Assembly (NCBI GenBank): GCA_016871445.1
Contig: VHDH01000007.1
Location: 1 to 64,000 of the forward strand
Length of the DNA stretch: 64,000 nucleotides
Source: Verrucomicrobiota bacterium
Lineage (GTDB): Bacteria > Verrucomicrobiota > Verrucomicrobiia > Limisphaerales > SXTU01
Reading direction: 5' to 3'
In this document: in pieces, positions 1 to 64,000 of the stretch
Position numbering within the stretch: the stretch's first letter is position 1
Layout: each line of letters begins with the position of its first letter
Program-made: the position numbers and the translations under genes
Notes under the pieces: generated by a model
Told to the model about the DNA's origin: nothing
Seen by the model: only the letters and a program-made list of their open reading frames with translations
Databases searched by the model: none

Positions 1-2
1 CC

Positions 3-326
3 ATGCTGGTGCTAAACAAAATAGATCGCGCCGAGCCAGATTTGGTCGCCCGCTGGCGAATGGCTCACCCGCGTGCTGTCGCTATTTCCGCCCGCACGGG
101 CGAGGGTTTCGATGCGTTGATGAGCGAACTGGGCACCGCGTTGCGGCCGGTAAGGGAGTTTCTCGAGTTAAGCATTCCGCATGCCCAAGCCGACGTGGTG
201 GCCAAGTTGCATGAAGTCGCACAGGTTGTGGAGCGCGATTACAGCGGCGAGGTCGCTCGCTTCAAGGCCCGCATCCCTCCGCACTTGCACGCAGAGTTCG
301 CGGAGTTTGTAGTTAAGGAACTATAG
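3..326 (+). CDS. hflX: GTPase HflX, C-terminal part (truncated by window start)
   Basis: NKID G4 motif, SA(R)TGEG G5 motif, HflX-like C-terminal tail (LSIPHAQADVVAKLHE...). Confidence 0.8.
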   Translation: MLVLNKIDRAEPDLVARWRMAHPRAVAISARTGEGFDALMSELGTALRPVREFLELSIPHAQADVVAKLHEVAQVVERDYSGEVARFKARIPPHLHAEFAEFVVKEL

Positions 327-427
327 GTGATGAAACGAATCCGGGTTATGAGTTGCGCGTTGCATGCTCGCCAAGGAGACGCGAGCCACCGCCGTCTGAC
401 CTGTACCCCACAGCACACAGCAGGCTC

Positions 428-1135
428 ATGAGCGGTCCGCGCATCAAAGACATTCCAGCACATGAGCGCCCGCGCGAGCGGTTAGCGGCAGAGGGAGCAG
501 AGGCGTTAGGCAACTCGGACCTGATCGCCATCCTGCTGCGTACGGGCTTGCAGGGAAAATCCGCGCTCGTCATCGGTCAGGAACTGTTGGCGAAGTTCCA
601 GACGCTCGACCACTTATCGCAGGCTTCGGTGTCGGAGTTATGCGCCGTCAAGGGCATTGGGCGCGACAAGGCAGTGACGCTTAAGGCCGCGTTCACACTC
701 GCGCGCCGCATGGCAAAGGAAATTAGAGCGGAACGGCCGCTGCTGGATTCACCGGAGCGAATTGCCGACTGGCTGCGCGAGGATTTCCGTGCAACGGGCG
801 TGGAGCGACTCGTCGTGCTGCTGCTTGACACACGGCGGCGGCTCATCCGTGTGGAGGAACTGGCGCACGGCACACTGGACGCCATCCACGTCCACGCCCG
901 CGAGGTCTTCAAGCACGCCATCGCTGCAAACGCCGCCATCATCGCACTCGCGCATAATCATCCCAGCGGCGACCCGACGCCCAGCGAGGCTGACATCAAA
1001 GTAACACGCGACCTCATCCGCGCCGGACAGTTGCTCAAGATCGAGGTGGTGGACCACGTAATCCTCGGCCGCCGCACGACGGAGCGGGAGCGGGATTACG
1101 CGTCGCTACGGGAGTTAGGGTACTTTTATTCGTGA
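428..1135 (+). CDS. radC: RadC family JAB-domain protein
   Basis: MSGPRIKDIPAHERPRERL start, HhH region, AHNHPSGDPTPSEAD JAMM motif; ATG at 428 preferred over upstream 353. Confidence 0.95.
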   Translation: MSGPRIKDIPAHERPRERLAAEGAEALGNSDLIAILLRTGLQGKSALVIGQELLAKFQTLDHLSQASVSELCAVKGIGRDKAVTLKAAFTLARRMAKEIRAERPLLDSPERIADWLREDFRATGVERLVVLLLDTRRRLIRVEELAHGTLDAIHVHAREVFKHAIAANAAIIALAHNHPSGDPTPSEADIKVTRDLIRAGQLLKIEVVDHVILGRRTTERERDYASLRELGYFYS

Positions 1136-1218
1136 ATCAGAGTCCCTATTTCAAAATCAGAACCTAATCGCGGGCGCGGTCGGACCAGTTACTGATAAAT
1201 CAATACTTAACAAGTCAG

Positions 1219-2007
1219 ATGCTTCATCCCACCGCCATCATCGCTCCGAGCGCTCAACTCGCCCCCGACGTGAAGGTCGGCCCTCACGCCGTGATCGAGG
1301 ATTATGTCACGCTGGGCCCCGGCTGTGTCGTAGGGCCATTCGTCCATCTGCTCGGGCATACAACGTTCGGCGCACAGAATTGTATCCACGCTGGCGCAGT
1401 GATCGGTGACACGCCGCAAGACCTAAAGTATCAAGGAGAGCCAACGCGCCTGATCATCGGCAACAACAATGTCTTTCGCGAGCACGTCACCGTGCATCGT
1501 TCTAACAAGCTCGCGGAGGACACGATTATCGGCTCGCACAATTTTTTGATGGCCAACTCGCACGTCGGTCACAATGCACGGCTGGGGAATCACGTCATTC
1601 TCGCCAACGGCGCGCTGCTTGCGGGTCATGTCGAGGTTGGCGACCGCGCGTTCATCTCTGGCAACTGCCTCGTGCATCAGTTCACGCGTGTCGGCGCCCT
1701 GGCGCTGATGCAGGGCGGCGCAGCCATCAGCCAAGACTTGCCGCCGTTCTGCATCGCCACGGGTTACAACGGTATCTGCGGATTAAACACCATCGGCCTG
1801 CGCCGCAATGGCTTCTCATCCGAGCAGCGGTTGGAATTGCGCCATTTCTATCACCTGTTTTTTTTGAGCGACAGGCCATGGCGAGATGTGGTGGCCGAGG
1901 CGCAGACCACCGCCCACGGCGATGCGGCCATGCAAATGGTCAACTTCATTGCTGCTAGCAAGCGCGGCGTCTGCCGCCACGTCGGCAGTCGTAACGTGGA
2001 GGAGTAA
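1219..2007 (+). CDS. lpxA: acyl-ACP--UDP-N-acetylglucosamine O-acyltransferase
   Basis: MLHPTAIIAPSAQLAPDVKVGPHAVIED and left-handed beta-helix hexapeptide repeats; VGHNARLGNHVILANGALLAGHVEVGD. Confidence 0.95.
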   Translation: MLHPTAIIAPSAQLAPDVKVGPHAVIEDYVTLGPGCVVGPFVHLLGHTTFGAQNCIHAGAVIGDTPQDLKYQGEPTRLIIGNNNVFREHVTVHRSNKLAEDTIIGSHNFLMANSHVGHNARLGNHVILANGALLAGHVEVGDRAFISGNCLVHQFTRVGALALMQGGAAISQDLPPFCIATGYNGICGLNTIGLRRNGFSSEQRLELRHFYHLFFLSDRPWRDVVAEAQTTAHGDAAMQMVNFIAASKRGVCRHVGSRNVEE

Positions 2008-2018
2008 CCCAGGCTATC

Positions 2019-2948
2019 TCACTGCGGGCCTTTCACGCGAAACGTCGCCATCACCGGGCGGTGGTCTGACGCCTCGCGCCACCACGGCAAGGCAAGCACA
2101 CAGGTCTGTTCCGGCACAACGCAGTCGGCAAGGGAACGGCTGGCTAGCAAGTAATCGAAGCGGGAATAAGTATCCGAACGGTGATAGTGATATGTCCAAG
2201 TACCATTGGTTGGCGTGCGCTGGAGCGGAGCGTTGGGCGTTGAACGCACAGCCTCCTCAGGCCGTAAATCAACCAACGCGGTACGTCCGCGCCCGAGTAG
2301 CGACAAGACAGGCTTGGCGTCCCGAGTGTCATTAAAATCGCCGGCTACCAGCAGCGGCGAAATTGGGTCGATCTTTAGTCGCGCATCAATCTTCTCTCGC
2401 AGCACTAGTGCCTCTGCCGCTCGGAGTTCCGCCTCATCGGCTCCAGGCACGGTGCGCTTGGACTTTAGGTGCGCAACTAACAGGGTGAATTGAAACTCCG
2501 GCGTAACTTGGATATCCACCTCTGCGAAACCCCGGCTCACGCGGAACCGGCGGCCTTGTAGGAGAAAACTGTCCTCGACATGCGGTCGACGCGCGACGAG
2601 CGGGAAGCGGCTCAGGACGGCTACGTGTATGTTGGTGTCGTAGCCGCGCACGTGCTCCCAATGCGGATATTCAAAACCCGCGGCTTTTAGGTCGGCGCGG
2701 AGCTCGAGTAGTGCGTTGGTGCCGCCGACCTCCTGCAAAGCGAGCACATCCGCTCGCACCGCAACCAACGTATCGCGGATCCGCGCCTTGCCTTTAGCGG
2801 TCTTCGCAGTGCGACCAGGCACTGGGCCATCGAGGTAGTTCTCCAAGTTATAAGTCGCCACGCTAAACCGCTCTGTCGCCGAGCTGTTGGCAACCAGTTG
2901 CCAGACTAAGGCGAGCAGGAGCAACCGGCACAGGACTCGGGGAACCAT
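2019..2948 (-). CDS. secreted endonuclease/exonuclease/phosphatase family protein
   Basis: N-terminal signal peptide; ATYNLENY, LQEVGG, VAGDFND, SDHRPVMATF motifs. Confidence 0.88.
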   Translation of the reverse strand: MVPRVLCRLLLLALVWQLVANSSATERFSVATYNLENYLDGPVPGRTAKTAKGKARIRDTLVAVRADVLALQEVGGTNALLELRADLKAAGFEYPHWEHVRGYDTNIHVAVLSRFPLVARRPHVEDSFLLQGRRFRVSRGFAEVDIQVTPEFQFTLLVAHLKSKRTVPGADEAELRAAEALVLREKIDARLKIDPISPLLVAGDFNDTRDAKPVLSLLGRGRTALVDLRPEEAVRSTPNAPLQRTPTNGTWTYHYHRSDTYSRFDYLLASRSLADCVVPEQTCVLALPWWREASDHRPVMATFRVKGPQ

Positions 2949-2990
2949 TCGTAAAAATTACCGTTTGCCCCGTGCCTTTCAACTCTGCGT

Positions 2991-4049
2991 TCAGGCCGGC
3001 TCTTGCTGGCTGATGCAGTGAAAGCTACCCAGGCCCCAGATTAGCTCGGTCGAGTCGATTCCCACGACGCGGTGTCGCGGAAACTCGCGCTGCAAAATTT
3101 CCAGCGCACGGCGATCGTTGGCATGGCGGTAGGTGGGCACGCAAACCAAGCCGCTGGCGATGTAAAAGTTCGCATAGCTCGCGGGCAGGCGCTGGCCGTC
3201 GTATTCGATCTTGCCGGGCATGGGCAGTGCGACCACGCGCAAAGGTTGGCCGGCTTGATCCTTCATTGTGCGGAGGCGCGCAAGGTTGTCCTGAAGCAAC
3301 ATGAAGTTCTCGTCCACTGGATCTTCTTCAACCACCGTAACCACGGTCGTGGGGCTTACGAAGCGCGAGAGATCATCAACATGTCCGTCGGTGTCGTCAC
3401 CCACGATACCGTCGCCAAGCCAGAGGATGTGTGTGACGCCGAGGAAGTCGCGAAGGTATTGCTCGATTTGGGCTTTGGTTAGGTGAGGGTTACGGTTGGG
3501 ATTAAGGAGGCAGGCCTCGGTGGTGAGCAATGTGCCGCACCCGTTCACCTCGATGGAGCCGCCTTCCATTACGATGCCGGGCGAGAAAAGAGGCACTCCG
3601 CGCAGTTTCGCTACGTGTTGCGGGATGGCATCGTCAAGGTCGTAGGGCGGGTACTTATTACCCCAAGCATTATACCCCCAGTCCACAATGGCGCGTTCTG
3701 GATGGCCAGCGCGCTCGCGCGTTAGAAAAACTGGCCCGTGATCGCGGCACCAAGGCTCGTAGGCCGGAAAGTGGTGGAAGTGGATGCGTTCAGACGTCAC
3801 CTTGCGCTTGGCCAGCAGGCCTCGCACCCAAGCTTCACTCTCGGCGTTCCAAACGTTGATATTTACGTCCTCAACTGAAACAAGGTGGCGGATGAACTCC
3901 GCGTAAACATCCGGCACCGGTTCGTATTTATCGGGGAAACTGATGCCCTCGGGGCGTGGCCAAGTGAGCCAGGTAGAAACATGCGGTGCCCATTCGGCGG
4001 GCATGCGGTAACCAAGGGAAGCGGGGCTGGAGGGAGTGTAGTGAGCCAT
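2991..4049 (-). CDS. agmatine deiminase / peptidylarginine deiminase family
   Basis: MPAEWAPHVSTWLTWP, VMEGGSIEVNGCGTLLTTEACLLNPNRNP, DGHVDD, C-terminal GSFHCISQQEP. Confidence 0.92.
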   Translation of the reverse strand: MAHYTPSSPASLGYRMPAEWAPHVSTWLTWPRPEGISFPDKYEPVPDVYAEFIRHLVSVEDVNINVWNAESEAWVRGLLAKRKVTSERIHFHHFPAYEPWCRDHGPVFLTRERAGHPERAIVDWGYNAWGNKYPPYDLDDAIPQHVAKLRGVPLFSPGIVMEGGSIEVNGCGTLLTTEACLLNPNRNPHLTKAQIEQYLRDFLGVTHILWLGDGIVGDDTDGHVDDLSRFVSPTTVVTVVEEDPVDENFMLLQDNLARLRTMKDQAGQPLRVVALPMPGKIEYDGQRLPASYANFYIASGLVCVPTYRHANDRRALEILQREFPRHRVVGIDSTELIWGLGSFHCISQQEPA

Positions 4050-4332
4050 TGTGCAGGCAGGCTGAGCTAGAGGGCAACTCCGGCAACTATGCCGTTGAAT
4101 TCATACTATGCAGATCGCCATCCGGCTCAAGTTCCCGGAGAAAACGACGCCTAAGGAAGCCATAAACGCGTGGTGACGGAAAACATTATGGTTTGGCTGC
4201 GGGGAGCGGATTGGTGGCCGCTTCGAAGTCTGTCAATCCTCTGCTAAAAAATTGTTCCCAAAAAGATTGGCCATCATACCACTCGAGTGGAAGCGAATCA
4301 TTTGGCCAAAAGCGGGCATATGCGGGCGTGAT

Positions 4333-5142
4333 TTACTTAACCGGCGTCACAGTCAGGTCATCGAATTGAATCGGCGTGCCAGAAAATGGCAGGCCCCAGA
4401 TAGACGGCCGGCCGGGCGTAGGCTCTGTGGTCTCAAGAAAGCCGATGGACCACGCGGTTGGCTCGGGAGTGCCCTCGGCCCAAACCCGTCCCTCGACGAG
4501 CCACTCACCCGCCTTGCCCGCTGGGCGAACTTGAAACTTAAGCGTCGCCCACTTGCCACTCTGCCAATCGAAGGGCGCGGTGGCTTTCACGTCCTCGCCC
4601 TTGATGATTTCCAGTGCTTTCTTCGCGGGCGTGACCTGCAATTTGTAGCCGCCTACACCGTTGAGGCCCACAGCCAGCACCGGCAAGCGCCGGCCCTTGC
4701 CTGTGCCTAGGATGCGCGCCTGAACGCAGAAGCCGGCCTTTTCCGACGGGCCGAACAGCACGCCGAACGTCTCCAATGGGTCGCCGGGCAGTTCTAATAG
4801 CTTGCCGCTGCCCACCTGCTTCACCCCGAATCCGCCATCTAACACCAGCATTCCGTCGGGCACTTTATCCAGTTCGGCCTTCTCGAAATCTTGCGCGTAA
4901 ACTGGTTGGACAGCCGGTGCGGCCGCCTTGCTGCCGCCGGCCTGCGTGAGTTTATCTTTTTCCAAGTTCGCGCTGATCCAAGTCCGCATGGTTGAACTGC
5001 CCTTGCCATAGCCACCGGGCAGATCCACGTAATCGCGCGTTTGTAAGTGCGGGGGTTGGCCCCAGTGCTCCGGAAAACTTTTCTTCTCGGCCGCGTTGGC
5101 GAATACGGTTCCGGCAAGCAGGATGAGGAAGGCAAATTTCAT
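4333..5142 (-). CDS. secreted hypothetical protein, possible concanavalin/DUF1080-like fold
   Basis: Signal peptide MKFAFLILLAGTVFANA; ATLKFQVRPAGKAGEWLVEGRVW...FDDLTVTP resembles a laminin-G-type domain; internal start at 5142 preferred. Confidence 0.6.
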   Translation of the reverse strand: MKFAFLILLAGTVFANAAEKKSFPEHWGQPPHLQTRDYVDLPGGYGKGSSTMRTWISANLEKDKLTQAGGSKAAAPAVQPVYAQDFEKAELDKVPDGMLVLDGGFGVKQVGSGKLLELPGDPLETFGVLFGPSEKAGFCVQARILGTGKGRRLPVLAVGLNGVGGYKLQVTPAKKALEIIKGEDVKATAPFDWQSGKWATLKFQVRPAGKAGEWLVEGRVWAEGTPEPTAWSIGFLETTEPTPGRPSIWGLPFSGTPIQFDDLTVTPVK

Positions 5143-5359
5143 ACGTGCCCTTACTATTGATAGCCGGCTAATCGGGCGCAATCATGGAAACGTCCCGCCA
5201 TTGCCTGCCCGTTCCCGCCCCGCGGAAAAATCCTTACAAAGGTGAGTAATTTGTGACTCCCGTTGAACTCGGAGTTCGTGCGAACGTTTTTTGGGGCGAC
5301 AATGTCCAACCCCGGCTGTGGCGCAGACGAGATGGATGCGGCCGGACCTTCCGGCGAAC

Positions 5360-6720
5360 TCAGACTTGGAACCACTCCTTCGCGAAGACGATGCGGGTCT
5401 TTTTCGCCACCGCCTCGCTGGCCTTGATGACGCTGACCGTGGCCTCAAAGCCGTCTTGTGCGCTGGCTGCGGGCTGGCGGGGCACAGTGGCGAGATGCTT
5501 CACTAGCGCGACTTTGTCGGCGTCGCCGAAAGTGGCCTTGAAATCCTCCACCGCGCCGCTGACTTCGTTGACGTTCGTAAGGAAGTTCTCCATCGCGGCC
5601 TGCAAAGAGGTGGTCATGGCCGGAGTGTTATCCTCCACCTGCTCGCCCTGTGCGGCGAGCTTGGTGGCATTAGCCACCAACGCGATGCCGGTTTCTTTAT
5701 GGAAATTGTCCTTGCGCGCGTAAACTTCCCAGCCCAACAGCGGCGCGTCGGACTCCTTGAACATCCACGCCTTGCCGCCCCGCATCATCACGGCGGCATC
5801 GGTGCCGTAAATCATCTCGTAGTCAGAGTCGAACGAGTTTGCCAGTGAGGCGTCATAAATGAAGTTCACGCCCTGCGGATAGTCGAAGACACACTGCGCG
5901 GTATCCGCCACCGTGCGGCCATCAGCCCATTGAAGTACGCCGCCAAAGCCAGTGACAGCCGTGGGCAGGTCTTTGAGGAACCATGAGTTATTGTCAACTT
6001 GGTGTATGCCAATTTCACCGACCAACCCCGCGCTCTGCTCCGCGCGCAAGTGCCAATTGATTTCGCGCTCCCGGTCGGCATTCGGCGAGGCCTTGCGCCA
6101 GCTCTGCTTCTTGTGCCACTGCGCGCGGGCGAAAAGGTTTTTGCCCAGCGCCCCGCTGCGGACGAATTGAAGGAGAAAATGTCGCTGTGCATCCGAGCGA
6201 AGCTGAAGGCCGGCTTGAAAGACGGAGGTCGGCGTGTTCTTGGCCGCCTGTGCGATGGCGCGCGCGTCCTCGACCGTGTGCGCGAGCGGAGCTTCGCAAT
6301 AGACATGCTTGCCCGCTGCGAGCGCCTCAATGACCAGCGGTCTGTGCTGGTGCGTGGGCGTCGCAATAACCACGGCCTGCACGTCCTTGTTCGCAAGCAC
6401 CTTTTTATAATCACTTTCCTGCGCCGCACCGGGAGCGTTCTCTGCCGAGCGGCGCACCATCGCAGCGTAGGTGTCGCAGATGGCTACAAGCTTCGCCTCT
6501 TTGGTGCGCGCGAGGACGTTGACGATTTCACGACCCCACGGCCCAAGACCAATTACCGCGACATTCACACTGTAGGCAGCCTTCTTCTCGGCGGGCGCGG
6601 GGGCCTGCGCGCGCAGTTCTACGGCGCCAAGCCCGGCCACCAGAGCAGCAAAGGAGCCGCGCTGTACAAACGCGCGGCGGTTTATGTCGTTGGCGTCGGT
6701 GAAAGTTTCAGACTGATTCA
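5360..6720 (-). CDS. Gfo/Idh/MocA family oxidoreductase, Tat-exported
   Basis: NRRAFVQRGS Tat-like signal, VAVIGLGPWGREIVN Rossmann motif, EAPLAHTVEDARAIAQAA. Confidence 0.9.
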
Positions 6721-6797
6721 TAAGCGATATGATGGCGAGGTTTTGCCCGAAGGCAACGCTCGACAATAATTAGACGTCGGGGTTACAGGCCGAATGC

Positions 6798-7559
6798 CTA
6801 ACGAGGCGGGCGTAGCGTGGGCACAGAGGTCAGCTGTTTGAAGCCCTGCCCGCTTAGCCATTGGTCTGTCGGGGCGAGGATGCGCACGGGGCGCGTGGTG
6901 AACGGATCGCGGTAACTTAGTTCTACGGCGCGCAACGCGAGCGGTGGACGCAGGCGCGGTGACGTTTGGGCAGAGGGGCCGTAGAGGGGGTCGCCAAGGA
7001 TGGCGTGGCCGGAGGCGAGGAGGTGAACGCGAATTTGGTGCTGCCGGCCGGTAGTAGGGTGCGCTTCCACGAGCGCGAGGCGGTCCTTGATTTGCAAGAC
7101 GTGAAAGTGGGTCTTGCAATCTTTACCATCGCGCGGATCTACGCGGATGCGACCGTTAACGTGAGGATCAGGGCCGAGGCGGTCTGTACGGGTCCATTGA
7201 GTGTCACGCGGCACGCCATGAACGATGGCGAGGTAACGCTTTACCATGCGCCGCGTTTCGAACAGCCCGCCGAGGGTTTCCACCGCGCCGAAGCTTTTAC
7301 CCCACAGCATTACACCAGTGGTTTCCGCATCAAGGCGGTGGATGAAACGAAGGAACTTTAGGTTGCGTGAGCGCGCCCAAAAATGTCCGGCGGCGATGGA
7401 GGATTGGATAGCAGTCTGAAGGTTTCGGTTAGTGCGTTGCCAAGAGTGAGGCACGAGCATCCAACCCGCTGGCTTGTCAATAGCGATGACCGAGCGGTCC
7501 TCAAAAAGAATAGGAATTGGCTCGGCTTCGGGCAGGGCGATGTAAGCAGACTTTGGCAT
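6798..7559 (-). CDS. RluA-family RNA pseudouridine synthase
   Basis: FIHRLDAETTGVML (HRLD motif), VEAHPTTGRQHQIRVHLLASGHAILGDPLYG. Confidence 0.9.
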   Translation of the reverse strand: MPKSAYIALPEAEPIPILFEDRSVIAIDKPAGWMLVPHSWQRTNRNLQTAIQSSIAAGHFWARSRNLKFLRFIHRLDAETTGVMLWGKSFGAVETLGGLFETRRMVKRYLAIVHGVPRDTQWTRTDRLGPDPHVNGRIRVDPRDGKDCKTHFHVLQIKDRLALVEAHPTTGRQHQIRVHLLASGHAILGDPLYGPSAQTSPRLRPPLALRAVELSYRDPFTTRPVRILAPTDQWLSGQGFKQLTSVPTLRPPR

Positions 7560-7923
7560 GGCGCGGCGAGCGGCGGAGGCTGGGACCGATCAGTGCACCT
7601 TGGCGAGTTGGATTTAGAGGTTGTCGAGTCGGGTACGGATTGCGTCCATCAGCTAAACCAATCCCGGCAAGAATCACTGGGCAAGCATTCGCATGCTGTT
7701 CATGCAGCAGCTGAGAAACCGATGAGCTTTGGGGCGGCTAAAAGTAAGTTCGGGGGCTGCGATGACCACTAAAAACCGATGGTCGGATGCTTGATCGAGA
7801 CATTTACCGCCGTCATTCCCCACTTGTGTTAAACAGTTGCCGAGAGGCAAGTGAACTACGATTAGACCATTATCTAAAGAGGCTTGAGGTTCCGATGCCC
7901 AAGTTCTCGCAATGACTTACCAG

Positions 7924-8271
7924 TTACAAGGTGTGACCGTCGGCCGCCTTGGAGCAAGTTGGCGAGGCAGACACAGTGGTGGTGGAATAAGTGCCGCCCG
8001 CCGGGCACTGAGGCAGTAACGAGCCTTTCAGGTATTCCGCCGCGTTCGCTGTCGTCACAGCGTCAGTGGCGGATTTTTTATTTTCGAGAGCCCACTGCTG
8101 CACTGCGCCGTCAATCTGCTTGAGATTTGCAATGCACGCATTCTTCTGGGCCGTGGCGCGCGCTTTGACAAAGTTCGGAATGGCGATGGCGGCAAGCAGG
8201 CCAATGATGGCGACCACAATCATGATTTCCACCAAGGTGAATCCGCCTCTTCGAGAATTGGTGATTTTCAT
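7924..8271 (-). CDS. type IV pilin-like / pseudopilin with prepilin cleavage-methylation motif
   Basis: MKITNSRRGGFTLVEIMIVVAIIGLLAAIAIPNF; ATG at 8271. Confidence 0.9.
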   Translation of the reverse strand: MKITNSRRGGFTLVEIMIVVAIIGLLAAIAIPNFVKARATAQKNACIANLKQIDGAVQQWALENKKSATDAVTTANAAEYLKGSLLPQCPAGGTYSTTTVSASPTCSKAADGHTL

Positions 8272-8440
8272 TTTAAATGTTTCATCATCCCAAGCGTGCA
8301 ACCAGCAGCGGATGAGGAGGTTAATATCGATAAACAATGCCTACTGACCACTTTATACTAATAAGCAGATACTGCGGCAAATGGTTGCTATTGTCAACGA
8401 CGGGAGCGGGGTCGAGCCGCAGGCCGGCGGGCCATATCCT

Positions 8441-8469
8441 TTGACTTGGTTGGGTACGCGACCTATTTT
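8441..8469 (+). promoter_or_regulatory. candidate sigma70-type promoter upstream of polyprenyl synthetase gene
   Basis: TTGACT - 17 nt - TATTTT; -10 ends 7 nt before ATG 8477. Confidence 0.5.
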
Positions 8470-8476
8470 AATTTTG

Positions 8477-9523
8477 ATGTTAGCCGCCAGCAGCAACAAG
8501 GTCGTCGCCTCGCCATCCGAATCGGCCTCTGAAGATGCTCGCCTCGTCTGGAAGCAGCTCGTGGGGCCAGTGCGGCCATTCCTTGATGCCGTTTCCCAAC
8601 GGTTGGAGGGGCAAGTCGATGCCTTCGACCCTGAAATTTCCGCTTACGCCCGTTACGCGCTTTCCAACCAAGGCAAGCAACTCCGGCCCGCGCTCGTCGC
8701 CTTTGCCGCCAATGCAGCTGGGCGCACGACGGACGATCACGTCACCGTGGCCGTGGTCATCGAAATGGTTCATCTAGCTACGCTCGTCCATGATGACGTA
8801 ATGGATGCGGCAGAAATCCGCCGCCGCCGTCCGACGCTGGCTGCAAATTGGGGAAACGAAATTTCTGTGCTAGTGGGCGATTGTTTATTCGCGCACTCGC
8901 TTAAACTCGCGGCCAGTTTTCCCACACCGGTCATCTGTCGTGCGGTAGCGTCGGCGACAAACACAGTTTGCTCAGGCGAAATCCTCCAAACGCACCGGCG
9001 GCTCAATTTTGCCGTGAGCCGAGCCGAATATTTCAAAGTGCTGGGCATGAAGACCGCCGAGTTGTTTGCACTGTCGTGCGAGTTGGGTGCGCTGCTAGCC
9101 GGTGCGGGCGCGGCCGAGCGCTCGGCGTTACGCAGCTACGGCATGGCACTAGGTACGGCGTATCAAATTTACGATGACTGCGTGGATGTGTTTGGCTCCG
9201 AGGCGAGTGTGGGGAAGTCCCTCGGCACCGACCTCGCCAGCGGTAAACTCACCCTGCCTATTCTGGTGGTGCTGGAGCGTGCGACGCCCGAGGAAAAAGC
9301 AAAGCTCCGCGAGCTGATCGAGGCATGGCGGCCGCACCACATCGAGAAAGTCTTGGGGCTGCTTAAGCAGCATGATGCGCTTAAAGAATCTCGCCGCGTC
9401 ATCTTCCAGTATCTTGCCGATGCAAACCGTGCCCTAGCCGACCTGCCCGAGACTGAGGGCCGCGCCGCGCTGACAATGTTGGGCGAGTTCCTCGGCCGTC
9501 AGACTATCGCGTTAGGCGGGTAG
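8477..9523 (+). CDS. polyprenyl synthetase family protein (IspB/heptaprenyl diphosphate synthase-like)
   Basis: LVHDDVMDAAEIRRRRPT first Asp motif and YDDCVDVFG second Asp motif. Confidence 0.93.
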   Translation: MLAASSNKVVASPSESASEDARLVWKQLVGPVRPFLDAVSQRLEGQVDAFDPEISAYARYALSNQGKQLRPALVAFAANAAGRTTDDHVTVAVVIEMVHLATLVHDDVMDAAEIRRRRPTLAANWGNEISVLVGDCLFAHSLKLAASFPTPVICRAVASATNTVCSGEILQTHRRLNFAVSRAEYFKVLGMKTAELFALSCELGALLAGAGAAERSALRSYGMALGTAYQIYDDCVDVFGSEASVGKSLGTDLASGKLTLPILVVLERATPEEKAKLRELIEAWRPHHIEKVLGLLKQHDALKESRRVIFQYLADANRALADLPETEGRAALTMLGEFLGRQTIALGG

Positions 9524-9528
9524 CGTGC

Positions 9529-10155
9529 ATGGCTGAAGCGCTTTCAGCTCCCTCCGCCCCCGTTGAAGCCCTCTCTCAACTCGAGGACATTTTACTCGTC
9601 CGCCAAGCGCAGGGCGGCAGCGCGGCGGCTTACGATGAATTGGTGCGTCGCTATCAGCGACAAATTTACGGGGTCATTTATCACATGACGGCACACCACG
9701 AGGACGCCGATGACCTTGCGCAGGAAGTCTTTGTGAAAGCTTGGCAGGCACTCAAATCCTTCAAGGGTGATTCCAGTTTTTTCACCTGGCTTTACCGTAT
9801 TGCCATCAACCGGACGCTAAACCATCTCAAACAGCGCAACTACCGGAACAGTCGGCACGCCATGAGCCTCAACGACCTTGACGTGGACGCCGAACGGCAC
9901 CCTGACCTAGTTGCGCTCGTCTCAGATAAGACGCCGCGCCGCGATCTGGCGCTGGAGGAACTGAAGGAAAAATTGAACGCAGCCATGCAGCGTCTGTCCG
10001 AAAATCACAGAACTGTGGTAAGTCTGCACGACATCCAAGGCCTGCCGCATGACGAGATCGCGATTATACTAGGCTGTAACGTCGCGACCGTACGCACCCG
10101 GCTGTTTTATGCTCGGCAGCAGTTGCAAGGCATTTTATCTGACTACCTGAAGTGA
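9529..10155 (+). CDS. RNA polymerase sigma factor, ECF / RpoE-like
   Basis: EDADDLAQEVFVKAWQALKSFKG region 2; LPHDEIAIILGCNVATVRTRLFYARQQL region 4. Confidence 0.93.
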   Translation: MAEALSAPSAPVEALSQLEDILLVRQAQGGSAAAYDELVRRYQRQIYGVIYHMTAHHEDADDLAQEVFVKAWQALKSFKGDSSFFTWLYRIAINRTLNHLKQRNYRNSRHAMSLNDLDVDAERHPDLVALVSDKTPRRDLALEELKEKLNAAMQRLSENHRTVVSLHDIQGLPHDEIAIILGCNVATVRTRLFYARQQLQGILSDYLK

Positions 10156-10568
10156 TCATGGAACCCGGCCCGAACTCACCGGAAAAATTAAAGAGGCTCC
10201 AAAATCTCCTCACGCTCAAGCGCCACGAGCTGCCGCCGCCAAGCTACTTTGAGCGGCTGCCGAGAAGCATCCGCGGGCGCATCGATCAAATGCAAGCCCG
10301 CCCCGCCCGGTTCTGGCAGCGCTGGTTGGAGGCGTGGGACATGACGCCCGCTTTGACGACAACCTACGCGGCGGTGGCGGTGGTGCTGCTATTCACTGCC
10401 ACATGGTTAAGACGGCCGCCAGAGGCAGTCAACGAACCACAACTTGTGAAGACTCCTCCGGTGGAAACGAACTACAATCCCGTGTTGATCACCTCGAACA
10501 CCCCGCCGTCAGGCCTGTTTAATCCGCCATCGTTGCAAGTGCAGCCCGCAAGCGCGCCGAAGCACTGA
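10152..10568 (+). CDS. small single-TM protein overlapping sigma factor stop; candidate anti-sigma factor
   Basis: GTGA overlap with upstream sigma gene; TM segment TTYAAVAVVLLFTATWL; no recognisable zinc HxxxCxxC motif. Confidence 0.55.
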   Translation: MIMEPGPNSPEKLKRLQNLLTLKRHELPPPSYFERLPRSIRGRIDQMQARPARFWQRWLEAWDMTPALTTTYAAVAVVLLFTATWLRRPPEAVNEPQLVKTPPVETNYNPVLITSNTPPSGLFNPPSLQVQPASAPKH

Positions 10569-10584
10569 CCCGGGCCGCCGCAGG

Positions 10585-11853
10585 TCAATCCATCCGTGTA
10601 AACACCAGCACGTTGAAGCCAACCGGCGCGGCCAGTTTTCCGCTCTCGACGATGTTCACGTCTGCCGTACGCTCGCCGGTCGGCGTCTGCACGGTGAATT
10701 GAAACTTGTCCCCTTCCTTTTTCCATGTCCCGGTGGCCACGGTCTTTGTTGGAGGGGGCGTGTTGCTGCCATCCGGGTTCTGCACCATCGGGAAGCGGAA
10801 GCCCGGCATCAACATTCCGGCGAACGCGATGGGATCGCGCCGGCCCTTGAGAAAGATCTTATTGTCGGGCGTGACACTCAGCGTGTAATCGGAAATGGCG
10901 GCTCGGAGGAGGGTGTTTAGGCGGCCCTGGTCGTTGGCGGTGGCTTTCGGGTTAGTGCGAGCGTGTTGGCGAACTGTGGCGCTAACATCCACCTGCCATT
11001 TGCCAACCAGCGGCTCCTTCGCGTATTTCTCAGACTTGCCGGTCTTGAGAAAGCCGGTTAGGTCGGCGATGTCTAACTCTTGGGCATTACGCTGGAACTC
11101 GGGATTGGCCAGCAGCGGACGGAAGGTCGGATTCTTGATGATAAGCGCTACATTGGTCTTGGCCGGTAGCAGTGGCTTAAGGGTTTCGTTGGTGAAAACG
11201 GTCTGAAACGCGGCGTCCTCGGCCAGCGAAAGAAACTGTGGGTATTCCGCCAGCCGCTCCTGCAATTCCGGGTTGTGATATAGCAGCCCGAGCAGGTCCG
11301 CCCCTTGGAAAAAGGCTGGCGAGGCCTGTCCGACGCCCGCCGCCACGCGGTCGAACTTGGTGCTGGTCAGGTCATCATGCATTTTGTTGACCAACTCGAG
11401 CCAGAGGGGGTTGTCATTTGGCGATTTGAGCTGCCGCGTAACGTAACCAGCGTGATAAAGATAGGCGCTGGCCGCCACGAGGTACACTACCGCCGCGACG
11501 ATTCCGAGGCTCAGACCCGTGGCCGCGTCAATTCGCTCCCAGCGCATTCGTACGTCGTCCGGCGCACGGAACTTGTAATAGCCGCTTATCTTAAGATAGG
11601 TGGCTACAGCAAAACTGTTAAATATCAGTACCACCGCCAAAAACACCAGTGGCGCGGCTAGCGCCCAACTGTTGACCGGGTCCTTCATACCTATCGCTCC
11701 CAGCGCCGTGCGCAGGTGCGGGGCTAACGGCCCCGCCACAAACAACGCCACGATTACGCCAATGAGCGAAATTCCCATACGGATGCCGCCGATCTGACGC
11801 CCCAAGGCGCCCACGACGGCGGTTACTAACAGGGCCAAAATCCAAATGGTCAT
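10585..11853 (-). CDS. CvpA-like membrane protein with C-terminal beta-rich domain
   Basis: N-terminal TM segments in colicin V production protein arrangement; hydrophilic C-terminal half ATGTWKKEGDKFQFTVQTPTGE. Confidence 0.65.
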   Translation of the reverse strand: MTIWILALLVTAVVGALGRQIGGIRMGISLIGVIVALFVAGPLAPHLRTALGAIGMKDPVNSWALAAPLVFLAVVLIFNSFAVATYLKISGYYKFRAPDDVRMRWERIDAATGLSLGIVAAVVYLVAASAYLYHAGYVTRQLKSPNDNPLWLELVNKMHDDLTSTKFDRVAAGVGQASPAFFQGADLLGLLYHNPELQERLAEYPQFLSLAEDAAFQTVFTNETLKPLLPAKTNVALIIKNPTFRPLLANPEFQRNAQELDIADLTGFLKTGKSEKYAKEPLVGKWQVDVSATVRQHARTNPKATANDQGRLNTLLRAAISDYTLSVTPDNKIFLKGRRDPIAFAGMLMPGFRFPMVQNPDGSNTPPPTKTVATGTWKKEGDKFQFTVQTPTGERTADVNIVESGKLAAPVGFNVLVFTRMD

Positions 11854-11924
11854 AGCTGTGTATTATCGATGACACCTCCTGAAACGCACGTAAAAATTTC
11901 GGGGAACGTCCACCACTGGACAGT

Positions 11925-12431
11925 TCAGCGCCCGCCCATAATGGCCTTAAAAAGGCCGTAGAGCACCGCGAGCAGGACGGCGCTTAGGACAAAGAAGCGG
12001 TTGCGCGCGACCCGCCGCTCGTAGCGCAGCGGCCGCAAGCCACGAATCTGTCCGGAATCGAGTAGTTTGACGAGTTTGGGATTGCCCGTGGGCGTGAGGC
12101 CAAAGTGGCGTTTGAGATTCTGCAGCGTCCCCGCGCCGCCGCGCGGACGCGGGTTGAGCTCGGGATGAGCGTGAGCTGGGGCGGCAGCCGGGGCCGCCTT
12201 GAGCCGTTTTTGATCCACGTCCTCGAAGACCGGTGCGGCGGACGTGGGCACGGCCGTAACCTTTGAGCCGCCGGGCAGTGCGGTGGAGCGCAGCTTGGGC
12301 GAACCGGGCCAGAGCGGTGTGCCAGCCTCGGCCTGCTTGATCTGCGCTTGCAACGCGGCGATCTTTGCTTCCAGTGCGCGCGCGCGTTCCGAAAGCAGAT
12401 CCGTATTTTTTCGGAACAAGGCCATGACCAA
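11925..12431 (-). CDS. tail-anchored hypothetical protein with N-terminal coiled coil
   Basis: LSERARALEAKIAALQAQIKQAEAG heptads; C-terminal TM FFVLSAVLLAVLYGLFKAIMGGR. Confidence 0.6.
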   Translation of the reverse strand: MVMALFRKNTDLLSERARALEAKIAALQAQIKQAEAGTPLWPGSPKLRSTALPGGSKVTAVPTSAAPVFEDVDQKRLKAAPAAAPAHAHPELNPRPRGGAGTLQNLKRHFGLTPTGNPKLVKLLDSGQIRGLRPLRYERRVARNRFFVLSAVLLAVLYGLFKAIMGGR

Positions 12432-12435
12432 CGCC

Positions 12436-13122
12436 TCAGCGGCGTAAAAAAAACAGCATGCCCGCCGCCCCGAGCAGCACGGCTAACGCGACGGGCCAAG
12501 TTAAGGCGAAACCCAGCCGGCACAACTCGCTGAAACTTTGCGCGCCGAGGGGATGGCTTTGAATTTTTGCGGGGTCGGCGGTGGCGGCTGCACCGGGATG
12601 ACTGGTGAGCGCACCATCGAGGGTGGGCCACTTAAGCCGCGCACCGTTCCATTCCATGCGGGCATTCTCAATGGCGGTGAGGGCGCGGGTTAGCTCGATG
12701 TTATAGGCCTCGGCGCTCCAGCCCTCCTCGTTAATTGCGCGCACCTTGTCAAGTGACTCACGCAGGCCGGCGAGGGATTTCGCCATTTGTTCAGCGTCAC
12801 GACGCGAGCGCAGTTCCGCTTCTTCGAGCAGCACCAGGCCGCGTGTGAGGTGGTGCAGCATTTCCGTGCGGCCTGTCTGTAACTCTACGCGGCGTCGTCG
12901 GGCTTCCTCGAGCGCGGCCCGCTCGCGTTCCAACTCGTCCTGCTTGCGCTTCAACTCGGCGAGTTGCTGCTGCGCATCAGACACGCGTGAGTCAAGCTCT
13001 TCACGGGTAGGCGGGCGACTGAAAGAACTGGCTTCGCTCATGGCAGTAGGGCGGACGGTGGGCCGGGCGTCGGTGTGTGCTGCGCTGTCTACAAACTCGG
13101 TCTGGTCGAAGTCCGAAGGCAT
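12436..13122 (-). CDS. tail-anchored hypothetical protein with coiled coil
   Basis: Long heptad region LAELKRKQDELERERAALEEARRRR; C-terminal TM WPVALAVLLGAAGMLFFLRR. Confidence 0.6.
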   Translation of the reverse strand: MPSDFDQTEFVDSAAHTDARPTVRPTAMSEASSFSRPPTREELDSRVSDAQQQLAELKRKQDELERERAALEEARRRRVELQTGRTEMLHHLTRGLVLLEEAELRSRRDAEQMAKSLAGLRESLDKVRAINEEGWSAEAYNIELTRALTAIENARMEWNGARLKWPTLDGALTSHPGAAATADPAKIQSHPLGAQSFSELCRLGFALTWPVALAVLLGAAGMLFFLRR

Positions 13123-13250
13123 AAGATAATTGTAATCCTAGCGCGCCGAACGAAAAGGGAAATTTGGCATGAGGCAGGTTGCGTAGTGCATGGACTTTTA
13201 AAATTCAGCCGTCTCTTGGGTGTGTCGGCGCATCACAAACTACATTTAAC

Positions 13251-15017
13251 CTAGTGCTCGAAGTTCCGCAGCTTTCGTAAGGCCAAGGTTAGCGGCACAT
13301 AACCTAGGGCGAGGGATAGCGCGGCGAATCCTACGAAGCACGTCAGCACCGGAGGATCGCTGAGTTCGCGGTTCCAACGCCATGGTGAACCCCATGCCAG
13401 CAACAGCACGCTAGCAACGATGTAGAGGAAGCTCATCACCAACGCGAAGGTTCCGCCAAAGCCGCTCACGATCTTGCTCGGGTTGTCCTCGCGCAGGTTC
13501 GGGTAGAGCACGCCGATGCCCAGCGCCAGCGCGTTGAGTGTGAGCGTCATCACGGTAATCGCGCCGGCGAAGTAAGCGGTGCGTCCGACGGGCATTTGCA
13601 GCATGTGACATGAGAGTGCGATAATGCCCAGCGTGATCACCAGCGACGCGCTGGTGACCAGGAGAAACTTGGTTTGCACCACACGCGCTAGGCCAAGCGG
13701 TGCGCGCCCCACGATCCAAAGGCGTTTTCCCTCGAGCGAGAACTGCGGAAAGACAAAGCGCGTCGTGAGCGTGGCGAGGTTGAGCGAACAGGCCGCGAGG
13801 TTTAAGTAGGAAATTAGATGCAGCCAAAACGGGCTGCTGATCTGCGAGGTGAAGTGACGTAGGTTAAGAATATAGACCCCTAGCAGGCCGAAAAGCACAA
13901 GCGACTGTCCCCACTGCGTCGTATCGCGCCAAAACATTCGCACGTCCTTAACCATGAGCGCCCGCACGTCCGTGCGCAACGGCAGCAGCCGGAAGAGGCG
14001 TTCCATAAAACCCGCACTGTAGTGAAACTGCCTTCGTCGGTCTTGCCATTGGCGGAACCATTCCCATTGGCCGAACACGCTCGCGCGGCTATGGACCACG
14101 GAGGTTGCATCGTAGAACAGGTTCCCCATGCGCGTGCAAGCCAGCGTGCCGAAAAACAGCACGTGACTCAAAAGCACCAGCACGAAAAAGCCCGCTGCCG
14201 CGAGGGCTCCTTCCGCCCATTGCTGCACGCTCGCAGAGAGCCAATAGCTTGGCAGGAAGGGAAACTGGGCAAAGCGCGTCTTGGCCAAAAGACGATCTAG
14301 CACGGCGAGCACGCGGGTCTCGAGCGATTCCTCGTCCACTTGCTCGGGGCGCAGATAATATTTCACGGCGAAAAACAACACGCCCGCCGCCACCAGCGCT
14401 GCGATCTGAAACGCTCGCCGGTCGAGGAACCGCGCAAGGTTCACTGCCGTCCATGTGCCGAACACCGCCGGCAGCATGATGAACAAGCCCACCAATACCA
14501 CGGTCAGCGCGTAAAAATGCCATGGCACTTGCCGCCACATGCCGTAGGCCCCAAGCAGCGGCGCGATCAGAAACAGGAACGCCCACGACGCCAGCACCGT
14601 GGACTCGACAAATTTCCATCGGAACACTGTCTGGGCGGGAATGGGCAGGGTGAGCAGCGCGGCAGTCTCACGGTTGCGAAAGAAGTTCGAATAACCGATG
14701 ACCAAGTTGCTGAACAGCAGCAGGATGAACAGGAAGGCGAACAGCAGGAACAAAAGCCGCTCGATGAGTAGCTCGCCTATGCCCGGGAACACACCAATAA
14801 ACTTGAGCCCCTTATAAAACAACCCAAACGCCAGCACGATATAGCCGCCAATGAATAATCCAATAATGACCGTTAGCAGGCTGGACTGCTCGCGCACCGA
14901 GCAGAGTCGCCGCCAGTTTTGAAGCAGGTTGACGCGCAGCAGGAGCAGCAGCGGAGCGACGGCAACGGCCCCCGGCAGAGCGGGCGAAGCGGTCGGCGAA
15001 ATGGCGGAATGCTGCAC
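13251..15017 (-). CDS. ABC-exporter type permease, multi-TM
   Basis: Multiple TM segments; ABC-2/ABC exporter style architecture; no adjacent ATPase gene seen. Confidence 0.7.
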   Translation of the reverse strand: MQHSAISPTASPALPGAVAVAPLLLLLRVNLLQNWRRLCSVREQSSLLTVIIGLFIGGYIVLAFGLFYKGLKFIGVFPGIGELLIERLLFLLFAFLFILLLFSNLVIGYSNFFRNRETAALLTLPIPAQTVFRWKFVESTVLASWAFLFLIAPLLGAYGMWRQVPWHFYALTVVLVGLFIMLPAVFGTWTAVNLARFLDRRAFQIAALVAAGVLFFAVKYYLRPEQVDEESLETRVLAVLDRLLAKTRFAQFPFLPSYWLSASVQQWAEGALAAAGFFVLVLLSHVLFFGTLACTRMGNLFYDATSVVHSRASVFGQWEWFRQWQDRRRQFHYSAGFMERLFRLLPLRTDVRALMVKDVRMFWRDTTQWGQSLVLFGLLGVYILNLRHFTSQISSPFWLHLISYLNLAACSLNLATLTTRFVFPQFSLEGKRLWIVGRAPLGLARVVQTKFLLVTSASLVITLGIIALSCHMLQMPVGRTAYFAGAITVMTLTLNALALGIGVLYPNLREDNPSKIVSGFGGTFALVMSFLYIVASVLLLAWGSPWRWNRELSDPPVLTCFVGFAALSLALGYVPLTLALRKLRNFEH

Positions 15018-15042
15018 GAAACACTGCCAAGAGACAGATGGT

Positions 15043-15116
15043 CGGGGCGGTGAGATTTGAACTCACGACCTCTTGGACCCGAACCAAGCGCGCTAGCCAG
15101 GCTACGCTACGCCCCG
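15043..15116 (-). tRNA. tRNA-Pro(CGG)
   Basis: Reverse complement CGGGGCG TA GCGTAGCCTGGCTAGCGC G CTTGG TTCGGGT CCAAG AGGTC GTGAG TTCAAAT CTCAC CGCCCCG folds as a cloverleaf; anticodon CGG; 74 nt without CCA. Confidence 0.95.
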
Positions 15117-15198
15117 AACCAAAGGGCCCGCAAAATGCCGTTCACCCTGCCGAAATGCAACGACCATTTTAGCTCATTTGGGCCGCCCGCTGACTGCG

Positions 15199-15226
15199 TT
15201 GACGCCGTAAAAACGGGTGTTAGCCT
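15199..15226 (+). promoter_or_regulatory. candidate promoter TTGACG-N16-TAGCCT upstream of amidohydrolase
   Basis: Same -35/-10 pair as at 22273..22300. Confidence 0.45.
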
Positions 15227-15229
15227 CCA

Positions 15230-16180
15230 CTGATCATCAAGAGCCCACCGCCCTTTCATCCGTCCCGTCGAGAGTTTCTCGCCGCCTCCACCGCGCTGAC
15301 CGCTGGGGCCTTGGCGGGCTGCGCCACCACGGAGGCAACCTCGCGCCGCGGTTTTGTTGATGCCCACGTCCACGTCTGGACGCCGGATACCAACGCCTTT
15401 CCGCTCGCGCCGGGTTATCAAGTGTCCGCCATGCAGCCGCCAAGCTTCACGCCAGAGGAACTGCTTGCGCTCGCCCGGCCTCACGGCGTCACACGCGTCG
15501 TGCTTATCCAGATGAGTTTCTACCGTTTCGACAATCGCTACATGCTCGATGCCATAGGCCGCTTCCCGGGAGTTTTTGCAGGCGTGGGCATTGTGGACGC
15601 CAGCACCGCTCGGCCGCAGAATGCAATGCGAGACTTGGTGAAACAGGGCGTGCGCGGCTTCCGCATTAATCCTGGTTCACAGACCGTTGACGCATGGCTC
15701 GGCTCGCCCGGCATGGCGGAAATGTGGAGGTGCGCCGGTGACGATGGCCTGGCTATATGCCCGCTTATCGGCCCCAATGCGCTGCCCGGCATCGCGGCGA
15801 TGTGCGCGAAGTTCCCCCGGACGCGCGTGGTGATTGACCACTTTGCGCGCATCGGCACGGGCGGCAGCTTTCCTGAAGTTGAGGTCTCCCAGCTCTGTGC
15901 GCTTGCGAAGTTTCCACACGTCCACGTGAAGGCGTCGGCCTTCTACGCCTTCGGTCAGAAGCGCGCCCCCTATCTTGACTTCGGGCCGATGATCCGCTGC
16001 CTCCGCGACAGCTTCGGTGCGCAACGCCTCATGTGGGCCACCGACTGCCCTTATCAAGTCCAGCGTGGCCACACTTACGCCGATTCCATCGCGCTCATCC
16101 GCGACCGCCTCAATTTCCTCTCCGCCGACGATCGCGACTGGATGCTGCGCCGCACGGCGGAGAAGGTGTTCTTCGCCTGA
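15230..16180 (+). CDS. amidohydrolase family protein with Tat/lipoprotein signal; start codon non-canonical or misplaced
   Basis: FVDAHVHVWTPDTN and MWATDCPYQVQ amidohydrolase-2 motifs; upstream in-frame K-S-P-P-P-F-H-P-S-R-R-E-F-L-A-A-S...L-A-G-C; only TTG (15311) is canonical and lies inside the signal. Confidence 0.75.
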   Translation: MIIKSPPPFHPSRREFLAASTALTAGALAGCATTEATSRRGFVDAHVHVWTPDTNAFPLAPGYQVSAMQPPSFTPEELLALARPHGVTRVVLIQMSFYRFDNRYMLDAIGRFPGVFAGVGIVDASTARPQNAMRDLVKQGVRGFRINPGSQTVDAWLGSPGMAEMWRCAGDDGLAICPLIGPNALPGIAAMCAKFPRTRVVIDHFARIGTGGSFPEVEVSQLCALAKFPHVHVKASAFYAFGQKRAPYLDFGPMIRCLRDSFGAQRLMWATDCPYQVQRGHTYADSIALIRDRLNFLSADDRDWMLRRTAEKVFFA

Positions 16181-16740
16181 GCGCTCGCGGGCAGCACCAA
16201 CCCCCAGAACAGTCCGAGCCAGTGGCTCAAGTGGCTCGGCACCACGGCGACGGAATCAAACTCAACGCCCGGGCGACTCAAGCCGACGGAGTCGAGCGTG
16301 AACTTTCCGACCGCGACCACGAGCAGAGCCACGCCAAGTCCTCGCTGGCGTCCGCCTGCATGAAACCATCGCGTTACGAGCCAGCCCAGCATTAGAGAGT
16401 TCAATCCGGAGAGGCCACCGTAGCGTGCGAGCAAGGCATCGCACGCTAGCAGACTCACGCTCAAGACCGCGCCACCGACGACCAGCCCGCGACCGAGTGC
16501 GTGCTCACCTGTGCGATGCAGCGCCCCAGCCAGCAGCGTGAAGACCAGTGCATCCACAAAAAGGTGACTCGCCGAGAAATGCGCGAGATGCCCCGCCCAC
16601 AGCCGCCAGACCTCGCCTGCAGCCAATGCGTCGCGATCCAAGATGCCCCACGAATGGAACTCCGGCACGAACGTCGCCAGCGCGGCCAAGCCAAGCAGCA
16701 AGGCCAGAGACACCCAATCGTGATTGAAGAGTTTAACCAC
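16075..16740 (-). CDS. rhombosortase-like rhomboid family intramembrane serine protease
   Basis: GxSG motif in YGGLSGLNSL; catalytic His region VVPSHLSHWLGLFWG; GHLAHFSASHL loop; gene adjacent to GlyGly-CTERM-like lipoprotein. Confidence 0.8.
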   Translation of the reverse strand: MVKLFNHDWVSLALLLGLAALATFVPEFHSWGILDRDALAAGEVWRLWAGHLAHFSASHLFVDALVFTLLAGALHRTGEHALGRGLVVGGAVLSVSLLACDALLARYGGLSGLNSLMLGWLVTRWFHAGGRQRGLGVALLVVAVGKFTLDSVGLSRPGVEFDSVAVVPSHLSHWLGLFWGLVLPASAQAKNTFSAVRRSIQSRSSAERKLRRSRMSAMESA

Positions 16741-16751
16741 AGCTGTCGCCC

Positions 16752-17657
16752 TTACTTGCGCGGCCGTTGCAGCAACATCCCTAGCCCTATCACGCCGCCC
16801 AACAGGCCGGCGTGCTCCCAGCCAAATGCTCCGCCACCCGTGTAACCGGGCGAACGCACGATGCGCGCTGTCTCAGGCCGCTCCTTGAGCCGCTGTTGGA
16901 AGGCGGCCAGTTCCAGTTGTAGGTTTGCCACCATGTTAGTGGAGGCCGCCGCAAAACCTACTTCGCTCTTCACCCGCAGCCGCTCGTCCTTACGAACGGG
17001 AGTGGCTACGCCCTGTGACTGGCTCGTCCCCGGCGCGCGGAAAAGCAACTGGCGGCTCGTGATGTCGAACACCGCCGCGTCCACCATCGTGTGCGTGCGG
17101 TTCGCTTCAGCAGGAATTACGTAAGCTCCTACAATAGTCCAATAGAGCAGTGAGAACTCCGTGCTGTCCGAAGTTTGCAACTGGTCAAAGGACAGCAGCG
17201 CAATCACATCCACGCCGAGCAGGGCCTTAAGTTGGTCGAGATTTTCAAACCCACCACCCGGCGTCAGGTAGGCCGTCGGGATAATCTCAATGGACTTGAT
17301 GAACGGGTATTTTTGGAAGTGCGGGATGACGGCCTCGGCCAACTCCTTCCGTCGCGCCTCGGTGAGGGCCGAGTCCTGCGTGCGATGCTGGTCTGGGCTG
17401 CCCGTGGACTCCGGCACCCACGCGATGCCGACCTTGAGGGGCAGCGTGAGCGTAGGCACGGTGGGCTTGGTGGGCTGGGTGTGGTTGCCGCGCGGGTAGA
17501 GGTAGTCCACTAGGCTGGAGTTACTCCGCTTGCGGGTGTTGCGGTGGTCGAGCGCGCGGCAGCCAGCGGCCAGAAGCACGACAACCGCCAGCAGCGCGAC
17601 CAGCGGCAGGTGGAGACGGAAAGACGAGGAAAGGCGAGACGGGCGAGTTGTTTTCAT
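16752..17657 (-). CDS. rhombotarget-type lipoprotein with C-terminal GlyGly-CTERM-like tail
   Basis: Lipobox LLAAGC; C-terminus GYTGGGAFGWEHAGLLGGVIGLGMLLQRPRK (Gly-rich, TM, basic end); 11 bp upstream of rhombosortase gene. Confidence 0.75.
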   Translation of the reverse strand: MKTTRPSRLSSSFRLHLPLVALLAVVVLLAAGCRALDHRNTRKRSNSSLVDYLYPRGNHTQPTKPTVPTLTLPLKVGIAWVPESTGSPDQHRTQDSALTEARRKELAEAVIPHFQKYPFIKSIEIIPTAYLTPGGGFENLDQLKALLGVDVIALLSFDQLQTSDSTEFSLLYWTIVGAYVIPAEANRTHTMVDAAVFDITSRQLLFRAPGTSQSQGVATPVRKDERLRVKSEVGFAAASTNMVANLQLELAAFQQRLKERPETARIVRSPGYTGGGAFGWEHAGLLGGVIGLGMLLQRPRK

Positions 17658-17839
17658 GTCGCAAGCATGAACTTCCCCGCGCCCCGGGCGCCAATCGAAT
17701 TTTCTGTGGCGACTGTTGAGCTAAGTGATTGTGGTCACCTAAACTCGGGGTGCGCGCCCCGTAATTCCGACAGATAGTTGACCCTACTGCTGAGGCAAGC
17801 TTTGTGAAGAGATCTGGCTGAAATAGCTAACCTGCTTGG

Positions 17840-19267
17840 CTAAACTAATACCTCTTTCACCACGTGCCCGTGCACGTCGGTGAGGCGGTAGTCTCGGCCA
17901 TCGAAGCGATAGGTGAGCTTCTCATGGTCGAGGCCGAGCTGGTGGAGGATGGTCGCGTGCAGGTCGTGCATGTGGACTTTGTTTTCCACGGCCAGATGGC
18001 CGAACTCATCCGTCGCGCCAAAGCTGAAGCCGGGCTTGAAGCCGCCGCCCGCGAGCCAGACGGTGAAGCCGCCGGCGTTGTGGTCACGGCCGGTGCCGTT
18101 CTTTTCCGCGTAGGGGGTGCGGCCAAATTCGCCGCCCCACCAGACGATGGTGTCGTCGAGCAGGCCGCGGGCTTTCAAATCTTGCAGGAGGCCGGCGATG
18201 GGTTTGTCCACGGCCAGCGCGTGGTCCTTGTGCTTGGGCATGTTCGAGTGCTGGTCCCAAGCGGGGTTGGCCGTGTTATCGCCGTAGGTGACTTGGATGT
18301 AGCGCACGCCGGACTCCACGAGGCGGCGGGCCATGAGGCATTGGCGGCCGAAGTTGTCGGTCTTGCTGTCGCCGATCCCGTAGAGCTTCTTCGTCGCCTC
18401 GGTTTCCTTGTTGAGGTCGAGCGTGTCGGGCGCGTTGTTCTGCATGCGCCAGGCGAGTTCGTAGCTGGCGATGACGGCTTCGAGTTCAGCGTCACCGGGA
18501 GATTTCTTGAGCTGCTCGGCGTTGAGTTCCTGGAGGAAGTCGAAGTGACGACGCTGCTCGCCAAGGGAAAGTTTCGGGTTAGTAAGGTTGCGAATGGTGG
18601 CCTCCATGATGGGCGTGCCGGCCTTGCCGATGCCGGTGCCTTGGAAGACGGGCGGGAGGAAGGCATTGCCGTAGTTGCGTGGGCCGCCGTTGCCGGCGCT
18701 GGGGCTGAGGCTGACGAAGGCGGGGAGGTTCTCGTTCTCCGCGCCGAGGCCGTAGCTAATCCACGAGCCCATGCTGGGGCGAATGAATTGCGTCGCGCCG
18801 CAGTGCAGGAAAAGCGTGGCTGGCCCGTGCGCGATGCCCTCGGTGTGCATCGAGTGGATGAACGTGAGGTCGTCCATGTGCTGACACATCTCGGGGAAAA
18901 GCTCGCTGCCCCAGTGGCCGGTCTGGCCGTGGCGGGCGTGCTTCCACAGGGACTTCATCACGCGTTGGTTGGATTCCTCGCGCTTGCCGGAATTGGCAAT
19001 CTTGCGGGCGTCGTTGAAGCCCATGAGCTGGCCGTCGCGCTCGTCGAGGAGCGGCTTGTGGTCGAAGGAATCCACGTGGCTGACGCCGCCCTGCATGAAG
19101 AGGAAGATGACGCTCTTGGCGCGCGGTGTGTGGTGCGGTTGGCGCGGCGCGAGGGGGTTCGCGGCGGCCTGCGCGCGCTGGGCGGTCATGCCCGCGAAGG
19201 CGAGCGAGCCGAAGCCGCAGGCGAGGGATTGCAGCGCGTGGCGGCGGGTGAGGAACGGCGCGTTCAT
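17840..19267 (-). CDS. DUF1501 domain-containing (sulfatase-like) protein, Tat signal
   Basis: TRRHALQSLACGFGSLAFAG signal; FLFMQGGVSHVDSFDHKP; GGEFGRTPYAE; ATG at 19267 preferred over long upstream extension. Confidence 0.92.
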   Translation of the reverse strand: MNAPFLTRRHALQSLACGFGSLAFAGMTAQRAQAAANPLAPRQPHHTPRAKSVIFLFMQGGVSHVDSFDHKPLLDERDGQLMGFNDARKIANSGKREESNQRVMKSLWKHARHGQTGHWGSELFPEMCQHMDDLTFIHSMHTEGIAHGPATLFLHCGATQFIRPSMGSWISYGLGAENENLPAFVSLSPSAGNGGPRNYGNAFLPPVFQGTGIGKAGTPIMEATIRNLTNPKLSLGEQRRHFDFLQELNAEQLKKSPGDAELEAVIASYELAWRMQNNAPDTLDLNKETEATKKLYGIGDSKTDNFGRQCLMARRLVESGVRYIQVTYGDNTANPAWDQHSNMPKHKDHALAVDKPIAGLLQDLKARGLLDDTIVWWGGEFGRTPYAEKNGTGRDHNAGGFTVWLAGGGFKPGFSFGATDEFGHLAVENKVHMHDLHATILHQLGLDHEKLTYRFDGRDYRLTDVHGHVVKEVLV

Positions 19268-19305
19268 TTCAATGTAGCTTTGACGGAGCTTACCAGCGGT
19301 GACGT

Positions 19306-22188
19306 CTAGTTCAAGTAACGGAAATCCACCGAAGCGAAAAGTGCCTGATAAAAGTGCGCCCAAGCTTCTGTGCGTTTCGCGGCTTCGTTGGCGGCGGATT
19401 CGGCGGGGAGATACTTCAGCGCGAGCGTCACTTCGCCGTCGGTGGGGGAACGGCCGAGAATGAGGCGGTAGGCGCGGGCTACGCGCAGACGGTCGTCGCT
19501 GTGTTTTTCGGCCAGCAGCTTCTTCGCGGCGGCTTGCGACTGCTCCATCACCCAAGGGTGGTTCATCATGAAGAGTGCTTGCGGCGCGACCGTGCTGTCG
19601 CTGCGTTTGCCGACGACGAGGCTGGGGTCGGCGAAGTCGAACGCCTCGAAGAGTTCGGGTAACGAGTTCCGCAGCACGGGCGAGTAAACGCTGCGACGCG
19701 TGTCGGTGTGTTTGTAGCCGTAGTCGGCACTGGTGCCGGCCTTGATGACCGGGCCGCCGTGCGCGAGGTTGAGCTGGCCGCTGACGTGCAGGACGGTGTC
19801 ACGGATGGACTCGGCGTCGAGCTTCCGGCGGTTCGCGCGCCAGAGGAGCTTGTTCTCAGGGTCGGCAGCCTGAGCAGTGGTGAGTTGCGGATTGCCGGAC
19901 CCAACTGAACTCTGCTGATACGCGCGGCTCATGGCCAATTCGCGCACCAGCTTCTTTACCGACCAGCCTTCCTCCATAAAACGCAGGGCTAGATAATCGA
20001 GCAACTCCGGGTGCGTGGGCGCGTCGCCGGTGGTGCCGAAGTTGTCTGGGCTGCGCACGAGGCCAGCGCCAAAGAGCCAGGTCCATGCACGGTTCACGAA
20101 GACACGCGCGGTGAGCGGATTTTCGGGGCTTGCGAGCCAGTCACCGAGTTCGCGGCGACCACTTTCCTTATCGGAAATCTTGGGCGTAGGCGTGTAGCTG
20201 GCGACTTGCAGGAAGCCGCGTGGCACTTTCGCGCCGAGGTTTTGCACGCTGCCGCGCACATGGATTTGCGTGTCACCTGGGTTCTCTTCCTTCACAGACA
20301 TGAACATTGGGCGCTTGGAGCCAGCGGCCTCGAGCTTCTTCAACTCCGCCTCCAGCTTCTTTACGTTCTCTTCCGCGTCGGCTTTCGCCGGCTTGGCGGA
20401 ATCCGCCGTGGTCCCGGCCACCACTGCGGGTGCAGGTGTGCTATCCAAGGGGATGAACTGCACGGCATCGGCGGTGACGTGGCCCTTGGTGCCTTCGTTC
20501 ACCACGAGCACGAAGCCCACACCGTTCTGCTCGAAGCGAAATTGCCCGAGTGATACGAAGCGCCCCTCGATGGGCGGGTCTGCTCGCTGGTCCACGCGGA
20601 TGGTCTTCTCGCCGTCCGCGCTGAAGATGGTCACGGGAGCGTTGTCCGCGCGCGACGGACCGGGGCTGTAAGCGAGGCGCACTTCGTATTTTCCGGCCTT
20701 GATTCCCTCGGGCTGGAACGTCAGCGACTTCGCGCCTTTGCCGTCGTTTTCATCGTGCAGATAGCCGTCGCCGATGAAGGTCTTGGTGGAGGTGGATTCT
20801 TTCCATAGTCCAACCTTCTTGGCCTGCGAATCGTCCACCACGATGCCCAGCAGTGCCGAGGCGGCGAGCGCGCCATTCGACTTTGTGGCCTTCTTCGCGA
20901 CCGCGACGTTGGCCGACTCCTTGGCCGATTTGATTTTCGCCTGCAACTGCGCAACCGCTTTGTCGTGCGCGGCGAACTCCTTGTCCTCACCCGCGGGCAA
21001 CGGCAGCGGGAACTCCAGCCACTTGCTCACGTTCGAGTGCTCCAGCGTGCGGCTGCTCTTGAGGATGCCGGCCAGTGCGTAGTAATCACGCGTGGGAATG
21101 GGGTCGAACTTGTGGTCGTGGCAGCGCGCGCAACCGATGGTCTGTCCGAGGAAGGCCTTGCCGAGGGTGTCGAGTTGTTCGTCCACCACGTCCATGTCGA
21201 GCTGCTTCTTCTGCTGCTCCTCGAGGTTCGTGTTGCCGAGCGTAAGGAAGGTCGTGGCCACGAGCTGCTGCTGGCGCTGCGCCACATTCTGGTGCGGCAG
21301 CAAATCACCTGCGACCTGTTCGCGCAGGAAACGGTCGTAAGGTTTGTCGGTGTTGAAGCTGGTGATGACGTAGTCGCGATAGCGCCAAGCCTCCTTCATC
21401 ACGAAGCCGCGCAATGTGAGCGACTCCGCGTAGCGCACCACATCCAGCCAGTGGCGGCCCCAGCGCTCGCCGAAGTGCGGGGAGGCAAGGAGTTGGTCAA
21501 CTAGTTGCTGGATGCTGGATGCGGGTTGCTGGGCGTAAGCTTTCGTGAACGCATCAATCTGCTCTGGGGCCGGCGGCAGCCCGGTGAGGTCGAAGTAAAT
21601 CCGGCGCACCAGCGTGACCGGGTCAGCGTCAGCGGCGGGCCGAAGATTCTTTTCCTCCAGCTTGGCGAGGATAAAGCGGTCTACGTCGTTGCGCGCCCAG
21701 GCCGCGTCCTTCACGGCGGGCGCAGAAGACTTCTTGGGCAACTGATAGGCCCAGTGTTTCCGACCTTCGGCGATGCTGATTTCCCTCTTCGCGGCCACCG
21801 CCCCACCGACGCGCGGGTCGGGCGCGCCGAGTTTCACCCACTGCTCGAAGTCGGCAATCTGTGCGTCCGAGAGCTTCCGCTTCGGCGGCATCTGGAATTC
21901 CTTGTCCTTGTAGCGCACCGCCTTGATGAGCAGCGAGGCCTCGGGATCACCCGGCACGAGCGTCATGCCGGAGTCGCCGCCTTTCATCCAGCCTTCGCGA
22001 GAGTCGAGGGCTAGCCCACCTTTTAGTTTCTTGCCAATGGCATGACATTCGTAGCAATGCTCGGCCAGCAGCGGGCGAATCTTTTTTTCAAAAAACTCGA
22101 CTCCCGTTTCCGCAGCTGGGACGGCCCAGGCCGGCAGGCACATAAGGGCCACCACAAGCGGGTTGATGCGGGTCGGAAGCCGGTTCAT
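19306..22188 (-). CDS. PSCyt1/DUF1549/DUF1553 domain protein (planctomycete-type cytochrome C)
   Basis: HCYECHA haem motif; ERWGRHWLDVVRYAES; CARCHDHKFDPIPTRDYYAL; FVNRAWTWLFGAGLV; FMMNHPWV. Confidence 0.95.
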   Translation of the reverse strand: MNRLPTRINPLVVALMCLPAWAVPAAETGVEFFEKKIRPLLAEHCYECHAIGKKLKGGLALDSREGWMKGGDSGMTLVPGDPEASLLIKAVRYKDKEFQMPPKRKLSDAQIADFEQWVKLGAPDPRVGGAVAAKREISIAEGRKHWAYQLPKKSSAPAVKDAAWARNDVDRFILAKLEEKNLRPAADADPVTLVRRIYFDLTGLPPAPEQIDAFTKAYAQQPASSIQQLVDQLLASPHFGERWGRHWLDVVRYAESLTLRGFVMKEAWRYRDYVITSFNTDKPYDRFLREQVAGDLLPHQNVAQRQQQLVATTFLTLGNTNLEEQQKKQLDMDVVDEQLDTLGKAFLGQTIGCARCHDHKFDPIPTRDYYALAGILKSSRTLEHSNVSKWLEFPLPLPAGEDKEFAAHDKAVAQLQAKIKSAKESANVAVAKKATKSNGALAASALLGIVVDDSQAKKVGLWKESTSTKTFIGDGYLHDENDGKGAKSLTFQPEGIKAGKYEVRLAYSPGPSRADNAPVTIFSADGEKTIRVDQRADPPIEGRFVSLGQFRFEQNGVGFVLVVNEGTKGHVTADAVQFIPLDSTPAPAVVAGTTADSAKPAKADAEENVKKLEAELKKLEAAGSKRPMFMSVKEENPGDTQIHVRGSVQNLGAKVPRGFLQVASYTPTPKISDKESGRRELGDWLASPENPLTARVFVNRAWTWLFGAGLVRSPDNFGTTGDAPTHPELLDYLALRFMEEGWSVKKLVRELAMSRAYQQSSVGSGNPQLTTAQAADPENKLLWRANRRKLDAESIRDTVLHVSGQLNLAHGGPVIKAGTSADYGYKHTDTRRSVYSPVLRNSLPELFEAFDFADPSLVVGKRSDSTVAPQALFMMNHPWVMEQSQAAAKKLLAEKHSDDRLRVARAYRLILGRSPTDGEVTLALKYLPAESAANEAAKRTEAWAHFYQALFASVDFRYLN
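21507..21534. repeat. period-7 tandem repeat inside DUF1549/DUF1553 gene
   Basis: gctggat gctggat gcgggtt gctgggc. Confidence 0.6.
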
Positions 22189-22272
22189 TTATGGCAGCAA
22201 TTTTGACGACTCGGGTAGCGAGTGGCCTTCATATAAGAATACCCACGGAGAGCCGGTTAGCGAAGGAAAACT

Positions 22273-22300
22273 TTGACACTGTGGGGCCGTTGACTAGCCT
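22273..22300 (+). promoter_or_regulatory. candidate promoter TTGACA-N16-TAGCCT
   Basis: Consensus -35; -10 identical to that at 15221..15226; 26 nt upstream of ATG 22327. Confidence 0.45.
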
Positions 22301-22326
22301 CCCTGCGCACTTCAACCGCAACCATT

Positions 22327-23178
22327 ATGAGATTCGGCATCAACTCCTTCCTTTACACGTCTCCCTTCACCACTGACAGCGTGAAGCTGTTTCCAAAGTT
22401 CAAGAAATGGGGCTTCGACACCGTCGAGATTCCCGTCGAGGCGCCGGAGCACATTGACCCGGCGAAGGTGAAAGCCGCCGCCGACAGGACCGGCCTCGCT
22501 ATCGGCTCTATCTGCGCCTGCATGGGGCCGGGCCGCGACTTCCGCGGCACGCCTAAGGAGCAGGCCACCGGCATGGCCTATTGTAAGGCGCTTGTGGACC
22601 AAGCGGCCATCATGGGCTGCCCGCGCCTGATTGGTCCGATTTACTCCGTGGTGGGCAAGGCCGACGCCGTCGAGCCAAATGAGCAGAAGAAGGAGTTCGC
22701 CCTTGTGGTGAAGAACCTCAAGGTGCTCGCTGCGTATGCCGCCAAGAAGGGCGTTACCCTCTGCATCGAGCCACTTAACCGCTTCGAGACCGACTTCCTC
22801 AACACCACCGACAAGGGCCTCGCGCTCATCAAGGCCGTCGGTGCAAAGAACGTCGTCCTTCACCTCGACACGTTCCACATGAACATCGAGGAGAAGAACC
22901 AGGCCGCCGCCATCCTCAAGGCCGGTAAGACGCTAGGCCACTTCCACGCTTGCGGTAGCGACCGCGGCACGCCTGGTGGTGACCACATTGACTGGAAGCC
23001 CATCGTCGCCGCACTCAAGAAGATTGGGTATAAGGGCGACGTAGTCATCGAGAGCTTCACCACCGACGTGAAGGTCATCGCCCGTGCCGCCGCCATCTGG
23101 CGCAAGATCGAGCCCAAGCGCGACGACATCGCCGTGAAGGGCCTCGCGAACCTTAAACGCCTCTTCGGCAAGAAGTAA
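22327..23178 (+). CDS. sugar phosphate isomerase/epimerase (xylose-isomerase-like TIM barrel)
   Basis: MRFGINSFLYTSPFTTDSVKLFPKFKKWGFDTVEIPVE; LCIEPLNRFETDFLNT; HLDTFHMNIEE. Confidence 0.92.
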   Translation: MRFGINSFLYTSPFTTDSVKLFPKFKKWGFDTVEIPVEAPEHIDPAKVKAAADRTGLAIGSICACMGPGRDFRGTPKEQATGMAYCKALVDQAAIMGCPRLIGPIYSVVGKADAVEPNEQKKEFALVVKNLKVLAAYAAKKGVTLCIEPLNRFETDFLNTTDKGLALIKAVGAKNVVLHLDTFHMNIEEKNQAAAILKAGKTLGHFHACGSDRGTPGGDHIDWKPIVAALKKIGYKGDVVIESFTTDVKVIARAAAIWRKIEPKRDDIAVKGLANLKRLFGKK

Positions 23179-23294
23179 GCCGCGTCCAAAAAAGTCATTT
23201 GTGTCAACGCCGTCGGATTTGCCCGGCGGCGTTTGCATTTAGGCTGGTGTGCGCCGCCCCTTGACTCCGATGCGACCACGGGCAAGCTCTGCCC

Positions 23295-24506
23295 ATGCGC
23301 TACCCCGTCTTCCATATCGTTCTCCTTGCCTCGGTCACTCTGGGTCTTGCTGCCGACTGGCCGATGTTTCGGGGGCCAGATCTTAATGGTATATCGCGTG
23401 AATCGGGCTGGGCCTCCAGTTGGTCCGGTGAGGGGCCGAAGGTCGCGTGGCGGGCGAGGGTCGGGCTGGGCTTCTCCACCGTCGTCGTGGGCAGTGGCAA
23501 GCTGATCACCACAGGCCACGATGGTCGCGCGAAGGGACAGGACACGGTTTGGTGTCTCGATGCAGTGACGGGCAAGGAACTCTGGAAGCACAGCTACGAC
23601 GCGCCGCTGGGGAACAAATATTTCGAGGGCGGCACCACCGGCACGCCGACCATTGACGGAGACCGCGTTTTTCACTTGAGCCGGCGGGGTGACTTCTTCT
23701 GTCTGGAATTAGAGACAGGCAAAGTAGTCTACCAAAAGCAGCTTGTGACGGAACTTGGCGTAGAGGTGCCTGAGTGGGGTTTTTCTTCGTCGCCGCTCGT
23801 CGAGGGCAAGCTCGTCATCCTCAACGTCGGCTCCCACGGCACCGCGCTGGATAAGACCACGGGCAAGATCGTCTGGCAGAATGGCAAGGGCTCTGCTGCT
23901 TATGCTACAGCGGTCCCGTTCGACGTCGACGGCACGCGGTGCGTCGCGCTGCTCACGCACCGCGAGTGCGCCGCGGTGGAAATTGCCACTGGCAAGATGC
24001 GGTGGACGCGTAAATTTGTGTCCGCTTATAACACCAGCGCGTGCGCCCCGGTGGTGCATGACGGGGCATTGCTCCTCTCCGGTGAAGGCGCCCCCGCCGT
24101 GAAGCTGAACTTGCGCGATGGCGCCCCGGTCACGGGCTGGAAGACCGCCACCGCCACACAGTTCAACTCCGGGGTCGTGCTCGATGGCCACCTCTACACC
24201 TTCCATGGCCTTGGCGGAAAATCTGGTGGCGAGCTGCGCTGCCTGGACTGGTCGACCGGAACAACTAAGTGGGCGCAAACCGGCCTCGGTGTCGGGTCGC
24301 TCATGGCGGCCGATGGAAAACTGATTGTTTTAAGCGAGTCGGGAGAATTGCTCACCGCCGCCGCCAACCCACAAAAGTTTGATGCCCTTGCCCGCGCGCA
24401 GGTTGTTGGCAGAAAATGCTGGATCGTCCCCGTGCTCGCCGGTGGCCGCATCTACCTCCGCAACGTGCCGGGCGATCTCGTCTGTGTGGACGTTAGTGGA
24501 CGTTGA
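23295..24506 (+). CDS. secreted PQQ-like beta-propeller repeat protein
   Basis: Signal peptide; WPMFRGPDLNGISRESGW; repeated W-type blades (LDAVTGKELWKHSY, GKIVWQNGKG). Confidence 0.9.
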   Translation: MRYPVFHIVLLASVTLGLAADWPMFRGPDLNGISRESGWASSWSGEGPKVAWRARVGLGFSTVVVGSGKLITTGHDGRAKGQDTVWCLDAVTGKELWKHSYDAPLGNKYFEGGTTGTPTIDGDRVFHLSRRGDFFCLELETGKVVYQKQLVTELGVEVPEWGFSSSPLVEGKLVILNVGSHGTALDKTTGKIVWQNGKGSAAYATAVPFDVDGTRCVALLTHRECAAVEIATGKMRWTRKFVSAYNTSACAPVVHDGALLLSGEGAPAVKLNLRDGAPVTGWKTATATQFNSGVVLDGHLYTFHGLGGKSGGELRCLDWSTGTTKWAQTGLGVGSLMAADGKLIVLSESGELLTAAANPQKFDALARAQVVGRKCWIVPVLAGGRIYLRNVPGDLVCVDVSGR

Positions 24507-24576
24507 GTGCGTCAACGGCTCGCCCGGATGTCGGTTTCTGCGTGCAGCCCAGGCCGGACGCAGTCATCCTTCCCCC

Positions 24577-25023
24577 ATGCTCAAGACACAATTGCTGCAT
24601 CCCGACATCCTTCGCGTATGCGCGCAGGCCGGGCATCACGCAAAAATTTTGATCGCCGATGGTAATTACCCGGCCTCAACAAAGAAGGGGCCAAACGCCG
24701 AACTGGTTTCTCTAAATCTCGCGCCCGGCTGTGTGACCGTGGCGCAGGCGCTACGCGCGGTATTGAGCGCGGTGCCCGTGGACTTCATGAACACGATGGG
24801 CATCCCGGCGGATGATGCCTATGCAAAGTTCGGCGAGCCGCCTGCGTGGGCGGAGTTCCGCGCCATCGCGAAAGAGGCCGGAGTGACCGGCGTCATTGAG
24901 CCGATTTCCAAGTGGGACTTCTACCAGCAAGTTGAGTCACCTGATCATGTGCTTACCATCCAGACCGGTGATCAGGCGTTGTGGGCGAACGTGCTGCTCA
25001 CGCTCGGCTGTCGGACGAATTGA
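24577..25023 (+). CDS. RbsD/FucU family sugar mutarotase-like protein
   Basis: MLKTQLLHPDILRVCAQAGHHAKILIADGNYPA; internal ATG at 24577 preferred. Confidence 0.88.
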   Translation: MLKTQLLHPDILRVCAQAGHHAKILIADGNYPASTKKGPNAELVSLNLAPGCVTVAQALRAVLSAVPVDFMNTMGIPADDAYAKFGEPPAWAEFRAIAKEAGVTGVIEPISKWDFYQQVESPDHVLTIQTGDQALWANVLLTLGCRTN

Positions 25024-25039
25024 TTGGGGCCTTGCACTG

Positions 25040-25441
25040 ATGAAAGCCCACCCCCGCATCGGCACCGTCGGTGAATACAAATTCACCGTCGCTCAGGAAC
25101 ACGTCATTGACTTTGCCACGGGCGGGATGCCGGCTGTCCTGAGCACTCCCCGGTTGATCGCGCTGGTAGAACGCACGGCCCGCGAATCGCTTTATCCATT
25201 TCTGGACGAGAACGAGCGCACGGTCGGCTCCGAAATCGAAATCCGCCACCTTGCGCCCACACCGCTGGGCCAGCCCGTGACCATCACCACGCGCGTCATT
25301 GGCACGGAGGCGCGCTCCGTGGACTTTCAGTTTGAGGTGCGCGACGTCCATGAGGTCATCGCGCGCGGCCTGCATAAGCGGGCCGTGATTTCCGTCCAGA
25401 GCTTTGCCAGACGCGTGGCGCGCAAGGCCACCTCCCGCTGA
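25040..25441 (+). CDS. hotdog-fold thioesterase (fluoroacetyl-CoA thioesterase-like)
   Basis: GGMPAVLSTPRLIALVERTARESLYPFLDENERTVGSEIEIRHLAPTPLGQ. Confidence 0.85.
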   Translation: MKAHPRIGTVGEYKFTVAQEHVIDFATGGMPAVLSTPRLIALVERTARESLYPFLDENERTVGSEIEIRHLAPTPLGQPVTITTRVIGTEARSVDFQFEVRDVHEVIARGLHKRAVISVQSFARRVARKATSR

Positions 25442-25464
25442 ACACTGATTTCGAACATTGCCCG

Positions 25465-26397
25465 ATGCAAACCCGCCCCCTCGGCCAAACCGGACTCCAT
25501 CTCCCCATCCTGAGCTTCGGCGCATCCTCGCTCGGTGCGGAGTTCCGCAGCGTGAAGCTCGACGAGGCACTCGCTAGTGTGCGGGCTGCGTTGGACTGCG
25601 GTCTCAACTTCATTGACACTTCGCCCTTTTACGGACGCGGCATGAGCGAAGTGCTGCTGGGTATCGCGCTCAAGGGCGTTCCCCGCGACAGCTATACGCT
25701 CTGCACCAAGCTCGGCCGCTACGATCTTGCGCACTTTGATTTCAGTGCCAAGCGTGTCGCTGAGAGCGTGGACGTCAGCCTGCACCGGCTCGGCACCGAT
25801 CACCTCGACATCGTATTGTGCCACGATATCGAGTTTGTGCCGATGCAGCAGATCGTGAATGAGACCCTGCCGGCCCTGCGGAAGATTCAACGGTCCGGCA
25901 AGGCGCGCTTCATCGGCTTCAGCGGTTATCCGATGAAGATCTTCAAGTTCATCCTCGACCAAACCGACGTGGACTGTGTGTTGAGCTACAACCAATACAC
26001 TTTGCAAAACACGCGCTTTGCCGATGAGATCGTGCCGTATCTCAAGACGAAGGGCGTGGGCGTGATGAACGCCGGCCCTTTCAGCGCTCGCCTGCTTACG
26101 AACGCTCCGCTGCCCGCGTGGCTCAAGGAGCCAGAGTCGGTGAAGGCCGCCGCCCGCGCAGCCGCCGCGCACTGCGCCAACCGGGGCGTGGACATCGCGA
26201 AACTCGCGCTCCAGTTCAGCCTCGCAAACTCCGCCATCACCACGACCGTCAGTGGCAGCGCGAATCCAGATAACATTCGCAACTGGGCCAAGTGGGCCGA
26301 GGAACCGTTGGACCAACAGTTACTCGCGGAGGTTCAGGCCATCTTTGCACCCGTGAAGAACCTCGGGCACAAGGAGGGGCTGTCCGAGAACAACTAA
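25465..26397 (+). CDS. aldo/keto reductase
   Basis: GLNFIDTSPFYGRGMSEVLLG; LCTKLGRY; DIVLCHDIE; RFIGFSGYP. Confidence 0.92.
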   Translation: MQTRPLGQTGLHLPILSFGASSLGAEFRSVKLDEALASVRAALDCGLNFIDTSPFYGRGMSEVLLGIALKGVPRDSYTLCTKLGRYDLAHFDFSAKRVAESVDVSLHRLGTDHLDIVLCHDIEFVPMQQIVNETLPALRKIQRSGKARFIGFSGYPMKIFKFILDQTDVDCVLSYNQYTLQNTRFADEIVPYLKTKGVGVMNAGPFSARLLTNAPLPAWLKEPESVKAAARAAAAHCANRGVDIAKLALQFSLANSAITTTVSGSANPDNIRNWAKWAEEPLDQQLLAEVQAIFAPVKNLGHKEGLSENN

Positions 26398-26513
26398 TTT
26401 TGGCCCTTGGGCTGATTCATACTTGTCGCAGCTCTTGCTCTGCCTGAGTAGCTGGTGCCCCGGAGCGACCGTCATGCCGCGCGAGCAGTTACCGTAGGCC
26501 CGCTTCGCGCGGT

Positions 26514-27623
26514 TTACTTGAGGTTCTCGGGATTTAATGGCTGCAAATCTTTCGGCAAAAAGCGTCCGTTCTTGCGGATCAACTCACCGTCGAACCACAC
26601 TTCACCGCCGCCCCATTCCTTGCGCTGGATAAGTACCATGTCCCAATGCACGGCGGAGCGGTTTCCGTTGTCGCAGTCCTCGTAGGCTTGGCCAGGCGTA
26701 AAGTGCAGCGAGCCGGCAATCTTCTCGTCGAAGAGAATGTCGCACATGGGCGACTGAATAAACGGGTTGAAACCGAGAGAGAACTCGCCCACGTACCGCG
26801 CACCTGCGTCGGTATCAAGAATCTCGTTGAGGCGCTTTTCGTTCGAGCCGGTGGCCTTGATGATTTTGCCGTCCTTGAATTCTAGCCGGATGTTCTCGAA
26901 CTTTGTGCCACTGTAAAGCGTGGGAGTGTTGAACTGAATCGTACCGTTCACACTGGTCTTCACTGGGCACGAAAAGCACTCACCGTCGGGGATATTGCGA
27001 ATACCCTCGCACTTACGTGCGCCGATACCCTTGATGCTGAAGGTCAGGTCGGTACCGGGGGCGGTGAGCCGAACCTTGTCCGCTTTGATCATTCGCTTTT
27101 CCAGCGGGATCATGGCCTTGGCCATTCTGCGGTAATCCATGGTGCAAACGTCGAAGTAGAAGTTCTCGAATGCCTCGGTGCTCATGCCGGCCGCCTGCGC
27201 CATGCTGGGCGTGGGCCAGCGCAGGACGCACCACTTGGTCTTGTTCACGCGGTAATTGAGAACGGGGCGGAGAATCTTTGAGTAGAGGGCGAGCTTGTCG
27301 GATGGCACGTCGGCAGCTTCGGTGGCGTTCTGCGCGCCGCGAATGGCGATATAAGCGGCCATCTTCTTCATGCGGCGCAATTCAATTTCGCGGACGAGTC
27401 GGGCGTGCCGGTCGTCGGTGTCCTTGAGCACTTCGCGGGTGACACGGCTGTGCCGCACCTCAACGATGGGCGTCGCCCCGGCCTTACGCGTAGCGCGCAT
27501 CAGCTCGACGGTGAACTCGTCCGGCACGTCAATCATGTCCAGCAGGATGTTCTCCCCCTTATCAAGCGAGCAGGAGTAGTTGATGAGCAGGTCGGCAAGT
27601 TTGACGAAGCGCGGATCGGTCAT
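26514..27623 (-). CDS. M29-type aminopeptidase
   Basis: MTDPRFVKLADLLINYSCSLDKGENILLDM; PDGECFSCPVKTSVNGTI; EFSLGFNPFI; ATG at 27623. Confidence 0.88.
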   Translation of the reverse strand: MTDPRFVKLADLLINYSCSLDKGENILLDMIDVPDEFTVELMRATRKAGATPIVEVRHSRVTREVLKDTDDRHARLVREIELRRMKKMAAYIAIRGAQNATEAADVPSDKLALYSKILRPVLNYRVNKTKWCVLRWPTPSMAQAAGMSTEAFENFYFDVCTMDYRRMAKAMIPLEKRMIKADKVRLTAPGTDLTFSIKGIGARKCEGIRNIPDGECFSCPVKTSVNGTIQFNTPTLYSGTKFENIRLEFKDGKIIKATGSNEKRLNEILDTDAGARYVGEFSLGFNPFIQSPMCDILFDEKIAGSLHFTPGQAYEDCDNGNRSAVHWDMVLIQRKEWGGGEVWFDGELIRKNGRFLPKDLQPLNPENLK

Positions 27624-27810
27624 AAGTGCGCGGAGGCTAGTCGCGTGGCGATGCGGCTCCAAGCGTAAAGGTGCGCGGTGCGAGCTGGTTTGGGGAGATG
27701 GCCAGCCAGTGCCATCTAAGAAATTAGCCTGGCCCGGTTTGACCTTGCGGATTTTTGACCACGTTTGGCTTCAGGAAACACGAATCCGGCCTTTAGTTTT
27801 GACCGAAGGC

Positions 27811-28512
27811 TCAGACCTCTTCGCCAATTGACGGGGTGGTGCTTGGGCGGTTCTTCCGTTCGTGCCGGTGAGTTTCTTCGGCCCAGTGCAGAAAGCGTTG
27901 GGTCGGCCGATCGTGGGGCATGAGTTTGAGCGCCTCACGGAAGGATTTGATGGCGCCAGCCAGGTCGCCTAATTTGACCTGGCACAGGCCCATGCCCTGC
28001 CATGCAGCAAAGTGTTCAGGGTTCAGCCGCACCGCTTTTCGGCAGTCGGCGAGCGCTTGCTCGACCTGACCGAGCTGCCACAAAAGCGTTGCGCGGCGGT
28101 TCCAACCCTCGGCAAAGAACGGATGCGTGCGCGTGAGCCGCGTTAGGTGGTTGAGCGCGCCCTTGAGGTTCTTGCGTTCCAGGGAATCATTCGCCACCTG
28201 GAGGAGGAAGGCCGCTTCGTCGCCCTCCTGCGCGGCCCAAAGGTCAAACAGCGCGCTGATCGCCATTGTGCGAACTGACGGGGAGTCAGACTGCAGCGCC
28301 TTGAGCAGTTGATCCCCGCCGCCCGACGTCACGAGCTGCTCGGCGGCAGCAAGGCGTTGCTTGTCCGTGCCAGCCAGCAGTTGCCGGTAAAGTCGCTCGC
28401 GGTTCCACTCGCTGCGCTGCAGGTGCGGCCACGCGTGAAATGCGGTGAGGCATACCGCGAGCAAGGCGTAGAGCTTAATGCACAGAGGGGAGAAGAAACG
28501 TTGCACGGCCAA
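27811..28512 (-). CDS. tetratricopeptide repeat protein, N-terminal TM
   Basis: NRRATLLWQLGQVEQALADCRKAVRLNPEHFAAWQGMGLCQVKLGDLAGAIKSFREALKLMP. Confidence 0.85.
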   Translation of the reverse strand: MAVQRFFSPLCIKLYALLAVCLTAFHAWPHLQRSEWNRERLYRQLLAGTDKQRLAAAEQLVTSGGGDQLLKALQSDSPSVRTMAISALFDLWAAQEGDEAAFLLQVANDSLERKNLKGALNHLTRLTRTHPFFAEGWNRRATLLWQLGQVEQALADCRKAVRLNPEHFAAWQGMGLCQVKLGDLAGAIKSFREALKLMPHDRPTQRFLHWAEETHRHERKNRPSTTPSIGEEV

Positions 28513-28573
28513 AAGTTAACTAAGCCAGAAGAGCTGACAAGCTCCGGTAAAACCCGGGGGCCAAAAGCGAACA

Positions 28574-28602
28574 GCTCCGTCGGGCAGACCGCCCGGCGGA
28601 GC
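28574..28602 (-). terminator. 12-bp stem hairpin downstream of lysine-rich micro-ORF
   Basis: gctccgtcgggc-agacc-gcccggcggagc, one G.U pair; no strong U tract. Confidence 0.5.
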
Positions 28603-28621
28603 CGTTTGGGTTAAGGTGAAA

Positions 28622-28663
28622 CTAACTCTTTTTCTTCTTTGCTGCTTTCTTTTTGGCGGCCAT
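28622..28663 (-). CDS. 13-aa lysine-rich micro-ORF MAAKKKAAKKKKS
   Basis: ATG GCC GCC AAA AAG AAA GCA GCA AAG AAG AAA AAG AGT TAG on the minus strand, followed by the hairpin at 28574..28602; below the ORF track cutoff. Confidence 0.4.
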   Translation of the reverse strand: MAAKKKAAKKKKS

Positions 28664-28838
28664 TGCTCAGTCACCCCCCTTCGATGCGCGCGGGCGCGCT
28701 GAAAAAAGTAATAAAATTCTGGTGAGCACGTTACTGCTGTTGGGTTGCTGCCCTTTGAAGTAGCGGATTTGCTGCTACTGCGTCACGACAAAGTTTCACT
28801 TCGCGCGATTTTTTTTTGCCGGTATCGTCTTGCCCGCA

Positions 28839-31454
<2,616 letters not shown>

Positions 31455-31477
31455 TCGCCAACCTTCCCTACAAACCT

Positions 31478-32392
31478 ATGCCTGCGAATAACTTTATTTA
31501 CTTGAAGGACTCCACCGGCTCCCTCGCTGTCATCGCGCCGGAACTCGGTGGGTGGCTGCTGCGTTACGCGCGGCCCACGGCGAAGCACGGGCTGGTGGAC
31601 GCGCTGCATTTCAGCCAAGCGGTCGTGGACCGGTATCCGAGGGAGATGTGGGCGGGAAACCCGTTGCTGTTTCCGATGGTTAGCTTCAACCACCTGCCGG
31701 GCCGCGAGCATCACTACGCGTGGGGCGGGCGCGAGTTTCCGCTTGGGCAGCACGGCTTCGGGCGGCGCTCGGCGTGGCAGGTCGTGGCGCGCAGCGAGTT
31801 GGCGCTGACGATGGAGCTGACGGACAGCGAGACGACGCGTGCGGTATATCCGTTCGCGTTCGCGCACCGCGTGACCTACCGGCTGGACGGCGGGCGGCTG
31901 CACTTCGAGCAGACGGTGGAAAACCGCAGCGCGGAGCCCATGCCCTTTAGCACGGGGATTCATCCCTACTTTCAAGTCCCGCTCACCCCACGCGGCGAGC
32001 GGAACCGTTGCTTTGTGAAAATCCCTGCCTGCGAACGGCTCACACCGGATGCGCGATTCGTGCATTTCACGGTGGCGGCTCAACCGGCGTCCCAACTCAG
32101 CGTCGCGGACGATGTGGCGCACACGTTGTTCTTTGGCAGCTTTTCCAAGCCTGAACTCACGCTTGTTGACCCGAGTAGTGAACTAGAGATCGTCCTTAAC
32201 TGGGAGGGGGCATCGCAACACCGTTACTGTGCCATTTGGTCACGCACACCGGACGCGCCCTTCTACTGCCTCGAACCGTGGACCGCGCTGCCAAACTCCT
32301 TCACCCGCGCGCAGCCCGGCGAAGTGACTGTGCTCGCGCCGGGCCAAACCTTCCGCGCAGCAATGTGGATAGAGGTGCGCAGGCAGACTTGA
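31478..32392 (+). CDS. aldose 1-epimerase family protein
   Basis: GNPLLFPMVSFNHLPG; GQHGFGRRSAWQVV; FSTGIHPYFQVPL; CLEPWTALPNSF. Confidence 0.88.
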   Translation: MPANNFIYLKDSTGSLAVIAPELGGWLLRYARPTAKHGLVDALHFSQAVVDRYPREMWAGNPLLFPMVSFNHLPGREHHYAWGGREFPLGQHGFGRRSAWQVVARSELALTMELTDSETTRAVYPFAFAHRVTYRLDGGRLHFEQTVENRSAEPMPFSTGIHPYFQVPLTPRGERNRCFVKIPACERLTPDARFVHFTVAAQPASQLSVADDVAHTLFFGSFSKPELTLVDPSSELEIVLNWEGASQHRYCAIWSRTPDAPFYCLEPWTALPNSFTRAQPGEVTVLAPGQTFRAAMWIEVRRQT

Positions 32393-32420
32393 CGGGTTTA
32401 AGTCTAACCGAAAACGGGGC

Positions 32421-32449
32421 TTGACGATCACCCCGAGATTCCCTAGGTT
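32421..32449 (+). promoter_or_regulatory. candidate promoter for nusA transcript
   Basis: TTGACG - 17 nt - TAGGTT. Confidence 0.5.
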
Positions 32450-32488
32450 CAAAAGTGTAATACGAGTTGCTGGTTCGCCAGCGTGTGA

Positions 32489-32515
32489 AGTCGGAATTTT
32501 TTCCGGCTTTTTTTT
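32489..32515 (+). terminator. intrinsic terminator-like hairpin in nusA leader
   Basis: agtcggaa-tttt-ttccggct followed by an uninterrupted run of T. Confidence 0.7.
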
Positions 32516-32535
32516 GCCCCTAATGGGGCGCAGGC

Positions 32536-33819
32536 ATGGGTCAACTTATGAATGCTGATTTTCTAGCTATCTTAGACTTCTGGGAAAAAGAAAAGGGCAT
32601 CAGCAAGGAAATCCTGCTTGCTGCCGTGCAGGAATCCCTTATTTCCGCCGCCAAGAAGGCCGTTGGCCCAGCCCGCGAACTGCGCTGCTCAATTGACTCT
32701 AAGTCTGGTGATATTAAGGCTTTCGCTAAGCTTATCGTCGCCGAAAAAGTCATTTCCAGGCACGATCAGATTTCACTAGCTGAGGCCCGGAAGAAGAAGC
32801 CCGACGCACAGGTAGGCGAGGAGTTTGAAGTCGAGGTCACCCCTACCGGCTTCGGGCGTATCGCGGCCCAATATGCCAAGCAGGCATTACTCTCGCAGGT
32901 GCGCCGAGCGGAGAAAGCGCTCATCTTCGAGGAGTTCAAGGACCGCGTCGGCGATATCGTTAGCGGAACAGTGCGGCGCTTTGAGCGCTCGGACGTCATT
33001 ATGGATCTCGGGCGTTACGAGGCGCTCCTGCCCAACCGCGAGCGCGTACCGACCGAGGAGTATCAAATTGGCGAACGCATTCGCTGCTTCGTTAAAGCGG
33101 TCGAGAACGGTCCGCACGGCCCAGAGATCATCCTTAGCCGCGCCGCGCCGGAGTTCGTGCTGAAACTTTTTCGCCTCGAAGTCTCTGAAATCGCCAACGG
33201 CATGGTCGAGGTCAAGGGCGTCGCTCGCGAGCCGGGTTTCCGCACCAAACTCGCTGTCTATTCGCGCGACTCAAAGGTGGATCCCGTCGGCGCGTGCGTC
33301 GGTCTCCGCGGTCAACGCGTGAAGAACATTGTCCGCGAGTTGAACAACGAGAAAATGGACATCATTAAGTGGGATCCGAACATCAAGACCTACATTACCA
33401 ACGCGCTCGCGCCAGCCGTCCTCAAGACCATCTCCTTGGACGAGGCCAGCCACGCGATCAAGATCCTCGTGGATGAAAGCCAGCTCTCTCTCGCCATCGG
33501 CAAGCGCGGCCAGAATGCCCGCCTCGCTTCGCGGCTCACCGGCTGGGCCGTGAACATTGACGCCGAGGCCGTCAGCGCCGTCGGCATCGAGGACAAGGTT
33601 AAGCACGCCATCGAGATTTTCGCGGCCGTGCCGGGGGTAACCCGCGAGATGGCCGAGGCACTGGTCAACACAGGTTTCCACGCCCTCGAAGACGTAGTGA
33701 CGCAGGCTGAGGAAGCCGATTTAAGGGAAATTCCGCAGATTGGTGAGTCGGCTGGCGCGGTGCTGGCCGCCATTAAAGAAGCTGCCAAAAACAATCCGTT
33801 GGCCGGAGTGCTCGCGTAG
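32536..33819 (+). CDS. nusA: transcription termination/antitermination factor NusA
   Basis: S1 and KH domains: GDIVSGTVRRFERSDVIMDLGRYEALLPNRE; GACVGLRGQRVKNIVRELNNEKMDII; LSLAIGKRGQNARLAS. Confidence 0.97.
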   Translation: MGQLMNADFLAILDFWEKEKGISKEILLAAVQESLISAAKKAVGPARELRCSIDSKSGDIKAFAKLIVAEKVISRHDQISLAEARKKKPDAQVGEEFEVEVTPTGFGRIAAQYAKQALLSQVRRAEKALIFEEFKDRVGDIVSGTVRRFERSDVIMDLGRYEALLPNRERVPTEEYQIGERIRCFVKAVENGPHGPEIILSRAAPEFVLKLFRLEVSEIANGMVEVKGVAREPGFRTKLAVYSRDSKVDPVGACVGLRGQRVKNIVRELNNEKMDIIKWDPNIKTYITNALAPAVLKTISLDEASHAIKILVDESQLSLAIGKRGQNARLASRLTGWAVNIDAEAVSAVGIEDKVKHAIEIFAAVPGVTREMAEALVNTGFHALEDVVTQAEEADLREIPQIGESAGAVLAAIKEAAKNNPLAGVLA

Positions 33820-33872
33820 TTCGGTTTATTTGAGCGCGCCCGCGCGGTTCGCCGCCCGGGCGCGCAAGCATT

Positions 33873-36224
33873 ATGCCCGTCCGCATTTACGACATCGCAA
33901 AAAAGCTTGGGCTCGAGAGCAAACAGGTGCTCGCGGTCGCCAAAGAATTGGGCATCAAGGAGGCCAAGGTGCCGTCCAGTTCGCTGGACAAGATCACCGC
34001 TGAGTTCCTTGAGGCGAAGTTTGGGCCGCTCAAACCCGTCGAGCCTGCGCCGGTGGTCGAGGCCCCCGCCCCCATCGTTCTCATCAAAGCTCCCGAGCCA
34101 GAACCGCCGCCGCCCGCGCCGGAAGCTGCTCCGTCAGCCCCTGTTATAGCCGAGGCTCCCGCGCCGCCGCCGCCACCACCTGAGCCGCCCAAGCCTCAGA
34201 CCGGCGCATTGCTCGGTCGCATTGATATCTCCAAATTCGGCCCACGCCGTGAACCCGGGCGCGAGGAACGTCGTGACGACCGCCGAGGCCCCGCCAGTGC
34301 ACAGCCCAGCGTACGTTTGCCCGATGGCCGCTCCGCAGGTCGTCCCGGTCCAAGCCAGCTGCCGCGCGTAGCCGCAGCCCCCGCGCCCGTACCCAAACCT
34401 GCTGATCCACGCGCCGCGTTGCCCGCCGACGCGCAGATCATCACGATGAAGTCGCCCATCGTCGTTCGCGATCTCGCGGATCAGATGAAGCGCAAGCCCT
34501 TCCAGCTCATTGCCGATCTGATGCAGATGGGCATCTTCGCCAACGTCAACCAAGCGGTGGACGAGCCCATCGCCATCAAGCTCTGCGCCAAGCACGGCTT
34601 CAAGTTCGAGATTGAGAAGCGCGCCAAGGGCGAGGGCCAAGTTCACGCCCCGGTTAAAAAGGTTGAAGCTGAAGACGAGGACAAGCCTGACCAACTCAAA
34701 CTTCGACCGCCCGTCGTCACCATCATGGGCCACGTGGACCACGGTAAGACGTCGCTCCTCGACGTCATTCGCAAGGCTGACGTCGCTGCCGGTGAGGCTG
34801 GTGGCATCACACAGCACATCGGCGCATACACCATTGCCGTGCCGCATCCGGAGAAGAAGAGCGAACTGGCGCAGATCACTTTCCTCGACACGCCGGGCCA
34901 CGCGGCCTTCTCTGCCATGCGCGCGCGCGGTGCAAACGTCACGGACATCGTCGTGCTCGTCGTTGCCGCGAACGACGGCGTTATGCCCCAGACGCTCGAG
35001 GCGCTATCCCACGCACAGGCCGCCAAAGTCCCCATCCTTGTTGCGGTTAATAAGTGCGATCACCCGAATGCCAACCCGACCCGCGTCCGCCAGCAGCTTC
35101 AAGAAAAAGGTTTAACCCCGGACGAGTGGGGTGGCACGACACTGTTCGTGGATTGCTCAGCGCTCACCAAGCAGGGTATTGATAAGCTGCTCGAGATGGT
35201 CGTCTTCCAGGCCGACCTCCTCGAACTAAAGGCCAATCCCGACCGCAAGGCCAAAGGCAACGTCATCGAGTCCGGCCTTCAGGCTGGCGGCCCTACCGCC
35301 ACGGTGCTCGTGCGTAAGGGCACACTCAACCTCGGAGACATTATTCTTTGCGGCTCGCACTTCGGTCGCGTTCGCGCGCTCATCAACGAGGAGGGTGACC
35401 GTCTCAAGGAGGCCACGCCGTCCGTCGCCGTCCGCGTGTTGGGTCTCAACGGCGTGCCCGAGGCCGGTCAGGAGTTCATTATCGTCGAGAATGAGAAGAC
35501 GGCCCGCGACATTGCGGAAGAGCGCGCCCTAGCCGAGAAGGCTGCCGAGGCTGAGGCCCGCCAGCCGCGTGTTACCTTGGAGAATTTATTCGCGAAGATT
35601 GCCGAGAACCAGCAACTGGTGCTCAAGGTAGTCGTGAAAGCGGACACGCAAGGCTCCGTCGAGGCTATCGTCGAAGCGCTTAGGAAGATCGAGACCACCA
35701 AAGTTACCCTCGATATCGTTCACCACGCCGTCGGAACCGTCACCGAGTCGGATGTGGACTTAGCCGGCGCTTCCAAATGCGTCGTGCTTGGATTCCATAC
35801 ACGCATTGATTCTGGCGCAAACGAAAAGGCGAAACAGTACGGCATTCAGATCAAACTCTATGCCATCATTTACGAGCTGATTGATGAGGTGAAGGACGCG
35901 ATGGCCGGCTTGCTCCCGCCCATCCTTAAGGACGTGGTCGTTGGCAGCGCTGAGGTTCGTCAACTCTTCGAGCTGTCCAAGGGCGGGGTGGTCGCCGGCT
36001 GCGCTGTCACCATGGGCCGAATCGTTAAAGGCAAGGTCCGCGTCATGCGCAAAAAGAACCTGGTTTACGAAGGTGTGACCCTGTCGCTGCGCCGCTTTCA
36101 GGATGAGGTTAACGAGGTCCGCTCGGGTCTGGAATGCGGCATCCGCATCGACGGTTTCAACGAGTTTCAGACCGGTGACGCCATCGAGTGTTACACGCTC
36201 GAAAAGGTAAAGCAGACGCTCTAG
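33873..36224 (+). CDS. infB: translation initiation factor IF-2
   Basis: [63 protein letters not shown]. Confidence 0.98.
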
Positions 36225-36327
36225 TCTGACCGTGGGCAAAGAGCAATAGCAGGCTCACGATTAAGCAATTGCGCCTAACTATCCCTGTAAATCCAAACTT
36301 AAACTCTTACCTCACGCGCTCAACATC

Positions 36328-36684
36328 ATGAAAGTACGCCTAGAACGCGTCCGCGAGATGCTAAAGCGCACCTTAGGTGAGATTGTCCGGCGTGACTTTC
36401 CGCCTACCCCGGATACAGGCCTCATCACCATCAACGAAGTCGTTGTCTCTGCTGATTTAAAGGAGGCAAAGGTTTATGTCGGCGTCGTCGGCAAAGCCGA
36501 CGCCAAGAAACGTGCGATGAAAATGCTGGCCGAGCAGCGCAGCCAAGTGCAATACGAATTAGGTCGCGCCATTGTGTTACGCTGGACGCCTGTCATCTCT
36601 TTTCACATCGACGAAAGCGTAGAGCGCGGCAACCGAGTCCTATCCATCTTGGAAGAGTTGGAAAAGCAGGAGGCCCCGAAGTGA
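36328..36684 (+). CDS. rbfA: 30S ribosome-binding factor RbfA
   Basis: MKVRLERVREMLKRTLGEIVRRDF; TINEVVVSADLKEAKVYVGV; position after infB. Confidence 0.95.
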   Translation: MKVRLERVREMLKRTLGEIVRRDFPPTPDTGLITINEVVVSADLKEAKVYVGVVGKADAKKRAMKMLAEQRSQVQYELGRAIVLRWTPVISFHIDESVERGNRVLSILEELEKQEAPK

Positions 36685-36795
36685 GCTATAGGTTTTCAAG
36701 CAAACATCGTTTTTCCTCCCTCGCTGCCCCCGGGTTAGAGGGCTGGGGAGACGTGGCCGCCGCATTTTAGCCGCTAGCCTCCGCATCGCTTACAA

Positions 36796-37779
36796 GTGAC
36801 CGGTCACACTCACATCCTCGACGAAATTCTCGACTGCATCCGCCGCGCGAAATCTATCTGCGTCGTCGGCCACGTCCGGCCTGACGGCGATTGCATCGGC
36901 TCGCAGGTCGGCCTCGCCCTCGCGCTCCAAAACCAAGGCAAGGAAGTGACTGTCTGGAATCAGGACGCTGTCCCACAGAAGCTACGGTTCCTGGTCCCTG
37001 CCGATCTCGTGCAGCGGCCCAAGCTGGGCCACAAGTTCGACCTCGTTATCGCCACTGATTGTGCGAGCTTCGAGCGCCTCGGCACCGTTGGAAAAGCCAC
37101 CGAGGAACATTGCGACTTTGTTAACATTGATCATCACGAGAGCAACACCCGCTACGCTAAGCTAAACTGGGTTTCTGCCCGCGTGCCCGCGACAGGTGAG
37201 CTAATTTACGAGCTGATCAAGCACGCCGGCTGGCCGGTCACGCCAGCGATTGCCGACTGCCTCTACACCGCGATTTCCACCGACACCGGCAGCTTCGGTT
37301 ACCCCAGCACCACGCCCGGCACTTATCACGTCGCCGCCGAGCTTGTGCGCAAGGGCGCCAACTTAGCCCGCATCTGCAATGAGGTTTATCAGAGCTACCC
37401 GCTCTCTCGCGCTAAATTGTTGCGCCACGTCTTCAACAGTTTCCGCACCACGCATGACGACCAGATTGCGTGGTTTTGGCTGCGCCAACGCGACTATACC
37501 CGCACCGGTGCGGACACCAACGACAGCGAAGGTCTCATTGACCATATTCGTGACATCGAGCCTGTCGTCGTCGCCTGCGTCTTCGAGGAAATGGAACCTG
37601 AACTGACTCGCATCAGCCTGCGCTCCAAGAGCGACCGAGTAAATGTGAATCAAATCGCGGGCCTGTTCGGTGGTGGCGGCCACTCGGCGGCGGCTGGCGC
37701 GCGGATTGCCGGTAAGCCGCTTGCGATTCAGCGAAAAGTCATCGCCGCGATCAAGAAAGCCCTTAAAGCATCTAAGTAA
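36796..37779 (+). CDS. nrnA: DHH phosphoesterase, NrnA-like nanoRNase/pAp phosphatase (GTG start)
   Basis: CVVGHVRPDGDCIGSQVGL; VNIDHHESNTRYA; GGGGHSAAAGARI. Confidence 0.93.
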   Translation: MTGHTHILDEILDCIRRAKSICVVGHVRPDGDCIGSQVGLALALQNQGKEVTVWNQDAVPQKLRFLVPADLVQRPKLGHKFDLVIATDCASFERLGTVGKATEEHCDFVNIDHHESNTRYAKLNWVSARVPATGELIYELIKHAGWPVTPAIADCLYTAISTDTGSFGYPSTTPGTYHVAAELVRKGANLARICNEVYQSYPLSRAKLLRHVFNSFRTTHDDQIAWFWLRQRDYTRTGADTNDSEGLIDHIRDIEPVVVACVFEEMEPELTRISLRSKSDRVNVNQIAGLFGGGGHSAAAGARIAGKPLAIQRKVIAAIKKALKASK

Positions 37780-37808
37780 CCAGCCTTGCCCTAGCTCAGC
37801 GATTTCTC

Positions 37809-38519
37809 ATGCTCCAGTTTGATCCCCTTGACGGCGCCCTACTCGTGGACAAGCCCGTTGGCTGCACCTCGCACGACGTGGTGGACCGCATTCGCCGCAA
37901 GTTCGGCATCAAGAAGGTTGGCCATTGCGGCACGCTCGACCCTAACGCCACCGGCCTGCTAATCATTGTGCTCGGGCGGGGTACTAAGCTCTCCGAGAAA
38001 CTAATGTCAGATGACAAAGTTTATGAGGGCGACATTAAGTTCGGTGAGACGACTGATAGTTATGACGCCGACGGAGAAGTCACCGCTACCGCGCCCGTTC
38101 CGCCGCTTACGCTCGAACAGTTGAATGACGCCACCAGCACGTTTATCGGCGATCTTCAACAGATCCCGCCGATGGTCTCTGCTAAGAAGCAAGGCGGCGT
38201 GCCGCTCTACAAGCTCGCACGCAAGGGTGTGACTGTGGAGCGCGAGCCGCGCCTGGTGCACATCTACAACTTCCGCTGCACGGAGTATCATGAGCCGATC
38301 GGAAAGTTCCGCGTCGCTTGCACCAAGGGCACCTACGTTCGTTCGCTTGCGCATGACCTTGGCGTGAAGCTTGGCAGTGGTGCGCACCTCGCCACGCTCC
38401 GCCGCGTCACCTCTGGCAAGTGGGACGTGGCGGACGCACTTCCCCTTGATGCCATCCTCGCGTTGTCTTTAACGGAACTGGAGAAACGCGTAATTCCCTT
38501 CCTGCAACTTGCCCGTTGA
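37809..38519 (+). CDS. truB: tRNA pseudouridine(55) synthase TruB
   Basis: GALLVDKPVGCTSHDVVDRIRRKFGIKKVGHCGTLDPNATGLL. Confidence 0.97.
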   Translation: MLQFDPLDGALLVDKPVGCTSHDVVDRIRRKFGIKKVGHCGTLDPNATGLLIIVLGRGTKLSEKLMSDDKVYEGDIKFGETTDSYDADGEVTATAPVPPLTLEQLNDATSTFIGDLQQIPPMVSAKKQGGVPLYKLARKGVTVEREPRLVHIYNFRCTEYHEPIGKFRVACTKGTYVRSLAHDLGVKLGSGAHLATLRRVTSGKWDVADALPLDAILALSLTELEKRVIPFLQLAR

Positions 38520-39445
38520 TGCGCGTTCTAACCGCCGCCACCGAACTTGAACCCGGCCCACGCAAGGTCTGCGTGGCTATCGGCGTCTTCGATGGCGTGC
38601 ACCTCGGGCACCAGCAAGTCATTCGACAGTCGCTCGCCGACGCCCGCCAGCACGAGGGCGTGTCGGTTGTCATCACCTTCGATCGCCACCCGAATGCCGT
38701 CGTCGCTCCCGACCGGGTGCCGCCGTTGCTTTACTCGCTGCCTCAAAAAATCCGCGCCATCGCGACGCTGGGTGTCCCAAATACGCTCCTCCTTCACTTT
38801 GACCGCCTATTCAGCGAGCAGACTGGTGAGCAGTTCATCCGTAGCCTTGCGCATGAGTTCGGTCACCTGCACAGCGTTTGCGTCGGCGCGGAGTTCAGCT
38901 TCGGCCACCAGCGCAGCGGCAACGTAGCCTTGCTCAAGCAACTTGGCGCTGAACTCAATTTTGTCGTCCACGGCCTTGCTGCTGTCTCGCTTGATGGTGA
39001 CCCGGTCAGCAGTACGCGTATTCGCGAGGCCGTACGAACTGCCAATCTAAGTGCTGCCAGCCAGATGTTAGGTCGTGAGTACTCCATCGCTGGCAACGTG
39101 GTTCGCGGTGACCGGCTCGGACGCCAGCTCGGCTTCCCCACTGCGAACCTCGATGTGTCCGGCCTAGCGCTCCCACCCAACGGGGTTTATGCCGTGCACG
39201 TCCGCCGCCGCGGGCACACGCATCGCGGTGCTTTAAATCTCGGCGTCCGCCCCACGCTTGCCAACCCGACACCCTGTCTCCAATGCGAAGTTCACCTCCT
39301 CGACTTTGCGGAAGAAATTTACGGTGAGGAGCTGGAACTCACCTTCGTTACCAAGCTGCGCGACGAACAAAAGTTTCCCAATCTCGAGGCATTAAAAGCT
39401 CAAATCACTCGCGATCTCGCCGCCACGCGCCAAATTTTCGCATAA
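38516..39445 (+). CDS. ribF: bifunctional riboflavin kinase/FAD synthetase RibF
   Basis: VAIGVFDGVHLGHQQVI; SSTRIREAV; GRQLGFPTANLDV; overlaps truB stop. Confidence 0.96.
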   Translation: MMRVLTAATELEPGPRKVCVAIGVFDGVHLGHQQVIRQSLADARQHEGVSVVITFDRHPNAVVAPDRVPPLLYSLPQKIRAIATLGVPNTLLLHFDRLFSEQTGEQFIRSLAHEFGHLHSVCVGAEFSFGHQRSGNVALLKQLGAELNFVVHGLAAVSLDGDPVSSTRIREAVRTANLSAASQMLGREYSIAGNVVRGDRLGRQLGFPTANLDVSGLALPPNGVYAVHVRRRGHTHRGALNLGVRPTLANPTPCLQCEVHLLDFAEEIYGEELELTFVTKLRDEQKFPNLEALKAQITRDLAATRQIFA

Positions 39446-39578
39446 AAGGGGACGTGCAAATCTCTACCTGAGTGTTGGAGCGGAGTGCGGCGTTTTTCTT
39501 GTGCCCAATGTGAGCGGCTCAACACCGCTGTTGAATAATCCCTCTGCCGCGCCCATCTCCACTTCACTCTTTGCTCGC

Positions 39579-41114
39579 ATGAAACCACGCTCCCCTCAAC
39601 TTGGTCGGCGGCAGTTTCTCCAAGCCTCAGCCACTGCCGCCGCTCTGGTGGCCTGTGAGGCTCAGGCCCAACAAAAGTCCGGCCTAAGCCCTCGACGCAC
39701 GCTCATCGCCGAGGAAAATGCCAAGCCAGGTTCGCTCGACTGGCAACTCACCCGCGTGCGCCTCGACAAGACCGGCGGCACCCGCGCGCCCGCCATTGAG
39801 GGTTACTGCTCGCGCCAAAGCGTAAAAGCAGGAGAGACGCTCGATTTCATGGTCAGCACCAGCCCGAGCGCGCGGTTCATAGTGGAAATTTTCCGCACTG
39901 GTTACTACGGCGGACGCGGTGCGCGGTTGATGCAGACCGAAGGTCCGCTGCGCGGGACAAAACAGCCCGATCCGCCCGTTGGCGAGAATCGCCTCCGCGA
40001 ATGTAAGTGGCAGTCCTCCCTCTCCCTCAAGATTCCTGCGAACTGGGTTAGCGGCGTCTATCTTGCGCGCCTCACGACGGTGCCCGATCAAGCTGGGGAA
40101 CCTTACTGGCAGAGCTATTGCATTTTTATTGTCCGCGACGATCGCCCGGCGGACCTCCTTTTCCAATGCAGCGATAATACCTGGCAAGCTTACAACAAAT
40201 GGCCGGACAGCTACTCCCTCTATACCGACCCGCGCGGTGCGCACGCTGTGGGCACCGAAGTGAGCTTTGATCGGCCTTATGGCAAATATGGGCAGATTTA
40301 CGAGCACCCACTATCCATTGGCTCCGGCGAGTATTTGCTGTGGGAGTTTCCGCTGGCTTACTGGCTCGAGCAGCACGGCTACGATGTGACCTATTGCGCG
40401 AACTTGGATTGTCTCACGGCCGCGCAAATCACGCGCTGCAAAACCTTCCTCAGTGTCGGCCATGACGAGTATTGGGACGTGCGGCAATACGACGCGGTAA
40501 AAAGTGCCATCGCCTCCGGCACGCACGCGCTGTGGCTTTGCGGCAATTCCGTCTTCGGGCGGACTCCGTTTCTGCCAGCCTCTAACGGTCAAGCCAACCG
40601 CATCCTAAAACGCACCGGCATCTACGCCGGCCTGACGGACAAGGAAATCGAGGACGCCATCAGCGTCTTCACCAAGGACTGGCAGCGCGACTCTCGCAAC
40701 GAGGCGGATCTCATGGGCGCGCGTAGCATTGTCCCCTTCAACGGTGGCGGTGACTGGGTTTGCGCGAAGCCAGAGCACTGGATTTTTGAAGGGACCGGAA
40801 TGAAAAAGGGTGACTCCGTGCGCGGCCTCGTTGGCTGGGAACATCATGGCGCCCCGGCCAACCTCCCCGGCCTCGAGGTCGTCGCCGAGGGCACCGTCTG
40901 GCGCGGTGGCACCACGCCCGCGCGTTGGACGGCGACCATTTTCTCCGGTCCGAAGAACAACCTCATCTTCAATGCCGCAACCATTTGGTGGGCACAAGGG
41001 CTCAGCTCGCCGCCGGGCCACATCCTGCCGTGGAGCCATTGGAGCCGCCCGCACGGCCCGGACGAACGCGTGCAACGGATTACACAGAACCTGCTCAAGC
41101 GCTGCGGCGCGTGA
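39579..41114 (+). CDS. Tat-exported N,N-dimethylformamidase beta-subunit-like protein
   Basis: LGRRQFLQASATAAALVACEA signal; TYCANLDCLT...LSVGHDEYWDVRQYDAV; VGWEHHG. Confidence 0.8.
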   Translation: MKPRSPQLGRRQFLQASATAAALVACEAQAQQKSGLSPRRTLIAEENAKPGSLDWQLTRVRLDKTGGTRAPAIEGYCSRQSVKAGETLDFMVSTSPSARFIVEIFRTGYYGGRGARLMQTEGPLRGTKQPDPPVGENRLRECKWQSSLSLKIPANWVSGVYLARLTTVPDQAGEPYWQSYCIFIVRDDRPADLLFQCSDNTWQAYNKWPDSYSLYTDPRGAHAVGTEVSFDRPYGKYGQIYEHPLSIGSGEYLLWEFPLAYWLEQHGYDVTYCANLDCLTAAQITRCKTFLSVGHDEYWDVRQYDAVKSAIASGTHALWLCGNSVFGRTPFLPASNGQANRILKRTGIYAGLTDKEIEDAISVFTKDWQRDSRNEADLMGARSIVPFNGGGDWVCAKPEHWIFEGTGMKKGDSVRGLVGWEHHGAPANLPGLEVVAEGTVWRGGTTPARWTATIFSGPKNNLIFNAATIWWAQGLSSPPGHILPWSHWSRPHGPDERVQRITQNLLKRCGA

Positions 41115-41256
41115 GCCAAAACGTATTCAGTAATCCAAGTTAAGTTCTCAGCAGGGCAGTAACGTCGAGCATCCGTGGATCTTAAAAGCTGAATGTTTCT
41201 TGCGATCTCACGGCGTTGACTCGACTTTTTCCTTAGTTCGAAGCGAAACTCCCCGC

Positions 41257-42366
41257 ATGGCTATTCGCGCCCCACGTAAGCTGATCCGCCCGCTAATCCA
41301 GCGGTTACAAGCCTATGTGCCTGGCGAGCAGCCAAAGATTCCCGGCCTCATCAAGCTCAACACCAACGAAAACCCTTATCCACCTTCACCCAAAGTCCTC
41401 GCGGCGGTGCGGGCGGCCGTGGACGGACGACTCCGGCTCTACCCGAACCCGTCCGCCTCAGCGCTGCGCGAGCGGCTCGCGAAGCTTCACGGCTGCGCGC
41501 CCGAGAACCTTATCATCGGTAACGGTTCAGATGAGTTGCTGGCGCTGGCGACGCGTGCGTTTGTTGAGCCCGCGGCCAAGTTGAAGTCTCAGATCAGTGC
41601 GACGCAGATTCAGTTCTTCAGCCCGAGTTACTCGCTCTATCCCGTACTCGCAAAAATTGCCGGAGCACAGTGCAACGCCATTCCACTTAACGCTGATTTC
41701 ACCTTGCCTGCGCTGGCCTCGCTGCCGCAACGAGGCTGGAACTTTAAGGCCGCGCTTTCGTTCATCACCACGCCAAACGCTCCAAGCGGGTGCGGCTTCA
41801 GTGTGACAGAACTCGACGCGCTTTGCGCCAAGTCGCGCGGGGTCGTGGTGCTCGACGAGGCGTACGTAGAATTTGCCCGGGAGAACGCGCTTGCGCTCGC
41901 GCTGAAGTACCCACACGTCATCATCTCGCGGACGTTCTCAAAAGCTTATTCGTTGTGCTTCCAGCGCATTGGTTACTTCGTAGGGCACTCCACCCTCATC
42001 GCCGCACTCGACAAGGTGCGCGACAGTTACAACGTCAATGGCCTTGGCCAAGTGGCTGCCCTCGCAACGCTCGATGATCTACCTCATTACCAGCGTAATT
42101 TCCGCCGCATTGTCGCCACGCGTGAGCAAGTCACGCGCGAGTTGACCGGCCTTGGTTGGCGCGTGCTGCCGAGCCAAACAAACTTTATCCTCGCTCGTCC
42201 GCCGCGTTTTTCCGCCAAGAATTGGCTCGCGAAGCTGCGCGCTAAGCAGTTGCTCGTCCGCTGGTTCAAATATCCCAAGGTGCGTAACTATCTGCGCATC
42301 AGCATCGGATCCGAACCGGAGATGAAGCAATTTGTGAAGGCCGCGCGGCAAATTGGGGCCAAGTGA
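41257..42366 (+). CDS. hisC: histidinol-phosphate aminotransferase
   Basis: LIKLNTNENPYPPSPKV; GNGSDELLAL; ISRTFSKAYSLCFQRIGYFVGH PLP-lysine motif. Confidence 0.93.
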   Translation: MAIRAPRKLIRPLIQRLQAYVPGEQPKIPGLIKLNTNENPYPPSPKVLAAVRAAVDGRLRLYPNPSASALRERLAKLHGCAPENLIIGNGSDELLALATRAFVEPAAKLKSQISATQIQFFSPSYSLYPVLAKIAGAQCNAIPLNADFTLPALASLPQRGWNFKAALSFITTPNAPSGCGFSVTELDALCAKSRGVVVLDEAYVEFARENALALALKYPHVIISRTFSKAYSLCFQRIGYFVGHSTLIAALDKVRDSYNVNGLGQVAALATLDDLPHYQRNFRRIVATREQVTRELTGLGWRVLPSQTNFILARPPRFSAKNWLAKLRAKQLLVRWFKYPKVRNYLRISIGSEPEMKQFVKAARQIGAK

Positions 42367-42455
42367 TGACCAAGTGCCCGCGATAGGATTTTAGAAAAAT
42401 CGATGCCCCGCACTCTAACCAAGCCAGCCTGTGTGCTTGTTACTGTCAGTCGGGA

Positions 42456-42926
42456 TCAAGGCGAATAAGGCAGCGAGGAATGGTGAAGAACGATGCGCAA
42501 CGTTCCCTTCTTGTCTTTCTTATAGCCCCAGCTTTTGTCGACTCTTGTAACTTTACCTTCTTTGTCCGTGAAGCTGACCCAACCCATCCACATGGCTACA
42601 TCACCTTCAATAAAACAGGCGGCGGTTTCTGATTTAACGGAACGCCAGCCTTTGAGGGCGAAGCCTTTGTCGGAGAATTTGGGGTTTTGTCCCACAAAAT
42701 AGGAGAGTGCCCCTTCGCGGGTGGGGCGGAAGGTTTTTTCTCCACTGGTCAAGGTCGGTTTGAACAGAACCGGACCCAGATTGTAGCCGTAGGCTCCGTC
42801 CAAGGCCGCGTTGGCCAGTTTAGTTGCAGCTTCAATTCCCTTGGTATCGTAGGCCTTGGAAATGGCGACCAGCGCGTTACCCCAGATCTTCCGGGCTTTG
42901 GTGAGTTCAGTTTTAGTGACGGGCAT
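42456..42926 (-). CDS. candidate iota-class (COG4337-like) carbonic anhydrase
   Basis: 157 aa; FRPTREGALSYFVGQNPKFSDKGFALKGW and C-terminal HHSSLPY, as recalled for COG4337/iota-CA; gene directly downstream of a SulP transporter. Confidence 0.65.
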   Translation of the reverse strand: MPVTKTELTKARKIWGNALVAISKAYDTKGIEAATKLANAALDGAYGYNLGPVLFKPTLTSGEKTFRPTREGALSYFVGQNPKFSDKGFALKGWRSVKSETAACFIEGDVAMWMGWVSFTDKEGKVTRVDKSWGYKKDKKGTLRIVLHHSSLPYSP

Positions 42927-43031
42927 AGGTATATCTCGTTTTAGTTTTTGGTGGATGTTAGCGAGCGGAAAGTGGGGATGAAGCCGCGACCATGGTCGAG
43001 CGCATCTTTGGACAACGTGGAACTCATTATC

Positions 43032-44621
43032 TTAGTGGGCGGAAGGAGCCGCAGGGGCATCGAAGATTTTGCCGACGAACTCGAGCGTAAGACCCTTATC
43101 CTTGGCCCGATGGACCCGGAAATCCTGAAGCGCCTCGACTACATCGGGATCGACGTAGTAGCTCTTGGTGGCGTCCACTACGATGTGGGTTCCCTTGGGC
43201 ATCCCTCCGAGTTCCTTGAGGACGTTCGCCTTGTGGAGGAAAGTCACGTGCGGCCCGAGTTCCAAGAGTTCATGGTCACCCTCATGCACCGGGCGACGTA
43301 GGGCGTGTTTCAGGTTCTCCCACAAGAGGAAGACAATCGTGAAGATGAGGCCAACCACGACCCCCTTGAGCAGGTCAGTGAAGACCATGGTGAGGATGGT
43401 CACGATGAAGGGCAGAAATTGGGTCCAGCCTGCGTTCCACATTTGTTTGAACGTCTTGGGGTTGGCGAGCTTCCAGCCCGTAATCAGGAGGATAGCAGCC
43501 AAACTTGAGAGCGGGATCAGATTGAGCAGCTTGGGAATCAGGAGCACGCAGAACAGCAAGAGGATGCCGTGGATGATGGCCGAGAGCTTCGTCCTGGCGC
43601 CGGCATTCACATTCGCGCCGGAGCGCACGATGACCGAGGTGATGGGCAAGCCGCCCAGGAGGCCGCTGACGATGTTGCCCAAGCCTTGCGCAAAGAGTTC
43701 CCGATTGGCGGGTGAGTGGCGCTTCTGCGGATCCAGCTTGTCCACCGCCTCCAAGCACAGCAGCGTCTCAATGCTCGCCACGATGGCCAGCGTCGCTGCC
43801 ACGACCCACACTTGGCCATTCGAGATGGAAGACCACAGCGGTTGGCTAAACGCCTTGAGCCAGCCCGCAAAGTTTTCCGGCACCGGCACTTGCACGAGGT
43901 GTTCCGCCTCCGTGATGGCCCAGGACGGCATCGCCACTTTGAAAAGAGCATTCAGCCCTATTCCGGCCAGGACCGCCACGAGCGCTCCGGGCACCACTTT
44001 GAGTTGTTTGACCTTCGTCTTCTCCCAGAAAATGAGAATGGCCAAGCCGGCGAGCGCCACGAAGAGCGCGCCCGGCGTGATGAGGTCGAGATGTTTCGCG
44101 ATCTCGGAGAAGCTGTTTTCCGAGTCGCTGGGCTGGATGAACCGGTCGTCTCCCTCGGGCACTTTGTCGTAGCCAAAAGCGTGGGGGATCTGCTTCAGGA
44201 TGATGATGATGCCGATACCAACGAGCATGCCGCGAATCACGCTGGAGGGGAAATAATTCACCACGTTACCCATCTTCAGCGCCCCCATCGCCAGTTGGAT
44301 GACTCCAGCAAGCACCACCGCAAGCAGAAAAGCCTCAAAAGTCCCCAATTTGCCAATGCTCATCAGCACGATGGAGGTAAGGCCAGCGGCCGGGCCAGTC
44401 ACACTCAGGTGCGAGCCGCTGGCAATGCCAACCACGATGCCCCCGACTATCCCGGCGATGAGACCGGAAAGCAGTGGGGCACCCGAAGCGAGGGCAATCC
44501 CCAAACACAACGGCAACGCGACCAGGAATACCACCACCCCGGCGGCGAAATCCTTCGATAATGAGTCCCCCATCGAATCGGGAGCCGACGGTGCGGGCTG
44601 AGAGGCATTGGTTTTGGACAT
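43032..44621 (-). CDS. SulP family inorganic anion transporter with C-terminal STAS-like domain
   Basis: FAAGVVVFLVALPLCLGIALASGAPLLSGLIAGIVGGIVVGIASGSHLSVTGPAAGL. Confidence 0.93.
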   Translation of the reverse strand: MSKTNASQPAPSAPDSMGDSLSKDFAAGVVVFLVALPLCLGIALASGAPLLSGLIAGIVGGIVVGIASGSHLSVTGPAAGLTSIVLMSIGKLGTFEAFLLAVVLAGVIQLAMGALKMGNVVNYFPSSVIRGMLVGIGIIIILKQIPHAFGYDKVPEGDDRFIQPSDSENSFSEIAKHLDLITPGALFVALAGLAILIFWEKTKVKQLKVVPGALVAVLAGIGLNALFKVAMPSWAITEAEHLVQVPVPENFAGWLKAFSQPLWSSISNGQVWVVAATLAIVASIETLLCLEAVDKLDPQKRHSPANRELFAQGLGNIVSGLLGGLPITSVIVRSGANVNAGARTKLSAIIHGILLLFCVLLIPKLLNLIPLSSLAAILLITGWKLANPKTFKQMWNAGWTQFLPFIVTILTMVFTDLLKGVVVGLIFTIVFLLWENLKHALRRPVHEGDHELLELGPHVTFLHKANVLKELGGMPKGTHIVVDATKSYYVDPDVVEALQDFRVHRAKDKGLTLEFVGKIFDAPAAPSAH

Positions 44622-44711
44622 TCAAAAAACTATGGTGACAGCCGGCGCTTCGGACAAATATAAATTTCCGAACACTCGCTTCGACTTTCCCGAAGCCATG
44701 ACCGCACGCTT

Positions 44712-45611
44712 ATGAACGGTTTGAACTACCACCACCTCCGGTATTTCCATGCCGTCGCCAAGGAGGGCAGCCTCGCCGCCGCCGCCGCCCGGCTTCGCGT
44801 CTCCGCCCCGGCCATCTCCGAGCAAGTGCGCGAACTGGAGACCACCCTCGGCGAACGGCTCTTCCGCCGCGAAGGCCGGGGCAACCGCCTCACCGCGACG
44901 GGCGAGCAGGTCTTCAGCTACGCCGAGGAAATCTTCGCGCTCGGTGCCGAACTGATTTCCACCGTGAAGCAGCAGCCCGGCACGCGCCCGCTGCGCCTGC
45001 ACGCGGGCGTAGTCGATTCCTTCCCCAAAATCCTCACGCTCGAACTCTTCCAACCCGTGCTCGACGCCTCGCCGGACACGCGGCTGATTTGCCAGGAAGG
45101 GCGGCTGGAGGAATTGCTGGTGCAGTTGAACGCCCATCGCCTCGACATCGTGCTCGCGGACGAGCCCGCCTTCAGCACCACGCATCCGCACATCACCAGC
45201 CACTTGCTCGGCACCAGCGACGTCACGTTCTGCGCGCGCCCCGACCTCGCGGCGCAGTTGCGGGGCAATTTCCCCCGCGCGCTGCACACGGCGGCGGCGC
45301 TGGTCCCGGCGGCGCGCACTCCCTTCCGGCGCGCGCTGGAGACGTGGTTCCGCGCCCACCGCGTGCAACCGCGCGTCGTCGCCGAGTGCGATGACCTCGC
45401 CCTGCTGAAGGTGCTGGCGGCCGACGGACGCGGGTTCATCCCGATGCCGACCGTGGCGGCCGAGGAAGCGATGCGGCGCTACGGCCTGGCGGTCGTGGGC
45501 TGCGCGCGCCGTTGCACCGTGAGTTTTCATGCGCTGACCGCCAACCGGCGTGAAATGCACCCCGCCGTCACCTTGCTAACGAACTCGGCCCAGCGCGATT
45601 TGTTCCCCTAA
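44712..45611 (+). CDS. LysR family transcriptional regulator, NhaR-like
   Basis: MNGLNYHHLRYFHAVAKEGSLAAAAARLRVSAPAISEQVRELE; NhaR-type effector domain. Confidence 0.88.
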   Translation: MNGLNYHHLRYFHAVAKEGSLAAAAARLRVSAPAISEQVRELETTLGERLFRREGRGNRLTATGEQVFSYAEEIFALGAELISTVKQQPGTRPLRLHAGVVDSFPKILTLELFQPVLDASPDTRLICQEGRLEELLVQLNAHRLDIVLADEPAFSTTHPHITSHLLGTSDVTFCARPDLAAQLRGNFPRALHTAAALVPAARTPFRRALETWFRAHRVQPRVVAECDDLALLKVLAADGRGFIPMPTVAAEEAMRRYGLAVVGCARRCTVSFHALTANRREMHPAVTLLTNSAQRDLFP

Positions 45612-45629
45612 ATTCCCGGGTGTGGAGTT

Positions 45630-45988
45630 ATGGTTTCCGGTTGCCCCGGCAGCGCCGAGCACGACTATCGGATGCAGGCATGGGTCATCATGCTCAACCA
45701 CATTCATCTGGGGGTGGATGTTTGGGATGTGCCGTTGGTAAGATTGATCAATGGCTGGAAAGGCAAGTCTTTGCGCGAAGCGAACAAGCTGTTCGGCCGC
45801 GGTGCGTTCTGGCAGGAAGATTACTACGACACGTTCATCCGTGACGAAGCACACTTGAAACGTGCCATCCGTTAAACCAAACAGCATCCGGTGAAAGCGT
45901 TTCTGGCAACAGCCGCTCGCGACTGTTGCCGCGGAGCAGCGCCCGTCATCGCGACGAATACGAACACCCGTGGCAGCGCGAACCATAG
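45630..45988 (+). pseudogene. decayed REP-associated tyrosine transposase (RAYT, IS200-like)
   Basis: AWVIMLNHIHL (HUH motif), GKSLREANKLFGRGAFWQEDYYDTFIRDEAHLKRAIR-stop-..HPVKAFLATAARD; C-terminus SSARHRDEYEHPWQREP* resumes in another frame; N-terminus missing. Confidence 0.8.
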
Positions 45989-45992
45989 GCGC

Positions 45993-46119
45993 GCGGGCTT
46001 TAGCCCGCTTCAACGTGCGCAATTGCGAAGTCTCACGAAGAAACTGACGCGCTGGGTTTGCGGTCGATGAAGCGCCGTGAACGGCGCGCTCCGGCTGCGG
46101 AGCGCGACCTTCAGGTCGC
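45993..46119. repeat. cluster of REP-like hairpins downstream of RAYT relic
   Basis: gcgggct-tt-agcccgc (45993..46008); gcgccgt-ga-acggcgc (46072..46087); gcgctccg-gctg-cggagcgc (46086..46105); gcgacct-tc-aggtcgc (46104..46119). Confidence 0.75.
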
Positions 46120-46250
46120 TTTAACGGGCGAACGGGCGAGGGCGCTGGGGAATTTCTACGCGTGCTGGTGAACGGGTCGGCTTGAAGAGATTTCTCGAAT
46201 CTGGTTTCTTGCGCGCAACGGTTCGGGCACTCATACTTAACTCAATCTTT

Positions 46251-46898
46251 ATGAACAAGACTCTTGCGTTACTCGGATGCACGCTGGCTGCGCTGACGCA
46301 GCTTGCATGCGCTGGGGAGAATGATCAGAGACCGGTCAAGAGCCGATCCGCAGGCGACCGGCCCCGCATCTTGCAAGGCACACTTCAGGACGGTGGCGCG
46401 GCGCCGGACTTTGTGCTTCAGGACATCGAGGGGACGAATACGGTGAAGCTCACCGGCCTCAAGGGGAAGCCGGTGGTGCTGATCTTTGGAAGCTGCACCT
46501 GCCCGCCGTTCGTGGCCGCCACGCAAGCCACGCAGACCTTATTCTCCCAATACAAAGACCGCGTGCATTTCCTCCTCATTTACATCCGCGAGGCTCATCC
46601 CACGGATGGCCGCGTGATTCCGGGCAATCAGTTTGTGGTGCAATCACCCACAACACTCGCGGAGCGGCGGGACATCGCGCGTGACTTCGCCAAGCGACTC
46701 AAGGTGTCCATCCCCATCCTGGTGGACGGACCGGATGACAAGGTGTCGGCAACCTACGCGTGCTGGCCCAATCGGATGTATATCCTCGACGCGCAGGGGA
46801 ACATTGCCGACAAAGGCATGGCCGCCCCAGGCGGCACCGCGGCATCCGCCCGGCGCGCCACACAGGTGTTGGATCACTTGCTCCAGGGGAAGCACTGA
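46251..46898 (+). CDS. secreted iodothyronine deiodinase-like / redoxin family protein
   Basis: Signal peptide MNKTLALLGCTLAALTQLACA; PVVLIFGSCTCPPFVAATQATQTLFSQYKDRVHFLLIYIREAHPTDG matches deiodinase active-site block. Confidence 0.85.
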   Translation: MNKTLALLGCTLAALTQLACAGENDQRPVKSRSAGDRPRILQGTLQDGGAAPDFVLQDIEGTNTVKLTGLKGKPVVLIFGSCTCPPFVAATQATQTLFSQYKDRVHFLLIYIREAHPTDGRVIPGNQFVVQSPTTLAERRDIARDFAKRLKVSIPILVDGPDDKVSATYACWPNRMYILDAQGNIADKGMAAPGGTAASARRATQVLDHLLQGKH

Positions 46899-46899
46899 G

Positions 46900-47313
46900 A
46901 TTGGTGGCCGTGTGCAAGGGTGGCTGGCGGCAAAGGCGTATGCCAAAACCCATCAGGGCGACAATCAGCGCCACCAGAATCGGAAAGAACCCAAGCACCA
47001 TCAAACAAATCGAAGGCCAGGGCGGCTTCGGCTTTGCCCAAATTGTCTGGCAATCTTCACAACAAAAAATCCGCTTTGCATTTGGAATTGTTACAGGCGG
47101 TGACACGCTGTTTTGAAGCTTTGATTCGCAAACCGGACATCGAAACGTTTCCACCGCGCCTGTTTCCGGAGCGGTCTCACGCGGCAAGCTGTTTGAGGAG
47201 ACGATTTGATCCCTCCAGGCAATGATTGCGGTTGCTTGCTTCTCCTCTTCCACGCGCTTTTGCTTGCGCCAAAAAAGCAACCTGCCCAAGAACAAAACAA
47301 TCACCGGAAGCAA
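46900..47313 (-). CDS. putative zinc-ribbon membrane protein, possibly frameshifted; 3' end uncertain
   Basis: LPVIVLFLGRLLFWRKQKR; CPVCESKLQN...FCCEDCQTIW; TM ICLMVLGFFPILVALIVALMGFG; the ORF runs on to 46699 antisense to the deiodinase-like gene. Confidence 0.4.
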
Positions 47314-47407
47314 AAGGGCGGATTATTCCGTTGGTTCGTGCCATACGAGAAAGCCAGGAGCCAATCAGAGGCAAATATCGCCACGATGCCCAAATTAGAC
47401 AGCTTCT

Positions 47408-48922
47408 TCATAACGCCCAATTCTTCGCCGTCGCTAACTCCTCCTCAAAATCCACAATCTCTTTGATCTGCACCAAGAACCAGCGATCAATCTTCGAGAG
47501 GTTGAAGATCTCTTCGATGGTGAAGCCGGCGCGGAGGGCGTGGCGGATGAAGAAGATGCGTTCGGCGTTGGGCACGCTTAGTTTGCGGCTGATAACGTCG
47601 CGCGGCAGGATGTCCCGGTCGCCATAGACTTCCGTGCCGATGCGCCACGGTTTGCCGTCGCCGCCCAGGCCGCTGCGGCCGATCTCCAGCGAGCGCAGGC
47701 ATTTCTGCATGCTCTCCTTGAACGTGCGCCCGATGGCCATCGCCTCGCCGACGCTTTTCATCTGCGTGGTGAGCGTGGGGTCGGCTTGTGGAAATTTCTC
47801 GAAGGCGAAGCGCGGAATCTTGGTGACGACGTAATCAATGCTCGGCTCGAAGCTCGCAGGGGTATTCTTGGTGATGTCGTTCTTGAGTTCGTCGAGCAGG
47901 TAGCCGACGGCGAGCTTGGCAGCAATCTTCGCGATGGGGAATCCGGTGGCCTTGGACGCAAGGGCGGAGCTGCGGCTGACGCGCGGGTTCATCTCAATGA
48001 TAACCATGCGGCCGTTGTCGGGGCTGACGCCGAATTGGATGTTCGAGCCGCCGGTCTCCACGCCGACGGCGCGGATCACGGCGAAGCTCTGATCGCGCAT
48101 GATCTGAAATTCCTTGTCGGTGAGCGTCTGGATGGGCGCGACGGTGATGCTGTCGCCGGTGTGGACGCCCATGGGGTCGAAGTTTTCGATGGAGCAAATG
48201 ATGACGCAGTTGTCGGCCTTGTCGCGCATCACTTCCATCTCGTATTCCTTCCAGCCGATGAGCGATTCCTCGATGAGAACTTCCTGCACGGGCGAGAGGT
48301 CGATGCCGCGCTTGGCGATTTCCTCGAACTCGTCGCCGTTATAGGCGATGCCGCCGCCAGTGCCACCGAGCGTGTAAGCGGGGCGAATAATGACCGGGAA
48401 GCGGCCAATCTTTTCCTGGATGGCGCGGGCTTCGGTCATGTTGTGGGCGACGCCAGAGATGGGCACATCGAGGCCGATCTTGAGCATCAACTCTTTGAAG
48501 ACGAGGCGATCTTCGCCTTTGTGGATGGCCTCAGGCTTCGCGCCGATCATTTCCACGTCGTGCCGGGTCAGGGCGCCGTTCTTGTTCAAAGCCATCGCGG
48601 TATTGAGCGCGGTTTGTCCGCCAAGGGTGGGAAGCAAAACGAGCTTGCCCTTGGCGCCGAGCTTCTTCATCTCCTCCTTCTCGCGGATGATGATTTTCTC
48701 GACGCACTCGGGCGTGATGGGCTCGATATAAGTGCGGTCGGCGAACTCCGGGTCGGTCATGATGGTGGCCGGGTTCGAGTTCACGAGGACGACGCGGTAG
48801 CCCTCCTCCTTGAGCGCCTTGCAGGCCTGGGTGCCGGAGTAATCGAACTCGCACGCCTGGCCGATGATGATCGGGCCGGCGCCGATGATGAGGACGCTGT
48901 GGATGTCAGTGCGTTTGGGCAT
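47408..48922 (-). CDS. carB: carbamoyl-phosphate synthase large subunit, N-terminal half only (504 aa)
   Basis: [74 protein letters not shown]; ends at [27 protein letters not shown]. Confidence 0.92.
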
Positions 48923-49166
48923 GGCAAACTTAAATTAAAATAAAAAATTCAATTTGAGCGGCGGCGGGCGCGCTGGTGACGGCCTCGACACAGCCACGCC
49001 CCGGGAATCGCGCTCCGCAAAAGCCCGACGAGTGAACGCAATCTACGGCCGCTTGTCAGCGGTTTTTTGTCCGTCTGTCGGGGAGGCGACGGTTGGCCGG
49101 ATCCGGTGGGCGGCAGTGCGGCGGTGTTGAGCTTGTGTCGCGGGCCCGTTTTTTCCAAATTTTGTC

Positions 49167-50678
49167 ATGCGCCGAGTTTGCTTGTGGCTTTTCTTCGCCA
49201 GTTGGTGCGCCTTTGTCCACCAGGCTGCGGCTGCCCCCCGCAACATTCTTTTCATTCTTGCCGACGACCACCGCTTCGACGCGCTGTCCTTCATGGGGCA
49301 TCCGTATCTGGAGACGCCGCACCTCGACCGGCTTGCGCGCGGCGGGGTGCATTGCCGGAACGCCTTCGTCACCACGTCGCTTTGCTCGCCAAGCCGGGCG
49401 AGCATCCTCACCGGGCTTTACGCGCACGCGCACGGCGTGGTGGATAACTACAACCCCGTCCGCCCCGACCTCGTATTCTTCCCACAGCTCCTCCAGCGCG
49501 TGGGTTACCAGACGGCGTTCTTCGGCAAGTGGCATATGGGCGAGACCGATGCGCCGCAGCGCGGGTTCGACCACTGGGTCGCCTTTAAGGGCCAGGGCAA
49601 CTACTGGGCCGACGGCCGCGGCACGACACGCGTGGTGCCGCAGTCCAGCAGCGAGGGCTACAACGTCAATGGCCGCCGCGTCCCGCAGCGCGGCTACATC
49701 ACGGATGAGTTGACGGACTTCACGCTGGACTGGCTGAAAACGCGCAAGTCTGGCAAGCCGTTCTTCGTCTACCTGTCGCACAAGGCGGTGCATTCGGACT
49801 TCGTCGCGGCGGACCGGCACGCGGGGCGATACGCGGGCAAGACCTTCATGCCGCCCAAGACTTTTGCCGACACGCCGGAGAATTATCTCAACAAGCCGAT
49901 GTGGGTTCGTAACCAGCGCAACAGCCGGCACGGCGTGGACTTCGGCTACAACCTCCCGAAATTCGACCTGCAAACGCATCATCGCCGCTACTGCGAGACG
50001 CTCTTGGCTGTGGACGACAGTGTCGGCCGGCTGACGCAGTGGCTTGCGGAGCATAAGCTGCTTGAGTCGACGCTGTTGGTCTACATGGGTGACAACGGCT
50101 TCCACTTCGGTGAGCACGGGCTGATTGACAAGCGCACGGCTTACGAGGCGTCCATGCGCGTGCCGCTGCTGCTGCATTGCCCGGAGCTGTTCAAGGCGGG
50201 CACCGTCGTAACGCAGATGGTGGCAAACATTGACCTCGCGCCGAGCTTTCTTGAAGTTGCGGGCGTGCCCGCGCCGACGAATTTGCACGGGCGAAGTTTT
50301 CTGCCGATGGCGCAAGGTCAGCCCAAAGCCGGCCGCGACGGGCTTCTCTACGAATATTACTGGGAGCGCAACTATCCATATACGCCCACCATGCACGCCG
50401 TCCGCACGGACCGCTGGAAATACATCCGCTACCACGGCTTGTGGGACATCGACGAACTTTACGACCTTGCCGCCGACCCGGATGAGACGCACAACCTCAT
50501 CCATGACCCGGCTTATGCCGCGACGGTGAAACAGCTCAACACCCGGCTCTTTGCGCTGCTTACGGAAACTCAGGGCCAGTCCATGCCGTTATTGCGCGAC
50601 CTGGGCGAGACATACCCCACTCGCAAGCAGGGCAAAGCAAAGCCGGCGGATTTTCCTGTGCCGCTATTGAGGCCCTGA
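49167..50678 (+). CDS. secreted sulfatase
   Basis: NILFILADDHRFDAL; CSPSRASILTG (sulfatase C-x-P-S-R motif); GFHFGEHGLIDKRTAYEASMRVPL. Confidence 0.95.
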   Translation: MRRVCLWLFFASWCAFVHQAAAAPRNILFILADDHRFDALSFMGHPYLETPHLDRLARGGVHCRNAFVTTSLCSPSRASILTGLYAHAHGVVDNYNPVRPDLVFFPQLLQRVGYQTAFFGKWHMGETDAPQRGFDHWVAFKGQGNYWADGRGTTRVVPQSSSEGYNVNGRRVPQRGYITDELTDFTLDWLKTRKSGKPFFVYLSHKAVHSDFVAADRHAGRYAGKTFMPPKTFADTPENYLNKPMWVRNQRNSRHGVDFGYNLPKFDLQTHHRRYCETLLAVDDSVGRLTQWLAEHKLLESTLLVYMGDNGFHFGEHGLIDKRTAYEASMRVPLLLHCPELFKAGTVVTQMVANIDLAPSFLEVAGVPAPTNLHGRSFLPMAQGQPKAGRDGLLYEYYWERNYPYTPTMHAVRTDRWKYIRYHGLWDIDELYDLAADPDETHNLIHDPAYAATVKQLNTRLFALLTETQGQSMPLLRDLGETYPTRKQGKAKPADFPVPLLRP

Positions 50679-50947
50679 GGCTTCTAGTGTTGCTCGTGGT
50701 TCCCTCGCGACTCGATGTCACCTTTTGCCGACCACCGGCAATAACTTGAGTTCAGCAGGGTTCGCCCCAAGCACGGCGTGTGCCTGCCAGCAGGACGCAG
50801 GTATCGACGGCTCTCAAGTGCTTCGCATTGGCAACGCGTCGATGGGCCAGCAGCAACTGTCAATGGCGTCGCGCATAGGTGTTAAAACTCATGGGTAGGC
50901 TTGGCGCTTTTCAAACTCTGGCCCGTCGTGTTGACTCCCCGGACTTT

Positions 50948-51877
50948 ATGAGCAAAACCGCTTTGCTGTTTGCAGGTCAGGGTGCCCAAGCTGTCGGGAT
51001 GGGCCAAGATCTCGCCGCCGCTTTTCCCGCCGCGCGGGCCCTTTTTGATCAGGCTAAGACCGCGCTCGGTTACGATCTCGCAGGCGTGTGCTTCGATGGG
51101 CCCGAAGCCGAGCTGACCAAAACTGAGAACGCACAGCCAGGCATCTTCCTCGTAAGTTGGGTTGCGCTGGAATTACTTAAGGCCCGAGTGCCAGGGCTAA
51201 AGTTCGACGCTACCGCTGGCTTGTCGCTTGGCGAATTTACCGCGCTCACGGCGGCAGGGGCGATGAGTTTCGAGGATGGTTTGCGCGTGGTGCGGCTGCG
51301 CGGTCGTTACATGCAGGAGGCTTGTGAGGCAACTAGGGGTGGCATGGCTGCCATCATCGGCCTCGACGAAAGTCCCACGCGCGAGATCTGTGCCGCGGCG
51401 GGCGTGGAACTGGCGAACCTTAACTGCCCCGGCCAGCTCGTGATTTCTGGGGAGGCGGACAAAATCACAAACGCCTGTGAGCTCGCGAAAGCGCGCGGAG
51501 CCAAACGTGCTTTGCCGCTCACGGTGGCTGGAGCATATCACTCACGGCTGATGGCGAGTGCGCAGCCGAAGCTCCGCGAGGCGCTCGCCACAGTCACCCT
51601 GTCTGCGCCGACCGTGCCCGTCATTGCGAACGTCACGGCCCAGCCGCATACCACGCCCACCGCTATTGTGGACAACGTCGTGGCACAGGTGACTGGCTCA
51701 GTCCGCTGGGAGGAATCCATTCGTTATCTGCTCGCGCAAGGCTTCAACCGGTTCATCGAGCTGGGACCGGGCTCCGCATTGACCGGCTTCATGAAACGGA
51801 TCGATAAGACAGCCCAAGTCCTAAACGTCGCCGACTGCGCGAGCTTGGAGACAACGGTGAAGGGGTTGACGACGTAA
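50948..51877 (+). CDS. fabD: malonyl CoA-acyl carrier protein transacylase
   Basis: MSKTALLFAGQGAQAVGMGQDL; AGLSLGEFTAL (GxSxG); GAYHSRLM. Confidence 0.95.
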   Translation: MSKTALLFAGQGAQAVGMGQDLAAAFPAARALFDQAKTALGYDLAGVCFDGPEAELTKTENAQPGIFLVSWVALELLKARVPGLKFDATAGLSLGEFTALTAAGAMSFEDGLRVVRLRGRYMQEACEATRGGMAAIIGLDESPTREICAAAGVELANLNCPGQLVISGEADKITNACELAKARGAKRALPLTVAGAYHSRLMASAQPKLREALATVTLSAPTVPVIANVTAQPHTTPTAIVDNVVAQVTGSVRWEESIRYLLAQGFNRFIELGPGSALTGFMKRIDKTAQVLNVADCASLETTVKGLTT

Positions 51878-51990
51878 GTAATTACGGGTTGGAAGTTATA
51901 CGCTTCGAGTTGTTATTCGGTCCTTGAAGTGTTGCCAACCCGACAGTCTTCAACTCGACCGGACCAAATTCTAAAACTCGTATCCGGCCT

Positions 51991-52917
51991 GTGTTCACCA
52001 GCCGAAATCATTCCGCCATTGCCGCCGGTTTGACCTGCGCAATCCTGTTCTGGGGCGCGAATAACACAGGCGTAAAATACCTTGTTCAATATTGGCCGCC
52101 GGTATTCATCGCGTGCAGCCGAATGTGGTGCGTGGCGGCCATTTTCTACCTGTTGCTGCGCAGGACGGACTGGTTTGGCCCGACGCACGCGACGACGCAG
52201 GAACTTCAGCGCAGTGTTTGGTGGCGTGCCAGCTTGATGCTTGCGTTGTATGTCCTCGCGTTCACTTTTTCGCTCCAGTTCACCTCGGCGTCGCATGTCG
52301 CGCTGTATCTGGGTACGTCACCGGTTTGGGCGTTGCTGGCGGAGGGTGGGCCGCGCGCGACGCTGGACTCGCTACGTCGCTACGTCGCGGCGGCACTGGC
52401 TTTGAGCGGTCTGGTGATTTTGTTCTGGCCTAAGTTGCATACTGCTGAGGGCAACTGGCGCGGTGATCTATTGGCTTTAGGAGCCAGTTTGCTTTGGACG
52501 ATTTACGGCCGCCAGTGTCGCGACCTCGCGCAAAGCCTCAGTGGCGCGGAAATCACCTCTGCAACGATGTGGCGTGCTGCGGCGTGGCTCACGCCATTAG
52601 CGGTGTGGGAAGTGACGCAGGGCGGGTTGGTCATCTCGTGGTCGTTAGTGGGCGTGCAAGCATACTGCACTATATTTGGCGGCGTGGTGTCTTTTGCGCT
52701 CTATAACAACGCACTGCGTCACTGGCCAATGAGCCAAGTTTTCTTATTTAGCAGTCTCATCCCTGCCAGCACAATGATTTGGGCTTGGTTGCTACTCAAC
52801 GAGCCGGTGATGCGAACCTTTTGGGTGGCGATGGTGCTGGTCATAACAGGTGTCGTTCTTGGTCAGCTCAAGCATACGCCGCATGCGACCGACCAATGTC
52901 CGACGCCTAACAAATGA
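51991..52917 (+). CDS. EamA/DMT family transporter
   Basis: About ten TM segments; two EamA-like repeats; FLFSSLIPASTMIWAWLLLNEPV. Confidence 0.88.
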   Translation: MFTSRNHSAIAAGLTCAILFWGANNTGVKYLVQYWPPVFIACSRMWCVAAIFYLLLRRTDWFGPTHATTQELQRSVWWRASLMLALYVLAFTFSLQFTSASHVALYLGTSPVWALLAEGGPRATLDSLRRYVAAALALSGLVILFWPKLHTAEGNWRGDLLALGASLLWTIYGRQCRDLAQSLSGAEITSATMWRAAAWLTPLAVWEVTQGGLVISWSLVGVQAYCTIFGGVVSFALYNNALRHWPMSQVFLFSSLIPASTMIWAWLLLNEPVMRTFWVAMVLVITGVVLGQLKHTPHATDQCPTPNK

Positions 52918-53138
52918 GGTCCCCGCCACGCTGGTTCTGGATAGTCTTATCCTGCGGCAGTGCTGCTTGAGCCCGCTGATCTCTTTATCAGGCTGAGGAT
53001 TCAGAGCTTCAGCAAAGAGTGGTGCGAAGGTTAAAGCCAGAGCACGACTCCTTTGAGCGGGCTGTTCTAATTATTCAACCAGCTTGGCTGCTTACTTCAG
53101 GCTCCCGCCGTGTGTTTAGCAATTGAAACAAATCCGTC

Positions 53139-54482
53139 TCAGCGCTCGGGCTGATTCGACTCCACCAAGTCGAAGCCGATTTGATCCGCGAGGCGTTGCC
53201 TTTGCACTCCGTAGTGGGCAGCAAGGATGCGCACCCGGTTCGCAAGCTGGTTCATGTGTCCGCGCTGGCGGCGCTTAACCGCAGTGATCATCAGGTTTTT
53301 AGCGGTGTGCTCCGTGGCGATGAATTCAAAAACTTTGGTATCGTAACCAGCCCATTCCAGCAGCGCGGCGCGCAATGCGTCGGTGACAAATTCCGCCTCG
53401 CGCTCCAGCAGAATCCCGTGCTTCAGCGCCGGCCACAACTCGGGCGGCGGGATGAGATTTGGTCGTAGCTCCTTGTGGCAGCAGGGCGACACCACCAGAA
53501 GCCTTGCGCCCGCTGCGATGCCTCGGGCGAGTGCGTCGTCAGTAGCCGTGTCACAGGCATGCAGCGCGATGAGCACGTCCACCATTTGGAGCGGCGTGCT
53601 GGCGATGGAGCCGGCCTGAAAATGCAGACTTTTGAAGCCGCACTCGTGTGCGATACGATTACCTTCCTCAACCAGATCCTTGCGCAGTTCGACGCCAGTT
53701 ACGTGCCCGTCAGGGAAGTTCATTTGCTCGAGCAGCACGCGGGTAGCGAAGGTCAGGTAGCCCTTACCGCAGCCCATGTCCACAACGGTCAGGGGCCGAT
53801 TCGAGGCTGTCGTCTCCGTGCAAGTTTCTTCGAGCAGTGGCGCATTGGGCTGTGTGCGGCGACGGCTGCGGCTGGTGGTGAGCTTTGAGTTTTGGTCTGC
53901 GACGGTCAATCCCGGCACGCCTTGTGCGAAGGCCTCCGCCAGCAGCGGGCGCAGAACTTCAACGAACTGGTTGATCTGCCGAAATTTTGCGCCCATCGCC
54001 TCACGCACTGTGCCGTCGGGATTCGCCACGCCTAGCTCTTGCAGCCAGGGCTCGGTGGACAGGATGCTGCGCAGCTTGGAGCGGTCGTGCTCTAGCGAAG
54101 GCACTGTTTGGTGGACGGGCTTGCCGATGGTGAACCGCATCCCGCCATTAGGCCTTACGGTTAGCTCGACGGCCTCGGTGGTGGTAAATAGATTTGCCGT
54201 AGCGAAGCCGCCATCAAGTTGCTTAATGATTTCATCCTCGGCTGCCTGCGGCTCGAGGTTTTTCATGATGTCGCGGGTGGCGAAGCGATAGGTAAAAGAC
54301 AGCCGCAGTCCGGCTTTGAGCTGCACGGGGCGGACAAAGATTTTTGTCAGGCCAGGCTCGACGCGCCGGGGTGCACCGAGAGTCAACTTGACGAGCGTAC
54401 CGTCCATCACGGCACGCCGGAAGCGGGAGAGTAATTGTTCGAGGTTTTCGAAGGCCACGGTGGGGTTGGGGTTTAGGTGCAA
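53139..54482 (-). CDS. class I SAM-dependent methyltransferase
   Basis: LTVVDMGCGKGYLTFATRVLL motif I; GVELRKDLV; DVLIALHACDTATDDAL; VVSPCCHKELR. Confidence 0.88.
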   Translation of the reverse strand: MHLNPNPTVAFENLEQLLSRFRRAVMDGTLVKLTLGAPRRVEPGLTKIFVRPVQLKAGLRLSFTYRFATRDIMKNLEPQAAEDEIIKQLDGGFATANLFTTTEAVELTVRPNGGMRFTIGKPVHQTVPSLEHDRSKLRSILSTEPWLQELGVANPDGTVREAMGAKFRQINQFVEVLRPLLAEAFAQGVPGLTVADQNSKLTTSRSRRRTQPNAPLLEETCTETTASNRPLTVVDMGCGKGYLTFATRVLLEQMNFPDGHVTGVELRKDLVEEGNRIAHECGFKSLHFQAGSIASTPLQMVDVLIALHACDTATDDALARGIAAGARLLVVSPCCHKELRPNLIPPPELWPALKHGILLEREAEFVTDALRAALLEWAGYDTKVFEFIATEHTAKNLMITAVKRRQRGHMNQLANRVRILAAHYGVQRQRLADQIGFDLVESNQPER

Positions 54483-54625
54483 ATGGAGCAGCAGGAAGGG
54501 GAAGCGAGAACGCCGCTTATGGTCATGGTCTAGCTTGTGGTCTTGCTTTTAATCCCAATTTTGCAACGCCCCGATGCTTGCCAAAAGGCGTGCGAGTTGC
54601 GCGGGAATTGTTACAACTGCGCGCG

Positions 54626-55795
54626 ATGAAATTGAAGCACGGACTCCACCTCGCTTACTGCACCAACATTCATCGGGGTGAGTCTTGGCCGCAGACCTTC
54701 GAGTCTCTTCAGAAGTATGTGCTCGCTGTGCGCGACCGGCTTGGCTCCCAATCGCCGTATGCGATTGGTCTGCGGCTCGGTGCAGACGCAGCGCGCGAGT
54801 TGAGCGAGCCCGCTACGCTTGCGGGTTTTCGGCGCTGGCTGGAGCGGGAGAACTGTTACGTCTTCACCGTGAACGGTTTTCCATACGGGCGTTTTCACGG
54901 TACGCGCGTAAAGGAGCAAGTCTATGCTCCAGATTGGACCACGCCTGAGCGCCTGACTTACACGAATTTGCTCTTTGACTTGCTTGGGGAGATTGTCCCG
55001 GCCGGGGTTGAGGGCAGCGTCAGCACCGTGCCGGTTTCGTTTAAGGAGTTCATCAAGACGCCGCAGCAAGTACGCGTGGCGCGGGAGAATCTTTGGAAAT
55101 GTGTTGAGCACATAGAGCGCATCTCGCGCCGCACGGGTAAAATCCTGCACCTCGGACTTGAACCTGAGCCACTGTGTTACTTGGAAACCAGTGCAGAGGC
55201 CGTGGTGTTCTTCGAGCAAATGCGAGCCGATCGGCCCGGCGACATGCGGTTGGATGAGCATCTTGGCGTAAATTACGACTGCTGCCATCTCGCGCTGCAA
55301 TATGAGTCGCCGCGCGAGGCGCTGGGCCGGCTGCGGCAGCACAAAATTAAAGTGAGCAAACTACACCTGAGCAACGCGCTCAAGGTTCGGCCTACTGCCG
55401 AGGCGCGGCAGGCGTTGCGCTCGTTTGCTGACGAGGTGTATTTCCATCAGGTGCTCGCCCGTGCGGCGGATGGCACCATCACTCGGCACAAGGATTTGGA
55501 CAATGCGCTGGCCCTGCACAACCGCCTGCCGCCCGCTGCCAATGATGAGTGGCGCATCCACTTCCACATCCCCTTGCACTGCCCGCCCACGCCCCTCTTC
55601 AGCACCACCGCCGATCACGTGCAGGGCGTCCTGGACGTGCTCAGAGAAACGCCCTCGCTTTGCGCGCACCTAGAGATGGAGACTTACACTTGGGAAGTCA
55701 TGCCGACGGAAATGAAGAAACGGAACGTTGTGGATCAACTCGTCGATGAATATCGCTGGACCATTGCCGAGTTGAGTAAGCGCAACCTTGCGTAA
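54626..55795 (+). CDS. eboE: metabolite traffic protein EboE-like (TIM barrel)
   Basis: MKLKHGLHLAYCTNIHRGESWPQTFESLQKYVLAVRDRLG; NGFPYGRFHGTRVKEQVYAPDWTTPERLTYT. Confidence 0.85.
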   Translation: MKLKHGLHLAYCTNIHRGESWPQTFESLQKYVLAVRDRLGSQSPYAIGLRLGADAARELSEPATLAGFRRWLERENCYVFTVNGFPYGRFHGTRVKEQVYAPDWTTPERLTYTNLLFDLLGEIVPAGVEGSVSTVPVSFKEFIKTPQQVRVARENLWKCVEHIERISRRTGKILHLGLEPEPLCYLETSAEAVVFFEQMRADRPGDMRLDEHLGVNYDCCHLALQYESPREALGRLRQHKIKVSKLHLSNALKVRPTAEARQALRSFADEVYFHQVLARAADGTITRHKDLDNALALHNRLPPAANDEWRIHFHIPLHCPPTPLFSTTADHVQGVLDVLRETPSLCAHLEMETYTWEVMPTEMKKRNVVDQLVDEYRWTIAELSKRNLA

Positions 55796-55926
55796 AAGGG
55801 CACGCCACGTTGCTCTGCTGGTTGAAATGGACTGATCTTTCAAGTTAAGTGAAAGGGCAAAAAGTCGTTATTTTTGCAGCTAGAACGCTGCAATTCATGG
55901 ACAAAGAAAAAATTTGAGGCAGTGGT

Positions 55927-58878
55927 TTGAGTTCCCACTTCAGCTCAACGAAGTGCAAGCCGCCCCAATTAATTAAGAGCCATAAGGCATCGCTGTCCAG
56001 AGTCGGGCCCCTACTTAAGCAGAGGTTGGCGGTGCCCCGCTTGCGTTTTCGATGTGTTTGCCTAACCTGCGCCGCACTTGTGCCAAGTCTAGCGGACAAA
56101 ATTGAAGCCAGCGCCGTCAAGCGTATCGCCCTCCCGCCGGGCCGCGAGCCGGCCCGGGAGTTATCCCGCTACAAACAGTTCCTCAAAGTCGAGTCTGCCC
56201 GCCTTAAAATGCTCCACCACGCCGGTGCTAACGGCCGCGAAGTTTGCCGCGCCCGAGCCGTGGTGCTTGATGCGCTGCATCGCCATCTCCTTGAGGCGTT
56301 GATGAACACGCTGCCCGACAGCGCTCGACGCGGGGTGCCGCGGTACGCGCTCGTCGCCATCGGCGGCTACGGGCGCGGCGAACTGAACCCGCACAGTGAT
56401 ATTGACATCATGTTGCTGCACACGGGCGACAGCGCCGCTGCGGCGCGTGGGCGCGTCCACTCGTTCATCAAACTACTCACTGAGCCGGGCGGACTGCTTT
56501 ATACGCTCTTCGACCTCGGGCTGAAGGTTGGCTATTCCGTTCGCACGCTCGACGACTGCATCACCGCGGCGAACGAAAACATTCAGACCAAAACCTCGCT
56601 CATCGAAGCGCGTTTACTACATGGCGACGAGGGGTTGTTTCGGGAAATGCAAGCCATAGTGCTGGCGCGTTGCGTACGCGGGCACGAGGAGACCTACATT
56701 GCCGCCCGGCTTGCGGACCAAGCTGCGCGCCGCCAGAAGTTTGGCAACTCCGTGCTCATGCAGGAACCAAACATCAAGAATGGCTGCGGCGGCCTGCGCG
56801 ATTATCAGAATTTGCTATGGATGGCGTTCTTCACCAAGGACCGGCCGCGTAACCTCAAGGACCTTGAGGCGAAGGATTTTATCAGCGACACCGAGCGCAA
56901 GGAGCTTGATGAAGCTTACGACTTTCTATTGCGCACGCGCAACGAGCTACACTATCTCACCAACCGCGCGGGTGATGTGCTGTCCAAGGCCGTCCAGCCC
57001 GCCGTCGCTCACAACCTTGGCCACACGGATCGCTCGCCCAGCCGGCGGCTTGAGCAGTTCATGCGCGCTTACTATCTCCACGCGCGCAACATTGACCTGA
57101 TCACGCGCACCGTCGAGCGCCGCCTCGCGCTGCTGCCCAAGCCCGACCGGATGCCTTTTCTAAAGAAGTTTCTACCCCGCCGCCGTAAGCAGACCGATCC
57201 CGAGGTGGACGGCTTTCGCGTCGTCGAGGGCGAACTGCTGCATCTCTCGCCGCGCGTCTTTCGCGAAGATCCGCGCCGGCTCATGCGGGTGTTTCTCTAC
57301 GCCCAACAGCGCGGGGCGAAGCTGCATCCCGACACCGCGCAATTGCTCCGCCGCGAATTGCGGCTAGTGGATTCCGACTTTCTCCGTAACGAGCACGTGC
57401 ACGAGAGCTTCCGCGAAATTCTCGGCCAGCGCGGAAACGTCGCCCCGGCCTTGCGCGCCATGCACGAGGCGGATTTCCTCGGTAAGTATCTCCCTGAGTT
57501 CGGCAAACTGACCTGCTTGGTCCAGCATGAGTTTTTTCACATTTACACGGCTGATGAGCACACGCTCATGTGCCTCCAAAAGCTCGATGACATTTGGGCG
57601 GGCCGCGTGCCCAATCCCGCGCCGTATCAGGAGCTGTTTCAGAAAGTCGAACGGCCTTTCGTGCTTTACCTCGCGCTGCTGATGCATGACACCGGCAAAG
57701 CTGCGCAGGGCAGGCACCATGAGCACGATAGCGCCCAGCTCGCCGAGCGCGTCGCGCACCGGCTTCAACTCGATGGCGCGACCACTCACTCGCTGCGGCT
57801 ATTGGTCGAAAACCATTTAACCATGATCCAGATATCGCAGCGCCGTGACCTCGACGATCCGGCGGTGGTGCGACACTTCGCCGCGTTGGTGCAGACACCA
57901 GAGCATCTCCTCCAGCTCACACTTCACACACTTGCCGATTCGCTTGGTACCAGCGACAAGTTGTGGAACAGCTTCAAGGACATGCTGCTCTGGACGATGC
58001 ATCGCAAGACCCTTGCGGAGCTTACCGGTGCGACGGTTTTCCTCCGGGCCGAGGAGAAGCAGCGCGAGCTGCTGTTCGACGAGGTCGTGCGCCGACTGCC
58101 GCGTGAGGTTCAGCTTGGCGAGGTGCAGGCGCACTTTGGCACGCTACCACCGCGCTACTTCCTCATCCACACCGCTCCAGAAATTGTTATCGACCTCGCA
58201 CTGACAAATCGGTTCATGCAATGCCTCCTAGGCGACGACCCAGAAGTATCGCTCGCGCCCGTCATCGAGTGGACCGACGAGCCGGACCGGGGGTGTTCGC
58301 GCGTGAGGGTATGCACCTGGGACCGCGCCGGCCTTTTCAGCAAGCTCGCCGGCTCGTTCACTGCTGCTGGGTTGAACATTCTCAGCGCACAAATCTTCAC
58401 CCGCACCGACCGTGTGGTGCTCGATGCCTTCGATGTGACCAGCGCACATACCGGCCTACTCGCGGCGAAGGCGGAGCAGGAAAAGTTCGGCCAATTGCTG
58501 AGCAAAGCGCTTGTTGATCACGTGGACTTTGATCCGCTTATCGCCAAGCAGAAGGTAGCCAATCCGCTTTACCAATCGCTTGAAGGCGAGCGCATCGCGA
58601 CGGAAATTGCTTTCGACAACCAAATCTCAGAGCGCTGCACTGTGATTGACGTGGAGACCGAGGACCGCGTGGGCCTGCTTTACACGCTCTCACAGACCAT
58701 GAGCGAACTCGGCTTGGATATCTCCATTGCCAAAATCAGCACCGAGAAGGGCGCGGCCATGGACAGCTTCTATGTCAGTGAGCTAACCGGCGAAAAAATT
58801 CTCACCCCGCATCGCCAGCATACCATTGAGGCTCGGCTTCGCACCGCGCTGCTTAACTTTGATCAGCGGGCCCTGTGA
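55927..58878 (+). CDS. glnD: [protein-PII] uridylyltransferase (GlnD); start uncertain
   Basis: VAIGGYGRGELNPHSDIDIMLLH nucleotidyltransferase motif; LLMHDTGKAAQGRHHEHDS HD motif; two C-terminal ACT domains. Confidence 0.92.
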   Translation: MSSHFSSTKCKPPQLIKSHKASLSRVGPLLKQRLAVPRLRFRCVCLTCAALVPSLADKIEASAVKRIALPPGREPARELSRYKQFLKVESARLKMLHHAGANGREVCRARAVVLDALHRHLLEALMNTLPDSARRGVPRYALVAIGGYGRGELNPHSDIDIMLLHTGDSAAAARGRVHSFIKLLTEPGGLLYTLFDLGLKVGYSVRTLDDCITAANENIQTKTSLIEARLLHGDEGLFREMQAIVLARCVRGHEETYIAARLADQAARRQKFGNSVLMQEPNIKNGCGGLRDYQNLLWMAFFTKDRPRNLKDLEAKDFISDTERKELDEAYDFLLRTRNELHYLTNRAGDVLSKAVQPAVAHNLGHTDRSPSRRLEQFMRAYYLHARNIDLITRTVERRLALLPKPDRMPFLKKFLPRRRKQTDPEVDGFRVVEGELLHLSPRVFREDPRRLMRVFLYAQQRGAKLHPDTAQLLRRELRLVDSDFLRNEHVHESFREILGQRGNVAPALRAMHEADFLGKYLPEFGKLTCLVQHEFFHIYTADEHTLMCLQKLDDIWAGRVPNPAPYQELFQKVERPFVLYLALLMHDTGKAAQGRHHEHDSAQLAERVAHRLQLDGATTHSLRLLVENHLTMIQISQRRDLDDPAVVRHFAALVQTPEHLLQLTLHTLADSLGTSDKLWNSFKDMLLWTMHRKTLAELTGATVFLRAEEKQRELLFDEVVRRLPREVQLGEVQAHFGTLPPRYFLIHTAPEIVIDLALTNRFMQCLLGDDPEVSLAPVIEWTDEPDRGCSRVRVCTWDRAGLFSKLAGSFTAAGLNILSAQIFTRTDRVVLDAFDVTSAHTGLLAAKAEQEKFGQLLSKALVDHVDFDPLIAKQKVANPLYQSLEGERIATEIAFDNQISERCTVIDVETEDRVGLLYTLSQTMSELGLDISIAKISTEKGAAMDSFYVSELTGEKILTPHRQHTIEARLRTALLNFDQRAL

Positions 58879-58955
58879 GGCCACCCAACCGTGGCTTTTA
58901 GGTCGATGCAATTCTCCGGGAATTCATCTTCTTGTACCAAAGTGTTTTAACCCCC

Positions 58956-60101
58956 TCAATGCGAACGCTGCGTTTGAGGCTCAGTTAGCACGCCGCCACA
59001 ACTACTACCCGCGCCCGCCGTGCAGGCCAGGCAATGATCCCCCGTTTGAATTTTTCCTCCGGCCAAGTCTGCGGGTGTCACATCCCATAAGTGCAGCGGT
59101 CGAGTGGTAGCTTGCTGATCCCGTATCCCGCATTCGCCGTTCCGCATTCGTATCGCAAGCATTTGGTTGAAGTCACAGTCGTAAAGCTCGCCGCGCCAGC
59201 CGACGCTCAGCGTGCTGCGGCACATGAGGCCGTTCACCGTTGTCGAGTTGAAGGCGTTGGCAAGCAATTCGAGGTATTCCTTCGCCTTACCTTGTGCTCG
59301 CAGGTCCTCCGCAAAGCGCGCAATGGGCTGGTTTGTGATGGTGAAAAGGCGCGTGAACTCAATGCCGTAACGAGCACGAAGCTCGGCCTTATAGTCAGCC
59401 TCCAGCTCAGCCTGCGGCGGCGGGAGCGATGGGCCGATCGGATTGTAGACTAAGTTTAACGGCAGCCGCTTGCCGTAGCCGACCGCGTTGAGTCTCCGCA
59501 GCGCGCTAATGCTTTTTCCAAATACTCCGTCGCCGCGCTGAGCGTTCACGTTTTCCTCGAGGTAGCATGGCAGCGAGGCGATGATCTCCACTGCGTTTGC
59601 CGCGAGAAACGCCGGCAGCCAGCTGAATGCGTCTGTCTCGATGATGGTGAGGTTGTTACGGTCAATCACGTGACAGCCAGAGGTGCGCGCGGTCTCGACG
59701 AGAAAGCAAAAGTGTTCACTTAACTCTGGGGCTCCGCCCGTGATGTCCACAACCGCGGGCCGATGAGCTTTAATCCAGTCGGCCACCCGCCGCGCGGTCT
59801 CGGCGTTCATCATCTCCGTGCGCCACGGAGCGGCGTCCACGTGGCAGTGACGGCAAGTCTGGTTACACTTGCGTCCGACGTTTACTTGGAGAGTGTGCAG
59901 CGCGGCGCGGCGGAGCGTGAGGCCGTGACGGAAGAGGGCTTGTTGGAATCGATTCAAACTCGTAGCGCGTGGCGCGTGAAAAGTCAGAGCCGTGTCCGGC
60001 GGGGATTTTTGTTCAACGACTTTAACAAGCTCTCCTGATGCTGAGGCACTCGTGGCAAGATATCCTCCGCTGCCGTTCACAGCACCTTGACCACGATGCA
60101 C
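58956..60101 (-). CDS. ArsS-like radical SAM protein (arsenosugar biosynthesis family); true start probably downstream of 60101
   Basis: VGRKCNQTCRHCHVDAAPWRTEMM (CxxxCxxC); ELYDCDFNQML; HCLACTAGAGSSCGGVL C-terminus. Confidence 0.82.
   Translation of the reverse strand: MHRGQGAVNGSGGYLATSASASGELVKVVEQKSPPDTALTFHAPRATSLNRFQQALFRHGLTLRRAALHTLQVNVGRKCNQTCRHCHVDAAPWRTEMMNAETARRVADWIKAHRPAVVDITGGAPELSEHFCFLVETARTSGCHVIDRNNLTIIETDAFSWLPAFLAANAVEIIASLPCYLEENVNAQRGDGVFGKSISALRRLNAVGYGKRLPLNLVYNPIGPSLPPPQAELEADYKAELRARYGIEFTRLFTITNQPIARFAEDLRAQGKAKEYLELLANAFNSTTVNGLMCRSTLSVGWRGELYDCDFNQMLAIRMRNGECGIRDQQATTRPLHLWDVTPADLAGGKIQTGDHCLACTAGAGSSCGGVLTEPQTQRSH
59119..59153. repeat. degenerate period-7 tandem repeat inside ArsS-like gene
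   Basis: cccgtat cccgcat tcgccgt tccgcat tcgtatc. Confidence 0.6.
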
Positions 60102-61603
60102 GTCACGTCGTCCTGCTGCTCGGTGCCCTTGCAGAACTCGCGCACGGCAAGGTAGAGCGCATCCACGATTTGCGCGGCGGAATGGTCGCGATTTGCGCGC
60201 AGCACGGCCAGCATCCGATCGGTGCCAAACATTTCATCGCCTGGCCCCATCGCCTCCTCGAGGCCGTCAGTGAGCAAAAGGGCGATTTCACCTGGTTTTA
60301 ATTTTATAGTGGGCGCATTACGGTACTCGGTGTTAGGCCGCATGCCGAGCGGGACCCCGGTGCGGCGCAACTCCATTCGCACGCTGCCATCTGGCGCGAG
60401 CAGATAACCGGGTGGATGACCGGCGCTGACGAACTTAAGTCGGCGCTCTGCCGCGTCCAGCCGACCAAGGAAGAGCGTCACGAAGCGCTCTGCGCCGATG
60501 TCCTCCGCCAGCGCGATGTTGGTGCGCGTAAGCACTTGGCCGGGGTCGGTGCGGTTTAAGCTGGCGATGCGCACATACGCGCGCGTTTCAGCCATCAGCA
60601 GCGCGGGGCCGATGCCGTGCCCCGTCACATCACCCACCACGAGCCCAACTCCATCGTCAGCCATGGGAACAAAGTCGAAGTAATCCCCGCCCGCCGCCGC
60701 CGCCGGGAAGCTGGCACCCGCGATGTCAAAGCCGGGCAACTGCGGCGCCGCCTTTGGGAAAAGGTGCGACTGAATCTCGCGCGCGACACGAAACTGCTCA
60801 GCGTGCTCCAGCAGTTCGCGGCGGTTTCGTTCGCGTTCGGTGATATCGCGGATGAAGGCGACAATCAGCCGTTGACCACCAAGCTCCATGTCGTTGAAGG
60901 CCAGCTCCAGCAAGACTTCGGAGCCGGTTTTTTTCAGGCCGGCGGTTTCGAGCGTACGCGCCTGCGCGGCGGTGACAGATTTGCCCGGCTTTTGAAACGC
61001 GGTGTCTGACTCAGCGCGGAGCTTTTCGGGTAGCAGCATCGCGAAGTTTTTCCCAACCAGTTCTGCCGGCTCGTAGCTGAAGATGCCCTGCACCGCTGGA
61101 TTCGCGAACAAGATGTTGCTCCTGGTGTCCATCAGCAGAATAGCGTCGGTGGCGGTCTCCCACAGCAGCCGGTAACGTTGCTCGCTATTCCGCAGCTCGG
61201 ACTCCGCGCGGCGGCGGGCTTTGCGGACGGCGGCGTCGCGCAACTCGCGTTCCACGGCGGGCACAAGGCGCGCCAGGTTGCCTTTCATCAGGTAATCGCT
61301 CGCACCGGACTTCATCGCCGCCACCGCAATGTCCTCACCAATGCCGCCGGAGACGATGATGAAGGGGATGTCGAGCTGGGTGGCTTGAAGGAGTTGCAGC
61401 GCGAGCGTGGCGTTGAAGCCCGGGAGGTTGTAATCGGACAGAACGATATCCCACTCCTTTTCCGAGAGCGCGCGCGTCATGTCAGCAGCAGTCTGCACGC
61501 GTTCGGAGGTGGTCGCGTAACCGCCGCGATCCAGCAGGCGTACCAGCATCTTGGCGTCGAACTCGGAGTCTTCGACCACGAGGACGCGCAAAGGCTGTTT
61601 CAT
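60077..61603 (-). CDS. response regulator - PAS - SpoIIE/PP2C-type serine phosphatase
   Basis: RVLVVEDSEFDAKML receiver; PAS region; GGDYFDFVPMADDGVGLVVGDVTGHGIGPALLMAETRAYVR. Confidence 0.93.
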   Translation of the reverse strand: MKQPLRVLVVEDSEFDAKMLVRLLDRGGYATTSERVQTAADMTRALSEKEWDIVLSDYNLPGFNATLALQLLQATQLDIPFIIVSGGIGEDIAVAAMKSGASDYLMKGNLARLVPAVERELRDAAVRKARRRAESELRNSEQRYRLLWETATDAILLMDTRSNILFANPAVQGIFSYEPAELVGKNFAMLLPEKLRAESDTAFQKPGKSVTAAQARTLETAGLKKTGSEVLLELAFNDMELGGQRLIVAFIRDITERERNRRELLEHAEQFRVAREIQSHLFPKAAPQLPGFDIAGASFPAAAAGGDYFDFVPMADDGVGLVVGDVTGHGIGPALLMAETRAYVRIASLNRTDPGQVLTRTNIALAEDIGAERFVTLFLGRLDAAERRLKFVSAGHPPGYLLAPDGSVRMELRRTGVPLGMRPNTEYRNAPTIKLKPGEIALLLTDGLEEAMGPGDEMFGTDRMLAVLRANRDHSAAQIVDALYLAVREFCKGTEQQDDVTCIVVKVL

Positions 61604-61623
61604 GGTGGTAACTTAGTAAAAAC

Positions 61624-62427
61624 TCAGCCGCCTAACAACTCCCGTGCTTTTGCGGCGAGGTCAGCCTCGCGCATGAGCGACTCGCCGACGAGGATGGCGC
61701 GGGCCCCAGTCTGCTTGAGGCGCAGCACGTCCGCCCGCGTGTGAATGCCGCTTTCCGCCACGAGTAGCGCGGCATCGTTCGTGCCGGAGCCGGAGAATAG
61801 TTTTGTGGCAATGCGCTCAGTGGTGGCCATGTCCACAGTGAAAGTCTTTAGGTCACGGTTGTTCACCCCGATGAGCGTCGCGCCGGCTTCGAGCGCGCGT
61901 TCGAGTTCGCGCTCATTGTGGACTTCCACGAGTGCGGCCAACCCGGCTTCGGTCGCAAGCTGGTGGAACTTCCGGAGCTGGTGGTCATCCAGTATCGCCA
62001 CAATGAGCAGGATGGCATCGGCGCCCCACTGCACTGATTCGCGGATTTGGCGGTCATCAATGATGAAGTCTTTTCGCAGCAGCGGCAAATCCACTGCTGC
62101 TCGGATGGCGGCGAGGTAGTCGAGCGAGCCTTGGAAGAACTTCTCGTCCGTCAACACGGACAGGCAGCTCGCGCCAACGGCCTGATACTCCAAGGCGATC
62201 TTCACTGGATCGAAGTCCGCGCGGATTACGCCCTTGGATGGCGATGCCTTCTTCACCTCGGCGATGAGCGCAACATCACCGCACCTCGGTTGACGCAGCG
62301 CCCCGAAGAAGTCGCGCCGTCCGCGCTGCTGAAGGGCCGTGCGCAGCTCAGCGGCGGTCACGGGCTCATTTGGTAGCTGGGCGACTTCGAGCCGTTTCTG
62401 GGCCACGATGGTGTCGAGGATGTTCAA
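61624..62427 (-). CDS. trpC: indole-3-glycerol phosphate synthase
   Basis: IAEVKKASPSKGVIRADFDP; LSVLTDEKFFQGSLDYL; LLRKDFIIDDRQI; IGVNNRDLKTF; AESGI. Confidence 0.96.
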   Translation of the reverse strand: MNILDTIVAQKRLEVAQLPNEPVTAAELRTALQQRGRRDFFGALRQPRCGDVALIAEVKKASPSKGVIRADFDPVKIALEYQAVGASCLSVLTDEKFFQGSLDYLAAIRAAVDLPLLRKDFIIDDRQIRESVQWGADAILLIVAILDDHQLRKFHQLATEAGLAALVEVHNERELERALEAGATLIGVNNRDLKTFTVDMATTERIATKLFSGSGTNDAALLVAESGIHTRADVLRLKQTGARAILVGESLMREADLAAKARELLGG

Positions 62428-62432
62428 GGGAA

Positions 62433-62518
62433 GAACTAATCAGTGCCTAGTGATTTGTAGCCTTGGGCAAGTGTGGACGCGAGTGCGTACTTAGCACTAA
62501 TGACTTATCACTCATCAT
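62433..62518. repeat. two opposed degenerate period-7 repeat tracts between trpC and prfB
   Basis: tgcgtac ttagcac taatgac ttatcac tcatcat (62484..62518); complementary-type units ctaatca gtgccta gtgattt gtag upstream. Confidence 0.6.
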
Positions 62519-63651
62519 CATCCTGCACGCCTTGCATGCGCTTAGTCGGGCAGCCGGCGCGGAGCCAGCCGTTCACGTAATCGTCAAGCGCGCCGTCCAT
62601 CACGGCCTGCACGTTACTGGTGGAAATGCCGGTGCGAAGGTCTTTCACCATGCGATAGGGCTGGAAAACGTAGCTGCGAATCTGCTGGCCGAAGCCAATG
62701 GTTCCTTTCTCACCGTAGAAGCGCTCCATCTCGGACTTCTGCTGGTCCTCGCGTAACGCGTAAAGCCGGGACATGAGCATCTTCATGCACGTGGCGCGGT
62801 TTTGGTGTTGCGAACGCTGGTTTTGCGAGGCAACCACCACGCCCGTCGGCAGGTGTGTGATGCGGACGGCGGTCTCGACCTTGTTGACATTTTGTCCGCC
62901 TTTACCGCCCGAGCGGAAAGTGTCCACCTGCAATTCACCGGGCGGGATAACGATTTCGCCGGCCTCCTCAATCTCCGCGATCACGTCCACGCTGGCGAAG
63001 CTTGTGTGACGGCGCTGATTCGAGTCGAAGGGAGAAATGCGCACGAGTCGGTGGACGCCGCGCTCGGCCTTGGCGAAGCCGTATGCGTTATCACCCTCGA
63101 TGGTCATGGTGGCGCTCTTGATGCCAGCTACTTCTCCTGGGAGAATATCGGAGACTTCGGCCTTCCAATTGCGCACTTCGGCCCAGCGTTGATACATGCG
63201 AAGGAGCATATTGGCCCAGTCCTGGGCTTCGGTGCCACCAGCGCCGGCGTTGATGCTAAGGATGCAGCCGTTCTTATCGTGCGGGCCCTTGAGAAGGAAG
63301 CGCAGTTCGAGTGCGTCGAGTTCACTCAGAAACTTATCTAGGTCGCGCGTGACCTCGGTGAGGATGGGGGGCTGGGCGGCCTCGGGCTCTGCTTCCCCCA
63401 ACTCGATCATCACGCGGAAGTCATCGAGCTGTTTCTCAGCAGCAAGCAGGGGCTCCGCCTTTTTGCGGAGCGTGTTGGCTTCGTCAATGGCTTTCTGGGC
63501 GGTCTCGCGATTGTTCCAGAAATCATCTTGCGCCATCACGGAATCCAGCTCCGCGAGTCGCTTTAGCGCACCGGGCAAGTCAAAGAAACCTCCGCAACTG
63601 GGCGAGCTTGTCGGCTGTAGCAGTGAGTTGGGCTTTAGTTGCGTCGAACAT
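62508..63651 (-). CDS. prfB: peptide chain release factor 2, with programmed +1 frameshift
   Basis: ORF1 has INAGAGGTEAQDWANMLLRMYQRWAE and RSGGKGGQNVNKVETAVRITHLPTG; 23-codon ORF0 MFDATKAQLTATADKLAQLRRFL* precedes it. Confidence 0.95.
63579..63594 (-). promoter_or_regulatory. prfB +1 programmed frameshift site
   Basis: Minus strand CGG AGG TTT CTT TGA C: SD-like CGGAGG, CTT slip codon, TGA stop, then GAC in the +1 frame. Confidence 0.93.
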
Positions 63652-63766
63652 TCGGCTGCGAATTTAAGGGTAAACTAATACTTGCCCAGCAGAAAGTCTG
63701 CGTAGGGCTGCTCTCAAACTAATCACCGCAGCGGACGTCCTGATTGGGACTGGTCGAAAGGGAAAC

Positions 63767-63994
63767 TCAATTCGTCAGGTAGTCGCGGGGATCGGTCACC
63801 CGGCCGGTGATGGCGCTGGCGGCGACGGTGGCGGGGCTGGCGAGATAGACTTCGCTCTCTTTGCTGCCCATGCGCCCGGGAAAATTACGGTTCGTCGCGC
63901 TGATGCACTTGAGGCCGCTCTGGTTCATGCGGCCAAACGTGTCCACCGGACCACCGAGGCAAGCCGAGCACCCGGCGTTTTCCGTCATGCGCAC
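63767..63994 (-). CDS. leuC: 3-isopropylmalate dehydratase large subunit, C-terminal part (truncated by window end)
   Basis: [43 protein letters not shown]. Confidence 0.9.
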
Positions 63995-64000
63995 GCCGGC

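Follow-up and report, generated by a model that had tools for sequence, protein, structure and literature searches.

The role of metal-free iota-class carbonic anhydrases (iota-CAs) outside phototrophs is unsettled, and the locus described here raises the question of what such an enzyme does behind a SulP transporter gene in a Verrucomicrobiota bacterium. The locus lies at 42456–45611 of the 64,000-nucleotide stretch of DNA that was analysed (the window). ORF calling gave the order iota-CA (−), SulP (−) and LysR-type regulator (+). The original prediction had placed these genes exactly to the base, and its gaps of 105 bp between iota-CA and SulP and of 90 bp between SulP and the divergent LysR gene are exact by ORF coordinates. 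We consider it probable that this module is a dissolved-inorganic-carbon supply unit of a non-autotrophic bacterium. The locus would then offer a concrete answer to the question, with the metal-free iota-CA serving as the enzymatic partner of SulP in an inorganic-carbon module.

The small ORF (42456–42926, −) encodes 156 amino acids plus a stop codon. The ORF had been predicted correctly but its length had been given as 157 residues because the stop was counted, and the blocks FRPTREGALSYFVG, KGFALKGW and HHSSLPY were all found in it. Its assignment to the iota class, originally made by eye, agrees with profile, structure database and fold comparisons. The NCBIfam model NF047901 (metal-independent carbonic anhydrase) matched residues 3–155 with E=4.4e-63, at a score of 212 bits that is under the 350-bit equivalog cut-off, and a phmmer search of the PDB matched the iota-CAs 7c5x (E=7.3e-74) and 7c5v (E=1.1e-51). 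Similarity to COG4337 is therefore present. A Pfam search of the protein found no family at E≤1. The AlphaFold (AF2) model, with pLDDT 94.3, has the same NTF2/CaMKII-AD-like fold as 7c5v, a cone-shaped alpha+beta barrel. Foldseek superposed it on 7c5v with a TM score of 0.96, an rmsd of 1.0 Å and 56% identity over 156 columns, and ranked SnoaL, ketosteroid isomerase and CaMKII hubs far behind.

In all2909 of Anabaena, Thr106, Tyr124, His197 and Ser199 are required for activity and Lys180 is dispensable (Hirakawa et al. 2021, PMC8132391). In the window protein the four required residues correspond by alignment to T58, Y76, H148 and S150, and the protein also has the C-terminal HHSS and the phenylalanines F77 and F89. 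In an alignment of 31 iota-CA sequences T58, Y76 and S150, the Thr, Tyr and Ser named in the original prediction, were invariant, and H148 was nearly so. Since sequence, fold and active site agree, the protein can be identified as an iota-CA, and on these grounds it is predicted to be catalytically complete. COG4337 enzymes hydrate CO2 without a metal, and their dehydration of HCO3− was not obvious (PMC8132391). Judged by its sequence, the window enzyme should also be metal-independent.

The window protein shares its fold, the HHSS motif and the four catalytic residues with all2909 (Anabaena PCC 7120, PDB 7c5v), but it has no signal peptide, its gene sits behind a SulP gene, and its host is not a phototroph by the RuBisCO test. 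Prokaryotic COG4337 proteins have been predicted to carry signal peptides and are probably periplasmic (PMC8132391), a view that the present locus would qualify. Only two residues precede the domain in the window protein, and none of the in-frame starts further upstream would add a hydrophobic segment. Because it lacks a signal peptide, it is predicted to be cytoplasmic. In the tree it falls into a clade of 60 rows (support 100/100), every member of which is signal-less by a simple hydrophobicity rule. The members come from Verrucomicrobiota, Planctomycetota, Acidobacteriota and Alpha- and Gammaproteobacteria. As far as sequence can tell, this clade is a cytoplasmic branch of the iota-CA family.

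The transporter (43032–44621, −; 529 aa) matched Pfam PF00916 (Sulfate_transp) at 1.8e-64 and 218 bits, above the cut-off of 23.2 bits. Pfam STAS gave no match at E≤1, and the alignment to 5da0 extends to residue 503. The solved SulP relatives are 6ki1 and 5da0. The original prediction had noted that SulP includes transporters of the BicA type. The family assignment stands, but the protein is not a BicA ortholog. It shares the SulP superfamily with BicA (NF050096, PDB 6ki1) and aligns with it full length, over residues 21–419, but it belongs to a different subgroup and its score of 140 bits is below the cut-off of 880, so that "BicA type" is a statement about the superfamily only. A signature diagnostic of bicarbonate transport is absent from the window SulP, which could carry sulfate or another anion.

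Relatives of this SulP were searched in 58 genomes of the order and 388 of the phylum. The ten other SulPs found nearest to it (46–55% identity) place it in a Verrucomicrobiota subgroup that is otherwise fused or adjacent to beta-CA. Eight of the ten, 724–794 aa long, are SulP–beta-CA fusions in which both zinc motifs, CxDSR and HxxCG, are present (Pro_CA 2.9e-32 in the L102 fusion). In L128 a beta-CA gene overlaps the SulP start, and L127 has no neighbouring CA of the classes probed. The window SulP and the fusions form one clade (95/95), within which the tree does not settle the branching of the window SulP, L128 and the fusions. Simple loss of the beta-CA domain from a fusion ancestor may be the origin of the window SulP. 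The cluster around a more distant SulP, L132, consists of a divergent NhaR-like LysR, a beta-CA (Pro_CA 8e-46) and SulP, and by gene content it appears to be the window anatomy with another CA class. The SulPs of L133 and L134 adjoin DabA, an inorganic-carbon transporter subunit.

SulP–beta-CA fusions and pairs are described by Felce and Saier (2004/5), as cited in PMC5489568 and PMC2621215, and in PMC8115632. In these systems and in the window, where the two genes lie 105 bp apart on the same strand, SulP is physically coupled to a CA, but the window enzyme is of the iota class, not the beta class, and encoded separately. By this comparison the window would hold the known SulP–CA pair with an iota-CA as its enzyme, in an arrangement that its relatives have with a zinc beta-CA. 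This suggests that CA classes can swap within one transporter module, from zinc-dependent to zinc-free. The L118 (G251) genome has a SulP–beta-CA fusion as well as an unlinked signal-less iota-CA (L012).

The gap between SulP and iota-CA (42927–43031, −) contains no terminator-like site on the strand of these genes, such sites being seen elsewhere only, and co-transcription is therefore allowed. Between SulP and LysR lies a divergent promoter region of 90 bp (44622–44711). A search near the module genes found neither an Rfam element nor a sigma-70 promoter. Within the divergent region, a pattern search found the perfect dyad TTCGGA-N12-TCCGAA with an A+T-rich centre (44649–44672, +), a candidate LysR operator. 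It is the single match in the 64 kb, with 0.13 expected when up to one mismatch is allowed, an estimate that is not independent because the pattern was taken from the sequence itself. We infer that SulP and the iota-CA are co-transcribed and controlled by LysR via this region.

The regulator (44712–45611, +; 299 aa), divergent from the SulP–iota-CA pair, matched the Pfam families LysR_substrate (3e-21) and HTH_1 (1e-20). NhaR was its best-scoring named model (NF008284, E=1e-52). The description as an NhaR-like LysR regulator is thus correct as to family and model, but the score of 179 bits is below the NhaR equivalog cut-off of 219, and no nhaA adjoins the gene. Control by pH or Na+ can therefore only be suggested. 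The LysR of L132 matched the window LysR with E=9e-63 and itself passes the NhaR cut-off with 239.7 bits. At L013:7375-8932, a LysR with 33% identity to that of the window is followed closely by an exported iota-CA, without a SulP gene.

Carboxylations in bacteria depend on HCO3−, which comes from a CA or from a transporter such as MpsAB/DabAB (PMC8552792). In the source genome, which is 95.6% complete, searches for beta-CA, alpha-CA, DabA and the RuBisCO large chain, all four positive in control genomes, gave no match, although incompleteness of the MAG could hide a beta-CA. The iota-CA is present in one copy. The lack of a detected RuBisCO large chain is consistent with the likely heterotroph of the original prediction. 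Its reading of the locus as an inorganic-carbon module gains support from the beta-CA fusions of the nearest SulPs, the recurrence of SulP, LysR and iota-CA together, and the lack of any other CA among those searched. The pair may be the main bicarbonate supply of the cell. SulP would move HCO3− across the inner membrane, and the cytoplasmic iota-CA would quickly convert CO2, diffused in or metabolic, to HCO3−. Together they would maintain the HCO3− in the cytosol on which carboxylases and carbamoyl-phosphate synthase draw. A role in converting CO2 to HCO3− fits with COG4337 enzymes showing no obvious dehydration. LysR would control the pair through the divergent region, probably under low CO2 or under alkaline or Na+ conditions. 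The iota-CA would take the role that the zinc beta-CA has in the sister modules, without a requirement for zinc.

Anion exchange linked to pH homeostasis is another explanation. The iota-CA would make HCO3− and H+ from respiratory CO2, SulP would export HCO3− for sulfate, chloride or another anion, and the NhaR-like regulator would induce at high pH or Na+. It would suit the regulator's best named match, NhaR, and the TM8 acidic residue that aligns to the BicA aspartate, which presumably has a role in BicA, is a glutamate in the window SulP as in 5da0. A SulP–CA pair has been read as a sulfate/carbonate antiporter (PMC2621215), the direction of SulP–CA transport has been left open (PMC5489568), and COG4337 enzymes favour hydration (PMC8132391). 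However, no Na+/H+ antiporter gene adjoins the module, the regulator is below the NhaR cut-off, and a cell without another detected CA or DabA should need a supply of HCO3− first. We regard exchange as unlikely and prefer inorganic-carbon supply.

The supply reading also draws on other genomes, since the neighbourhood survey proposed originally found that SulP, LysR and iota-CA recur together in other phyla. A SulP gene is at most a few kb from the iota-CA gene in L024 (Alteromonadaceae), in L189 and L190 (two genomes from the L041 order sample), in L041 (two SulPs) and in L087 (Planctomycetota), and in L153 it is 3 kb away. The order SulP (−), LysR (+), iota-CA (+) is common to L024, L189 and L190, whose BicA-like SulPs score 519–522 bits. 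A BicA-like SulP also adjoins the iota-CA in L041. In a random-placement test on 48 iota-CA genomes, partly related and with the window excluded, and with a 3.5-kb linkage limit set after the data had been seen, SulP was linked in 3 genomes against 0.16 expected (P=6e-4) and SbtA in 3 against 0.05 expected (P=2e-5), or 6 of the 48 against 0.2 when combined, an excess of about 30-fold. The expectation was taken from the SulP and SbtA gene counts in those genomes; doubling the limit would double it, and the excess would remain. Mapping SulP linkage onto the iota-CA tree takes six changes, and supported branches force at least four of these, which indicates that the pairing arose repeatedly.

Most surveyed iota-CA loci have no adjoining transporter, and the linkage to SulP is not conserved in the closest iota-CAs (L021, L011 and L012). 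The L021 protein is 94% identical; its gene has an IS3-like transposase fragment directly upstream, a KDPG aldolase gene downstream and no SulP (L021:1-843), and it appears to move on its own. The L011 gene (80% identical protein) lies between a P-type ATPase gene and gcvP, directly upstream of gcvP (L011:7208-10823; gcvP was named by eye). gcvP encodes glycine decarboxylase, which releases CO2. The linkage in the window is therefore lineage-specific, and its meaning is drawn from the SulP side and from the recurrence elsewhere. If the genes were chance neighbours, SulP and its LysR would form an ordinary sulfate permease unit, behind which a single mobile iota-CA gene had happened to insert. 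This would suit the solitary closest relatives and the patchy distribution of iota-CA (10 of 286 genomes of the class), but it is very unlikely given the excess of SulP or SbtA linkage, its repeated origin and the CA linkage of nine of the ten nearest SulPs.

The survey also found exported iota-CAs beside SbtA, a bicarbonate transporter of another family. At L018:6667-8271, SbtA (Sbt_1 2e-100) lies 6 bp upstream of an iota-CA of lipoprotein type, and in L076 and L096 SbtA lies within 3.5 kb of an exported iota-CA that also has a LysR gene a few kb away at most. Of the nine linked loci, the SulP-linked iota-CAs were signal-less in 6/6 and the SbtA-linked ones exported in 3/3 (P=0.012). In the whole set, Fisher tests gave P=0.08 for SulP only with signal-less and P=0.06 for SbtA only with exported iota-CAs, the related genomes not being independent. 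This split comes from small numbers and is suggestive. As a tentative and somewhat doubtful generalisation, the cytoplasmic metal-free clade might repeatedly replace zinc beta-CA as the partner of SulP, and exported or lipoprotein iota-CAs might pair with SbtA. These would be two topologically distinct systems, of which the cytoplasmic one could be the sole CA of a non-autotroph. A literature search, with subscription papers largely outside its scope, found no report of iota-CA paired with SulP or SbtA.

Automatic annotation misses such proteins, as they have no Pfam match and did not reach the NCBIfam cut-off in the genomes surveyed. NF047901 gave clear matches in 60 of about 930 genomes, all below the 350-bit cut-off, which was reached in none of 286 genomes of the class, 343 of the L087 phylum and 301 of the L041 order. 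PGAP annotation will continue to leave most COG4337 CAs of bacteria without a name.

At L041:1372-9172 (reversed as L135), in a Sphingomonadales MAG, the order is carA, iota-CA, SulP, BicA-like SulP and carB. The CA and bicarbonate transporters thus sit between the subunits of carbamoyl-phosphate synthase, which consumes HCO3−, an arrangement absent from the other surveyed iota-CA loci. The window itself has the N-terminal half only of CarB (47408–48922, −; 504 aa), which stops in the oligomerisation domain. A second CarB-like ORF is absent from the window, and carB is therefore split or truncated. The general link between iota-CA and carAB that these two cases suggested was rejected, as similarity to carA or full CarB was found only in L041 among the surveyed iota-CA loci; two other loci gave weak ATP-grasp-like matches only. 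The window also encodes a thioredoxin-fold protein (46182–46898, +) whose top Pfam match, in this bacterial host, is iodothyronine deiodinase (PF00837, 4.5e-28), and a large secreted-type protein (39501–41114, +) with an RR N-terminal motif and a domain like the beta subunit of N,N-dimethylformamidase (PF20254, 9e-80).
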